Origin: a virus
Virus record (IMG/VR): IMGVR_UViG_3300013099_000032
Location: 1-45,615 of that record
Reading direction: 5' to 3' (one strand)
Length of the DNA: 45,615 nt
Position 1 is the first letter of the stretch, and each line of letters starts with the position of its first letter. Below, in pieces: positions 1 to 45,615 of the stretch. The notes below the pieces were generated by a model. The model searched no databases, was not told where the DNA came from, and worked only from the letters and a program-made list of their open reading frames with translations. Made by a program: the position numbers and the translations under genes.

Positions 1-126
1 CTGGCCGCTGCATTCGTTTCGCTGGTGGCCGCGTTATTCTCGCTCACCAAAGCTGCTGCAGCACTGGCCGCTGCATTCGTTTCGCTGGTGGCCGCGTTAT
101 TCTCGCTCACCAAAGCTGCTGCGGCA
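1..126. repeat. 63-bp tandem repeat, two copies
   Basis: Bases 1-63 and 64-126 are identical except at 60/123 (a versus g). The unit encodes 21 residues of the tail fibre shaft on the minus strand. Diverged units continue at 45538-45615. The window edge falls inside this array, which is where a short-read assembly would be expected to break. Confidence 0.9.
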
Positions 127-863
127 CTTATTGCTGCCGCTGTCTCAGAGGCCGCTGCTGCCACTGCGGAGGCCGCTGCGGCTGTTTCACTGGCGAGGGC
201 TGCTGCTTCACTCGCAGCTGCTGCAGCCTCGCTAGCGGCTGCATTGGTCTCAGCGGTCTCGGCTGCAGTCTGGGCCGCTTCAGCCGCTGTTTGCGCAGCC
301 TCCGCTGCCGTCTGAGCCGCTTCGGCAGCTGCCTGTGCCGCTATCGCTGCAGCCTCGCTAGCAGCCGCTGCTGCTTCACTTGCCGCTGCCGCTGCAGCCG
401 CCGCCACTGCTTCATCCCGGGCATCGTATATTTCGTCCATGAGATCGTCCGGGTCATCCCCTGAAGAAAGGGGCACCTTCACGGCGCGGGCAAGTTCTTC
501 GCCCTGCTGCTGAGTCATCATGACATTCAGGTCGAACCGTGCCTCGTGGGTCTCAGCAAGGAACGCGCCCTGATTCTTGAGGTCTGTCTCCTGAGTCTCA
601 GGAACAACTCTCAGGATAGTGAGCTTCTCGCCCGTAGCGAGAGGATCCCCACTGACAGGATAGGTAACATTCCCACCGTTGTCATCGCCTATTCCGTCGA
701 TGGTGTAGTCAGTAGTCTCGGTAAGAAGAAGCTCAACACCGTCGGTGTCAGTAAGATACACCTTCGCGTGGGCGTTAGCCCGGATCGGGAAGCTGTAGGG
801 AAAGACCGTTGTGGAGTCATTCCCGTTGTAAATTACCTTGTTTAATGCACTGGCAACAGTCAT
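1..863 (-). CDS. Tail fibre with T7-type N-terminus, N-terminal part (gene continues at 45615-45424)
   Basis: The protein starts with ATG at 863, preceded by GGAGG at good spacing, and stays open to base 1 (287 codons). Residues 1 to about 145 resemble the T7 gp17 N-terminal domain that attaches fibres to the tail: MTVASALNKV, then a YNGNDSTTVFPYSFP strand pattern, then an AETHEARFDLNVMMTQQQ segment. From about residue 155 the chain is almost only Ala, Ser, Glu, Thr, Asn and Gln, as in trimeric coiled or collagen-like shafts. Its last part is built of a 21-residue repeat (ETNAAAS/AAAALVSENNAATS). The reading frame runs off the left edge. The same repeat continues at the right edge in the same orientation, so both parts are very likely one gene. 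It follows the giant ejection protein, as gene 17 follows gene 16 in T7. Confidence 0.85.
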   Translation of the reverse strand, partial: MTVASALNKVIYNGNDSTTVFPYSFPIRANAHAKVYLTDTDGVELLLTETTDYTIDGIGDDNGGNVTYPVSGDPLATGEKLTILRVVPETQETDLKNQGAFLAETHEARFDLNVMMTQQQGEELARAVKVPLSSGDDPDDLMDEIYDARDEAVAAAAAAAASEAAAAASEAAAIAAQAAAEAAQTAAEAAQTAAEAAQTAAETAETNAAASEAAAAASEAAALASETAAAASAVAAAASETAAAISAAAALVSENNAATSETNAAASAAAALVSENNAATSETNAAA

Positions 864-914
864 GGCCGATCCTCCTGCTTATTATTGTGGCCTTTACTGG
901 CCCTGAAGTCAATC

Positions 915-3900
915 TTAATCATCGCCTGTGACCTTATCGAGGGTTCTCAGGATGTCCACCGGAGCGTTGCTTACCGGCAGGCCGATCCAGAATTCAATGG
1001 TTCTCCAAGTCTCCCACGCTGCCTGCCCGGGCTTGCCGGCCAGAGCCTTCTGGAGTGCCTTGGTGGGTCTCTTGAAACCTTCAGCAATGGGCAGCTCCCA
1101 GCCGCTCCAACCCCGTAGGGAGTCCTTAGCCTGCGAGAGAATGGGCACTGTGCCGACCAGATCCTCAAAGGGCTTCAGGACGTAGTCGTACCACGCCGCC
1201 TGATCCTCTTCGTCATCGTAGAAGAAGTAGGTCGGGATGAGCCAAGTCCATGCAGGGGCCATTCGTTCGAGCAGAACGTAACGGACCACATCCTTCCACG
1301 GGAACTGGCCATCCTTGGTCTTCCTTGCCACATGCCTTGCTTCCTTCATGAACCTGTTGAGGTCTTTGATCCTGAAGGTCATGAAGGTCGTAATGACACG
1401 GTAGAGACCTTCGCCTCTCTGGAGCTCGGCCAGATCGATGGGTGATCCAGCCGGCTGCGAGGTACTGATAATCGCGTCTGCGTACTTCGCTGCGCGTTTG
1501 GCTTTGTCCTCTTCGGACATATCTTCCTTGATGCCGTTCAGGTTCTCGCCAATTGCCTGATAGTAAGAACCCAACCACAACGGGTAGGTTGTGGCTCTGT
1601 CCTGACTCTTGATTCCCCAGAAGATCACGTTGTCGATCTTGCTCCGGGTGAGCGTTACTTTCTTGCCACCAATCTTGAGATTCATGGGCGCAGTCTTAAG
1701 CTGGCCGATGAGGTCATTGAGATCCCGGTCGAATGATTCGGAACGAACGGCCATGTTCTTGCTCAGCCCGTGAACAAAATCAACCACTTCCTCCGGGGGC
1801 CTGCCAATGACGTTGCCACCAAAGCCCATCTCGTGCATGGCCTTGGTCAGGTACTTGGTGAACGTCCCGGCCTTGCCTGCCTCAGAGATACCGTTGTACA
1901 TACTGAGCCGCTGCTTGAAGGAAGTGAAAGGACGCATGCCCAGAATGGCGCGGACGAACTGAGCCCGACCAAACTCCAGAGCTTCACTGGCCAGATCGTT
2001 ATTCATCCTGCGCTGCGGACGGGCCTGATAGTTAACCCACTTACGCATAGCTTCGTACATCTCGCGGCCCATCTTGCGAACGAACACATCGCGGAACTCA
2101 TGGTTACGAGTCAATCGGTCAAGGTCGCGGAGATAGGCAGAGTGAGTGATCAGCCGCGTAGTATCACGCAGGTGTCTCCAGATAACACTGGTGTTCAGCA
2201 GCGGCGACTTCTTGGAAGCCGGATCACCTTCATCGGTTTCCTTACGCGCAATGGCCATGTTGTTCTTGGGCCGGGGCGAAGTGCGGAATATCGCGCCATC
2301 CTGCTGCCCGATGGTCATTGCTTCCTTTTCCTGCCATGCGGCTACATCCTCGTCAACCACTCCGTCGAGAATACGGGGGAAGTAACCACCCTTCAACTGC
2401 AGAATCTCGCCTTCAGCCGTGCGTACCTGCAAGGCCTGAGCGTCTTCCTTGACCACATGCTGCATGGTCAGGTTCTGGATCGTGGAGTTAAGCTGCGGGA
2501 AGAGGGTGTTCACTCCCTCCCATATTCCTTGGATGGCCAGCCACTCGGCCTTCGTGAAGATCCCTGAGCGTTTGAAAGCCTCGGTATCAATCTGGTATTC
2601 GCCTTCACGTACAGCAAACTCATTCTTATCATTGCCCAACTGAAGAGCAACCATGACCAGCATGTTGGTATCCCAGCCGGTCAGGTCTCGTTTGCGCTTG
2701 AGTACTTCGGGGAATGGAATGTTCTCGATCTGGAGAATGTCCTTGCCACCATTCTCCTTCTTGAGCCGGTTCTGGGCCTCCGATAAGGTCTGCAGATGCT
2801 CTATCATCTTGGGGTCGCCCTCAAGAAGTTCCTTAAGCATCAGAGTGTTTTCGCTTTCCTGATCGGAGCCGAGCCTGACAATGCTCTGCAGCGGTCCCAT
2901 CTCTTGGCCCTTGGCGAGGGGGTCGCCATCGAGCTCAACGAACAGTAGCTCCATAAGCTGGACGAAAGCCTCGCCTCTGCGGAGCTTGCCTTCGAGGAAG
3001 CCCTTGATTGTGCGCGGGTCTGACCTCTTCTGATCGGACAGCTGTTCCATGCGCCTGATAACTTCGGGCAACAACTCGTTGACGTTATTCCACCCGAGTT
3101 CGGTGAAGGACTTGAACGACCCCTTACCCTCAGCCACAGCCCATCTCATGATGGAGTCAAGCAGCAGAATCTGATCGAATGTCAAGTCCTTGAAGTTGTT
3201 GGTGGCCTCCTGCTTCAAACGAACCCACTCGGGGGTAATGTTTTCTGCGGTGGCTGTTATGTCTCTGAGGGCTTCGTCCTCTGCGCCGGTAAGCCCGTCA
3301 GCGGGCATTAGCAATGCATCGGGCTGAGCACCCTTCGGGGGCTTGGTGGTTTTGTTGAACCCGAAGGTGGTAATGAGATCGTGCAGGAAGGTTCTGAACT
3401 TGGGGTCAAAGTCCTTTTCGAACTTAACCTTACTGCCCATCCACCTGCGCTGTACGGTGCTCAGCTCTTCCCTGATCTTAAACGATTCGCGCACAGCGAC
3501 TGCGAAGTACAACTGCTTCTCGCGGGCCACGATAGCCTTTTCCATGTCGCCCCGGGCAGCAGCTGCGAATGCATTAGCAGCCTCACGCCCTTCAGCGTTC
3601 TTCCACTTCGTGAACCTTGCAGCGTCCCGGCCACTGTACTGCGACGAGAGGATGGCGCGAATCTGATCGCGCATGGCCTGATACTCGGCCTTCTTAAGAA
3701 GTACCTCGCGGGCCTTGGAGACTCTACGGTTCATGACCTCAAGGTCGGCAAGGATGAAGTCGATATGGGCTTCGTCGTTGACGATACCCGATGCGTCTTC
3801 CTCAGCGATGGCTTTGAACTGAGCTTCCTTCTCCTGCTCCAGTGCATTGGTGTACTCAGTGATCGCCTTTGTCTTAGGCAAAGCTTCGAGCATACCGTCA

Positions 3901-6900
3901 ATCAGAGTCAGCCCGCTTGAGTAGCCATGCTTGCTGGCCAGCTGGTCGAGGTCTAACTGAGCTTGTCTTTCGTTGACAACTGTGGGCCCATGGATCTCAA
4001 GCAACTGTAGGAACGTAGAGTTCACATCACCCTGAGGCATGATTGCAGCGAGAGCCGCTCTGTCGATGCCGTGGAGCTCTCTTATTTCCGCTATGGCTTT
4101 GTAGACAGGACGTTCATTGATCTCGGCTGTAGCGGTTTCCCTGAGAGCCTTACGACCCCCGTAAAGTTCCTTGTGAGCCTTGAGCCTACGCTGGGCTTCG
4201 CGTTCACGTTCGAGCTCTTCAGCTTCCTGTACCTTCAGCCTTGCGGCTTCAAGCTTGGCTTCAGCGGAGGTGACCTCTTCATCGGTCCCTTCTGCGTCAG
4301 CGGCCCTTCTGGCTTCATCCAGCTGCTTCTCTGCGTCAAACACATCCTTGATCGCCTCACCCTTGCGATGGTAGGCTTCAGCTGCAGATAGATCTTCGTC
4401 AGTGGCCAGCCAATGATTAAAGGCAGTGCGCAGGTCAGGGCTTAGCTCATCCACACCAATGAGGTTGCGGATGCTGCGGTAGATGTCCAGCAGCCAGTTC
4501 TTGAAGTTCTGGAACGCGCTTCCCAGTGAAGCCTTCGGTGCCTTGCCTTCGAAGAGGTAGGCTTCCCACGCTCTGGCGATCTTCTCGATGCCATCTCTGT
4601 TGAGTTCGCCGCCGGCAAGCTCGGTAAGGACTGCGAGGTCCGCTACCATCTGCTCAGTGGCAACTCCAGCGGCCACGGCATCGGTCATGTTCTTAATGAA
4701 GATGTGGCCAATCTCGTGGACGAGCGTTGACCTGTTCGCGTTCTGGAACAGAGTAACCACCGGACCAGACTCAGTGAACTGAGTGGCCCCGAGGAATTCG
4801 TTGTTGGGGTCTTGCTGCGCGTAGAACTCGGCCTGATCCGCTGAGGATTTCTTAGCGGCCTCAAGCATCTCAACGCCGATATCCCTGTCGGTGTTCTCAG
4901 CTTCTTTGATCAACGCGGTGAGTGCGGTGGCAATGCCCTTGTCCACCTTCGACTTGGGGGCGTTGCCTTCGAGGTAGGTGTCCAGAACTGCCCGGGCCTT
5001 CTCAAGATTTATCTGGTTACTGTCCACAGAATTGAAAGGAGTATCGCTTCTCGCGTAGTCCTTCCTGAGCTTGAAGTAGTTGGGGTTGATATCATCCCAG
5101 ACGATATCGCCAGCTTCAACCATACCGGCCCATCGATCCCGGGCTTCTCTGTTCTGCTTGGCACGGTCCTTGTCATTCGCTGCGGGCTTGTAGTCTTTGA
5201 ACAGGAATGAGGGGAACACCGGATGAAGCTTACGCTCCATGGCCATCTTCAAGTAGGCCCGGGTGGACGCTTCATCGGTCATGCCTGCCGCAGTACCAAT
5301 CTCGTGCATGCGGATCTTGTTGGCTTCTTCGCCCTTGGCGATTGCCTTCTCGCTCTGGGTCGAGGTGAAGTCCTGCCGGCCCAGAGTCCCGTAGAATTTC
5401 TTCTCAAGCCCTGAGTAATGGAAGGGGATGATGTAATCGATCCAGTCCTGCTCCAAACCCCACTGAACAATGCGGTCATCAGCAGCGACGAGCACAGAAC
5501 CGACATCGTCGAACTGCTTGCGGAGGGCCTTGGCTTTCGCCCACTCCATGCCCTGAGATGCGTCTTCGGTTATGTTACCGTTTGCATCAACGCCCGCGAA
5601 GACTGATGTCTGGATTTTCATCCCAGTCGCGCCGAAGATCTCAACGAAGTCAGAGACCTTGGTGTAGGAATGGCTCTTGGCATCTCGCACATCCATGTCG
5701 ATGAATGCCTGCACCAGATCCGCAACGTGTTCGGCTTGGAAGTCAGAAGAGGAGAAGAACCTGAGGCCGGCGAACTGGTTCAGGTCATCGAGGAGCTCCT
5801 GCTTGATGTTCAGAACCTGACCGTTGTACTCCTCGTAGAGCTTGGGCAGATTGGCCTTCGCGGCCAAGAACTGTGACTTCAAGAAGCGATAAACGTCAGG
5901 TGCCGACGTTATTTTTTCAAGGGCCTCATCGGTGATGCCGTACTCAGGATCGAGCAGTACATTCGCATCCACATCCGAAGGCTTCAGCCCGAGCTTCTTC
6001 GCTTCTTTGATAGCGGCCTTGGCTTCATCCTTTGACTTCTTCGACCAGCCTTCTTTGATCTTAATCTTCTTGAAGACAGTGTCGGTGGCGTTCTTGACAA
6101 ACTCCGCGCTCTTGGCCCGGGGTGCTTCAACGTAGCAGTACAGGCAGGGAGCCTGCTTGCCCGCTGCGCGGAACATGGACACCAGAGCCATGCGCTCAGA
6201 AGTGTTCAGGGCCCTGCCGATTTCCTTCTGGACTGCGTTAGCTGTCGCTGCGGCCTCTAACCGCTTGACACACATCGCGGAGGCGTCGAAGGTAATCTTG
6301 TAGATCGGATCCGCGTTGGTGCGGAAAGGCCCGGGATCGCCGGCCACGCCCGGGGTCCGGGTTGTCTGACCTGCGCCCTTGGGCAGCATCTCGATCTGAA
6401 TCGGACCCAACGAAGAGAAGATCGCCATCTGCCCGTCGATTGCGGCGAGGTGATCCTTGATTTCCTTCTCGCTGTACTCGTTCTTCTTCATCCACTTTTC
6501 GGTCTTGGTCTTCCATGTGTCCAAGTTCCCCAACTGGAAGTAGGTCTCCGGGGGAGCAGCAACTTCGTCGGTGACGTTCGGCCCAGTCTTGGTGGGGTCG
6601 AGAGCCTTGGCGATGCGCTTGGCTACCTCGGTCTGGGAGGCTCGGCTCTCCCTTATAGCTTCAATATCATTCACTACCAATGCGGGAACTGACTTCGCCC
6701 CTATCTTGAATAAAGCTTCTGCTCTGTGGCCCCCTTCAAGAATATAAGGCCCTTCGGGGTTACCGTCATCAACTATGATTATCGGCGCGATCTCCCCGGA
6801 AGCTTTGATCTCTTCGGAAAGTTCAGCAATCCTTCTATTCTCATCTACCCTAACATCCTTACCCGACAGCCCGTCCCCGAAAACGGACAGAGGTATTTCA

Positions 6901-9095
6901 CGAATCCCGGGCAGAACTTCATACTCCACGAGCGAAGCCGAGATAGAATCCGTGTTGGGTACATCATCCCTAACAACACGACCATCTACTAAATCTCCTT
7001 CGCTAACAATATTAAACTGTTCTCCGTTAACCGCGCTCTGGAACTCAGCCCCTTCGGGCCGCTTGTTCAAGAACTGAGCAGCGTCCACACCCGAAGCGAG
7101 AGTGGGAAGATTCTTCGTCAACCACTCAGACTTGCTCTGGCCCCAGACCTTCGCGAACTGTTCGCCGCCGGCTTCGAAGAGATCGACGATCCCCTGCGCG
7201 GCCTCGCGCCCGTACAGGCCCGTGGCGATGATTGCTTCTCTGAACTTAACGAGCTCTTCAGCAGTGGCCTTATCGACGCCGGCCACATCAAGCATAGAAG
7301 CGATGAGCCTGTCTCCGCGTTCGAGAAGAGCGTCCTTAGCGGCATGCGCTTCGTTGACCGTAAAGTTGTCACCGATCCGCATGTCGCCAAAGAGAGCCAC
7401 TCCTGCTTCGGTGCTGGCGATCTTAGTCAGCCAGTCGGCGGTCTGGAACTGAATCTCTTCGCCGCGAATGCGGGCTTCATTGTACTGCTCAGTGCTGACG
7501 CCAAGCGTATTGAGGAACAATTCCTTTTCCTTGGCAGTCGCGTTCTGGAAGTAGGTCTCAATGTCATCGGGATTAAGAGAGGCCTTCTCAGTTTGCTGTC
7601 CTTCGAGCAGAGCGTCAACCGCATCACGGGCCTTACCCGGAGCGCGTTTGAGAGCGGGCATCGCTTCCACCAGCCCAGTGGCCTGCTTGAGGAATTCCAT
7701 CTGAGAGCGGGCCTGAACTATGCGGGAGATAGAACTCACCGCACCCGGGGCCGCGAAGAATGCTGAGGCCACTGCTACTGTCAAACCTTCGTAGGCACCC
7801 TCAGAGACAGACGTACCAAGGCGGGACATGATCGAATTGATATTCACAGGCTTAACGCCTATGTCACCAAGGATCAGGCCAGCTTCGGTGACTACGTTCT
7901 GGACTGTTTCTTGAACTGCATTCTCAGTTACATCAGTTAGAAGATTGCGAACGAAGGAACGACCAACTGAGGACATCTTCCGCTTCACGCCAAGGATGTT
8001 GGCTACGTTCTTAATCTTAATGTTCTCAAGGTAACCGTTGATCGTACCAACTGAAAGGGCTATAGGTGCTGCCTGCCAGAGCGGAGTCCCCTGATCCTTA
8101 AGAACTCCGTAAGTACCCCCGGCCTCCTGAGCACCAATCATCACCAGGGGAATGGCGGGGTTGATCATGCCAAGGCCGACCATCTCCACCAACTGAACTG
8201 CCCCTACGGTGGCGTCGATGGAGAACCTGTAAAGCCCATTAACCTCTTCATTCAAAGGCGCGACTGTGCTCTGGTAATAGCGTCTGCGTTCGCCCATCCA
8301 CTCTGAAGCATTCTCAAGAGCACTCTCGAACTGCTTGGTCAGAGCTTCCTCAGGAACTTTCTCGCCCGTTAAGAACTCTGCTATGCCCCGGGACGATTCG
8401 AAGAAAACCTTCTCAGTCACATCGGCGGCTAGTTCCGCTGCGCCGATAAGCCCAGTAGCAGTAGTGCTGGCCAGACCTTCGAGGCCAGCTCCGAACTGCT
8501 GGCCGACAGATCCATAGCGGCTGACCAGAAGTCCCTCAAGCTGGTACATGTAACGGCCACTATCCCGCAGCAGAACTGCATTCTCCGGTTCAGCCATGAA
8601 TTTAGCCAGCTTCGGCTTGTCCTTAACGATCTCGCGGAAGTCAGAGAATAGATATTCCTTCTCAACCTTATCGTAGTTGGCGCGGACAAAATCGTTCGGC
8701 AGTCCAGTGAACCTCGCGTAGAACTGGATCTTAGCTTCCTTATCGGGCACCTGCCCAAGAGTCATTCTAAAAGCTTGGTCGGCATTTCCCGAATAGTGAA
8801 GTGCCTGCGGGAAAGCAGCGATACCACCATGCCTGACAACTTCAGCTACCTGAGCGGTGTCGTATTCATTGAAGCTAGAGCGAAGGTGCGGTGTCACAAG
8901 CGCATTAGGATCCACCTGGGTACTGACATCGAGCTCGGGGATCTCGGGAACCTCAGGGGCCCGCGCTGCTTCCGCAGCGGCAAGCTGCTGGCCTTCCTGA
9001 ATCGACTGTGCCGCGACCAGTTCAGGCGAACTTGCCAGTACAGGCGAGTCCGGTGAGAGATCAGGAACCACATTCGGGTTCAGAGTTTCAGGCAT
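915..9095 (-). CDS. Giant polyvalent internal virion / ejection protein (T7 gp16-like position)
   Basis: This 2,726-residue protein begins at ATG 9095 in a TAATG overlap with the gp15-like gene. Its place before the tail fibre matches T7 gp16, the ejected core protein. Visible modules are as follows. Residues about 200-470 are rich in hydrophobic Gly/Ala segments. Residues about 735-830 look like a ParB/Srx domain, with GGHRAEAL at 788-795. Residues about 870-1330 resemble a radical-SAM-like barrel, with C984-x2-C987 (PCLYCYVE) and later RFFSSSDFQ and SYTKVSDF strands. A zincin-like metallopeptidase follows with HEIGH at 1460-1464. The region at about 1570-2000 is coiled-coil rich, and a long helical tail completes it. 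Such mixtures are typical of phage 'polyvalent' proteins thought to be injected with DNA to act on the host. The gene is certain, its structural role likely, and the enzymatic modules are inferred from motifs. No lysozyme or SLT motif was seen. Confidence 0.85.
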   Translation of the reverse strand: MPETLNPNVVPDLSPDSPVLASSPELVAAQSIQEGQQLAAAEAARAPEVPEIPELDVSTQVDPNALVTPHLRSSFNEYDTAQVAEVVRHGGIAAFPQALHYSGNADQAFRMTLGQVPDKEAKIQFYARFTGLPNDFVRANYDKVEKEYLFSDFREIVKDKPKLAKFMAEPENAVLLRDSGRYMYQLEGLLVSRYGSVGQQFGAGLEGLASTTATGLIGAAELAADVTEKVFFESSRGIAEFLTGEKVPEEALTKQFESALENASEWMGERRRYYQSTVAPLNEEVNGLYRFSIDATVGAVQLVEMVGLGMINPAIPLVMIGAQEAGGTYGVLKDQGTPLWQAAPIALSVGTINGYLENIKIKNVANILGVKRKMSSVGRSFVRNLLTDVTENAVQETVQNVVTEAGLILGDIGVKPVNINSIMSRLGTSVSEGAYEGLTVAVASAFFAAPGAVSSISRIVQARSQMEFLKQATGLVEAMPALKRAPGKARDAVDALLEGQQTEKASLNPDDIETYFQNATAKEKELFLNTLGVSTEQYNEARIRGEEIQFQTADWLTKIASTEAGVALFGDMRIGDNFTVNEAHAAKDALLERGDRLIASMLDVAGVDKATAEELVKFREAIIATGLYGREAAQGIVDLFEAGGEQFAKVWGQSKSEWLTKNLPTLASGVDAAQFLNKRPEGAEFQSAVNGEQFNIVSEGDLVDGRVVRDDVPNTDSISASLVEYEVLPGIREIPLSVFGDGLSGKDVRVDENRRIAELSEEIKASGEIAPIIIVDDGNPEGPYILEGGHRAEALFKIGAKSVPALVVNDIEAIRESRASQTEVAKRIAKALDPTKTGPNVTDEVAAPPETYFQLGNLDTWKTKTEKWMKKNEYSEKEIKDHLAAIDGQMAIFSSLGPIQIEMLPKGAGQTTRTPGVAGDPGPFRTNADPIYKITFDASAMCVKRLEAAATANAVQKEIGRALNTSERMALVSMFRAAGKQAPCLYCYVEAPRAKSAEFVKNATDTVFKKIKIKEGWSKKSKDEAKAAIKEAKKLGLKPSDVDANVLLDPEYGITDEALEKITSAPDVYRFLKSQFLAAKANLPKLYEEYNGQVLNIKQELLDDLNQFAGLRFFSSSDFQAEHVADLVQAFIDMDVRDAKSHSYTKVSDFVEIFGATGMKIQTSVFAGVDANGNITEDASQGMEWAKAKALRKQFDDVGSVLVAADDRIVQWGLEQDWIDYIIPFHYSGLEKKFYGTLGRQDFTSTQSEKAIAKGEEANKIRMHEIGTAAGMTDEASTRAYLKMAMERKLHPVFPSFLFKDYKPAANDKDRAKQNREARDRWAGMVEAGDIVWDDINPNYFKLRKDYARSDTPFNSVDSNQINLEKARAVLDTYLEGNAPKSKVDKGIATALTALIKEAENTDRDIGVEMLEAAKKSSADQAEFYAQQDPNNEFLGATQFTESGPVVTLFQNANRSTLVHEIGHIFIKNMTDAVAAGVATEQMVADLAVLTELAGGELNRDGIEKIARAWEAYLFEGKAPKASLGSAFQNFKNWLLDIYRSIRNLIGVDELSPDLRTAFNHWLATDEDLSAAEAYHRKGEAIKDVFDAEKQLDEARRAADAEGTDEEVTSAEAKLEAARLKVQEAEELEREREAQRRLKAHKELYGGRKALRETATAEINERPVYKAIAEIRELHGIDRAALAAIMPQGDVNSTFLQLLEIHGPTVVNERQAQLDLDQLASKHGYSSGLTLIDGMLEALPKTKAITEYTNALEQEKEAQFKAIAEEDASGIVNDEAHIDFILADLEVMNRRVSKAREVLLKKAEYQAMRDQIRAILSSQYSGRDAARFTKWKNAEGREAANAFAAAARGDMEKAIVAREKQLYFAVAVRESFKIREELSTVQRRWMGSKVKFEKDFDPKFRTFLHDLITTFGFNKTTKPPKGAQPDALLMPADGLTGAEDEALRDITATAENITPEWVRLKQEATNNFKDLTFDQILLLDSIMRWAVAEGKGSFKSFTELGWNNVNELLPEVIRRMEQLSDQKRSDPRTIKGFLEGKLRRGEAFVQLMELLFVELDGDPLAKGQEMGPLQSIVRLGSDQESENTLMLKELLEGDPKMIEHLQTLSEAQNRLKKENGGKDILQIENIPFPEVLKRKRDLTGWDTNMLVMVALQLGNDKNEFAVREGEYQIDTEAFKRSGIFTKAEWLAIQGIWEGVNTLFPQLNSTIQNLTMQHVVKEDAQALQVRTAEGEILQLKGGYFPRILDGVVDEDVAAWQEKEAMTIGQQDGAIFRTSPRPKNNMAIARKETDEGDPASKKSPLLNTSVIWRHLRDTTRLITHSAYLRDLDRLTRNHEFRDVFVRKMGREMYEAMRKWVNYQARPQRRMNNDLASEALEFGRAQFVRAILGMRPFTSFKQRLSMYNGISEAGKAGTFTKYLTKAMHEMGFGGNVIGRPPEEVVDFVHGLSKNMAVRSESFDRDLNDLIGQLKTAPMNLKIGGKKVTLTRSKIDNVIFWGIKSQDRATTYPLWLGSYYQAIGENLNGIKEDMSEEDKAKRAAKYADAIISTSQPAGSPIDLAELQRGEGLYRVITTFMTFRIKDLNRFMKEARHVARKTKDGQFPWKDVVRYVLLERMAPAWTWLIPTYFFYDDEEDQAAWYDYVLKPFEDLVGTVPILSQAKDSLRGWSGWELPIAEGFKRPTKALQKALAGKPGQAAWETWRTIEFWIGLPVSNAPVDILRTLDKVTGDD

Positions 9096-11209
9096 TAGAA
9101 CTGCCCGCCAACCCGATACCTGAGATTTTCATCAGGACCGAAGTCATCAGTGAAAAGCGTTGCGGGCCCGGGATCCGGGGCCTCCCACTGCTCAAGCTTA
9201 GTTCCCTTGGGAATCATGGCCTTGATCTTGCCGGTGACCGCGTCAACGTGGATCCTGAGCAGCGGTTTGCCGGAAGGCGTTACCAGCTTATCGCCGCGCC
9301 CCTGCTTCTTCAGGATCGCCCGCATCGCGTCTTCCTCGCCAACAGAAGCGATTGGGAAGGGGTTGTTCGGAGTAGCGGGCCTGACAGGTGCATCGGTCGG
9401 GATGCCTGTCCTGAGCTGTCGCTGATCAAGTGCTGAAGAGGTAAGGACTGGCTTATTCTCAAATTCACCGACAGCAGCCTGCGTGGGTCTCGCGGCAACC
9501 CGGGGAACGTGGACATCGCGAACCGAATCCCGCAGTTCCACCTTCATCAAGTCGTAAGCTTCGCCCACGATCTGCCACATGCGTTCAGAGGTACGTTCCT
9601 TTTCGGGAACTGCCTTCAGCTTCTCATCGAGATACTGATCAGTGAACTCAAGCATCGCTGCCTGCTTGGAAATGGCAATAGCGCGGTCTTCCCCTTCGCC
9701 CGTAATCGGAATGAAAGATCTGGCCCGCTTGTATGCCTCTTCGCGAGTCTGGTTCTCCCAGTCAGTGAAGCCCTTCTTGACGTTGTCCTGCAAACCAATG
9801 ACCTTCTCCACATCCGACTGATTCATGAGACCAACAAGGTTCAAGAAGTTCTGATCCTTGAAATCCTTCTCGTCAAGGGGGACGGGCCGGTAGTCATCGA
9901 TCTTATCCAGCGTGATCTTGGATCCATCAGCCGGGGGAAGGATCTGGTACTTAACTCCATCTTCATTGGTGATTGTGGGGAAGGGTTCGTTGGTCCGGGG
10001 GTCTATCTTCCAACCGTCCGCATCGCGCCTGAGCGCGGGGGTACGCGAAGCAGCGAACCAACGAATGTAGTTGACCTTCTGCACGGTATTAAGCCGCCCC
10101 TGATCCCGGGCAGCGATCAACCTGCCATAGGGAGCTTTGGCTCTAGCAACTTCAGCGGGCTCCAACCCCGTCTTGGAGAAAGCAAGTTCCACATCTGAGG
10201 GAGTCATGGACTCTACCTGAGGCGCGAGGAAGTTTGCGACCTGCTGAATCTGTTCGTCGTTACGGAGCTTCTTAAACTGCAGCTGCTTCGCGATCATAGA
10301 TCGCAGCTGAGGCTCAGCAAGATCCTTGACTTCCTTGGTCAGTTCGATTCCATTGATCGACTTGCCCTTCTTCAGAGCTTCGAGCATTCCGCTCGGAGTG
10401 AGATCAGCATTGGATATGAACTGCGCTACCTTCTGCGACTGCACGGACACAGTGGCTTTGTGGATGTTGTTCCTGAGCTGCTGCCTGAGCGTGGGGTCGA
10501 TCTGTTCGCCCCACTTCGTCAAGTAGCCTTCGGCCTTGGCGAGAGGTTCGAAGTTATCAGGCGTGACATCCTGTAACATCGATCCCACGATCCGAAGATG
10601 GAAGTTACTCGCGGCCTCTTCAACTTTCTGCTGGGCGTTACCGTGGCCCTTCCACTGCTGAGCAGTGTTGGTGACAATGTGCCCGAAGTTCTCAAACACA
10701 ACATCGTTGTCGTACCTGTTATCGATTGCGGTATTCAAGGAAGCGTTGCTGTTGGCTGCGAGACTCTCGGCCTTCCACACCTTCATCTGGGTGAGCTGGT
10801 GCTTGTGGGCCTGATCGTTCGTGGTCAATGCGTAGGTCTCAAAGACAGGACCGAACATGCGCTGCTGCCGGCCATTGCCAAGAGTAGCCCCGATTTCCTT
10901 CTTCAGATCATCGTTGAACTTCTTGGACTCAGCGAAAGTATTCTCTGCCTCGCGACCGACCTTAAGCTTCTGCTCGTTAGAGAACGCAAGCATCTTTTCC
11001 CGGGCCAGAGTGACCGCATCACGAACGGAGTTCTTATCGGCCTCACTCTGAATGGCCAGACCTGCTTGGGTTCCTGAGCTCTGAAGAGCCGCGCCGAGCT
11101 GACCGAGCCTTCTCGCGCCCGTGTCCAGTGGCTGAGCGGTGGGAGCACCACCCCCGGAGGGAGTGCGTCCCCGACTTACCTGATCTGTGAAGACTGGTAC
11201 TTTAGCCAT
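9095..11209 (-). CDS. Internal virion protein, T7 gp15-like
   Basis: This 704-residue, mostly helical protein starts at ATG 11209 and ends in a TAATG overlap with the giant protein. Length, charge-rich helical composition and position between a gp14-like and a gp16-like gene match the middle subunit of the podovirus ejection core, which extends the tail tube across the periplasm. The N-terminus is low-complexity (TPSGGGAPTAQPLDTGARRL). A helical EAENTFAESKKFNDDLKKE stretch follows near residue 85. No catalytic motif is visible. The assignment rests on synteny and overall character rather than a diagnostic motif. Confidence 0.7.
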   Translation of the reverse strand: MAKVPVFTDQVSRGRTPSGGGAPTAQPLDTGARRLGQLGAALQSSGTQAGLAIQSEADKNSVRDAVTLAREKMLAFSNEQKLKVGREAENTFAESKKFNDDLKKEIGATLGNGRQQRMFGPVFETYALTTNDQAHKHQLTQMKVWKAESLAANSNASLNTAIDNRYDNDVVFENFGHIVTNTAQQWKGHGNAQQKVEEAASNFHLRIVGSMLQDVTPDNFEPLAKAEGYLTKWGEQIDPTLRQQLRNNIHKATVSVQSQKVAQFISNADLTPSGMLEALKKGKSINGIELTKEVKDLAEPQLRSMIAKQLQFKKLRNDEQIQQVANFLAPQVESMTPSDVELAFSKTGLEPAEVARAKAPYGRLIAARDQGRLNTVQKVNYIRWFAASRTPALRRDADGWKIDPRTNEPFPTITNEDGVKYQILPPADGSKITLDKIDDYRPVPLDEKDFKDQNFLNLVGLMNQSDVEKVIGLQDNVKKGFTDWENQTREEAYKRARSFIPITGEGEDRAIAISKQAAMLEFTDQYLDEKLKAVPEKERTSERMWQIVGEAYDLMKVELRDSVRDVHVPRVAARPTQAAVGEFENKPVLTSSALDQRQLRTGIPTDAPVRPATPNNPFPIASVGEEDAMRAILKKQGRGDKLVTPSGKPLLRIHVDAVTGKIKAMIPKGTKLEQWEAPDPGPATLFTDDFGPDENLRYRVGGQF

Positions 11210-11217
11210 TGGTCACC

Positions 11218-11727
11218 TCACGAAAGACCGAGGCCGACCTGAGCACCAAACTGCAGTCCCCGGGTCAGCAGAGTAGAACGGAAAGCGGCACTGGGATCGG
11301 GCCGCTGGGCCTTGAGCAGCTTCCCCTGACTGCGGAAATTCTGCGCCCGGGTCTGGTGGCCGAAGATTTCGTTAGCTGCGTTGAACCTGATATCCAGAAC
11401 GTCCTGCTCGGCCTGTCCAGCTGTGTCGGCCAGAACGTCCAGAGAGGATCCACTATCTACCAGAACCCCACTGGCTGCGAAGCTAGTGCGCTGAGAGGCC
11501 TTCAAACGGTCCACCCGGGTTCTGAATTCCTTCTCTTCCAGCGTGGCGTTCTTGCGGGCCTGTTCGGCCTGCACATCCGCAGCCTGAGCATTGTACTCGG
11601 CTATCGTGGCGTTGTAGTCAAGAGCTCCGCGCCGAGCTACGGCCTGCTGCTGGGCTGCGATAGCCTGAATGCCTACCCCGGCTGCGCCGGCCACCAATCC
11701 TGCAAGTGCTCCCGCTGTAAGGCCCAT
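11218..11727 (-). CDS. Internal virion protein, T7 gp14-like
   Basis: This 169-residue protein has a hydrophobic Gly/Ala N-terminal segment (ALAGLVAGAAGVGIQAIAA) followed by a long Gln/Glu/Arg-rich coiled coil. This layout is common to the gp14-type ejection protein thought to enter the outer membrane. I chose ATG 11727 because AAGGAG lies six bases upstream; a TTG two codons earlier (11733) has the Shine-Dalgarno directly against it. It sits between gp13-like and gp15-like genes in the T7 order. The C-terminal half (DVLADTAGQAEQDVLDIRFNAA) matches the usual character of this family, but the call is mainly contextual. Confidence 0.7.
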   Translation of the reverse strand: MGLTAGALAGLVAGAAGVGIQAIAAQQQAVARRGALDYNATIAEYNAQAADVQAEQARKNATLEEKEFRTRVDRLKASQRTSFAASGVLVDSGSSLDVLADTAGQAEQDVLDIRFNAANEIFGHQTRAQNFRSQGKLLKAQRPDPSAAFRSTLLTRGLQFGAQVGLGLS

Positions 11728-11729
11728 GG

Positions 11730-12188
11730 TCAACTCCTTAGCGAAATGGGGTGGAACATCTCACCGCCCACCCCAAGAGGCTGCGCTGCTTCGATGGTGA
11801 AACCCAGCCAACACAGCCACTTAAGTGCTGCGTTATAGCGGGCATCCACCACGTTGTAAAGGTTTTTGTACCGGGGAAGGAACATCTTGTGGATGACCGC
11901 CCGGGTGGTTCGCATGAAACTCCGCGCCAGATTGAAGACCTCAGGGGTGGTCAGGCACCAAGCTACTCCGTCATTGCCCAGCAGAGACCCCAACGGTGAG
12001 ACTCCCCCGGCGTATACGGGGACTTTACGGTGCATCCCGACCACACAGATGGTCGAAGCATCGAACGACTCCTGAAGGGCCTGTGAGCCTGTGTAGCCAA
12101 GCGACATACACTCGGCCTCGTCTGCGGGCCTCAGACGACCCTTGAGAGCATCGATGTGCTCCTGAGTAGCGTAGACTACCTCAATCAC
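11730..12188 (-). CDS. T7 gp13-like internal core protein (DUF2833 / GNAT-like fold)
   Basis: This protein of about 152 residues resembles the gp13 family of small acyltransferase-like proteins found next to podovirus tail tube genes. Seen in the sequence are an N-terminal IEVVYATQEHIDAL strand-helix, a central VYAGGVSPLGSLLGNDGVAWCLTT segment and a terminal LKWLCWLGFTIE motif, typical of GNAT folds. Two starts are possible: TTG 12197, or GTG 12188 with AAGGA nine bases upstream. I prefer GTG, which overlaps the gp12-like stop by eight bases. In T7, gp13 is needed for virion assembly. Whether this protein binds acetyl-CoA cannot be told. Confidence 0.75.
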   Translation of the reverse strand: MIEVVYATQEHIDALKGRLRPADEAECMSLGYTGSQALQESFDASTICVVGMHRKVPVYAGGVSPLGSLLGNDGVAWCLTTPEVFNLARSFMRTTRAVIHKMFLPRYKNLYNVVDARYNAALKWLCWLGFTIEAAQPLGVGGEMFHPISLRS

Positions 12189-14610
12189 CGAAGTCAATCC
12201 TTGGGATCACAGTGAGCACCGTGAGGGGCACCTGATCCCGATTCTCAATCCTGAGGCGGGCGGTCTTGCCGCGACCTGATTCAACGGGGAGTTCCTTATA
12301 TCCAGTGTAGAGATCAATCGGTGCTCCGTACATTTCATCAGTGCGGAACTTGACCTCGTCCAGATTCTGGGAACTAGCTGGGCCGGCGAAAATGCTTCGG
12401 CTCTTCTGAATGAGCGTAGTCAGCTGAACCAGATTCCTGAACTTGTCCTGCAGGGTTTTGCCATCAACGGGCAACTCGATCTCAAGGGTCTCCATGACGC
12501 TGAGGAATTTAAGCCCCACGAGTACCCGGGAAACAGGATGCTCAAGGGTCACCGCGCCCCCGGATACCGTGAGGTCGTTCAAGACGCTACCATCTCCGAG
12601 CACACCTACAACTTCTCCCTCAAGGTGGGAAAGGCCGCTCAAGGTGGTAGCCATCAAGGACCAGTTCGAAACATCGACATTGTACAGCGTGGGCTGGAGG
12701 TAGTTAATAATCTCCACCTCTACCTGAGTTGTGGATTGGTACACAGTCACTTTGAACTTGGTGGTGCCCGCGCTGTCTTCGAAAGCGTAGTACTTACCAA
12801 CAGACCCCACGGTGAAAGGCGCAAAGCCTGTCGCGTCCAGATAATTGGTGGGTCCAATAGTAGTGAGCTTCATGGTCTTGGCCGTGTCAGTGTTCCACCC
12901 ATCGTAGCGCAGGGCACTGTCAAGGAACCATGACTTGGTCACATCATCTTCGGCCAGCCGTTCAGCCAGAGTCTCAATGTAACGATAATCGCTACCATCG
13001 ATCTCGCGCTTCACGCAAAAGTAAACATCGTCGTCAGCTTCGCCGCCGGGGATGACCCCTATGTTCTCAATGGTTCCCGCAAGGTCGTGGCGATGCCAGC
13101 CCCACACATCATGTTCGCGGGCGTAAGTCATGCCAAGCAATTCGCCATCACTCATCACAACCCAAATGACCGGATCGGGATACTGCTGGAAGCCCCACTC
13201 GACGATAGTGCGGTTCTCGAACAAATGGTTGGCAAGAACTGTGAGCTCGTTACCTGTGTACCCATCGCGCTCAAGACTGTACGCAAGATCACGAGCAGTG
13301 ATGCCCGCACTACCCACAAACAGAACTGAGTCGCCAATGACAATCGGATGCTGGTGGCCTGTGCCCCATGAACTCTGAACCTTCAGGTTGACAGATGTAG
13401 GAGTCACTGCGTCACTGTTGCCGCCTGCGCTCATGCGCCACTCGCCAGCGGACGTACCGATGACAAGCGACTCAAGAGGTACGAACCAGCGGATCTCATT
13501 TACTTCCCGGGCGTTCAGAGTGAACTCGTAAGAGTCATCATTCTGAAGCGGAGTGGACCTGTTGAAGTTGCGGAGGTTCCCGGTCTGAGATCCCCAGATG
13601 GTCTGAGGCTTGTTATTAGTGCGGCCAAAGATCAACCGCTGCTCGAAGAAGCTCACCACCCCCGGGTAATTGTTAACGCCCGAGAACGGGTTGTTAACAG
13701 ACTGTACCGGTACTTTGGAGTAGTCGGGGTTCACTGAGGTGTCGATGACATGCGAGTTAGACGCCGCCCGGGCAACCCACGCAAAATCACCCGAACCATT
13801 CTTCTGCATGTAAACATTGTAATATTCTGCGGTGCCTGTAGCTGGAGCGGTCCAAGTCAAAGTGCCTGATGCCCGGGTATCCCCCGCGCTAGTAATGGAC
13901 TCTTCCCCATCGGCAGAAACAGCAGTCACTTTCCAATTATGCGTAGTGGCAGGGCCACCACCTGTCAGGCCGGAAGGCGCGGATATCTGAGGGCCAAACA
14001 CAATGTCAGCAATCGTCCAGTCGTTATGATCAAGGCGGGACAGTTCCTGAGGGGGGTAGCTGGGGTGGGTCAAGAAGATGACATCGTAAGACTGGGCGTA
14101 TTTGATTAAAGGTAGATCGGCTTCCGCGAACGGAGTAGCGATCTCGTATGTATCATCTTGGACCCAGTACGTTGTCCAACTCCCGCCCACCCCGGGCTCG
14201 TCCCCTGCTGCGGCTGTATGCCCCAGAATACAACGGTAGATCAATGCTCCATCATCCACGAAGTCCCCGACCGCATAAACGGTGGTGGCTACCCAGAGCG
14301 GAGTGTCTGCAAGTTCATGAAGAACGATTGCGCCATCTTTGTAGACGCGCATGTAGAGATCACCGAACTCAAGCATGTAGCTCTGTTCGGTTGAGAACTG
14401 GAATGGGATCAGTCGAACTGCCTTCGCGGAATCTTTGACGGAGCTAACATACTTAGTACCCGGACGGTTGCTCACACCACCGTGGGTGTGAACCAGCATG
14501 TTCTCGCAAAGCTGAAGAGCAGTGGGGTACTTCGCTAGATCGACACGACCGTGGAGAGAAGGTGCCCACTCCCCGCCTGTGAAGGAAACCTGTGGAGCGG
14601 AGAGTGTCAT
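12181..14610 (-). CDS. Tail tubular protein B (T7 gp12-like tail nozzle)
   Basis: This 809-residue beta-rich protein starts at ATG 14610 (MTLSAPQVSFTGGEWAPSLHGRVDLAKYP). The opening 'SFTGGEWAPSLHGRVDLAKY', the LCENMLVHTHGGVSNRPGTKYV segment, and the later QRLIFGRTNNKPQTIWGSQTG and SVLFVGSAGITARDLAY segments are characteristic of podovirus tail nozzle proteins. It forms the distal tail tube through which DNA exits. A fibronectin-like stretch at about 210-290 (SAPSGLTGGGPATTHNWKV) interrupts the middle. It lies directly behind the gp11-like gatekeeper with a 3-nt gap. Confidence 0.88.
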   Translation of the reverse strand: MTLSAPQVSFTGGEWAPSLHGRVDLAKYPTALQLCENMLVHTHGGVSNRPGTKYVSSVKDSAKAVRLIPFQFSTEQSYMLEFGDLYMRVYKDGAIVLHELADTPLWVATTVYAVGDFVDDGALIYRCILGHTAAAGDEPGVGGSWTTYWVQDDTYEIATPFAEADLPLIKYAQSYDVIFLTHPSYPPQELSRLDHNDWTIADIVFGPQISAPSGLTGGGPATTHNWKVTAVSADGEESITSAGDTRASGTLTWTAPATGTAEYYNVYMQKNGSGDFAWVARAASNSHVIDTSVNPDYSKVPVQSVNNPFSGVNNYPGVVSFFEQRLIFGRTNNKPQTIWGSQTGNLRNFNRSTPLQNDDSYEFTLNAREVNEIRWFVPLESLVIGTSAGEWRMSAGGNSDAVTPTSVNLKVQSSWGTGHQHPIVIGDSVLFVGSAGITARDLAYSLERDGYTGNELTVLANHLFENRTIVEWGFQQYPDPVIWVVMSDGELLGMTYAREHDVWGWHRHDLAGTIENIGVIPGGEADDDVYFCVKREIDGSDYRYIETLAERLAEDDVTKSWFLDSALRYDGWNTDTAKTMKLTTIGPTNYLDATGFAPFTVGSVGKYYAFEDSAGTTKFKVTVYQSTTQVEVEIINYLQPTLYNVDVSNWSLMATTLSGLSHLEGEVVGVLGDGSVLNDLTVSGGAVTLEHPVSRVLVGLKFLSVMETLEIELPVDGKTLQDKFRNLVQLTTLIQKSRSIFAGPASSQNLDEVKFRTDEMYGAPIDLYTGYKELPVESGRGKTARLRIENRDQVPLTVLTVIPRIDFGD

Positions 14611-14613
14611 TAC

Positions 14614-15207
14614 CTATCTCCTCGCGGTCACGTAATTGCTCTGCCGGTCATCGGGCTTGTGGCGCTCGTTGGCATTCGCTGACTGCGCCAGACCCAGCTG
14701 CCGAGTGTACAGCTGCATCATCTGGCCTTGAAGGGCTCGGTCACCCTTCATGGCATACGCAAGATCCGAAGCCAACCTCAACACCAGCGCATCGACGAAC
14801 GCGGTCTCAAAGACATTGGGGTCTTCGACTCTAGCGATGTACACGAGTTCCGCAGTTTCCTGATTGGTCAGAATGATCCGCTTGGTGTTTGTATCGTTCA
14901 GGGAAATTTCGTAGTTGATCTTATCGTTCTGATCACCGGCTGGGTTGTAGATCTTAATGGCCCTGAGCATGTCCGAAGGAACTGAATATGCGTAGTCCCA
15001 CCCTGAAACAGTATCACCCAACAAAGCCAACACCTGTCGCTTCTTCGCGAAGTTCCAAGGGAACTCAGAGAGAACAGAGTCGCGGGCCAAAGGAAACTTG
15101 AGAGTACACTGCCTCGCTGCCTTCACCTCGTCATTGAGGGCGTTGATGCCCTCAAGGCCAAGGTTGGACAGCGAGAGGTTGCAGATGTCAACTACGCTGA
15201 AAGCCAC
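14614..15207 (-). CDS. Tail tubular protein A (T7 gp11-like adaptor)
   Basis: This 197-residue protein starts with GTG 15207 behind GGAG at seven bases. It reads AFSVVDICNLSLSNLGLEGINALND, then KAARQCTLKFPLARDSVLSEFPWNFAKKR. The pattern 'N.AL..LG....I.sl.D....A..c...y...rd..L...pWnFA' is the hallmark of the gp11/gp4 adaptor that joins portal to nozzle. The second half (ETAELVYIARVEDPNVFETAFVDALVLRLASDLAYAMKG) also fits this family. The neighbouring gp12-like gene supports it. Confidence 0.9.
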   Translation of the reverse strand: MAFSVVDICNLSLSNLGLEGINALNDEVKAARQCTLKFPLARDSVLSEFPWNFAKKRQVLALLGDTVSGWDYAYSVPSDMLRAIKIYNPAGDQNDKINYEISLNDTNTKRIILTNQETAELVYIARVEDPNVFETAFVDALVLRLASDLAYAMKGDRALQGQMMQLYTRQLGLAQSANANERHKPDDRQSNYVTARR

Positions 15208-15211
15208 AGTA

Positions 15212-15424
15212 CTACTCCGCGCCGAGGAAGTCGTTGATGATCTTCATGGCATCGGCCAAGTTAGCGGCAACGTGTTCCTCATTCTCATGCTTGTAATCGG
15301 GGAACATCACATCTCCAGCGGAGGCACCCTTCTTCGGAACGATCTTGGTTTCCTTGCGGGTGCGAACGATGAAGCCATTGACGGCTTCTTCGAGCGTAAT
15401 TTCTTTCTTGTTGTTTCTGGCCAT
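15212..15424 (-). CDS. Small hypothetical late protein
   Basis: This 70-residue soluble, charged protein (MARNNKKEITLEEAVNGFIVRTRKETKIV...) is packed between the lipoprotein gene and the gp11-like gene with 1-nt and 4-nt gaps. A basic N-terminus is followed by a helical end (AANLADAMKIINDFLG). The phrase 'LADAMKIINDFLG' is loosely similar to the C-terminal half of the protein at 40624-40968 (DNLDDAMKLIKILMDNAG). I recognise no family. Confidence 0.6.
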   Translation of the reverse strand: MARNNKKEITLEEAVNGFIVRTRKETKIVPKKGASAGDVMFPDYKHENEEHVAANLADAMKIINDFLGAE

Positions 15425-15425
15425 G

Positions 15426-15644
15426 TTACTTCTTCCTTCCCACTATGTCGCCCGCCTGAGCTTTGAAGGTTCTTCGTTCCCGCTTGCCTGTTTCGGCATT
15501 CTTGATCCACACCTGCACTGCTACAGGACGAGCAATCTGAGCGGCCTGCCCGGGCTTCAGGTACGCCTCGCGCTCAAGACACCCACTCATAAGAGTCAAG
15601 CTCAGCATCGAGCATAGGATCAGACTCAGCCTCAATAGCTTCAT
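15426..15644 (-). CDS. Outer-membrane lipoprotein, candidate o-spanin-like
   Basis: This 72-residue protein starts at ATG 15644 with AAGGAG seven bases upstream; an earlier in-frame ATG at 15686 lacks such a site. It has a classical type II signal: KLLRLSLILCSMLSLTL followed by the lipobox LMSGC, with the lipidated Cys at about residue 21. The mature part is short and basic (LEREAYLKPGQAAQIARPVAVQVW...), ending RKK. The start lies out of frame inside the membrane peptide gene 15723-15574, an arrangement like Rz1 within Rz. The mature domain is not Pro-rich, so the spanin role is only a suggestion. Confidence 0.75.
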   Translation of the reverse strand: MKLLRLSLILCSMLSLTLMSGCLEREAYLKPGQAAQIARPVAVQVWIKNAETGKRERRTFKAQAGDIVGRKK

Positions 15645-15723
15645 GACTCTTCTCCTTGATGTCCCAGAACGTGGGCAGGGCTTCAATGAGTAACGACAGG
15701 ATCAGCTTAATGATCCCAAGCAT
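15574..15723 (-). CDS. Small membrane peptide overlapping the lipoprotein gene
   Basis: This 49-residue ORF starts in a TAATG overlap with the holin-like gene and ends at 15574, 71 bases inside the lipoprotein gene in another frame. It begins MLGIIKLILSLLIEALPTFWDIKEK, giving one short membrane segment followed by an acidic tail (EAIEAESDPMLDAELDSYEWVS). Start overlap and position support translation. It is much shorter than usual Rz i-spanins and has no long periplasmic coiled coil, so an inner-membrane spanin partner or a small lysis regulator are both guesses. Confidence 0.55.
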   Translation of the reverse strand: MLGIIKLILSLLIEALPTFWDIKEKSHEAIEAESDPMLDAELDSYEWVS

Positions 15724-15995
15724 TACACAGTCTTCTTGGCCTCTTCGGCCTTGGCCTTAACAACGGTGCGACTCTTGACATACCCGAGGGTGGTCAGGAG
15801 CTTCAGGCCGATAGCGCATGCGCCAAGAACTGCACCTGCGATAGCTGCGGTCTTGCCGTCAAGCTTGTCGATGAACTGAGGAGCGAGGGTAACCACACCC
15901 GCGAGAACCAGACCAACGATTGCGAGGATACCCGCGCTCTTGGTCTCAGCCAGTTCACTAGTACCGCTTCCGGGCTTCAGGGGATTATCAGGCAT
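15723..15995 (-). CDS. Holin-like two-span membrane protein
   Basis: This 90-residue protein has two hydrophobic segments (AGILAIVGLVLAGVVTLAPQFI and IAGAVLGACAIGLKLLTTLGYV) and a charged, Lys-rich C-terminus (KAKAEEAKKTV), a layout seen in small holins. The start ATG 15995 has a strong AAGGAG. It is followed directly by a membrane peptide and a lipoprotein, which is consistent with a lysis cluster. No endolysin is adjacent, so a structural or other membrane role cannot be excluded. Confidence 0.6.
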   Translation of the reverse strand: MPDNPLKPGSGTSELAETKSAGILAIVGLVLAGVVTLAPQFIDKLDGKTAAIAGAVLGACAIGLKLLTTLGYVKSRTVVKAKAEEAKKTV

Positions 15996-16022
15996 TTCTA
16001 TCTCCTTGAGGGAAAGGGGTGT

Positions 16023-16051
16023 GGGGTGGGACCACTTGGTAGCCCCACCCC
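16023..16051 (-). terminator. Intercistronic GC hairpin, terminator-like without U-tract
   Basis: An 8-bp stem (ggggtggg / cccacccc) with an inner acca/tggt pairing lies between the Ala/Pro-rich protein gene and the holin-like gene. No clear T run follows on the minus strand, so it may be an attenuator or mRNA-processing hairpin rather than a full terminator. Confidence 0.4.
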
Positions 16052-16060
16052 GTTACCCGC

Positions 16061-16495
16061 CTAGCTGTTAAGGAACCCTTCGGGCTGAGCCGGTGCAGCA
16101 GGAGGCGCGGGGTCTACCTGTGCGTCCTCAGCGGGATTACTACCCGCTACGGCAGGTGCCACTGGCTCAACAGGAGCCGCGTCCGGGGCAACTGGAGGAG
16201 CCTCTGGTGCAACAGGAACCTTCTGGCCGTCAACGACAGGGGACATGCCCTCAGCGTTGTGGGCCTCTACCTGCGCATCGCCAGCTATCTTCTTGGTCAA
16301 TTCGCTGATGGCCACGGGTCTTGCGGGCTGAGCCGCTGCAACCTCAGGAGCCTTCTCAGTTACCCCGAGAACACGAAAGCAAGCCTCCGGGGGTGTTTTA
16401 CCACCCTCGTAGACGCGATCCTTCTCAAGGGCACTCTGGGGATCCCAGAGCCTGCCTGCGAACTGACACCGTTCAGTACAAAGCCACTTAGCCAT
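16061..16495 (-). CDS. Ala/Pro-rich late protein with C-terminal GFLNS
   Basis: This 144-residue protein has a short N-terminal folded part with cysteines (AKWLCTERCQFAGRLWDPQ, and CFRVLG near residue 40). Residues about 50-138 form a low-complexity Ala/Pro/Val/Glu region. The C-terminus is PAQPEGFLNS. It lies directly downstream of the cement protein. The N-terminal block resembles short capsid-associated proteins in similar operons, but no function can be assigned. The last five residues are identical to the end of the DUF2815 protein at 35065-35829. Confidence 0.7.
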   Translation of the reverse strand: MAKWLCTERCQFAGRLWDPQSALEKDRVYEGGKTPPEACFRVLGVTEKAPEVAAAQPARPVAISELTKKIAGDAQVEAHNAEGMSPVVDGQKVPVAPEAPPVAPDAAPVEPVAPAVAGSNPAEDAQVDPAPPAAPAQPEGFLNS

Positions 16496-16507
16496 CAGCC
16501 ACCAACC

Positions 16508-16912
16508 TTAGCCGGCCTGCCGGTCGAGGATCAGACCAGCGTGGATCTTACCAGCGGACATCGTGCCGATGACCGTGTAGGTAAGACGCAGGTAACGCTC
16601 CAGAGCTTCCTTCGGGAGCTGCTTGGCGAACTTGTAGCCAGCTACCAGAGCCGCAGTGGCGATGGCGGGGGTTGAACCGAGATCGGTTGCCGAACCGAAG
16701 GCAACGTCATCATCAGTTTCCAGCTTCAGGGCGATGGAAGTCCCGCCAACGAAGGCCACGGTGACCTGCGCGTGAAGGTCAACCGGCTCACCCGGACCCA
16801 TGTCCGCGAAGAGAGTGCTGGCCACCCCGGCGATATCGACGATGTTGGTGCTTACGGCGGTTACTGTAACCGCCTGATCGTCACTGAAAAGATTCTCTTT
16901 ATCAAACTGCAT
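16508..16912 (-). CDS. Capsid cement protein, Bbp16-like
   Basis: This 134-residue beta-rich protein follows the major capsid gene. ATG 16912 is preceded by AAGGAG; the longer ORF from 16969 would run through the intercistronic hairpin. It begins MQFDKENLFSDDQAVTVTAVSTNIVDI and contains PVDLHAQVTVAFVGGTSIALKLETDDDVAF and LPKEALERYLRLTYTVIG, a pattern I associate with the Bbp16 cement family of Bordetella phage BPP-1. These proteins bind the capsid exterior and stabilise it. Confidence 0.8.
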   Translation of the reverse strand: MQFDKENLFSDDQAVTVTAVSTNIVDIAGVASTLFADMGPGEPVDLHAQVTVAFVGGTSIALKLETDDDVAFGSATDLGSTPAIATAALVAGYKFAKQLPKEALERYLRLTYTVIGTMSAGKIHAGLILDRQAG

Positions 16913-16940
16913 GTCGTATCTCCTTGTTCCAAACTTTGTT

Positions 16941-16966
16941 CCCCCGGGGCCACACGACCCCGGGGG
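16941..16966 (-). terminator. Strong hairpin between capsid and cement genes
   Basis: A perfect 9-bp stem (cccccgggg / ccccggggg) encloses an 8-nt loop, located after the capsid stop codon and before the cement gene's ribosome site. There is no T-run on either side. It probably tunes or processes the mRNA, for example by giving more capsid message than downstream message. Confidence 0.6.
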
Positions 16967-16983
16967 CACTATGTCAAGCTACC

Positions 16984-17973
16984 TTACGCAACCAGAGCTT
17001 CGGTGTTAACGATCTGGTCTACGCGGCGGACAGGAACCTCACCGAACATGAGAGTCTGCTTACCGGCCACATCTTCCATGCGCAAGCGCACGTTGTTGTG
17101 GTTGATCGTCTGAAGCCGCAGCCAGCTGCGCACGGTTCTGTTGCAGTAGAAGCTCGTAGGACCGCTGAGATCCCAGATCTGCTCCAGAGCCTGAACCATG
17201 AGGTTCAGCAGGTTCGCGCCGGTGGCGGCATCGGCGACGAGGCTGGCGATGTTGATGTTCGGGATGCGAACAACATAGCGCCAGTCACGAACAACGAGGC
17301 CAGTGTCCCACTGGTAATGCGAACGGTAACCTTCGTACTGGTTGCCATCGGAATCCTGAAGAGTCTGCTGACCCATGTCATCCATCTGCAGACCAGCCTT
17401 GGTGCCCTTCGGGAAGATCCCGTGGACCTTGTCGCCACCCCAACCAACGAGCCAGATCGAGGTATTGACAGAAGCGGTAGTCCCGCCACCAACAATAATC
17501 TGCGAAGCATTCTCAGCGGAGAGGTCGTCGAAACGAGGCTCAAGACCGAGGATACGTTCGGGATCGGTTTCGGTGTTACCGTAGACAACGGCAGCGGCCA
17601 TCTGCTGGCTCATGCCTTCAATGAAGCCCTTGTCTTCGGACATACGGAACTGCGAAGTGTTGTTGTTAAGATCGGCCAGCTTCTTATCCACTTCGCTGTA
17701 AACTTCGAGGACACCCGTCGCCTCGGTGACCTGCTTGGTGCGGCTCTTGGCTTTCGGCACACCCTGATTGATCATGCGCCAGTAAGCCTGAGGAAGACCA
17801 GTTCGAACCGTAGTTCGGTGACCGGTCGGCAGGTTACCTTCAACAAATAGCATGTCTTCGAGGATCTCGTTCTTCTCGGCCAGAATCTCGACAATCTTGT
17901 CGGTCTTGCCGTCCGGGTCTACGCTTTTCGCCCAGTCGCTCAGAGTGAGCGCAGTACTTCCTACTGTTGCCAT
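16984..17973 (-). CDS. Major capsid protein, BPP-1-like
   Basis: This 329-residue protein starts at ATG 17973 behind AGGGAG. It begins ATVGSTALTLSDWAKSVDPDGK. Internal blocks include EILEDMLFVEGNLPTGHRTTVRTGLPQAYWR and the YSEVDKKLADLNNNTSQFRMSED region. Later VYGNTETDPERILGLEPRF and the C-terminal FGEVPVRRVDQIVNTE also fit the HK97-fold capsid proteins of BPP-1-type podoviruses. It lies between scaffold and cement genes. The family match is from memory of sequence character, and position supports it strongly. Confidence 0.9.
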   Translation of the reverse strand: MATVGSTALTLSDWAKSVDPDGKTDKIVEILAEKNEILEDMLFVEGNLPTGHRTTVRTGLPQAYWRMINQGVPKAKSRTKQVTEATGVLEVYSEVDKKLADLNNNTSQFRMSEDKGFIEGMSQQMAAAVVYGNTETDPERILGLEPRFDDLSAENASQIIVGGGTTASVNTSIWLVGWGGDKVHGIFPKGTKAGLQMDDMGQQTLQDSDGNQYEGYRSHYQWDTGLVVRDWRYVVRIPNINIASLVADAATGANLLNLMVQALEQIWDLSGPTSFYCNRTVRSWLRLQTINHNNVRLRMEDVAGKQTLMFGEVPVRRVDQIVNTEALVA

Positions 17974-17985
17974 GGTGAATCTCCC

Positions 17986-18654
17986 TTACTTTTCCTTGCC
18001 TTGGTTCGGAAAGAGAACCTCGGCTGCTGATACTTCTCCCTCGGCGCGATTCCCACCCGCACTGGATCGCTCCCCTGTAACCTTGGAGAGCTTGGTGAGG
18101 AAGCGAAGGACTTCGGGGTGATCCCCGTAGCCCGACTCATTGAGGAGGTTTACGAGCCCCTCATTGCCGTAGTCAGCAAGTACCTGCTTTGAGGCGTTGA
18201 CGTTCGCATCGAATACAGCCCCGCCAATTTCCGGGTCGATCTTTGCGGTCTTCACCCACTCAGCACGTTGCTCCTGCCATGCTACGGTCTGTGCTTCCAC
18301 ATCCGCATTGCGCATCTCGGTTCCCAGACTGAACATCGTCTGGGCCTGCTCCTGCGTGAGGTTCAAGTCCTTCGCCAGAGTCTTGAACTTACCGGTGAGG
18401 TCAGTGTTAATCTCCTGACCTTCGGGAACGGTGAAGTCCGCGTACTCTTCCGGGGCTTTAGACTGATTCTCCTCCGCAGCACTCTGCTTCCCAGTCTCCT
18501 CAGCGGTCTGAGTACCTTCGGCCTTGGTCCCGGTCTCGGTGGTCTGAGCCCCTTCGGCCTTAGTCTCAGTGGTCTGAGTTAACGTGGTTGCAGTCTGCTC
18601 GGAAGAATTCTCAGCCGTCTGACTTTCGGTGTTACCCTGCTGCTCTTCAGGCAT
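17986..18654 (-). CDS. Capsid scaffolding protein
   Basis: This acidic protein of about 222 residues starts at ATG 18654 with GAGGAGG upstream; an ATG at 18669 lies before that site. The first 85 residues are Glu/Thr/Gln/Ala-rich and disordered, with short repeats of 'TETKAEGAQTTE' type. The rest is helical (FKTLAKDLNLTQEQAQTMFSLG, then FLTKLSKVTGERSS), as in podovirus scaffolds with coat-binding C-termini. It sits immediately before the capsid gene. Confidence 0.85.
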   Translation of the reverse strand: MPEEQQGNTESQTAENSSEQTATTLTQTTETKAEGAQTTETGTKAEGTQTAEETGKQSAAEENQSKAPEEYADFTVPEGQEINTDLTGKFKTLAKDLNLTQEQAQTMFSLGTEMRNADVEAQTVAWQEQRAEWVKTAKIDPEIGGAVFDANVNASKQVLADYGNEGLVNLLNESGYGDHPEVLRFLTKLSKVTGERSSAGGNRAEGEVSAAEVLFPNQGKEK

Positions 18655-18988
18655 CGTATTCCTCCTCAACCGTACTTATGATCTTGGCGTAAGCGATCTT
18701 GTCTGCTTCTCGCACATCTTCGCGAAGCTGCAAAGCAAGATTACGTGCGCCTTCCAAAAATGTTCCTCTCTGGTTACCTGTGTAGGTGCAATCGAAAAGT
18801 CCACCTCTCCGAATCAACTCTCTGATGTAACGCTTACCATGAGGAGTTAAGAGAATCAACTTAAGATCCTCAAGCACCATGTTGACTTCCTGCTTGGCCT
18901 CTTCCTTCTTGGCATCGATAGCCACAGGGTCTGCGGCGTTATCGAAATTGCCCTTGGGCTTCGCAGCATTCGCGGTTTCGTTAACCAC
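18647..18988 (-). CDS. Bbp19-like structural/assembly protein
   Basis: This 113-residue protein starts with GTG 18988 behind GGAGG and overlaps both the portal stop (8 nt) and the scaffold start. It carries MVLEDLKLILLTPHGKRYIRELIRRGGLF followed by GTFLEGARNLALQLREDV. This 'L..p.G+.yi..ll...g.f......f.eG.RnlaL.L..dv' pattern is known from small proteins placed between portal and scaffold in BPP-1-like phages. Function unknown; a portal or assembly factor is likely from position. Confidence 0.75.
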   Translation of the reverse strand: MVNETANAAKPKGNFDNAADPVAIDAKKEEAKQEVNMVLEDLKLILLTPHGKRYIRELIRRGGLFDCTYTGNQRGTFLEGARNLALQLREDVREADKIAYAKIISTVEEEYDA

Positions 18989-20645
18989 CGAGTACCTCCG
19001 TCAACATGTTCTGCTCTCCAACCTTGGCCTCACTCAAAGTCTTTGCGCCCTGAGCAGCAGCCATTGCCTGCTCCTGCGCTGCAGCTGCAGCAGCGGCCTT
19101 CGCCCGGGCATCACGAATCTCAGCTACTTCGTCATCACTGCGGATCATGCCAACAGTCACACCTACCTGTTCGGCATACTCGTCGATGGCCTGATCGGCA
19201 TCGAGCTTGTCAATGGCTTCAGGAACCACAGCCACTAGGGATCCAATGAACCCTGCGGTCTGTTCGATGGCGGTGAGCCCAACCATCTTCTGGGCCTGAG
19301 CAAGGACTGAGATGTACTCAACCTTGAGGTCCGCGCCCTGCATCTCCTCGGGCGGATCGGGGATCTGGCCCATGCTGAGCATGACAGCAAAGGTGCGGTC
19401 GATGACAACATCGAGAGCCTCGCCCTGCAGACGATCAAGTGCCGGCCCCAGTATCTGCAACTTCTCGGTGAAGCGGCGTGATACCTCGGTGGCCGTCATG
19501 CTCTTTTCCTCGTCTAGGATAGCGAGGAACAGATCCTTGAACAGATGTTTGTCGATTCGATTCTCAATGCGATCAAGCTCGAAGGCGATCTCTGTGAAAG
19601 CAGGTTTGACCTGAAGCGTGGGCGTGAAGCCCTGCTGGCCCTGCTGGACGTTGACGTAGTTGATGTCCGCAGGCCGGATCGATCCACCAGTGTGGCGCAT
19701 CGACTCAGGAGCATTCATCGGAGGATCAACCATCTTATCAAGTGCCTTGAGCTTGTCCTCCTCCATGCGCTGGAGCTGGAGGTTGTCACTCAGTGCCTTA
19801 ATGCAAGGACTGTCTCCGTAAGTGTCAGAACCCACCACATCCCAGCGGGGAGCCATGAACGGTTTGGACCTGTGCCCCCACTGCGCGAGAATGGCAGTGT
19901 CATCCTTCTGGGGTGAACCGACCCAGAAGTAGGTAGACATGTAGCTGCTACCGGCGATCTGATTCTTCTTGTCCACTCTGCTGGTGGGCTCGATGGCATG
20001 AAGGATCAGGAACTTGGTGGAGTACTGCTGGGCCTTAATGGCCGTCTTGATCGTAGCCGGGAGATTGTAGTCACCGAACTTCTGCTCGACCTGATCGGCA
20101 TACATCCAGAACTGACGGTAGAGACCATCAGGACGGAAGTTCGAGTCGAGGGTGATGTATGCCTCACCGATAGTCATGGGGCGGCAGCGGATCGTAGTCT
20201 TCATGTCCTCATCGATGATCATCGGGTTGTACCCGTAGAGGATTGTCTCACGGAACATGTTGTGGACCGAACCATAGAAGTTCGACCGCCTGAAGACGTT
20301 GAGCATCCTGTCACGCACCACCTGCAGCCAATGACGCACAGGCTCAAACTCCATGAGGTCGGAGTCTTCAATGCCGAGTGAGAACCAAGGACGAGTGGGG
20401 GAAGTCAAGCCACTGGTGAGCCCTGCAGCCGCAACGTCGAGAGCTCGGTAGGGCGTAGTGTTGATCACATGGGTGTCGAGTCCCCGCTCACCCTTGTTGG
20501 ACTCTTCAGTCTCGTTGGTCAGGAACTTGCCAGAGCGGGGCGCAAAGTACTCACTGATCTTTTTCCAGTGGTTACGCCACTTAATGGTTTCGCTGGAGCC
20601 ATAGGTGGCCTTCCATCGCTTTGTGATTCTCTGGACGTCACCCAT
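18981..20645 (-). CDS. Portal (head-to-tail connector) protein
   Basis: This 554-residue protein belongs to the podovirus head-tail connecting family. Its N-terminus includes WRNHWKKISEYFAPRSGKFL and YRALDVAAAGLTSGLTSPTRPWFSL. The middle has YMSTYFWVGSPQ, GSDTYGDSPCIKALSDNLQLQRMEEDKLKALDK and MTATEVSRRFTEKLQILGPALDRL, all diagnostic blocks. The C-terminus is Ala/Gln-rich. The dodecameric ring forms the DNA entry and exit channel. TerL and two small genes lie upstream. Confidence 0.93.
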   Translation of the reverse strand: MGDVQRITKRWKATYGSSETIKWRNHWKKISEYFAPRSGKFLTNETEESNKGERGLDTHVINTTPYRALDVAAAGLTSGLTSPTRPWFSLGIEDSDLMEFEPVRHWLQVVRDRMLNVFRRSNFYGSVHNMFRETILYGYNPMIIDEDMKTTIRCRPMTIGEAYITLDSNFRPDGLYRQFWMYADQVEQKFGDYNLPATIKTAIKAQQYSTKFLILHAIEPTSRVDKKNQIAGSSYMSTYFWVGSPQKDDTAILAQWGHRSKPFMAPRWDVVGSDTYGDSPCIKALSDNLQLQRMEEDKLKALDKMVDPPMNAPESMRHTGGSIRPADINYVNVQQGQQGFTPTLQVKPAFTEIAFELDRIENRIDKHLFKDLFLAILDEEKSMTATEVSRRFTEKLQILGPALDRLQGEALDVVIDRTFAVMLSMGQIPDPPEEMQGADLKVEYISVLAQAQKMVGLTAIEQTAGFIGSLVAVVPEAIDKLDADQAIDEYAEQVGVTVGMIRSDDEVAEIRDARAKAAAAAAAQEQAMAAAQGAKTLSEAKVGEQNMLTEVLGG

Positions 20646-20647
20646 GA

Positions 20648-20899
20648 CTAGCTCCCCAGAAGCGTCTTACGCTCTGTGGCAGCAGGATCCTGCGCACCGA
20701 AGGGTGAAGTGAGGATGGTGGAGTTAATGCCTCTGAGCCTACGCAGACGCTGGCGTTCATCGGCTGCGCCTGCTTCGCCGGCATCGGCCTGCTCTTCAGG
20801 AGTGGGAACCTCGGGGGCCGGTAAGGGCTTGGGGGGTTTGGGGAGCTTGGGTTGCTCAAAGCCGAAGAGCTTGCCAATTGCTTTGCTCACGCCACCCAC
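20648..20899 (-). CDS. Small portal-proximal protein, KTLLG family, copy 2
   Basis: This 83-residue protein begins with a helix (GGVSKAIGKLFGF), then a Pro-rich linker (PKLPKPPKPLPAPEVPTPEE), a basic patch (RQRLRRLRG) and a conserved tail, STILTSPFG...ERKTLLGS. It shares the N-terminal 'K.IGK..G' and C-terminal 'LTS..G......RKTLLG' with its upstream neighbour, so the two are paralogs. Such short proteins often lie beside podovirus portal genes, but their role is not established. GTG 20890 is an alternative start. Confidence 0.7.
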   Translation of the reverse strand: MGGVSKAIGKLFGFEQPKLPKPPKPLPAPEVPTPEEQADAGEAGAADERQRLRRLRGINSTILTSPFGAQDPAATERKTLLGS

Positions 20900-20901
20900 A
20901 A

Positions 20902-21174
20902 CTACGCTCCCAGAAGAGTCTTGCGGCGTTTGCGGGCATCCCCCTCAAGGCCAGTGTTGCTGGTCAGGAGTGTGCCACTGCCAAGCGCGGCTGCACGGTT
21001 GTCGGCCCGATTGAAGGAAGCCCTCTCACTGGGCCCAGCGACTAGAGTGTCCCCGCCAGACTTGGCCTGAGTGGGTTTGGCTTTGGGATTCTTCGGACTT
21101 CGGGAGTCACCGCCAAGAGCCTTGCCAATTGACCTCTTGATCCTTCGTCTGATCTTCTTGCCCGTACTGCCCAT
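20902..21174 (-). CDS. Small portal-proximal protein, KTLLG family, copy 1
   Basis: This 90-residue, very basic protein (GKKIRRRIKRSIGKALGG at the N-terminus) ends in GTLLTSNTGLEGDARKRRKTLLGA, paralogous to the tail of the next gene. A Ser/Pro/Lys-rich linker (SRSPKNPKAKPTQAKSGG) joins the ends. It is tucked between TerL and its paralog with 2-nt gaps. A structural or DNA-contacting role is inferred only from position and charge. Confidence 0.7.
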   Translation of the reverse strand: MGSTGKKIRRRIKRSIGKALGGDSRSPKNPKAKPTQAKSGGDTLVAGPSERASFNRADNRAAALGSGTLLTSNTGLEGDARKRRKTLLGA

Positions 21175-21176
21175 TG

Positions 21177-22685
21177 CTATCTCCTACCCCTGAGCACATC
21201 GTAGGAAGTCCGAGCCTGCCCCCTGTTAACCCTCAGGCTTGGATGGACTTCCGGTGTTACGATCTCAGGCTTAACAACCTTTTCTGCAAATGTCAAGGCC
21301 AATCCATCAGCATCATCAGGAGAGGCCAGACCCATTTTCTTCATGTCCTTCTTCTTCACGAGTTGGATCTTATCGTTCCCAGAGAAGAAATACTCCTGAG
21401 ATACAAGGTCATCACGAAGATCTCTCTCATCGGGGATGGCCCCGCCATCCTTCAGCCAGTCACGCATGTCACACCAGATCTGAGCCCGCTTGTTGAGGCA
21501 CTCACGACGATTGGACGTACTGGAGAAGGGAACCTCGATGCATCCAACACCAAGCTGACGAAGACGATCAATGACACCAGCGCCATGGCCGGCGTCGATG
21601 AAGATCGCATGAGGTCTGAACTTAGCGTACTTCTGGCTGATGATGCCGGCGTAGGTCATGTTGTCGATCCCTCGCCACTCACCGAGCTTCCAACTGGCCA
21701 TACCCTGACGCATGTACAGCGTGGATTTGTCATCACCGTATCGAGCTACATCAACACCGAAGATGATCGGAGCATAGTCGTACTGCATCGGATGAAGGTG
21801 CTTGCCCATGGCAGCTTCGACATGATCCTCAGGGATCAGCTGACAGACTGCGGCCCGGGGGAAGACACCCTTAATTCGCACCCGGACGAAGTCGGAGTCC
21901 TCGCCATAGTCTTCAACCCACTCAGCGAAGAGCTCGTGATTCGTTCCTTCGACGGTCCTTGAATCAATCTGATCGGTGTTCCATCTGTGTCGGTTCCTGC
22001 CAAAGCACCAGCGAAAGGATCCAGTGTTCCGAGTGGGGTTACCGAACACGAACCACATCGGTTCACCATCAGTCAGTCCTCCATGGGCTACCTGCCAGAT
22101 AGCCTCGGGGATGGCACTCGCTTCGTCGAAGATGTAGAACGGTGTGGAGTTGACAGCGTGAAGACCAGCAAACGCTTCGGACTTGTTGGCATCACAAGTC
22201 ATGGCATCAACACGCCACGTATCCGGGTTGGTCTTCGAGAACATGCACATGTTGCCACGGACGTTGCGGTACTGGAAGAACCTCTCAGTCAGTGAGAGGT
22301 TATGCCACTTGGCCAGCTCACCCCACGTCTTAGTGCGAAGCTGATCGAGAGTGTTAGAGGTGACCACACCCTTAGACTGTGGACGGGTGTCGAGGATGAA
22401 CTTGATGATCCATGCGGTGAGTGCGCTCTTACCAATCCCGTGACCTGAGGATCGTGCCATCTGGATCGGTGCGACTGGCTTGGTCCCATCGAACTTACGA
22501 CTCTTGAGCTTGTTGCCCCACTCGGTGAGGAACTTCTCCTGCCAAGGTCGAGGGCCTGCATGGTTTTCGAGATCTGTGCCCTTCTTGCCCCAAGGAAAAA
22601 CCCACCTGACGTATGCAAGTGGGTCGTCCCGATACTCGACAAGTCTGTCGGCCAGTTCTTTGTATAGCCCCTCAAGCCCACTCAA
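21177..22685 (-). CDS. terL: Terminase large subunit
   Basis: This 502-residue packaging motor starts with TTG 22685 in a TTGA overlap with terS (GGGAG seven bases upstream). Walker A is GHGIGKS at 81-87 and Walker B with catalytic Glu is YIFDEAS at 184-190. A likely coupling motif is FGNPTRNTG at 214-222. The C-terminal RNase H-like nuclease shows GVDVARYGDD (D312), FIDAGHG (D364) and DDADGLALTF (D457-D460). It cleaves and pumps DNA into the prohead through the portal. All key residues look intact. Confidence 0.95.
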   Translation of the reverse strand: MSGLEGLYKELADRLVEYRDDPLAYVRWVFPWGKKGTDLENHAGPRPWQEKFLTEWGNKLKSRKFDGTKPVAPIQMARSSGHGIGKSALTAWIIKFILDTRPQSKGVVTSNTLDQLRTKTWGELAKWHNLSLTERFFQYRNVRGNMCMFSKTNPDTWRVDAMTCDANKSEAFAGLHAVNSTPFYIFDEASAIPEAIWQVAHGGLTDGEPMWFVFGNPTRNTGSFRWCFGRNRHRWNTDQIDSRTVEGTNHELFAEWVEDYGEDSDFVRVRIKGVFPRAAVCQLIPEDHVEAAMGKHLHPMQYDYAPIIFGVDVARYGDDKSTLYMRQGMASWKLGEWRGIDNMTYAGIISQKYAKFRPHAIFIDAGHGAGVIDRLRQLGVGCIEVPFSSTSNRRECLNKRAQIWCDMRDWLKDGGAIPDERDLRDDLVSQEYFFSGNDKIQLVKKKDMKKMGLASPDDADGLALTFAEKVVKPEIVTPEVHPSLRVNRGQARTSYDVLRGRR

Positions 22686-23254
22686 GCGAAGAAGTCTCCC
22701 ACGGGTTGGGCCTTGGCCACTCTCTCTTTGGCAGCGGCTAACATCTCAGCGAGGTTGATGTTCACGGTGGTGTCCACATCGGACATATACTTCTTCAGTC
22801 TCGCAAGGAACTCCAGTGCCTGAGGCTTGGAGCTGATCTTGATCTTCTTCAGGAGTCCCACGTACTCCAGCTTGCCATCCTTCTTCTCGAACAGTTTCGA
22901 GACATCGAGGCCGGCGATGGTGCGCCTCACCTCTTCGGGCATATCAGCGATGGGCCTGACGTTGCCATCGTTATCGAACAGGTCAATGGGATCGAGGAAG
23001 GCAATGCATGCTGCCTCCTGAATGATCCTCTCTTCGCTGACATCGAACTTTCTCATGATCGGGCCGAGTCTCCTGTTGAGCTCCTTCGTGACAGTTGGGC
23101 TGCTGAACCTGCGCTTGGCCTCTTTGCGTGGGTGCTTACTGTCCGGGTTGATCTCACGGTACGCAGCACCCCCATTGAACCCATTGCTGATGAACGCACT
23201 CACGAACTCCTTGGCCTTAGCATCGTTCAGGCTCTTGAAATTGAACCTGTCCAC
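22682..23254 (-). CDS. terS: Terminase small subunit
   Basis: This 190-residue protein starts with GTG 23254 with GGAGG six bases upstream. Its N-terminal half (FVSAFISNGFNGGAAYREINPDSKHPRKEAKRRFSSPTV) has the helix-turn-helix pattern of Terminase_2-type small subunits ('F...y..n.f.g..AyreagY....a...s..ll..p.V'). It is followed by an oligomerisation region (EERIIQEAACIAFLDPIDLFDNDGN). It recognises viral DNA for packaging. It lies directly behind a good promoter and before terL. Confidence 0.88.
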   Translation of the reverse strand: MDRFNFKSLNDAKAKEFVSAFISNGFNGGAAYREINPDSKHPRKEAKRRFSSPTVTKELNRRLGPIMRKFDVSEERIIQEAACIAFLDPIDLFDNDGNVRPIADMPEEVRRTIAGLDVSKLFEKKDGKLEYVGLLKKIKISSKPQALEFLARLKKYMSDVDTTVNINLAEMLAAAKERVAKAQPVGDFFA

Positions 23255-23271
23255 ATCCGCCCTCCAAGGAA

Positions 23272-23300
23272 AATGTACGCACGATGAGGTGGGATGTCAA
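23272..23300 (-). promoter_or_regulatory. Sigma70-type promoter for the late (packaging/morphogenesis) operon
   Basis: On the minus strand TTGACA (23300-23295), a 17-nt spacer and TACATT (23277-23272) lie just upstream of terS. A consensus -35 and 4/6 -10 at ideal spacing in the only gap here make this the best promoter in the window. It implies that host RNA polymerase reads the late genes. Confidence 0.75.
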
Positions 23301-23309
23301 GTAAGTACC

Positions 23310-23738
23310 TCAAGAACCCAGCCACTGATCGAGAGAGCCAACCCCTGAGCCAGCAGTACGCTCCGGGCCCGGGGTAGGCCCTTGCCTTAGCGTCCCATCG
23401 GGCAGGTCGATGATCTGGAGCTGTTCGCCCTTCCAGACCCAGAGCTGGGCAATGCCCCCGGGACACGCGATCCAATGACCAACCTCCCTGCGGCGTTCAA
23501 CCATGAGCTTCTTGAGATGGGAGCTCTTGCCCGAGTAGCTCGTGGACTGGATGCCAATCAGCCCGATACCCGGGGCCTGAGCGATGATGTCCATCCAACC
23601 CCCAAGATCCTGACGGATGCCAAACCCCACACCCGGGCCAGACTTCCTCCTCACGTTCTGATTCCACTTCTCGACCACGAGCGGAACCCAACCACGCCTC
23701 CTGCATTCTTTCAGGGTCTTCTTCGTTGTCGATTTCAA
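23310..23738 (-). CDS. Restriction-endonuclease-like fold protein (VRR-NUC-like), active site altered
   Basis: This 142-residue protein probably starts with TTG 23738 behind a weak AGGGAAG. The core GGWMDIIAQAPGIGLIGIQSTSYSGKSSHLKKLM resembles small phage nuclease-fold proteins: a strand with Asp, a turn and 'IQST', where a PD-(D/E)XK enzyme would have E-x-K. Basic residues (KTLKECRRRGW, RRKSG) flank it. It precedes the late promoter and terS, a usual place for packaging-linked nucleases. Catalysis is uncertain because the E-x-K is replaced by Q-S-T. The overlapping ORF 23497-23745 in another frame is probably a shadow. Confidence 0.65.
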   Translation of the reverse strand: MKSTTKKTLKECRRRGWVPLVVEKWNQNVRRKSGPGVGFGIRQDLGGWMDIIAQAPGIGLIGIQSTSYSGKSSHLKKLMVERRREVGHWIACPGGIAQLWVWKGEQLQIIDLPDGTLRQGPTPGPERTAGSGVGSLDQWLGS

Positions 23739-23825
23739 GATCCACTTCCCTTCAGATTCGAGCTTGAGGCACCCTCTGAAACCCCTCAGGGTCGTAAGTG
23801 GGATCCAGCCTCAAGCTGGCAAGCC

Positions 23826-23854
23826 CTCTACGGCCCCCGTAGGGGGCCAGAGGA
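23826..23854. other. Stable GC hairpin beside the repeat array
   Basis: ggccccc-gta-gggggcc (23832-23848) extends with outer cctct/agagg pairing interrupted by a 2-nt bulge. No T-tract follows on either strand. It lies between the nuclease-like gene and the 23-bp element array and no coding ORF covers it. It may be a processing signal, or part of an origin or packaging site. Confidence 0.55.
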
Positions 23855-23865
23855 GAGGCCATTTT

Positions 23866-24190
23866 GTCATGACACTCAACGACAGTAACTTGCAAAGTGC
23901 CCAAAAGTTGTTATGACACTCAACGACAGTAACTTACAAATCTCAAAATGAAAACGCCTATACCCCATTAGGTAAGTCCTTCTCGTTGAATGTCATCACA
24001 ACAAAACCTCACAGGGCATCTCAGGCCTAAAGCTTTCTCGTTCAATGTCATGACATTTTCCTACTCCCTATTCTAACATCGCTCTTAAGTTACTCGCGTT
24101 CAATGTCATGACAGCAATTTGTTGTTATGACACTTAACCACAATAACTTAGCAGCTACCCCACTCGTAAGTCATTATGGATGAGTGTCAT
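23866..24190. repeat. Array of seven 23-bp elements in mixed orientation (candidate origin / operator / pac)
   Basis: Seven copies occur at 23869-23891, 23913-23935, 23974-23996, 24029-24051, 24087-24109, 24127-24149 and 24168-24190. Each reads ATGACA...AACTT on one strand or AAGTT...TGTCAT on the other; the orientations are +, +, -, -, -, +, -. Copies 1 and 2 are identical over 23 bp. Four copies are joined to the palindrome GTCATGACA. Spacing is about 40-61 bp, and the region is markedly AT-richer than its neighbours. It fills the only non-coding stretch above 300 bp, between the PrimPol-helicase gene and the late promoter. I infer protein-binding sites for replication initiation, packaging or late-gene control. 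Confidence 0.85.
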
Positions 24191-24210
24191 GACATTTTCT
24201 CGTCAATCTC

Positions 24211-26238
24211 CTAACAGAAGAACGCTTCTACGCTGTTTCTGACCATCTTCACTGACCGGCCAGACCCATCTATCTGGTACTGCCAGTTCCCCTCGACCAC
24301 TCCCCCGCCTATCTGAGAGCGCAGGAAGGCCGTTGCTGACTTGGCAGTGGTTTTGCCCGAGAGCGGGCCTTGCTCACTGTAGAGCTCATTGAAATGGCTG
24401 TCAGTACGCAGCTGCTCAGCCAGTATGCCCAGTGGGATGTCGTTCTTGCCCATGTGGTCGAACCAATCCGGCAGAAGTCTGAACAGGCAGTCACGCGCCG
24501 ACTCTCTACGTTCAAGTTGGGTTGGCTGGGCATGGACTGCCACGCCCACTGAGTCATCTGCGTCCTGATGGCAGGGGAGAACAACTGAGTCCATGCGGAA
24601 CCATGGATCCTGTCCCATCTGCTTGGGCGACAGATTGCACTTGGCCGGCGTCATGATCACCCACCTCCACGCCTCATCAGGATCTATGAAGATGTCCTTG
24701 TCGAGTTTGGGGCGGTAGATATCCATGGTGTGGATGATACGGGCGGCTCCCTGAAGTGAGCTGGCACCTCGGAGCGCATCCATGTTGCCCCTGAGGTTGC
24801 CGGTCTTAGCTGCTTCCTTGGTGGTGTGGTGAACTACATGTACTGCACACCCCAGCTGAGCCATCTGCTGGAGCTGGCCGACAACCATGTTGCCCCCGGT
24901 ATTATCATTCTCAGCTAATGTGTGCGCCCGGGAGTAGGGGTCTATGGTCACGAGGAGGATGCCAAACTTCTTGATCAGATCCTTGACAACGTCCACCATG
25001 GGTTGGTTGACCACGTACTTGCTGCCCTCTTGGTAGACGAGGTTGAGCGGGTTCATCATCGCTGAGACCAGAGTGACCGGAACTTCCTTGGGGTCCAGTT
25101 TGTACTTGGCGCAGATGCCCATGAACCGTTCCTCGAGATCCTCAATGGGCTCTTCGGTCGAGATGTACAGGCCCCGCCCCTGTTGGCGTATGGGCTTGCC
25201 TGTGAGAGGCCGGCCAGTTGCTACGGCAACGATCTCAAGCAGGCTGATACGGCTCTTACCGACACCGGGAGGCGCACCAGTGGCTGTTATGTAGCCTTTG
25301 CAGTAGCGGCCCTTAATGATCCAGTCCGGGGGTTTGATCTGGTGGACGTTTAGCTCCTCGGAGTGCGTCATGTTCAGGTTGGATCTGATTCTGGTTACTG
25401 TCTGGTGAGCGATCAGTTCCTTGGCCTCAGGAGTTTCAATGCCCGGGGGGTTCTGACCGTACTTGAATGCATGGTTGATCTTGCGCTGGAGCTCTTCGGG
25501 TTCCCATGCAGGTGCGCAGCGGGGATTCCAGTGTTCCATCATGAGGTCAAACGCTGAGCCCGGACTGAGTCCCAGATCCTTGCACTTGGCTGCGACTGCG
25601 TAGGTGAGATTGTCACCACCTGCGCCCTCGATAGCCGGCTCGGCCTGCATCAGGTGGGCTATGGCTGCTTCCCTGTGGTGATCCTGATCCAGTTCCAGAC
25701 TTGTGTTCTGGGGCAGCTGCGCTACTTCCTGTACTGTCTGGGTTCCGATCTCGCGGATCCACTCAGGCAGTGGCGCTACCGGCAGTTCGTCCTTGATCTT
25801 GTACTCGCCTTCCATCTGGCTCTTGCCGATATGGACAGTCGAGCTCGGCGGCAGTACTACGTAACCACCAATCGATTTCAGTTCGACGTTCTCGACGAGT
25901 TCCTTCTTCGCCTTGATCGCTCCTTCGAAGAGGTACTGGGCACCTTTGCCTGAGGTGTAGTGGCTGCGGGTTGCAACGTCAGGGTGATCGCCCTTGAGCT
26001 TCATCCAGTTGCGCCAGCCGTGTTGCCCCGGCTTGTTGTCTATGTCCAGTACGGTCTTATTGCTCTTACCACAATCCATTCCCCAATTGCAGCCGGGGAA
26101 CTGCACCTGCCACTGCTGAATCTGAGCTACGTCCAGAGTGGATTTTTCCTGCCACGGAGTGACCAGAGGAGGTGCTTTGTGGCCTGCCTTGATTGGGAAT
26201 ATGTAGATCCCCAGTGCCACGTATCCTAGCACATCCAT
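24211..26238 (-). CDS. PrimPol-helicase fusion (bifunctional primase/polymerase plus RecA-fold helicase)
   Basis: This 675-residue replication protein begins at ATG 26238. The N-terminal archaeo-eukaryotic-type primase has VLDIDNKPG (D65, D67), GAQYLFE (99-105) and SIGGYVVLPPS (122-132). After a linker the helicase domain has Walker A GAPPGVGKS (321-329), Walker B LLVTIDPYSRAH (D433) and VHVVHHTTKE (466-475), as in RepA/RadA-like hexameric helicases. It would prime and unwind DNA at the fork, working with the family A polymerase encoded at 36-38 kb. The 23-bp element array lies directly downstream, which is attractive for an origin. Confidence 0.9.
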   Translation of the reverse strand: MDVLGYVALGIYIFPIKAGHKAPPLVTPWQEKSTLDVAQIQQWQVQFPGCNWGMDCGKSNKTVLDIDNKPGQHGWRNWMKLKGDHPDVATRSHYTSGKGAQYLFEGAIKAKKELVENVELKSIGGYVVLPPSSTVHIGKSQMEGEYKIKDELPVAPLPEWIREIGTQTVQEVAQLPQNTSLELDQDHHREAAIAHLMQAEPAIEGAGGDNLTYAVAAKCKDLGLSPGSAFDLMMEHWNPRCAPAWEPEELQRKINHAFKYGQNPPGIETPEAKELIAHQTVTRIRSNLNMTHSEELNVHQIKPPDWIIKGRYCKGYITATGAPPGVGKSRISLLEIVAVATGRPLTGKPIRQQGRGLYISTEEPIEDLEERFMGICAKYKLDPKEVPVTLVSAMMNPLNLVYQEGSKYVVNQPMVDVVKDLIKKFGILLVTIDPYSRAHTLAENDNTGGNMVVGQLQQMAQLGCAVHVVHHTTKEAAKTGNLRGNMDALRGASSLQGAARIIHTMDIYRPKLDKDIFIDPDEAWRWVIMTPAKCNLSPKQMGQDPWFRMDSVVLPCHQDADDSVGVAVHAQPTQLERRESARDCLFRLLPDWFDHMGKNDIPLGILAEQLRTDSHFNELYSEQGPLSGKTTAKSATAFLRSQIGGGVVEGNWQYQIDGSGRSVKMVRNSVEAFFC

Positions 26239-26241
26239 GGA

Positions 26242-26475
26242 CTACTCCTTCTCGGTAAATGCGGGATGATTGGTGACATCGTTGTTCGCCCAGATCTCCC
26301 ACGGGATGCGAACTCCCAGTACCTCCTCTGATGCTTTTTCGAGTTTCCTGCCCATGACCACACTGCAACCTCTGCCTCTGTGCAGAATGTCAGACAGGTG
26401 GCTGGGGCTTACTTCGGCAAGCTTGGCGATCCTCGCCTGCTGGCCATGTTTCCAGTATCCTTGTTTGTCAGTCAT
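26242..26475 (-). CDS. Small Cro/CI-type helix-turn-helix protein
   Basis: This 77-residue protein contains GQQARIAKLAEVSPSHLSDILHRGRGCS, a typical helix-turn-helix in the Cro/CI class ('q..lA...gvs...is.il.grr'). It is followed by MGRKLEKASEEVLG, the usual third/fourth helix, and a short acidic tail. It overlaps the upstream membrane peptide gene by 8 nt and precedes the PrimPol gene by 3 nt. It probably regulates phage promoters. The 28.5-28.7 kb divergent region and the 23-bp elements are candidate targets, but nothing shows which. Confidence 0.85.
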   Translation of the reverse strand: MTDKQGYWKHGQQARIAKLAEVSPSHLSDILHRGRGCSVVMGRKLEKASEEVLGVRIPWEIWANNDVTNHPAFTEKE

Positions 26476-26695
26476 TGGTGGCTTCTTTCACGCAGGGGCA
26501 GTCCGGGTGATGGAGGAGTGCGCCCTTGTAGTTGCCAGTCCACATCAGGTAAGAGTGGCCTTGGTAATCCACATTCCTGAAACCGATGGTGGGGTTGTTA
26601 TGTTTTCGGGCAAGCATTATGGTTGGGATCAGTATCGCGCCAAGAATCGCTACGATAGCAGTGATTACGACGATTTGTATTGCGCCGAGCTTCAT
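26468..26695 (-). CDS. Single-span membrane protein
   Basis: This 75-residue protein starts with ATG 26695, which forms an ATGA overlap with the upstream gene. KLGAIQIVVITAIVAILGAILIPTIML is one membrane helix, followed by a soluble part with paired His/Cys (HHPDCPCVKE) that could bind metal. Part of a run of small membrane proteins in this early operon. Function unknown. Confidence 0.7.
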   Translation of the reverse strand: MKLGAIQIVVITAIVAILGAILIPTIMLARKHNNPTIGFRNVDYQGHSYLMWTGNYKGALLHHPDCPCVKEATND

Positions 26696-26892
26696 CGCCC
26701 ACCCCCATACCATAGATAAATGAACGGGCCGATGAACCCCAGACCCAGACCGCAGATGAATGCAGCAAGCACGAAGAACATAGCCCGCCGCGTTATGAAT
26801 TTTATCATGTTACTAAGGCCTTTCACCTGATTGACACTGAGGCCGGTAACGTCCACCACCTCCATGCCGAAGAATTTGATTGTGGCTTTCAC
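26692..26892 (-). CDS. Small membrane protein
   Basis: This 66-residue protein starts with GTG 26892 inside a GTGA overlap. The N-terminal half is soluble (KATIKFFGMEVVDVTGLSVNQVKG), followed by a strongly hydrophobic stretch (AMFFVLAAFICGLGLGFIGPFIYLW) that could form a hairpin or one long span, then GGGR. Both junctions are 4-nt stop/start overlaps, supporting coupled translation. No family recognised. Confidence 0.7.
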   Translation of the reverse strand: MKATIKFFGMEVVDVTGLSVNQVKGLSNMIKFITRRAMFFVLAAFICGLGLGFIGPFIYLWYGGGR

Positions 26893-27026
26893 TTTTCCTC
26901 CAGTCTATCCAGCACCCAGCCGGTGCAGCCTATGGTTACAAAGATCTGATCCTGCAGCAGAATGCCCAGAAACAACAGGACCGTTGCTACTGCGAAGCCG
27001 ATGTGTTTACAGGGGAAGAGTCTCAT
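26889..27026 (-). CDS. Small membrane peptide, 45 residues
   Basis: ATG 27026 opens MRLFPCKHIGFAVATVLLFLGILLQDQIFVTIG..., with one membrane span, ending WVLDRLEEK. The TGA overlaps the GTG of the next gene. Intergenic fit on both sides and membrane character support a real gene. Confidence 0.6.
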   Translation of the reverse strand: MRLFPCKHIGFAVATVLLFLGILLQDQIFVTIGCTGWVLDRLEEK

Positions 27027-27028
27027 CT

Positions 27029-27382
27029 CTAGTGCACCTCGTTGTACTTGTCAGCCCGTGGAGCACTGTGGCTGATAGTCTCAGAAGGTCCGCGAACCGT
27101 GCTGGTGTGGGACATGCCTGATGGGGTTCTGTGTCCCTGCGGCCCACCTGTCCGAACTCTAGGGATGGTCTGATCTTCTTCAGCATCGTTCAGCCCACCC
27201 TCGATAACTTCCAGTTGTTGCGCGTCAACGTAGTGGCTCTTGAGGTCAGTACCGGGTTGGTATGGTGGTTCAATGCCATACTGGACACAGCCATTCAGAT
27301 ATGTGATTCGTGAACTTGCGATTCCAATCAGGCCAGTGACTTGACACTCCACTCGGTCGCCCAGCTTTATCTTGGGTTTCAT
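27029..27382 (-). CDS. Hypothetical protein with SH3/KOW-like N-terminus
   Basis: This 117-residue protein begins KPKIKLGDRVECQVTGLIGIASSRITYLNGCVQYGIEP. That pattern of a small beta-barrel ('lGd.V.......G.v..r...l.g..qy.v.p') occurs in many phage early proteins. The C-terminal half is polar and low-complexity (TPSGMSHTSTVRGPSETISHS). Start ATG 27382 directly abuts the TGA of the upstream peptide gene. Function unknown. Confidence 0.7.
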   Translation of the reverse strand: MKPKIKLGDRVECQVTGLIGIASSRITYLNGCVQYGIEPPYQPGTDLKSHYVDAQQLEVIEGGLNDAEEDQTIPRVRTGGPQGHRTPSGMSHTSTVRGPSETISHSAPRADKYNEVH

Positions 27383-27520
27383 TCAGTTCTCCTCCTCTTC
27401 ATCGTCGTATTCATCCAGTGGTGGAAGGTCACCTCTTGTCAGCATCTGATCTAGAATCCATCCAACCAAAATGACCACCCCGAATATTATCGCACAGGCC
27501 GTGATGTCGCAGATGCTCAT
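27383..27520 (-). CDS. Small membrane peptide, 45 residues
   Basis: ATG 27520 follows GGAGGGAAGGC, a strong ribosome site. The peptide is MSICDITACAIIFGVVILVGWILDQ, one membrane span, with an acidic tail (LDEYDDEEEEN). The gene fills the gap between two neighbours exactly, which argues for it being real. Confidence 0.65.
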   Translation of the reverse strand: MSICDITACAIIFGVVILVGWILDQMLTRGDLPPLDEYDDEEEEN

Positions 27521-27549
27521 GCCTTCCCTCCAACGTCCGATAACAAAGG

Positions 27550-27918
27550 TTATGTAATGCTTCTTTTTGCGCGGTAGAATTCTTCAATGGATTTCCGCGC
27601 ATCCATCGCGCAGTACTTCTCTTCTGCGCCAAAGCACTGTTCCACCACGTTCTTACTTTTGCGCAGAGCCTCTTCAGCAAGAGCCAATAACTTCTCAGCA
27701 GCTTCGGCACGTTTGATGTCCTTGGTTAACATCACTCTTGGGTCGCGTGCTAACTTCTCCGCAAATTTGCGGTCAGACTCTTCGCGCCTTTTCTTTACTG
27801 CATCAGGGTGGTGTTGCTTGCAGTAGCCATCGACTACAGCTTTGCGCGTACACTGATGACTGGACGGCCAATTGTTGTGGTAGGTGGTTACCTCTTGCTT
27901 GCAATGGATGCTCATCAT
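27550..27918 (-). CDS. Early protein with His/Cys zinc-knuckle-like N-terminus
   Basis: This protein of about 122 residues starts at ATG 27918 with GGAG eight bases upstream; longer starts precede that site. Residues 1-35 contain IHCKQEVTTYHNNW, then HQCTRKAVVDGYCKQHHP, so Cys/His are spaced for a small zinc site. The rest is a charged helical coiled coil (KDIKRAEAAEKLLALAEEALRK) and a KSIEEFYRAKR end. Function unknown. Confidence 0.65.
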   Translation of the reverse strand: MMSIHCKQEVTTYHNNWPSSHQCTRKAVVDGYCKQHHPDAVKKRREESDRKFAEKLARDPRVMLTKDIKRAEAAEKLLALAEEALRKSKNVVEQCFGAEEKYCAMDARKSIEEFYRAKRSIT

Positions 27919-28070
27919 GATTTCTTCTCCACATATCTCTTGCAGCTGACAACCGCAAACCTCAGGCACCTGAAGCTATCGCAGGTGAAGTTCTTCTTGT
28001 GGGGTTTAGAATGTCCACATTCACGGCAGTGCGAAGATCTTCGGGTGGCCCGGGAACATATGCGCTTCAT
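27915..28070 (-). CDS. Cys-rich basic peptide, 51 residues
   Basis: Begins MKRICSRATRRSSHCRECGHSKPHKKNFTC... and has seven cysteines with a CxxC (HCRECGH). Starts and stops in ATGA overlaps (28067-28070 and 27915-27918). Likely a small zinc-binding protein. No homolog recognised. Confidence 0.6.
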   Translation of the reverse strand: MKRICSRATRRSSHCRECGHSKPHKKNFTCDSFRCLRFAVVSCKRYVEKKS

Positions 28071-28381
28071 GATTGCACTCGCGGGATCTTAAGGTCGGGT
28101 GCGTGGACGATGTTCCAGCTTCCGTCTTCCACTTCCACCAGCCAGTATTCATACTGTTCATTGTAGTTGAGCAGCTTCACCGTCTGGCTCCCCCAGAGTA
28201 CGTGGCTCAACTTGAGCGCGGGGTTCAATTCAGGTGGCAACTCATCAGGTATGGCCCTGCGTGTGGGTGCGCGTTTAACATTGGAATGCGCCGGGGCCGG
28301 GATCGCCTCCACTACAGGCAGCGATTCACCCTCAGTGAAGTAGCTTTCTGTATCGAGTGTTCCCAGATCTTTTAATTCCAT
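28067..28381 (-). CDS. Hypothetical early protein
   Basis: This protein of about 104 residues has two possible starts: ATG 28390, which touches GGAGG, and ATG 28381, nine bases after it; I prefer 28381. The N-terminal half is acidic and Pro-rich; the C-terminal half (LSHVLWGSQTVKLLNYNEQYEYWLVEVEDGSWNIV) looks like a small beta-barrel. It overlaps the following peptide gene by ATGA. No family recognised. Confidence 0.65.
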   Translation of the reverse strand: MELKDLGTLDTESYFTEGESLPVVEAIPAPAHSNVKRAPTRRAIPDELPPELNPALKLSHVLWGSQTVKLLNYNEQYEYWLVEVEDGSWNIVHAPDLKIPRVQS

Positions 28382-28382
28382 C

Positions 28383-28499
28383 TCAGTCATCCTCCGTTAT
28401 CCGTGTGAATCCACAGGTAAGAATCCAGATCAGGCAGAAGCACACTCCCGCCAGACAGAAATAGCTTGCGTCAGTGAACCATCCGAGTATCCTCCTCAC
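28383..28499 (-). CDS. First leftward early gene: 38-residue membrane peptide
   Basis: GTG 28499 follows AGGAGG at five bases. The peptide reads MRRILGWFTDASYFCLAGVCFCLIW..., one membrane span with several Cys, ending in TEDD. It is the first ORF behind the leftward promoter at 28541-28569. The strong ribosome site supports it. Confidence 0.6.
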   Translation of the reverse strand: MRRILGWFTDASYFCLAGVCFCLIWILTCGFTRITEDD

Positions 28500-28540
28500 A
28501 CGCGCCTCCTTTTATAGTTGAGATTGAATGTTTCCTTAGA

Positions 28541-28569
28541 AACGTACACTGTCAGAGGGGCAGAGTCAA
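28541..28569 (-). promoter_or_regulatory. Leftward early promoter
   Basis: Minus-strand TTGACT (28569-28564), 17-nt spacer, TACGTT (28546-28541), about 45 bp before the first leftward gene. The -35 is 5/6; the -10 is weak. The location between divergent operons makes a promoter nearly required here. Confidence 0.55.
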
Positions 28570-28658
28570 GAAAATTTTTTAGCCCTAGAATACTTTTCAT
28601 TGTAAAGCTATGTGGCTCAGGGACTTGGGGTAAAATTTAATTTTTCTGCGTTTTTCGC

Positions 28659-28686
28659 TTGCATGGGAACTTTCTTGCGGTAGACT
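28659..28686 (+). promoter_or_regulatory. Rightward early promoter
   Basis: TTGCAT (28659-28664), 16-nt spacer, TAGACT (28681-28686) ahead of the rightward operon. AT-rich upstream DNA at 28570-28650 could act as an UP element. A transcript starting near 28693 excludes the GTG at 28691 and supports ATG 28739 as first start. Confidence 0.6.
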
Positions 28687-28710
28687 GTGGGTGTCGAACG
28701 AAGGCAAGAA

Positions 28711-28741
28711 ACCGAGAGCCCGAACCGAGGAGACCGAGATG
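28711..28741 (+). repeat. Duplicated ribosome-binding leader, copy 1 (copy 2 at 28997-29027)
   Basis: About 31 bp ending in GAGGAGACCGAGATG recur before the second gene with two mismatches. Both contain the Shine-Dalgarno and the start codon of adjacent genes. It may reflect gene duplication or replacement, or shared translational control. Confidence 0.8.
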
Positions 28742-28990
28742 AGCAAAGACCACCAGATCACCACCCACACTGACACCAGAGAGAACAAGGGCCGTTGCAT
28801 TGATAGCGGTGATACCTTCCGAGTTTACAAATCTTCACCTTCAAGAGCTTGCCTCCAACTCTGGAGCTACGGTTCGATCAGAGAATACGGCTCCGGTGCA
28901 GATCGTAGTTTTACCACTTCGGCCAGCGTCACTGCTGACCAGTTGGATAAGATGATCGAAGCACTGCAAGCTGTTCGCGCTGAATTCTAA
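28739..28990 (+). CDS. First rightward early protein, hypothetical
   Basis: This 83-residue protein starts at ATG 28739 behind AGGAG. It is polar and Ser/Thr-rich (TTHTDTRENKGRC), then RVYKSSPSRACLQLWSYGSIREYGSGADRSFTTSASV, a likely beta-sheet, and a C-terminal helix TADQLDKMIEALQAVRAEF. As the first gene behind the rightward promoter it is probably strongly and early expressed, which is typical of host-takeover or anti-defence proteins. No family recognised. Confidence 0.7.
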   Translation: MSKDHQITTHTDTRENKGRCIDSGDTFRVYKSSPSRACLQLWSYGSIREYGSGADRSFTTSASVTADQLDKMIEALQAVRAEF

Positions 28991-29024
28991 CCCGCCACCG
29001 AGAACCTGAACCGAGGAGACCGAG

Positions 29025-29336
29025 ATGAAACTTCTGACCAAAACCCTTGAGAAACGCTTCGCCAAGGTAGGATCACAGGACGGCAAGGGCAATGAAGCTA
29101 TTGTAATCGCCAAGTACTTCCATCCCTTCAGCAGCTGGACATGGTACGCCACTGAGTACAACGTCAACGAGCGCACGTTCTTCGGGTTCGTTGCCGGCTT
29201 CGAGGGTGAGCTTGGCTACTTCTCACTTGATGAACTGGAATCCCTCAGAGTCAAGGGCCTGCCTATGGAGCGCGATCTCTACTGCGGCGAGAAGACTCTG
29301 GCCGAACACCTCAAGCGCGATGCGGTTGGTGCATGA
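29025..29336 (+). CDS. DUF2958 family protein
   Basis: This 103-residue protein carries the DUF2958 signature: [15 protein letters not shown], then [41 protein letters not shown] and the [15 protein letters not shown] end. The family is common on phages, plasmids and mobile elements; its role is unknown to me. The leader duplicates that of the preceding gene. It ends in an ATGA overlap with the next gene. Confidence 0.88.
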
Positions 29337-29563
29337 TGAGTGAAATCAACAAGAAGATTCAAGCGTTGTGCGAAGCATCCGGTTACGACGATCCGCTGGC
29401 CATGCTTGAGGAGCAGTCTATGGATAGCGTCAATGACGGGATCTGCATGATGATCGGCTGCGACTACACCACTCAGGTCGAGCCTGACAATAATAAAGGC
29501 TGGTGCGAAGTCTGCGAGAAGCCGACCGTGTGCAGCATCTCAATGCTCATGGGGGTGATGTAA
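29333..29563 (+). CDS. Small Cys-containing phage protein
   Basis: This 76-residue protein ([34 protein letters not shown]) has Cys-containing segments [21 protein letters not shown] and a hydrophobic end. The spacing suggests a single zinc ribbon. Similar small proteins are common in phage early regions; function unknown. The start is ATG 29333 (overlap ATGA) or 29336. Confidence 0.75.
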
Positions 29564-29850
29564 TGGCTATCTACACGAAGAAGGCCAAAAAGGTGCTCAC
29601 TAAGGCCGAACAGAAGCACTTGACCGAATCAGGTATCAACACCATGAAGAAGATGCAACGCCAGATTAACTTCATGAAAGAACTTCGCGCCAGTCACCCT
29701 AAGTCTTCCATGCCCTGCTGGGATTGCTGGTTTATTGGCAGGAAGTTGGGGCTGATAGGGGAGAACGAAGAGATTGGATCCCATCGAGGTACGATGAGGG
29801 ACTCCACGATAGATACCCAGAATGTCAAACGCGACGAAGCTGGTGCCTGA
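29563..29850 (+). CDS. Hypothetical basic protein
   Basis: This 95-residue protein starts at ATG 29563 in a TAATG overlap; a longer ORF from 29503 would run inside the previous gene. Lys-rich N-terminus (YTKKAKKVLTKAEQKHL), a helix (NTMKKMQRQINFMKELR) and an SMPCWDCWFIGRKLG segment with CxxC. No family recognised. Confidence 0.7.
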   Translation: MAIYTKKAKKVLTKAEQKHLTESGINTMKKMQRQINFMKELRASHPKSSMPCWDCWFIGRKLGLIGENEEIGSHRGTMRDSTIDTQNVKRDEAGA

Positions 29851-30107
29851 TGAGTTGGCGCAGCCAGAAACGAATTCGCGATCTTCAGTACTTCGCCAGA
29901 TGCAACGCTGAGGATGAACAGATCTCCTGCCGTCAGATGATCGAGGAGATCACCACCATCGAGGAAGCTCTCTGTAACGAATGGGAGCGGGGCTTCATGG
30001 ACGATATGCGCAAGTGGGCCTCGATGCCCGGGGGATTCTCCCAGAAGCAGCAGGCCATCATTCGCCGGATCTACAACAAGGTCCGCGCCCAGACTCAGAG
30101 GAGCTAG
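29850..30107 (+). CDS. Hypothetical helical protein
   Basis: This 85-residue protein starts at ATG 29850, overlapping the upstream TGA. It is highly charged and helical (QKRIRDLQYFARCNAEDEQ, then GFSQKQQAIIRRIYNKVRAQ). The last helix resembles the 'ls.kq...i..i..r.' end of single-strand-annealing or UvsX-associated phage proteins, too short to assign. Confidence 0.7.
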   Translation: MSWRSQKRIRDLQYFARCNAEDEQISCRQMIEEITTIEEALCNEWERGFMDDMRKWASMPGGFSQKQQAIIRRIYNKVRAQTQRS

Positions 30108-30109
30108 TA

Positions 30110-30361
30110 ATGCCGAAAGCCAAGAAGGACATGAAGAAGCGCGAGACCAAAGACTCCGAGAAGACCGTGCCCCTTGATGTGAAGATCAGCGAGAAGGCGT
30201 TGTTCATGACCGTTGGGGTTGCCAAGGGTTCAACACCGGACGGCACAAGTTTTGAGATTGTTCTGATAAACGGCATTCTGCCCATGGTTGTGATCAAGGG
30301 TAAGCAGGTACATTTCCCGCTGGAGTCGTTGGTCAAAGCGGCAGAGAAGGCGATAGCGTAA
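30110..30361 (+). CDS. Hypothetical protein
   Basis: This 83-residue protein has a basic N-terminus (PKAKKDMKKRETKDSEK) and a compact beta-sheet domain (LFMTVGVAKG, SFEIVLINGILPMVVIKGKQVHFPL), ending in a helix. GAGGAG precedes ATG 30110. The basic tail may bind nucleic acid. No family recognised. Confidence 0.7.
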   Translation: MPKAKKDMKKRETKDSEKTVPLDVKISEKALFMTVGVAKGSTPDGTSFEIVLINGILPMVVIKGKQVHFPLESLVKAAEKAIA

Positions 30362-30394
30362 ACTGAGAATTTAACCCCAGAGAAGGAGTAGGAA

Positions 30395-31045
30395 ATGACC
30401 AAGAAGATGTGGTGCCACAAGTGTAATGATGTAGTTGAAGTCAGTGAACCGTTCCGCAAGGGCGATCAGGTTATCGTCACCAAAAATTGTCAGCACAAAG
30501 GAGACATTGCCAGAGTTGTGCAAGGGTCGTACCAAGGCGCTGTCCACGTTGAACTACTTTGCCTCGGTTGGGTGGTGGCTCACTACTACGACCCTAAGGA
30601 TCTGAAACGCGCCGACGATACCCGAAGGGTTCAATTCGCCAAGTCTGGGGATAACAGTCTCCATGTCTGGATGGAGCGTAAGAAGAATCTGTTGATCTAC
30701 ACCGTGGTGAAAGGCAAGAAGGAGCATGGGGGCAACGCTAACCTCGAGGAGTATTGCCTCTTCGGAGCTGTTAACTCCCCGGAAACTTCGCATGTCCACC
30801 GATGCAGGAACAGCGACGAAGCAAGAGCGGGGTTGTTTGCGGATCTTAACAAAGTACTCGGCGCAGAGCTGCCGGGGTTCGAAAAAGGCGATATAGTCCG
30901 GGGAGTCACCACTGGGGACAAGTACGAGCTTCTCAGCTTTAAGGATCCCCACGGCTGTTACGCTGCTGTTGTTCTCGGCGGTCAAAGTGATGGTGCAGTA
31001 ACGATTCTTGCAAGTGGTGAATTCGTTAGGATGAGTGGATCATGA
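30395..31045 (+). CDS. Hypothetical protein with zinc knuckle and two KOW/SH3-like repeats
   Basis: This 216-residue protein starts at ATG 30395 with AAGGAG. MTKKMWCHKCNDVVEV is a CxxC knuckle. It contains two similar barrel-like pieces: FRKGDQVIVTKNCQHKGDIARVVQG near residue 20 and FEKGDIVRGVTTGDKYELLSF near 160. Between them is a Glu/His/Cys-bearing region. The repeated 'kGD.V' pieces suggest an internal duplication. Function unknown. Confidence 0.7.
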   Translation: MTKKMWCHKCNDVVEVSEPFRKGDQVIVTKNCQHKGDIARVVQGSYQGAVHVELLCLGWVVAHYYDPKDLKRADDTRRVQFAKSGDNSLHVWMERKKNLLIYTVVKGKKEHGGNANLEEYCLFGAVNSPETSHVHRCRNSDEARAGLFADLNKVLGAELPGFEKGDIVRGVTTGDKYELLSFKDPHGCYAAVVLGGQSDGAVTILASGEFVRMSGS

Positions 31046-31218
31046 GTCAGCAAGGCGTACTGCGCAGAGCGGCCCGGGTACAGCGCACCGGGAACGGATC
31101 CAAGGGAGGCCGGAAGGCCAAGCACGGGCAGAACCGCGCACTCGATTTGAAGTTCTGCCGGGACTGCGGCTACGGGACCAAGAAGACCAAGCGGTACATG
31201 GAGGTGCATGGTGGCTGA
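31042..31218 (+). CDS. Small basic protein with CxxC
   Basis: ATG 31042 overlaps the upstream TGA. The 58-residue product is very basic (VLRRAARVQRTGNGSKGGRKAKHGQNRA) with KFCRDCGYGTKKTKRYM, a half zinc ribbon. Probably nucleic-acid-binding. Confidence 0.65.
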   Translation: MSQQGVLRRAARVQRTGNGSKGGRKAKHGQNRALDLKFCRDCGYGTKKTKRYMEVHGG

Positions 31219-31486
31219 TCCTATTCTGACCGAGCCCAGCCCGGGCGTGATTCGTGTGGACTTTATTGAAGTCGGCGTCACGCTGGACGTTCGCTGCGAT
31301 GACGCGCACAACAACCGGGAGCGCGAAACCGCATGGGTTAAGGCGATAAGCGGTCTGCCCGAATTGATCCGGCTGAACATGAGCCTGCTGGGTGCGGATC
31401 GCTCCCCGGCTGAGATCCTCACCAGAACTGTGGCCGACAAGCGGCAGGCCATGCTGGCTCAGAACGTAAGGGCGATGGGGGTGTAG
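31208..31486 (+). CDS. Hypothetical protein
   Basis: This protein of about 92 residues starts at ATG 31208 or GTG 31211, overlapping the previous gene by 11 nt. It has a beta start (GVIRVDFIEVGVTLDVRCDD) and helical end (LIRLNMSLLGADRSPAEILTRTVADKRQAM). No family recognised; compact spacing supports expression. Confidence 0.65.
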   Translation: MVADPILTEPSPGVIRVDFIEVGVTLDVRCDDAHNNRERETAWVKAISGLPELIRLNMSLLGADRSPAEILTRTVADKRQAMLAQNVRAMGV

Positions 31487-31487
31487 G

Positions 31488-31697
31488 TTGGCCGGCACTC
31501 CTGTGGTGTACAAGTACCGGTGGCTCAAGGAAGATGGTTTCTGGTCGGACGAAATTTCCTTATGCTTTGCGTGTGCGGTATCCCGAACCATGCAGAACGT
31601 CCCATCTAAACATAAGGTCTTTCTCGGCGCTACTGACAACGAGTTCGAAAGCTGCTTTGATTGCGGCCTATCCATTGATGATCGGATCGACATCTAA
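31488..31697 (+). CDS. Small zinc-ribbon-like protein
   Basis: This 69-residue protein uses TTG 31488 and ends in a TAATG overlap with the SNF2 gene. Two Cys pairs (SLCFACAVS and ESCFDCGLS) are spaced as in a zinc ribbon. The coupling suggests co-expression with the helicase. Confidence 0.6.
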   Translation: MAGTPVVYKYRWLKEDGFWSDEISLCFACAVSRTMQNVPSKHKVFLGATDNEFESCFDCGLSIDDRIDI

Positions 31698-33157
31698 TGA
31701 TCCCAGTCCCCGCCGGCCTCAAGTACCGATCCTTCCAAGAGGATGGTGTACGCTTCCTGATAGACCATCCTCGTGCGTGGCTGGGCGATGACATGGGACT
31801 GGGCAAGACCATTCAGATCTGCGGGATGATTAACGCAGTTCCCCAGATCAACAGAACGCTGGTCGTGTGCCCGTCCTCAGTCAAGCTCAACTGGAAGAAG
31901 GAACTTGAGAAGTGGGTGAGCTTCTGCCCACAGGTCGGCGTGGCCTACGGAAATCATTTCCCTGATACCAACATAGTGATCGTGAACTACGACATCATGA
32001 GCCGTCATTACGAAGCGACCCGCAGATTCACATGGGATCTCATGGTTGCTGATGAAGCTCACTACTGCAAGAACATCGGGGCCAAGCGGACACAGATGGT
32101 AGTCGGCTCGAATGAATTCGTGCCCATCCCCGCGCATCGGGCTGTTGCTATGACTGGAACCCCCATCGTTAATCGGCCCATTGAGCTCTACCCGATGCTG
32201 CGTTATCTCGCGCCACACCAGTTCCCCGACTACCACGCTTTCGGCAATTACTTCTGTGGCGGGCTGGGCGAGATCATCTTCCAGAACTTCGGAAGCACTG
32301 CGAACTATCAGGCGTTCAGAATTTTCTGCTACAAGAAGGGCATTAAGGCCAAGCCCCGGATCTCGGCGCAACACTGGGATGAACTTCGGGCGTTCCTGCC
32401 CAATCCGAACGTCCTGCAGTACCGGATCCTCGATGAGTACACTGGGGCCAGCAACCTCGACCATCTCAATGCGCTACTGAAGTCCACCGTCATGCTGCGC
32501 CGGCTGAAGCGAGATGTTCTCAAAGAGCTGCCGCCCAAGCAGAGGCAGATCATTGAGATCAAACCAGACGCTTCGGTCATGCGGCTGATAGAGATGGAGA
32601 ACAAGATCGTTGCTGAGCGCGGCATGGATGAAGCATTCGCCCGCTCAGTATATCAGGACATTAACGAAGGGAACTTTGCCCCTGAGTTTGGAGAGCTCAG
32701 TACTGTGCGCAGAACGCTGGCCGAGTACAAGGTCAAGTACCTGATCCAGCACCTGCGCTCACTGCCCGACAAGGTAGTTTGCTTTGTCCACCACAAGGGA
32801 ACTGTCGATGCGATTCGTGCTGAGTTCGGAGACAGCTGCGTTGTGGTTGACGGGCGTACCACATCCAATAAGAAGGAAGAAGCCAAGGAAGCATTTCAGA
32901 CCGACGAAGATATCAGGTTGTTCGTCGGCACGACCGCAGCGGCTGAAGGTATTACGCTCACGGCTTCATCGCATGTGGTAATGGGCGAACCCCAGTGGGT
33001 GCCCGGGATCGTGAGCCAGATGGAGGATCGTTGCCATAGAATAGGACAAGAAGGTTCTGTGCTCGTTCAGCACGTAGTCCTGTCCGGGTCATTGGACGTG
33101 CGGATGCTCCGCACAGTGATCCAGAAGCAGGAAGTAATTGAACAGGCAGTTAATTAG
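31697..33157 (+). CDS. SNF2-family DNA helicase/translocase
   Basis: This 486-residue superfamily 2 ATPase has both RecA-like lobes. RSFQEDGVRFLIDHPRAWLGDDMGLGKT holds Walker A (GLGKT ends at T38). DEAH is at 119-122, and MTGTPIVNRPIELYPML is motif III. RLKRDVLKELPPKQ follows. In lobe 2, FVGTTAAAEGITLT and SQMEDRCHRIGQ (about 439-451) are motifs V and VI. Phage SNF2 proteins of this minimal type sit in replication/recombination cassettes, as here beside DUF2800, DUF2815 and DNA polymerase. Probable role: remodelling or branch migration of replication intermediates. Confidence 0.93.
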   Translation: MIPVPAGLKYRSFQEDGVRFLIDHPRAWLGDDMGLGKTIQICGMINAVPQINRTLVVCPSSVKLNWKKELEKWVSFCPQVGVAYGNHFPDTNIVIVNYDIMSRHYEATRRFTWDLMVADEAHYCKNIGAKRTQMVVGSNEFVPIPAHRAVAMTGTPIVNRPIELYPMLRYLAPHQFPDYHAFGNYFCGGLGEIIFQNFGSTANYQAFRIFCYKKGIKAKPRISAQHWDELRAFLPNPNVLQYRILDEYTGASNLDHLNALLKSTVMLRRLKRDVLKELPPKQRQIIEIKPDASVMRLIEMENKIVAERGMDEAFARSVYQDINEGNFAPEFGELSTVRRTLAEYKVKYLIQHLRSLPDKVVCFVHHKGTVDAIRAEFGDSCVVVDGRTTSNKKEEAKEAFQTDEDIRLFVGTTAAAEGITLTASSHVVMGEPQWVPGIVSQMEDRCHRIGQEGSVLVQHVVLSGSLDVRMLRTVIQKQEVIEQAVN

Positions 33158-33166
33158 GAGATGATC

Positions 33167-33841
33167 ATGACTGTGAAAGTGACACTGGAATTCGCAACAT
33201 TCACCGAGGCTGTAAAAGCCCTAACCAAATTGGAAGTCGAGGGCGAACTGAACGTGGCCAAGGTGCAAACGGGCCCTACCTTAGCTCCACCCCCGGCTGT
33301 CCCAACCCAGACGTCAGTTGCTCCGACTACCCCTGCGCCAGCGTCTTTTGCCACACCGGTAGCGGCAGCTGCCCCCGCTTCGAACCCCTCGGTTACTACA
33401 CCGGCAACTACTGAGCCCGAGGTGGCGACCACCGCAACCATGGCAGCAGCGAAGCTGGCCAAGGAGCAGGAGCGCGTTCAGGTGAAGGCTGAGCTCGATG
33501 CAATGAACGTGGAGTACAATGGCCGACTGGGCCTGACCAAGCTCAAGGATCTCTTGGCTGTGGCCAAGGTGCAGGGCACCGCTCCTGCCGCAGCGATCCC
33601 CGAGCACAAGGCCGCTGCGGTCGGTGACCTCGGAGTTCTCTTCCGCGAGGTTATGGCCTTGTATGCTGATTCCAACGTGGGTCAGTCTAAGTGCTTTGAG
33701 ATCGCCAACAAGTTTGGCGCGGCGAAGTTCAGCGACATCACTGAGGTGATGAAGCCCCAGATCGCTGAGGTTCTCAAGGCCATCAAGGCTAACCCCTCGC
33801 AGGCCGATGCGATCATCGCGAACATTAACCCGGGCGCATAA
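33167..33841 (+). CDS. HeH/SAP-like protein with Pro/Ala-rich linker
   Basis: This 224-residue protein starts at ATG 33167, with AGGAG six bases upstream (33156-33160). The N-terminal beta-alpha piece (VKVTLEFATFTEAVKALTKLE) is followed by a long Ala/Pro/Thr linker (about 35-90). Next comes VKAELDAMNVEYNGRLGLTKLKDLL, matching HeH/SAP-like helix-extended-helix DNA-binding motifs. The C-terminal helical domain (VGQSKCFEIANKFGAAKFSDI...) resembles accessory domains of phage recombination proteins. It is coupled to DUF2800 by a TAATG overlap. Confidence 0.75.
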   Translation: MTVKVTLEFATFTEAVKALTKLEVEGELNVAKVQTGPTLAPPPAVPTQTSVAPTTPAPASFATPVAAAAPASNPSVTTPATTEPEVATTATMAAAKLAKEQERVQVKAELDAMNVEYNGRLGLTKLKDLLAVAKVQGTAPAAAIPEHKAAAVGDLGVLFREVMALYADSNVGQSKCFEIANKFGAAKFSDITEVMKPQIAEVLKAIKANPSQADAIIANINPGA

Positions 33842-35046
33842 TGGCCCACGCTAAACTGTCCCCGAGTTCAGGAAAATGCTGGCTTAACTGCCCGGGGTAT
33901 CCCCGTATGTGCGAAGGAATCCCCCGCAAGAGTTCCAAGTACTCTCGGCAGGGGACTGCGGCTCACGAATTGGGGCAGCAGTGCCTGCTCAATTTCGAAG
34001 ATCCCTTCAAGCACATAGGCGTTCAGATCACCGTTGAAGGTGAGGTCTTCACGGTCGATGAGGACATGGCAACGGCAGTTAAGGTTTACGTCGAGGCCAT
34101 CAACGAGAGAGCCCCGCTCGGAAGTATCACCGAAGGCCACATCAAGCGCGGTGTTGAGCAGAGGTTGGTAGTCAATGACTTGGTCTGGGGCACTGGTGAC
34201 TGCATCCTCTACACGTTGAGGAGCAAGGTGCTCGATGTCTGGGACTATAAGCACGGGAGTGGAGTTCTCGTCAGTCCGGTAGAGAATATACAGATGATGA
34301 ACTACGCTCTGGGTGCAGTCAAGGCTTTGCAGGCAGAAGGCTGTGATGTTGAAAAGGTCAACGTCTTCGTATGCCAGCCCAGAACTAGAGGATCAGAGCA
34401 GATCAAAAACTGGGAGACCACACCCCAGTTCCTGTTCGACTGGGAAGAGAAGACTCTCAACCCGGGTATTCTGGCGACTCAAGATCCCAACGCCCCGCTC
34501 TGCGCGGGCAACTGGTGCAAGGATGGGTTCTGTCCTGCGCGTCCGACCTGTCCTGCTCAGCGACAGCTGGCGATGACGGTGGCCAAGCAGGTTCTGGATC
34601 CGATTCATGAACAGGGCACACCACAGTTCCCCAGCCCTGAATCTCTCACTCGCGACGAGCTGGCCAAGGTGCTCCAGTACTCAGAGGTTCTCAACGACTG
34701 GGTCGGTCAGGTTGCTGCATACGCTAAGCAGCAGGCTGATATTGGCATGGGCCCGAGCGGGTTCAAGCTGGTAGCCAAGAGAGCTAATCGTGCGTGGATC
34801 GATGGCAACAATGCGCTGTTCTTCTTAGAGACCATACTGGGCGAGGGCGCGTACAAGAAAAGTGTGCTCTCCCCGGCGCAGGCCGAGAAGGCTTTGAAGG
34901 CAGCAGGACAAGACCCGAGTCAGGTTGGGTCGCTCGTACACAAACCAGATACTGGCACTACGTTGGTGCCGGTCGGTGACAAGAGACCCGCTGTTGGGTC
35001 TTCAGTAACTCAGTGTCTGCTTAAAGAAGCAGACTTCTTTTCCTAA
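33841..35046 (+). CDS. DUF2800 family, PD-(D/E)XK nuclease-like protein
   Basis: This 401-residue protein begins AHAKLSPSSGKCWLNCPGYPRMCEG and continues SRQGTAAHELGQQCLL, a Cas4/RecB-like opening with a possible metal-bound His. LDVWDYKHGSG carries the D-x-K core. A Cys cluster (CAGNWCKDGFCPARPTCPAQ, about residues 221-240) resembles the Cas4-like Fe-S or zinc site. The DUF2800 family accompanies DUF2815 and phage DNA polymerase in many genomes. Probably a nuclease of the replication/recombination module; activity inferred. Confidence 0.88.
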   Translation: MAHAKLSPSSGKCWLNCPGYPRMCEGIPRKSSKYSRQGTAAHELGQQCLLNFEDPFKHIGVQITVEGEVFTVDEDMATAVKVYVEAINERAPLGSITEGHIKRGVEQRLVVNDLVWGTGDCILYTLRSKVLDVWDYKHGSGVLVSPVENIQMMNYALGAVKALQAEGCDVEKVNVFVCQPRTRGSEQIKNWETTPQFLFDWEEKTLNPGILATQDPNAPLCAGNWCKDGFCPARPTCPAQRQLAMTVAKQVLDPIHEQGTPQFPSPESLTRDELAKVLQYSEVLNDWVGQVAAYAKQQADIGMGPSGFKLVAKRANRAWIDGNNALFFLETILGEGAYKKSVLSPAQAEKALKAAGQDPSQVGSLVHKPDTGTTLVPVGDKRPAVGSSVTQCLLKEADFFS

Positions 35047-35064
35047 CGGAGAACGGAGAACACC

Positions 35065-35829
35065 ATGCCAGAAATTATCCCCACACCCCAAGGCCGACTG
35101 AACTACGTCAGCATTTGGACACCGAGAGCGGATCAGAACAATCGCATGAAGTACTCGGCCACCATTTACATCCCGAAGACCGAGAACATCGAGGGTCTCA
35201 AGCAGGCACTCATGGTGGTCGCTCAGGAGAAATGGCCGAACGGCTTCCCTCCGGGCATTCACAACCCCATCAAGGACGGAGACACCGATGTCTACGTGAA
35301 GGGCAAGAATGTCGGCAGGCTCAAGAAGGAGATCCAGCCCGCATTGGCCGGCTGCTGGGTGATCACTGCCACGAGCAACGACATGTGGCCCAGCGGTGAC
35401 AAGAAGGAAGCTCCGCAGGTGGTGGACAACAACGTCAACGCAGTGCTCGACAAGAGCGCAGTGTATGACGGGATCATCGGAGTTCTGGGCGTGAGTTGCT
35501 ACGCATACCAGAACACCAATGGTGCTGGAGTGGGCTTCAACCTCGCCCTGCTTCAGGTCGTGCGTCCGGGTGAACGTCTGGGTGGAGCTCAGGCTGACCC
35601 CAGTAGCGTGTTCGCCCCTCTTCCCGGTGAGCCTACCGGGACAGTGGCCCCGGGGGCACCGGCTGCAGCGAATCCCTTTGGGACTCCCGCAGCTGCCGCG
35701 CCTCCCGCGCAGGCCCCGGCGAATGCGTTCGGTACGCCGGCTGCACCACCAGCCCCGGCTCAGGCTCCGGCTAACCCCTTCGGTGGAGCTCAGCCTCCGG
35801 CGCAGGGTGGTGGGTTCCTGAATAGCTAA
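35065..35829 (+). CDS. DUF2815 family, single-stranded-DNA-binding-like protein
   Basis: This 254-residue protein starts at ATG 35065. RLNYVSIWTPRADQNNRMKYSATIYIPKT and the MVVAQEKWPNGFP block are diagnostic for DUF2815, an OB-fold-like family linked to phage DNA polymerase and thought to bind ssDNA. Residues about 180-245 are a Pro/Ala/Gly/Phe-rich disordered region with 'ANPFGTPAAAAPPAQ' repeats. The tip is GGGFLNS, and a short flexible tip is common in SSBs for partner binding. The same GFLNS ends the virion-operon protein at 16061-16495. Confidence 0.88.
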   Translation: MPEIIPTPQGRLNYVSIWTPRADQNNRMKYSATIYIPKTENIEGLKQALMVVAQEKWPNGFPPGIHNPIKDGDTDVYVKGKNVGRLKKEIQPALAGCWVITATSNDMWPSGDKKEAPQVVDNNVNAVLDKSAVYDGIIGVLGVSCYAYQNTNGAGVGFNLALLQVVRPGERLGGAQADPSSVFAPLPGEPTGTVAPGAPAAANPFGTPAAAAPPAQAPANAFGTPAAPPAPAQAPANPFGGAQPPAQGGGFLNS

Positions 35830-35833
35830 CCCC

Positions 35834-35868
35834 AGCCCGTGGCCCGGGCGCTACCACAGGCCCGGGCT
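35834..35868 (+). other. Intercistronic GC hairpin after DUF2815 gene
   Basis: agcccg(t)ggcc pairs with ggcccgggct across a loop. It lies between the DUF2815 gene and the HNH endonuclease gene. No T-tract follows. Possible attenuator, or a mark of the endonuclease insertion boundary. Confidence 0.5.
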
Positions 35869-35885
35869 GCTAAAGGATTTGAACC

Positions 35886-36362
35886 ATGGAAGATTGGCGA
35901 GATGTAGTTGGGTTCGAAGGTAAGTACCAAGTCAGCAACACTGGCAGGGTAAAGAGCTTTGCTCGTGGCAATGCGCGGGTGCTCAAGCCCGGGCTAACAT
36001 CTGTCGGTTACCCCAGTGTTGTTCTGGGTAGGGGTAACACTAATCTGGTTCACTCACTGGTCGCTGAGGCGTTCATAGGACCACGACCTGCGGGGCACGA
36101 GGTTCTCCACGGAGATGGAACCAGAGACAACAATGTCCTGTCAAACCTTAGATACGGAACCCGGGCGGAAAACCTCGCCGATTCAAAAGCCCACGGTACT
36201 GGCCATCGAAGGATGCTTTGGAGAATGAAACCTTTGGCGGTTAAATGCGCCAAGACTTTGCACCGATGGGGCTGCACCCAGAAAGAAGTTGGCGAGATCT
36301 TCGGCCAGTCGCGATACGTAATCAGCAGAGCAGTGCGAGGTGCCTATGACCCTATCTCTTGA
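35886..36362 (+). CDS. Free-standing HNH homing endonuclease (NUMOD4 plus HNH)
   Basis: This 158-residue protein starts at ATG 35886. WRDVVGFEGKYQVSNTGRVKSF is the NUMOD4 motif. HSLVAEAFIGPRPAGHEVLHGDGTRDNNVLSNLRYGTRAEN carries the HNH-type active site (His-x-DGxxxDNN). A C-terminal helix-turn-helix (HRWGCTQKEVGEIFGQSRYVISRAV) binds DNA. The gene overlaps the polymerase start by 17 bp and sits between two core replication genes, as is usual for selfish homing genes. Domain order matches phage HEGs. Confidence 0.93.
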   Translation: MEDWRDVVGFEGKYQVSNTGRVKSFARGNARVLKPGLTSVGYPSVVLGRGNTNLVHSLVAEAFIGPRPAGHEVLHGDGTRDNNVLSNLRYGTRAENLADSKAHGTGHRRMLWRMKPLAVKCAKTLHRWGCTQKEVGEIFGQSRYVISRAVRGAYDPIS

Positions 36363-38526
36363 TTTTGAAACCCGGAGCACGGCGAACATCAAGAAGCAAG
36401 GGATGTATCGATATGCTGAAGACCCTGCCACAGAGATCATGTGTCTGGCGGTCAAGAAGGATAACGAGCCCACCCGGGTGTGGTTACCTCAGACCTTCCA
36501 GTACCTGTTTCGCTTCAGGGATGCGGGGCTCCCGCTGATATCCACATCCAAATTGAAGCAGATGCTGGCCGAGGGGCACGAACTGGAGGCCCACAACGCA
36601 GGATTCGAGCGGGCGATCTGGACTCACAAGATGTTGCCGCTGGGGTTCGATGAGGTTCCCATCCAGCGATGGTCCTGTACAGCCGCCAGAGCCGCCGTGT
36701 GCAGTCTTCCCCGGTCTCTGGGTATGGTCTGCTATGTACTGGGCCTGAGCACTCAGAAGGACGACGAGGGCTACAAGATCATGATGAAGATGTGTAAGCC
36801 CCGTAAGCCCCGCAAGGCAGAGCAGGCGGCTGACCCGGAGTGGGAGTCAAAGCTCTGGTGGCACTTCGACCTTGAGATGTTCGACGCCCTGTGCCGGTAC
36901 TGCATTACAGACGTAGAGGCCGAGCATGCCCTGAGCGCAGTACTGCCCCCGCTCACGGACAAGGAACGCAGGGTCTGGGAACTGGATCAGACCATCAACG
37001 ACAGGGGCATTCACATCGATTCTAAGGGCATTAAGAAAGTCAGGGCATCGCTACAGGAATATGAGAGAACTCTCCTGAGCGAGCTACAGGCGCTCACTGG
37101 CGGCTACATAAAGACCTCTGGGCAGATCAAGAGGCTCAGGGAGTGGCTGACCCTGAACAAGTGCGAGATGAAGGATATGGCCAAAGCCTCAGTGGAAGAA
37201 GCACTTACGCGCACAGGGCTGTATCCTTCGGTCAAACGAGTCCTCGAGATCCGGCAGAAGACCAGCCTGAGCAGCACTGCCAAGCTGGCCACCATGCTGG
37301 GAGCCGCCGGCTGGGGAGATCGGGTCCGTGGATCCATGATGTACCATGGGGCCAGCACTGGCCGGTGGACCGGATCGCTCATTCAACCACACAACTTCCC
37401 CCGGGGAAAGCTCAGCCATCCTGAGGTGGAGCAGGCGATAGATGAGTTCATGCGCCGGGGCAGAGTTACCGTTCCGCATGGCGAGGCCGGCCTAGATTGC
37501 CAAATGGCCATCGCCAGTAGCTGCCTGAGGGGGATGCTCACAGCCGCCCCGGGCGGGGAGCTGGTCTGCACTGACTTCTCCAATATCGAAGGCAGAGCAT
37601 GCGCGTGGCTGGCCGGCGAGGACTGGAAGCTCGATGCGTTCAGCGACTACGATATGGGCACTGGCCCTGACCTGTACAAGCTGGCCTACTCGCGCTCATT
37701 CAACGTCCCGGTTGAGAATGTTAGTAAGGACCAGCGGCAGATCGGCAAGGTGCAGGAGCTGGCTCTGGGGTATCAGGGCGGGATCGGTGCCTTCGCCTCC
37801 ATGGCCAAGGTCTACAAGATGGACCTCGAAGATCTGGCTCAGCTGGTCATGAAGCAGGAAACCTCTCAGCATGAAATGCGCAAAGCCCACGAGATGGCGG
37901 TTGACTATCTCGGGGAGAAGGTGACCGACTTCTTCTACGAACAGGAAGAAGAGAAGATGTCCCTCGAAGCAGCAGTGGCCTGTGACATTATCAAGCAGCG
38001 GTGGCGCAAAGCGCACCCTGAGATAACACAGCACTGGCGGGGGCTGCAGTACTGCGCGGTCAAGTGCATCGAGGAGAAGAAGCCAATTGCTTTTGGCAAG
38101 GTGGTGCTCGATATGGAGGGCAGGTTCATGACGATCCAACTGCCTTCTGGCCGGAAGCTCTACTACTGCGATGCGTTCGTGAAGGATGAGATAGATAAGT
38201 GGGGCCGGCCAGCCAAGGGCCTGCGCTACTACGGAGTTGACAGCCAGACCAAAAAGTGGAAGCGCACTGCGATCTACGGCGGTCTGCTGATGGAGAACAT
38301 CACTCAAGCTGTGGCCCGGGACGTTCTCTCAGATGGAATGTTAAGGGTTGAGGAAGCTGGGTATCCCACTATCATGACAGTTCATGACGAGGGGGTTGCC
38401 GAGGTAGCTTTCGGTACTGGCTCCCAAGAACAGTTCGATCAGCTGATGGCCACCTCGCCTGACTGGGCTAAGGGAATGCCCATCGCAGTGGCTGGCTGGC
38501 GTGGTGTGAGATACAGGAAGGACTGA
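36346..38526 (+). CDS. polA: DNA polymerase, family A (with 3'-5' exonuclease)
   Basis: This 726-residue replicase starts at ATG 36346; a GTG two codons earlier is less likely. The exonuclease has LDFETRS (D6, E8) and a YCITD motif III. The polymerase has motif A TDFSNIEGRA (D410), motif B KDQRQIGKVQELALGYQGG (461-479) and motif C VHDEGVAEV (catalytic D681). ASTGRWTGSLIQPHNFPRG is the usual pre-motif-A block. It copies the phage genome with the PrimPol-helicase and SSB. All catalytic residues appear intact, and no intein or intron is visible. Confidence 0.95.
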   Translation: MTLSLDFETRSTANIKKQGMYRYAEDPATEIMCLAVKKDNEPTRVWLPQTFQYLFRFRDAGLPLISTSKLKQMLAEGHELEAHNAGFERAIWTHKMLPLGFDEVPIQRWSCTAARAAVCSLPRSLGMVCYVLGLSTQKDDEGYKIMMKMCKPRKPRKAEQAADPEWESKLWWHFDLEMFDALCRYCITDVEAEHALSAVLPPLTDKERRVWELDQTINDRGIHIDSKGIKKVRASLQEYERTLLSELQALTGGYIKTSGQIKRLREWLTLNKCEMKDMAKASVEEALTRTGLYPSVKRVLEIRQKTSLSSTAKLATMLGAAGWGDRVRGSMMYHGASTGRWTGSLIQPHNFPRGKLSHPEVEQAIDEFMRRGRVTVPHGEAGLDCQMAIASSCLRGMLTAAPGGELVCTDFSNIEGRACAWLAGEDWKLDAFSDYDMGTGPDLYKLAYSRSFNVPVENVSKDQRQIGKVQELALGYQGGIGAFASMAKVYKMDLEDLAQLVMKQETSQHEMRKAHEMAVDYLGEKVTDFFYEQEEEKMSLEAAVACDIIKQRWRKAHPEITQHWRGLQYCAVKCIEEKKPIAFGKVVLDMEGRFMTIQLPSGRKLYYCDAFVKDEIDKWGRPAKGLRYYGVDSQTKKWKRTAIYGGLLMENITQAVARDVLSDGMLRVEEAGYPTIMTVHDEGVAEVAFGTGSQEQFDQLMATSPDWAKGMPIAVAGWRGVRYRKD

Positions 38527-38527
38527 C

Positions 38528-38695
38528 ATGACGGTTTCTACTTTCTACTGGGGTTTGGGGACGTTGATCTTCACAATCGGGGGCGTCATATCCTTCACCT
38601 ACTGGTACGCGAACAAGTACTACCCCAAGAAAGAGAGACCACCCTTCAAGGAGATCCCGGTTAAGAAGTTCTGGGATGCGAGGAAGAAGAAATGA
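38528..38695 (+). CDS. Small membrane protein
   Basis: ATG 38528, one base after the polymerase stop. The 55-residue peptide reads MTVSTFYWGLGTLIFTIGGVISFTYWYANKYY, one span, then a basic tail (KKERPPFKEIPVKKF...). It ends in an ATGA overlap. Function unknown. Confidence 0.65.
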   Translation: MTVSTFYWGLGTLIFTIGGVISFTYWYANKYYPKKERPPFKEIPVKKFWDARKKK

Positions 38696-38904
38696 GCATT
38701 AGCATAGAAGAGGTGGCGAGAGCCATACACAAAAAAGTATGTGGATTCAGCCACGCCAGTGAACCCTTCGATATACAAACTGAATTAGAGAAGGAACGCT
38801 GGCGCTCAGTGGCTCAAGTCGTAACAGATATCTTCAGCGAAGAATCAATGTTCTGGAGATGCCCGGAGTGTGATGCCAATGCGGAAGTAAAGGTGATCCG
38901 GTGA
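38692..38904 (+). CDS. Hypothetical protein with CxxC
   Basis: This 70-residue protein starts in an ATGA overlap. Helical (SISIEEVARAIHKKVCGF, LEKERWRSVAQVVTDIF), ending MFWRCPECDANAEVKVIR with a CxxC ribbon half. The pattern resembles small unassigned proteins found with DUF3310. Confidence 0.65.
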   Translation: MSISIEEVARAIHKKVCGFSHASEPFDIQTELEKERWRSVAQVVTDIFSEESMFWRCPECDANAEVKVIR

Positions 38905-39131
38905 GTAATAAGAATGATCCAGTGAACCACCCATCCCACTACACCAGCAGCCCCTCGGGGATAGAGGTAATCGAGATCACCGAGCACATGAACTTCTGCC
39001 TTGGCAATGCGGTGAAGTACATACTGCGCTGCGACCTCAAGGGAAAACCTATCGAGGATCTTGAGAAGGCGAAGTGGTACATCGACCGGGAGATTGCCCG
39101 GAGGAAGAACAAGAAGAGGAGTGTGAATTGA
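38901..39131 (+). CDS. DUF3310 family protein
   Basis: This 76-residue protein starts with GTG 38901 in a GTGA overlap. NDPVNHPSHYTSSPSGIEVIEITEHMNFCLGNAVKYILRCDLKGKPIEDLEKAKWYIDREI is a full match to DUF3310, which is widespread in phage replication regions and sometimes annotated as nucleotide-kinase-related. No catalytic motif is obvious. Confidence 0.93.
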   Translation: MSNKNDPVNHPSHYTSSPSGIEVIEITEHMNFCLGNAVKYILRCDLKGKPIEDLEKAKWYIDREIARRKNKKRSVN

Positions 39132-39751
39132 AGATCATAATTGGAATTCCATCGCAGGACGATGTCAAGGCTGGGTTCGCTTTCGATCTGGCCACCATGA
39201 TCGCGGTGTCTTACCAGTCAATCCCAGACCTGCAGATGGGAATCGTTAACGAGCAGGGCTGCTGCGTCTTTGCCCAGCGCAATCGATTGGCTGCGCAGGC
39301 TCTAGTAACCAAGGCTGACTTCCTGCTCATGATTGACAGCGACATGCGCTTCCCGGCGGACACGTTGACTCGGCTGCTGAATGCTGACAAACCAATCATT
39401 GCCTGCCCCGCTATCCGCAGGAAGCCTCCGTACACCGTGAACTACGAGGGGATGGAAGACAAGACCGCTTACGTTTCCAAGGTGAAGCGCATCGGTACGG
39501 GCATCATGCTGATCCACGCATCGGTGTTCCCGAGGATCGAGTTGCCCTTCTTCGCTCAGCCGTGGATCGATGAAGTCGGGTTCCTTGGTTCAGACTACTA
39601 CTTCTGCGACAAGTGCAACGAAGCCGACATCCCGGTCCATTGTCACAACGGTCTGAAGATCGGGCACACAGGGATCAAGGATTACTACGGACCGGAGGAG
39701 GACTTGGTTGAAGCTCCGAAGGAGTCCGGGTTGATTCTCCCCCGAAAATAG
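39128..39751 (+). CDS. GT-A-fold glycosyltransferase-like protein
   Basis: This protein of about 207 residues starts at TTG 39128 (AGGAG six bases upstream; TTGA overlap). It begins MKIIIGIPSQDDVKAGFAFDLATMI, then AQRNRLAAQALVTKADFLLMIDSDMRFPADTLTRLL. The 'DSDM' is the DxD sugar-nucleotide motif (near residue 75), and WIDEVGFLGSDYYFCDKCNEADIP fits the acceptor loop. Phage enzymes of this kind may modify DNA bases, virion proteins or host surface glycans. It is the last early gene and overlaps tail-to-tail with the late gene on the other strand by 77 bp. Confidence 0.8.
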   Translation: MKIIIGIPSQDDVKAGFAFDLATMIAVSYQSIPDLQMGIVNEQGCCVFAQRNRLAAQALVTKADFLLMIDSDMRFPADTLTRLLNADKPIIACPAIRRKPPYTVNYEGMEDKTAYVSKVKRIGTGIMLIHASVFPRIELPFFAQPWIDEVGFLGSDYYFCDKCNEADIPVHCHNGLKIGHTGIKDYYGPEEDLVEAPKESGLILPRK

Positions 39752-40034
39752 TTCTGTAAGTTACCCCTAAAGAGAAGATGGCCGTTGCGACTACCACAGC
39801 CGCAGCGGCCACTTTATTCCAGTTAACCTTATCGCTTTTCACCGGAGCATTCTTGCCAGTCGCAGTCGCAGCCGCGCCGTTGCGGACACCCTTCTCATAG
39901 GCCAGTGCGGTCTGTATAACGCCAAGTTCATTCATGACCTTGTCGTGCCGGTCGTCGATGTGGTTGAAGATCTTGGTCTGGCATTCCTTCTGGTTTGCCA
40001 TGCATCCATTGAGTGTCTGCGGCTGTTCCGGCAT
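39675..40034 (-). CDS. Late membrane-anchored protein, last gene of leftward unit
   Basis: This 119-residue protein starts at ATG 40034. A soluble N-terminal part (KTIFNHIDDRHDKVMNELGVIQTALAYEK) is followed by WNKVAAAAVVVATAIFSLGVTY, a single membrane segment near residue 80, and a Pro-rich tail (TPSELQPSPPPVRSNP). A 'DDRHDKVMNELGVIQ' coiled start before a membrane span fits several small phage membrane proteins of the haemolysin-XhlA or holin-associated kind. The final 77 bp overlap the glycosyltransferase gene on the plus strand. Confidence 0.65.
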   Translation of the reverse strand: MPEQPQTLNGCMANQKECQTKIFNHIDDRHDKVMNELGVIQTALAYEKGVRNGAAATATGKNAPVKSDKVNWNKVAAAAVVVATAIFSLGVTYRTIFGGESTRTPSELQPSPPPVRSNP

Positions 40035-40051
40035 GGTGTCGTACCTGCTTT

Positions 40052-40615
40052 CTACTTGGTGTAAAGCTCCCCACTCCCCACGGAATCGATCTGGTAATGG
40101 ATGTCAAACTCAAGCAGCTTGGCATCAGCATCGTAATCATCAGATGCGTCCCCACCAATGCGGCTCACGCGCCACTTGATCATGAGACTCACACCTGCAT
40201 CGGGCAGCTGGATATCAGCGAAGGCAGCAAGCTGGTGTTTGTCATCCCCCGCGCCGGTGTCCAGCACATCAAGCGCGGTCCACGCCCCGGGAAAGCTCCC
40301 GTTGATCGCGGCCAACTGATACTCAAGCCTCCACAGTACATCCCCTGTGTCGGCGTCCGTGGGCGACCAATGGATGTGGGGCTTGAGGACTGAGTTGCGC
40401 TTGGTGGAGTGAGGCATCTGGGCTTGGCCCATGATGATCTCTGTGCTGCCCTTATCGAAGAGCAGTGTGCCATCAGTAGTATCCACATCAGGATCACTGA
40501 CGCCCCCGGGCGGATTGATTGCCGCAGCGGGGAAGCGCAGGTCTTCCCAGTTGGAACTCTCAGGTAGCCAGAGCGTGGTGCTGCCGGGGTCTTGATTAAA
40601 ATGTGCGTTGGGCAT
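40052..40615 (-). CDS. Beta-rich tail-region protein
   Basis: This 187-residue protein starts at ATG 40615 behind GAGGTG. It is almost all beta-strand: TTLWLPESSNWEDLRFPA, VLWRLEYQLAAINGSFPG, KHQLAAFADIQLPDAGVSLMIKWRVSRIGG. The pattern suggests a jelly-roll or carbohydrate-binding module. Placed downstream of the spike-like genes, it is likely a virion surface or receptor-binding accessory. No family recognised. Confidence 0.65.
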   Translation of the reverse strand: MPNAHFNQDPGSTTLWLPESSNWEDLRFPAAAINPPGGVSDPDVDTTDGTLLFDKGSTEIIMGQAQMPHSTKRNSVLKPHIHWSPTDADTGDVLWRLEYQLAAINGSFPGAWTALDVLDTGAGDDKHQLAAFADIQLPDAGVSLMIKWRVSRIGGDASDDYDADAKLLEFDIHYQIDSVGSGELYTK

Positions 40616-40623
40616 GCTTCACC

Positions 40624-40968
40624 TCACGGTTTAGGGTGCGCGGCCTTGACTGCATCGCGCTTGGCTAAGCGGCCAGTGGGGTCGGGAATACCCGCGTTGT
40701 CCATGAGGATCTTGATGAGCTTCATGGCATCGTCGAGGTTGTCGGCTACGTTGCCATACTCTCTGCGCCTCTTGGCCCGAGCGTCTTCACTAGCCGCCAA
40801 GGCCACAACATCCAAATCATCGATTACAGCTTGAGCATCAGCCTTCTGCTGTGCGGTGGCTTCATCCTTGAAGTTAACTACCCAACTAGTTTTATCTTCA
40901 GGGTTGGGCATTGAGATGCCGTGGATCGGCGCAATCTCTTCAATGGCAGCGTGAATTTTCTTCAGCAT
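40624..40968 (-). CDS. Tail-region hypothetical protein (XkdW/chaperone-like)
   Basis: This 114-residue protein carries IHGISMPNPEDKTSWVVNFKDEATAQQKADAQAVID, a sequence character common in small phage proteins encoded after tail fibres and sometimes compared to XkdW or fibre assembly factors. The C-terminal half (VADNLDDAMKLIKILMDNAG) is helical. A fibre chaperone is a guess from place and character. Confidence 0.65.
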   Translation of the reverse strand: MLKKIHAAIEEIAPIHGISMPNPEDKTSWVVNFKDEATAQQKADAQAVIDDLDVVALAASEDARAKRRREYGNVADNLDDAMKLIKILMDNAGIPDPTGRLAKRDAVKAAHPKP

Positions 40969-40970
40969 GA

Positions 40971-41876
40971 TTAACCTTCGCTTTCCACAATCAAGAGAAC
41001 CGCATCAAGGTCAGCGGGGGCGCTATCGCCGTATTCAACGGCCGATACGTAGCTGTACCCCGAGGCTAGTCCTGTGTTGATCCTGTCTGTTGAACCAGCG
41101 CAAATGTTAGAAGAGTTAGAATTCCTAAATAATTGGTCAAGACTTCCTGAATGCGCGTTGTTTACATTAACGCCAAAGCCTATTCTAAGGGTGTCTTCTC
41201 CCTGCCCTGTGGCATGGACACGTTGTGCTACTTCATTGACCCCTATAACCAATTCCACCTTTGCTGAACTGCTGTTATTCCAGTACCGCCAAGCGCCGGT
41301 AGAGTAAGTGTGGGAGGTCTGATCGCTATACTTAGCGAGACTCGGGATACGGTTGTAGTAGTTCCACACGAACCGCTCTGATTCAGTGTTTTCTGCCTGC
41401 CCACTAGTACCGCCTGTGCGGACAGTACCCACGTATCTCTTGGTCAAGTCCCCTGTCTTGCAGTAAACACCATCTTGCCGAACAATAGCAGTAGCGCGAG
41501 TTGTTCCGTCTGTCCACGCAACAAGTTCAAGCTGCGGAGTACCAGAGTTATAATCAACGAACAGATCATAGTTCGTGTCCGTTGTTCCGGGCAGTGCAAT
41601 AGACAACTCAGCAACGGATAAAACAGACCAGACGGAACCAGTGTAGAGAGCAATCTTATTGCCCCGGTAAGGAGTAAGGTACACAGTACTACCTGACACA
41701 TTGTTGTCTACCGGATCGCCAGAAGTGAGAGTTATCCGATGATCAGCAGGCAGGCCGAAGGTATCAGTGATCGAAGCCACTGGGATACCAACGATGTCCC
41801 CACCGCTGAGCCCCGCAGCGTAACCATCAGTCCCAATGATTCGCAGCAGTGCGTTTTTCAGTTGTCCAAGATTCAT
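40971..41876 (-). CDS. Tail spike/fibre-like accessory protein
   Basis: This 301-residue beta-rich protein contains GNKIALYTGSVWSVLS, GTTDTNYDLFVDYNSGTPQLELVAWTDGTTRATAIVRQDGVYCKTGDLTKRYVGTVRTGG. That 'lYdg..W.......sl.l.gtt...yDvf.y...G...Le...Wt..t.Rat....dGvyvk.g...rrYlGt.r' block is frequent in environmental phage tail proteins. The C-terminus is Ser/Asn-rich with likely host-facing strands. Receptor or surface attachment is inferred from family context. Confidence 0.75.
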   Translation of the reverse strand: MNLGQLKNALLRIIGTDGYAAGLSGGDIVGIPVASITDTFGLPADHRITLTSGDPVDNNVSGSTVYLTPYRGNKIALYTGSVWSVLSVAELSIALPGTTDTNYDLFVDYNSGTPQLELVAWTDGTTRATAIVRQDGVYCKTGDLTKRYVGTVRTGGTSGQAENTESERFVWNYYNRIPSLAKYSDQTSHTYSTGAWRYWNNSSSAKVELVIGVNEVAQRVHATGQGEDTLRIGFGVNVNNAHSGSLDQLFRNSNSSNICAGSTDRINTGLASGYSYVSAVEYGDSAPADLDAVLLIVESEG

Positions 41877-41888
41877 CAGTCACCTGCC

Positions 41889-42536
41889 TTAGACGGGTAC
41901 TGCGACTTCGACAATCTCAATGTCGATGTTGACCACATTAGTCGCGCTGGCTAGAGCCGCGAGGATTCCACCAGCTACGAGATTGTACGGCCCGTAAGGA
42001 CTCGCGCCCCTGTAGCCAGTCGCGCCAGCAAGGGCCAGTGGCTCAACTGAAAGCTTGAGGTGTTCGTTGCCCGGACTCTCGCCATCAGGAATCGACCTGA
42101 GATCCACAGTCCGCGCACTTGAGTCCGTGTTGGTCAGATGCACATAGCACATCGCAGTCTTACCAGCAGGGCACTCATACTGATCAACGAACGCATTGGT
42201 CAGTCGATTGGTTACTTTGGTCAATGACATTACTGATCCTCCTACGTCCTTGATTCTGTCCTGCCTGACAACAGCTTTGCCTGTTACGCCGCCTACTATA
42301 GCGGTGACTACGCAGGAAACATCGTTGCCCGGATTAAACCCAGCGCCGGATGTTGGGGTGTAGTTGCCTTTGTAAAGGCCCGTACTCACGTTGCTGATGG
42401 TAACAGTCAGAGCATCGGCCACACCATCCTTGTAGACTACCCCAGTTGGCAGGCTGTCTGCATCCTGAGCCGCGCCAGTGTCCGGGTTTTCCGTAGTGAA
42501 CAGGAAGTCTACCTGAGTGCCAATTGTTACGTCCAT
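41889..42536 (-). CDS. Composite tail-accessory protein with internal translation start
   Basis: This 215-residue ORF joins two parts. Residues 1-102 (VDFLFTTENPDTGAAQDADSLPTGVVYKDGV, ALTVTISNVSTGLYKGNYTP) form a BppU-like beta-sandwich often seen alone in phage tail regions. From residue 103, MSLTKVTNRLTNAFVDQYECPAGKTAMCYVHLTN opens a second module usually starting its own protein. A perfect AGGAGG lies seven bases before that Met codon at 42230. The gene therefore probably makes both 215- and 113-residue products, or is a recent fusion. The long start (ATG 42536) has AGAGGAG upstream and overlaps the spike gene by 10 nt. Confidence 0.8.
   Translation of the reverse strand: MDVTIGTQVDFLFTTENPDTGAAQDADSLPTGVVYKDGVADALTVTISNVSTGLYKGNYTPTSGAGFNPGNDVSCVVTAIVGGVTGKAVVRQDRIKDVGGSVMSLTKVTNRLTNAFVDQYECPAGKTAMCYVHLTNTDSSARTVDLRSIPDGESPGNEHLKLSVEPLALAGATGYRGASPYGPYNLVAGGILAALASATNVVNIDIEIVEVAVPV
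42228..42243 (-). promoter_or_regulatory. Internal ribosome-binding site and ATG inside the composite gene
   Basis: AGGAGG (42243-42238), seven-base spacer and ATG (42230-42228) lie in frame within a longer ORF. Such a match to the anti-Shine-Dalgarno at ideal spacing is among the best in the window and is unlikely to be accidental. Confidence 0.75.
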
Positions 42537-45274
42537 TCTACCACTCCTCTCGCAACCCTGCCCCGTGGCCCGGGTCTGCCTATGATCTTGCTCCCGATAA
42601 CGGACACGGGGTTATTAATCGTCTTCCAGTTAAGGGTGTTAACCGCCAGTGAGCCGATGGCCACAATCTGATCGCCATCACTTGAGTCTATATCGATGGC
42701 GGACACCTTGTCTGCGATGGCCACCGCACCGTTGACAGTGAGCTTACGCCTTGTTCCCGGCGTGTCGCTTTGCAGTATCGCTTTGTTGCCCACCACACCG
42801 TCACTCGCAAAGGTGGTTGCAACTGTGGCTTCCTGTGACATCTCGTGGGTCTTACCTGCGCCGAGGATGAGTACCCCGTAAGCTGTCAGGTAGTCTGCGA
42901 TGTCGGCCAGTACCGCTGCGGAGTAGTACCGCACCGTGCCTGTCAAAGTCGCGCCTGTCCCGAGAGTGATGGCCTCTGCGCCCGTTCTGCGCAGTTCAGC
43001 ATCTAACGGGACCACAAGGTTATCGCAGTCAACGTCATACCCCGCCAAATCTAAGATGCCCGTAAGCACGGTCAGATCCAAGCCAGTGTTCGCGAAGTTG
43101 GAAGCGAGGGTAACCTTGAATCCCGCGTCCTTGGCTGCGGTAACATTGACGCCGACGAAGGTGTGCGCGGCGGTTATGCTCTTGTCCGCGCCCCCGTCGA
43201 ACTTCAGAACGCCACTGCCATCGCCTTCGAAGAGTGGGCTGGTACTTCTTGCGCTGCCATCCCAGCTTCCAGCAATCCGTATCTCCGCGCCGTTCTGTGT
43301 GCGGATAGTCTTGAGGTTGCCAGTAACGGTAAAGTCCCCGGCCACATCAACCAGTCCGCCATCCACATCAAGAATATAAGTAGTGGTGCCTCTTACCACT
43401 TGGGAAGTATAGTCACCCCCAACGGTAAGCGTGGAAGAACCTACGATGATGCCAAAACCCCTAGTTAGGTTGGAGAAGTCTCCGGTTACAGTGAAGTCGT
43501 AACCGTTGAAGTCCATGTGGCGCACAGCATTATAATTCTGCCCCTCATTTATTCTGAAGTTACCGGTTACCGTGATGTTTCCCTGCAGCACCACATTGCG
43601 CGTACCAGCCGAAGTGTTAGAGTTAATAGTCGTATCACCAAGATATGTAGCGGGTGGGATATTCATATTGATGTTAGCAGCAAACGTGATTGTAAATGAC
43701 GAAGAAGCAGGGGAAGTATTATCAATAGTAGAGGTAGGGTTAAGGGACAGCATATCAGGGTCAGAGCTTATGACGCTCCATCTGCGATCATTCATATCAA
43801 ACACTGAATTAACGCCAAGCGTCAGTCTGTTACGGATATTATAGTTAGTGCTATTGGTGCCACCAACACTCCCTAGAGTGACACCGTCAGCGATTTGTAG
43901 ATTCCAGAATTCCGCATCATGGTCGTTGCCGCTTTGAATGCTGGCGGCCTGTTTGGTTCCTGTAAATAACCAAGTGGCTGTTTCTTCAGTGAACGGTCCA
44001 GCACTAACAACGCAGTTCTGATCAAGAATACCGTTTAGCGTAATTGTGTTTCCATCGCCACAAAGAAGCTTGTTGACCCCGACAGTACTCGCCACATCAA
44101 ACTCATTATTTATGGTGATATCCTGATCATTGAAATCTACAGCGCCATTGATCCAGTTAAGATCGTTCTCTATGTCGGCTTCGTCTTGAAGTTGGAAGGT
44201 AGCGCCAGTGCCACCGTTACCAAGATCAAGATCATAAAGACTATTGCCACCACTGGTTATTGGGACAGTACCAGTTACCGCCTCCATTGAGACCTTGCCG
44301 TCATTGTGGTTAAGAGTTCCAGCGGAGCAAGTAAGTGGTCCTGTGCAAGTGGTTGTTCCTGCCGTCAAGGTAAGAGTACCAGCGGCTTGAACTATTCCAT
44401 CCTCGCCTATGGTAACCGCAGGCTCACCACCCCCCGGCGCACCGGGGAAGGCTACTGTGCCCGTGTACCCTGCTTGGATCTCAATGCCCTTCAAGGACAG
44501 TGCAGAATCACTAAGGTAGGAACAACCGTCTGTGACATCAGAAGTGAAGAAAGCCTTTTCAGTGGCTGTTGGAACCCCCGCTCCGCCAGCGCCCCCAGCT
44601 TCATCGGACCAGTTGTTCGCATTGTCGAAGTCACTATCGGCATCGTCGTTAACCCAATACCGCTCGGCTAGTACCCTAGTTAAGTTCTGGATGTAACCGG
44701 TAGACGCACGACCAGAAGTGCCACCGCCGAAAGCCAGCACACCGCTGAGATAACGAAAGTCTTTCTTGCTGGTGCTAAGGGTAACCGACAAGGTATCCAC
44801 TACTGTACCCGTATGCGAACCTGTGCGGATTACAGCTGTGATAGTCCCATAGGTTCCTGTTGCCTCATCCCTTGAGAAGGTGATGTAGTACTTGGTGTTA
44901 TAGGCCAAAGCTATGCTGCCATCGATGTTTCGGGTGCCGCTATCTAACTCTTCCAAATACAGCACCACTGTCGCGCCAGCATCGAACCAGAATAAGCCTA
45001 ACGCACTACCCCCAGCAACGTCTATCGCATCCCAGTCATCGATCGCATTAGTCAGAGCCGCTATAAATACAGCGGCAGAATTATCAGACGAATTAAGCTC
45101 AGTCTCAAAACGGAACTCAAAATCTTCAGCGAAAAAATCTACCCCAAAATCGTCGATAACCATGTGGTCATCATCATTATTGAGCAAACCAGCCCAGTCG
45201 ATTTTTGGCGCAGTAACAGCAAACCTGCTGTTGGCATCGTTCTCAACGTAGGTAGTAAAGTCCTGAGTAGCCAT
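42527..45274 (-). CDS. Large beta-rich tailspike-like protein
   Basis: This 915-residue protein starts at ATG 45274. Residues about 20-205 (DDHMVIDDFGVDFFAEDFEFRFETEL, LGLFWFDAGATVVLYLEELD) look like a concanavalin-type jelly roll. The segment RYWVNDDADSDFDNANNWSDEAGGAGGAGVPTATEKAFF is a known phage-spike/adhesin repeat start. From about 260 to 890, strands rich in Gly, Thr and Asn (LTLTAGTTTCTGPLTCSAGT..., TVTGNFRI, LDLAGYDVDCDNLVV) imply a right-handed beta-helix or adhesin-like stalk. This is the best receptor-binding candidate. No hydrolase motif is evident. Confidence 0.8.
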   Translation of the reverse strand: MATQDFTTYVENDANSRFAVTAPKIDWAGLLNNDDDHMVIDDFGVDFFAEDFEFRFETELNSSDNSAAVFIAALTNAIDDWDAIDVAGGSALGLFWFDAGATVVLYLEELDSGTRNIDGSIALAYNTKYYITFSRDEATGTYGTITAVIRTGSHTGTVVDTLSVTLSTSKKDFRYLSGVLAFGGGTSGRASTGYIQNLTRVLAERYWVNDDADSDFDNANNWSDEAGGAGGAGVPTATEKAFFTSDVTDGCSYLSDSALSLKGIEIQAGYTGTVAFPGAPGGGEPAVTIGEDGIVQAAGTLTLTAGTTTCTGPLTCSAGTLNHNDGKVSMEAVTGTVPITSGGNSLYDLDLGNGGTGATFQLQDEADIENDLNWINGAVDFNDQDITINNEFDVASTVGVNKLLCGDGNTITLNGILDQNCVVSAGPFTEETATWLFTGTKQAASIQSGNDHDAEFWNLQIADGVTLGSVGGTNSTNYNIRNRLTLGVNSVFDMNDRRWSVISSDPDMLSLNPTSTIDNTSPASSSFTITFAANINMNIPPATYLGDTTINSNTSAGTRNVVLQGNITVTGNFRINEGQNYNAVRHMDFNGYDFTVTGDFSNLTRGFGIIVGSSTLTVGGDYTSQVVRGTTTYILDVDGGLVDVAGDFTVTGNLKTIRTQNGAEIRIAGSWDGSARSTSPLFEGDGSGVLKFDGGADKSITAAHTFVGVNVTAAKDAGFKVTLASNFANTGLDLTVLTGILDLAGYDVDCDNLVVPLDAELRRTGAEAITLGTGATLTGTVRYYSAAVLADIADYLTAYGVLILGAGKTHEMSQEATVATTFASDGVVGNKAILQSDTPGTRRKLTVNGAVAIADKVSAIDIDSSDGDQIVAIGSLAVNTLNWKTINNPVSVIGSKIIGRPGPRGRVARGVVEWT

Positions 45275-45277
45275 GGA

Positions 45278-45424
45278 CTACCCTCCGTACCACATGCAGC
45301 GGTTAATGTCTTGTGGCCTTTCAGTATGGCTAGACTTCGCCCTGCTAAGATATGCCAAAGACATCAGCACACACCACGCTAGCCCCAACCCCAAAATTAT
45401 GTTTTCCACAACCTCGGAGTGCAT
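45278..45424 (-). CDS. Small membrane peptide after the tail fibre (gp17.5-like position)
   Basis: ATG 45424 overlaps the tail fibre stop (TAATG). The 48-residue peptide reads MHSEVVENIILGLGLAWCVLMSLAYLSRAK..., with one membrane helix and a polar tail. In T7 the class II holin gp17.5 follows the tail fibre. The position and span make a holin possible, but sequence similarity is not evident. Confidence 0.55.
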   Translation of the reverse strand: MHSEVVENIILGLGLAWCVLMSLAYLSRAKSSHTERPQDINRCMWYGG

Positions 45425-45615
45425 TACTGCGCCCCCAAGTGGAAGAAGGCTGGAATCATGGAAGTGACTACCAAGTCATCGGCAATATCCTGAGCCGAGT
45501 CAGCACTAGCTGCTGCCGCCGCTTCGCTGGCTGCAGAGTTGTTCTCGCTGACCAAAGCCGCTGCAGCACTAACAGCCGCGTTGGTTTCGCTGGTGGCAGC
45601 GTTGTTCTCGCTTAC
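45424..45615 (-). CDS. Tail fibre, C-terminal part (gene starts at 863)
   Basis: 63 codons plus stop, open to the right edge. It holds the same Ala/Ser/Asn repeat (VSENNAATSETNAAVS..., AALVSENNSAASEAAAAAS) and a short unique end, ADSAQDIADDLVVTSMIPAFFHLGAQ. There is no receptor-binding head after the shaft. Joining the two edges directly would create AGG TAA. Adding 16 nt (or 16 plus 63n) restores the frame and the repeat register, which implies a small assembly gap. The two pieces would give about 355 residues plus any missing repeats. Confidence 0.8.
   Translation of the reverse strand, partial: VSENNAATSETNAAVSAAAALVSENNSAASEAAAAASADSAQDIADDLVVTSMIPAFFHLGAQ

Follow-up and report, generated by a model that had tools for sequence, protein, structure and literature searches.

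Genes and repeat elements at the locus

The window analysed here is the whole virus record of a podovirus-like phage, 45,615 nucleotides long, which encodes a portal (PF12236) and a major capsid protein (PF20911). Read along its minus strand, a 77-aa HTH protein is followed by a PrimPol-helicase, an array of repeats, a conserved 142-aa protein (o142), the terminase small subunit (TerS) and the terminase large subunit (TerL). The features are listed in this order.

26242..26475, minus strand: 77-aa HTH protein, immediately upstream of PrimPol and probably not what binds the array
24211..26238, minus strand: PrimPol-helicase, 675 aa, with Prim-Pol at residues 5-160 and an AAA_25/RSF1010 RepA-type helicase at 295-476
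Residues about 603-672 of the PrimPol: C-terminal helices-and-hairpin region, proposed array binder by extension from relatives
23856..24210, no strand: proposed replication origin, the AT-rich array region (40.6% GC) from PrimPol to o142, proposed from AT-richness and positional conservation
24167..24194, minus strand: repeat copy 7, the nearest copy, 16 bp past the PrimPol stop codon
24123..24150, plus strand: repeat copy 6, an inverted pair with copy 5
24086..24113, minus strand: repeat copy 5
24028..24055, minus strand: repeat copy 4, right end diverged (AGCTTTA)
23973..24000, minus strand: repeat copy 3
23909..23936, plus strand: repeat copy 2
23865..23892, plus strand: repeat copy 1 (TGTCATGACACTCAACGACAGTAACTTG)
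23823..23847, no strand: GC hairpin flanking the array, core CCCCCGTAGGGGG at 23834-23846
23310..23738, minus strand: o142, with a PD-(D/E)XK-like pattern
22682..23254, minus strand: TerS
21177..22685, minus strand: TerL

The array spans 23865-24194 and consists of seven copies of an element of about 28 bp (consensus TGTYATGACAYTNAACGACARTAACTTA) in the orientation ++---+-, the first base of each, in its own direction, lying at 23865+, 23909+, 24000-, 24055-, 24113-, 24123+ and 24194-; the element is confined to the array and has no copies elsewhere in the window. A sequence-only reading of this DNA had described seven 23-bp elements, and their places, their orientations and the identity of the first two over 23 bp were all confirmed; the conserved unit, TGT-N-ATGACA-Y-T-N-AAC-...-ACTTA, is longer, at 28 bp, since TGT-N-ATGACA is present in every copy. 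Of the two ends said to be shared, ATGACA occurs in all copies, but AACTT in only four of the seven, the right end being GACTT in two others and CTTT in one. The palindrome to which several copies were thought to be fused, the 10-bp TGTCATGACA, is the left arm of the element itself and is exact in four of seven copies. When TGTYATGACAYTNAAC was searched for with up to three mismatches, 10 matches were obtained in the window against 2.75 expected, a number reached by none of 100 dinucleotide shuffles; nine lie inside the array, two of the ten are a second reading of the palindrome, and the single match outside carries three mismatches.

The same reading had placed the elements in a long, AT-rich, non-coding gap beside a GC hairpin, and this description holds: the 472 bp at 23739-24210 form the longest gap between called genes in the window, the next being 300 bp, and contain its lowest-GC 350-bp stretch (40.6% against 55.1%). 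Iteron origins in general have repeats within or beside an AT-rich segment, as is the case here, the copies being putative binding sites. The cumulative GC skew, which had been suggested as a check, reaches its minimum near 28.5 kb, where transcription diverges, and not at the array, and gives no support for an origin there.

Some further observations concern the surroundings of the array. The o142 protein and its homologues in two related loci (L014 8639-9010 and L015 2045-2449; related loci are designated by L numbers) share the pattern R-x-DL-x-G-x-x-D...Q-x-T, judged PD-(D/E)XK-like by eye, and a Pfam search gave no match; the protein may be a resolvase or nuclease next to the proposed origin. 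The minus-strand reading frames in which the two ends of the window lie (1-863 and 45424-45615) are repetitive and resemble each other in sequence, which suggests that a repeat at the ends of the contig is permuted or collapsed. The leader accgaggagaccgagatga is found in identical form before two successive plus-strand reading frames, at 28723-28741 and 29008-29026.

Position of the array among relatives

When the window PrimPol was searched directly and on its own, one distant relative was returned; no close relatives of the window were found, and a DNA-level phage search gave terminase-gene matches only. An exact 18-mer search of viral contigs gave three matches, all inside major-capsid-type coding genes, which were set aside as coincidence. 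Relatives were gathered by a PrimPol-alignment scan together with loci from earlier relative searches, giving 90 loci with a PrimPol reading frame, which fall into 36 clusters at 80% identity.

A strong repeat peak is present in 30 of the 36 dereplicated clusters, and in 16 of these 30 the strongest peak falls between -100 and +700 bp from the PrimPol stop, against 2.34 expected (P=5.5e-11). In control loci without a PrimPol match, no significant concentration was obtained when the peaks were anchored on TerL (10 of 30, 6.6 expected, P=0.09) or on o142 (4 of 26, P=0.18). The position of the array thus tracks the PrimPol-helicase gene, and not TerL or o142. The array lies farther away, 1.6-2.9 kb from PrimPol, in L014, L105, L104, L115 and L128, and many PrimPol-linked arrays have no TerL match in the flanking sequence examined. 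Among the relatives found through TerL, L014 and L015 retain the order PrimPol, array, o142, TerS, TerL; L021 retains HTH, PrimPol, array, an order shared by the window and L014, and L013 has its array before o142, homologues of which follow the array in L013, L014 and L015.

The repeat itself behaves differently from its position. Nearly every lineage has its own repeat of 8-11 bp, and the repeat sequence is not conserved among lineages: that of the window is replaced by GATACGGACA in L013 and L014, by GTTTTTCCAG in L015 and by GTTCAAAAGT in L021, and one large branch typically has TGCNNNNGTT-like repeats. The sequence-only reading had made conservation of the repeat or of its position in relatives a test of the array; the position is kept and the sequence is not. 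Its proposal of an iteron-like, initiator-binding array beside a helicase/primase gene gains support from arrays that follow this gene across relatives. Three relatives, L118 (8609-9048), L122 and L124, have another array of different sequence (GCCGTGGAACA) at 1.1-1.7 kb behind PrimPol, and L118 additionally has TGCATCAGT iterons behind the PrimPol stop.

Other elements recur in these arrays. An exact IHF consensus is present in 9 of 22 arrays of relatives, commonly as AATCAATGACTTACG, and C4-N2..6-G4 hairpins in 8 of 22; relative to the remainder of the loci, the enrichment is 26-fold for the IHF consensus and 14-fold for the hairpins, a similar hairpin being present in the window. No exact match to the IHF consensus WATCAANNNNTTR occurs in the window, where the ACTTA ends of the repeats are only reminiscent of it. 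An Rfam search gave no match.

Covariation of the iterons with the PrimPol C-terminus

In the best-sampled branch of relatives, the large one with TGCNNNNGTT-like repeats, the iteron has the form T-N2-C-N4-N5-C-A and the PrimPol C-terminal end the motif D-x-x-Z0-Z1-Z2-R/K-x-(F/Y)(V/I)-x-V-G; iteron bases were compared with wing residues in this frame. The covariation table was assembled by hand and its iteron counts were rechecked separately afterwards; loci in which the repeat or the wing was not in the same frame, such as L115, L165, L144, L170 and L172, were left out. Each iteron in the table occurs 2-11 times downstream of PrimPol and never in the rest of its own locus. The bases N4N5 vary with the residue at Z1: they are TC where Z1 is R, GA or GT where it is H, GC where it is K, and a pair starting with C or A where it is M, E, N or Q. 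The mutual information between Z1 and N4 was reached in none of 200,000 permutations, and N4 was predicted from Z1 in 21 of 23 cases when one cluster was left out at a time. A second pairing links Z0 to N2, R with G and S with T (688 of 200,000 permutations), the S/T combination being found in two sub-lineages, in L130 and in L272. Three of the 25 entries are exceptions (L107, L259 and L262); some loci were fetched after the pattern had been noticed, and most of these agreed with it, but L259 and L262 did not.

Near-identical phages provide the clearest comparison. The PrimPols of L282 and L283 are 97.7% identical over aligned positions, and all eight differences after residue 284 fall within 628-642, the wing and just after it; all nine shared iterons change from GACAGT to TCCAGT, together with H to R in the wing, and the spacers are nearly the same. 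Their arrays lie 466-680 bp behind the PrimPol stop. Likewise, between L161 and L156 (97% identical) the iterons change from TCCAGT to GCCAGT with R to K, other C-terminal positions differing too. When an alignment of twelve sequences from the clusters of these two pairs was filtered for columns that separate the iteron classes, two columns passed, Z1 and the second residue before Z1. The stretch of about 450 bp between PrimPol and the array in L161 and L282 apparently encodes an HNH-type endonuclease, as judged by eye.

Since iteron bases covary with wing residues, and since both switch together in L282 and L283, the PrimPol probably reads the array itself. The earlier suggestion of this protein as a binder is thus favoured, although covariation in relatives points to its C-terminal domain and not to the N-terminus that had been named. 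No description of such a code or of linked switching was found in open-licence papers, and linked wing/repeat switching appears to be undescribed in that literature.

The C-terminal domain of the covarying branch is predicted to be a winged helix. The model for L164 has the order helix-helix-helix-strand-wing-strand, with pLDDT mostly 85-91, and Z0/Z1 (R101/R102) are located in the wing. Foldseek returned no PDB match for this domain at E<=0.001; its weak matches include many winged-helix proteins, such as PadR, TFE and BLM RQC. The window C-terminus is strongly diverged, with no significant match to the profile of the covarying family (hhalign probability 0.5), and its model is poor (pLDDT below 50 across most of 576-675), showing a helix order and a terminal hairpin of the same kind. 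By extension from the covariation in relatives, the window array would be read by this domain.

Other roles considered for the array

The array could instead be an operator, on which a phage repressor or activator such as the 77-aa HTH protein controls the late operon just beyond it. It lies immediately upstream of the o142-TerS-TerL run, a small HTH gene is found in the neighbouring operon, and the palindromic arms of the element would fit a dimeric repressor. We nevertheless regard this role as unlikely: the arrays of relatives follow PrimPol rather than late genes, the covariation in those relatives points to PrimPol, and no sigma-70-like promoter was found on the late strand inside the array. 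The HTH protein, also named as a candidate in the sequence-only reading, is disfavoured as a binder because its recognition helix is almost the same in the window (SPSHLSDILHR) and in L014 (SSQHLSDILHR), while their arrays differ.

It is less probable still that the inverted copies act through secondary structure, and not as iterons, forming a large stem-loop origin like that of pRN1. An essential 100-nt stem-loop lies behind the PrimPol gene of that plasmid (PMC4234260), and the single strand of the window array folds far better than shuffled sequences (z=-6.9); such strong pairing is, however, an automatic consequence of inverted copies. Nor is the inverted arrangement conserved, for in L014 and L134 the top repeat words all face the same way, and iteron switching keeps the letters of the repeat the same across copies of both orientations. 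A packaging initiation (pac/cos) site read by TerS, the terminase having been the third binder suggested, is highly improbable, for although pac sites are often in or near terS and the distance from the array to the TerS start downstream is about 0.6-0.9 kb, the repeat peaks of relatives without a PrimPol match are not significantly concentrated upstream of TerL, and many PrimPol-linked arrays have no TerL match in the flanking sequence examined.

A candidate origin and its proposed reader, the PrimPol-helicase

Taken together, these data favour the array as the iteron part of the phage replication origin, with the PrimPol-RepA-type helicase as the initiator whose gene it directly follows, a reading to which we assign a probability of about 0.74. 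For the window, we infer the start of replication at the array and, from the relatives, the pairing with its binder. In the proposed sequence of events, the helicase would use its C-terminal domain, of winged-helix type, to dock on the repeats, the AT-rich DNA around and among these would open, the helicase ring would then load and the fused PrimPol domain would prime. On balance, we also think that the array is one example of a widespread class of phage origins, in which hypervariable iterons are read by the C-terminal wing of a PrimPol-RepA protein through a residue-to-base code and near-identical phages switch origin identity by a few wing residues together with all iterons; this is held less firmly than the assignment as an origin.

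Several known systems resemble this arrangement in part. Passages of PMC7581432, citing Ubeda et al. 2007, describe for the SaPI Rep and the SCCmec Cch2 proteins that the C-terminal domain of an initiator helicase reads iterons downstream of its own gene. In the window, too, short repeats directly follow the initiator-helicase gene, a position borne out family-wide, and a C-terminal reader may be shared. The helicase differs: SaPI5 Rep and Cch2 are given there as D5/Primase_Cterm-type enzymes, whereas that of the window has neither this nor a DUF927-type domain and is an AAA_25, RecA-fold helicase like RSF1010 RepA, fused to an AEP PrimPol; the best PDB match of its modelled domain is RSF1010 RepA itself (1nlf, TM 0.78 by target). 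The present system, unlike SaPI rep-ori and SCCmec Cch2, is carried by tailed phages and prophages, and those passages of PMC7581432 report no linked switching of wing and iterons.

In plasmid pRN1 the order is orf56, orf904, origin, the latter no more than about 166 bp from the stop codon, and the authors proposed the same arrangement for phage BIP-1 (PMC4234260). The window has the same order of a small DNA-binding protein gene, a PrimPol-helicase and then the putative origin, and orf904 carries a C-terminal winged helix, as predicted in the covarying branch; pRN1 differs in its SF3 helicase, where the window has a RecA-fold RepA-type enzyme, and in its stem-loop origin, stated without iteron structure, where the window has seven repeats (PMC4234260). 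The array would therefore work like SaPI rep-ori, yet it is classed with neither, because the helicase is of another type and pRN1 has no iterons.

According to passages of PMC4234260, the P4 alpha protein uses a winged-helix domain to bind repeats at its origin and also unwinds and primes, so that a single protein would combine these activities in both cases, although the primase of P4 alpha is of the TOPRIM type and of a separate lineage. The RSF1010 oriV, as treated in the same passages, likewise joins an iteron origin to a RepA-type hexameric helicase and a dedicated primase, but these functions are divided among three separate proteins (RepA, RepB' and RepC), the iterons being read by RepC.

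Given the linked change of the wing and of all iterons in near-identical phages, one may ask what drives a change of origin identity and how all nine shared iterons of L282/L283 switched simultaneously; as a speculation, competition with co-infecting relatives or satellites may be the driving force. The covariation provides a testable protein-DNA recognition code drawn from natural variants. Most environmental phage origins are unknown, and the rule that a lineage's own repeat lies just behind its PrimPol-helicase gene would locate many of them at once.
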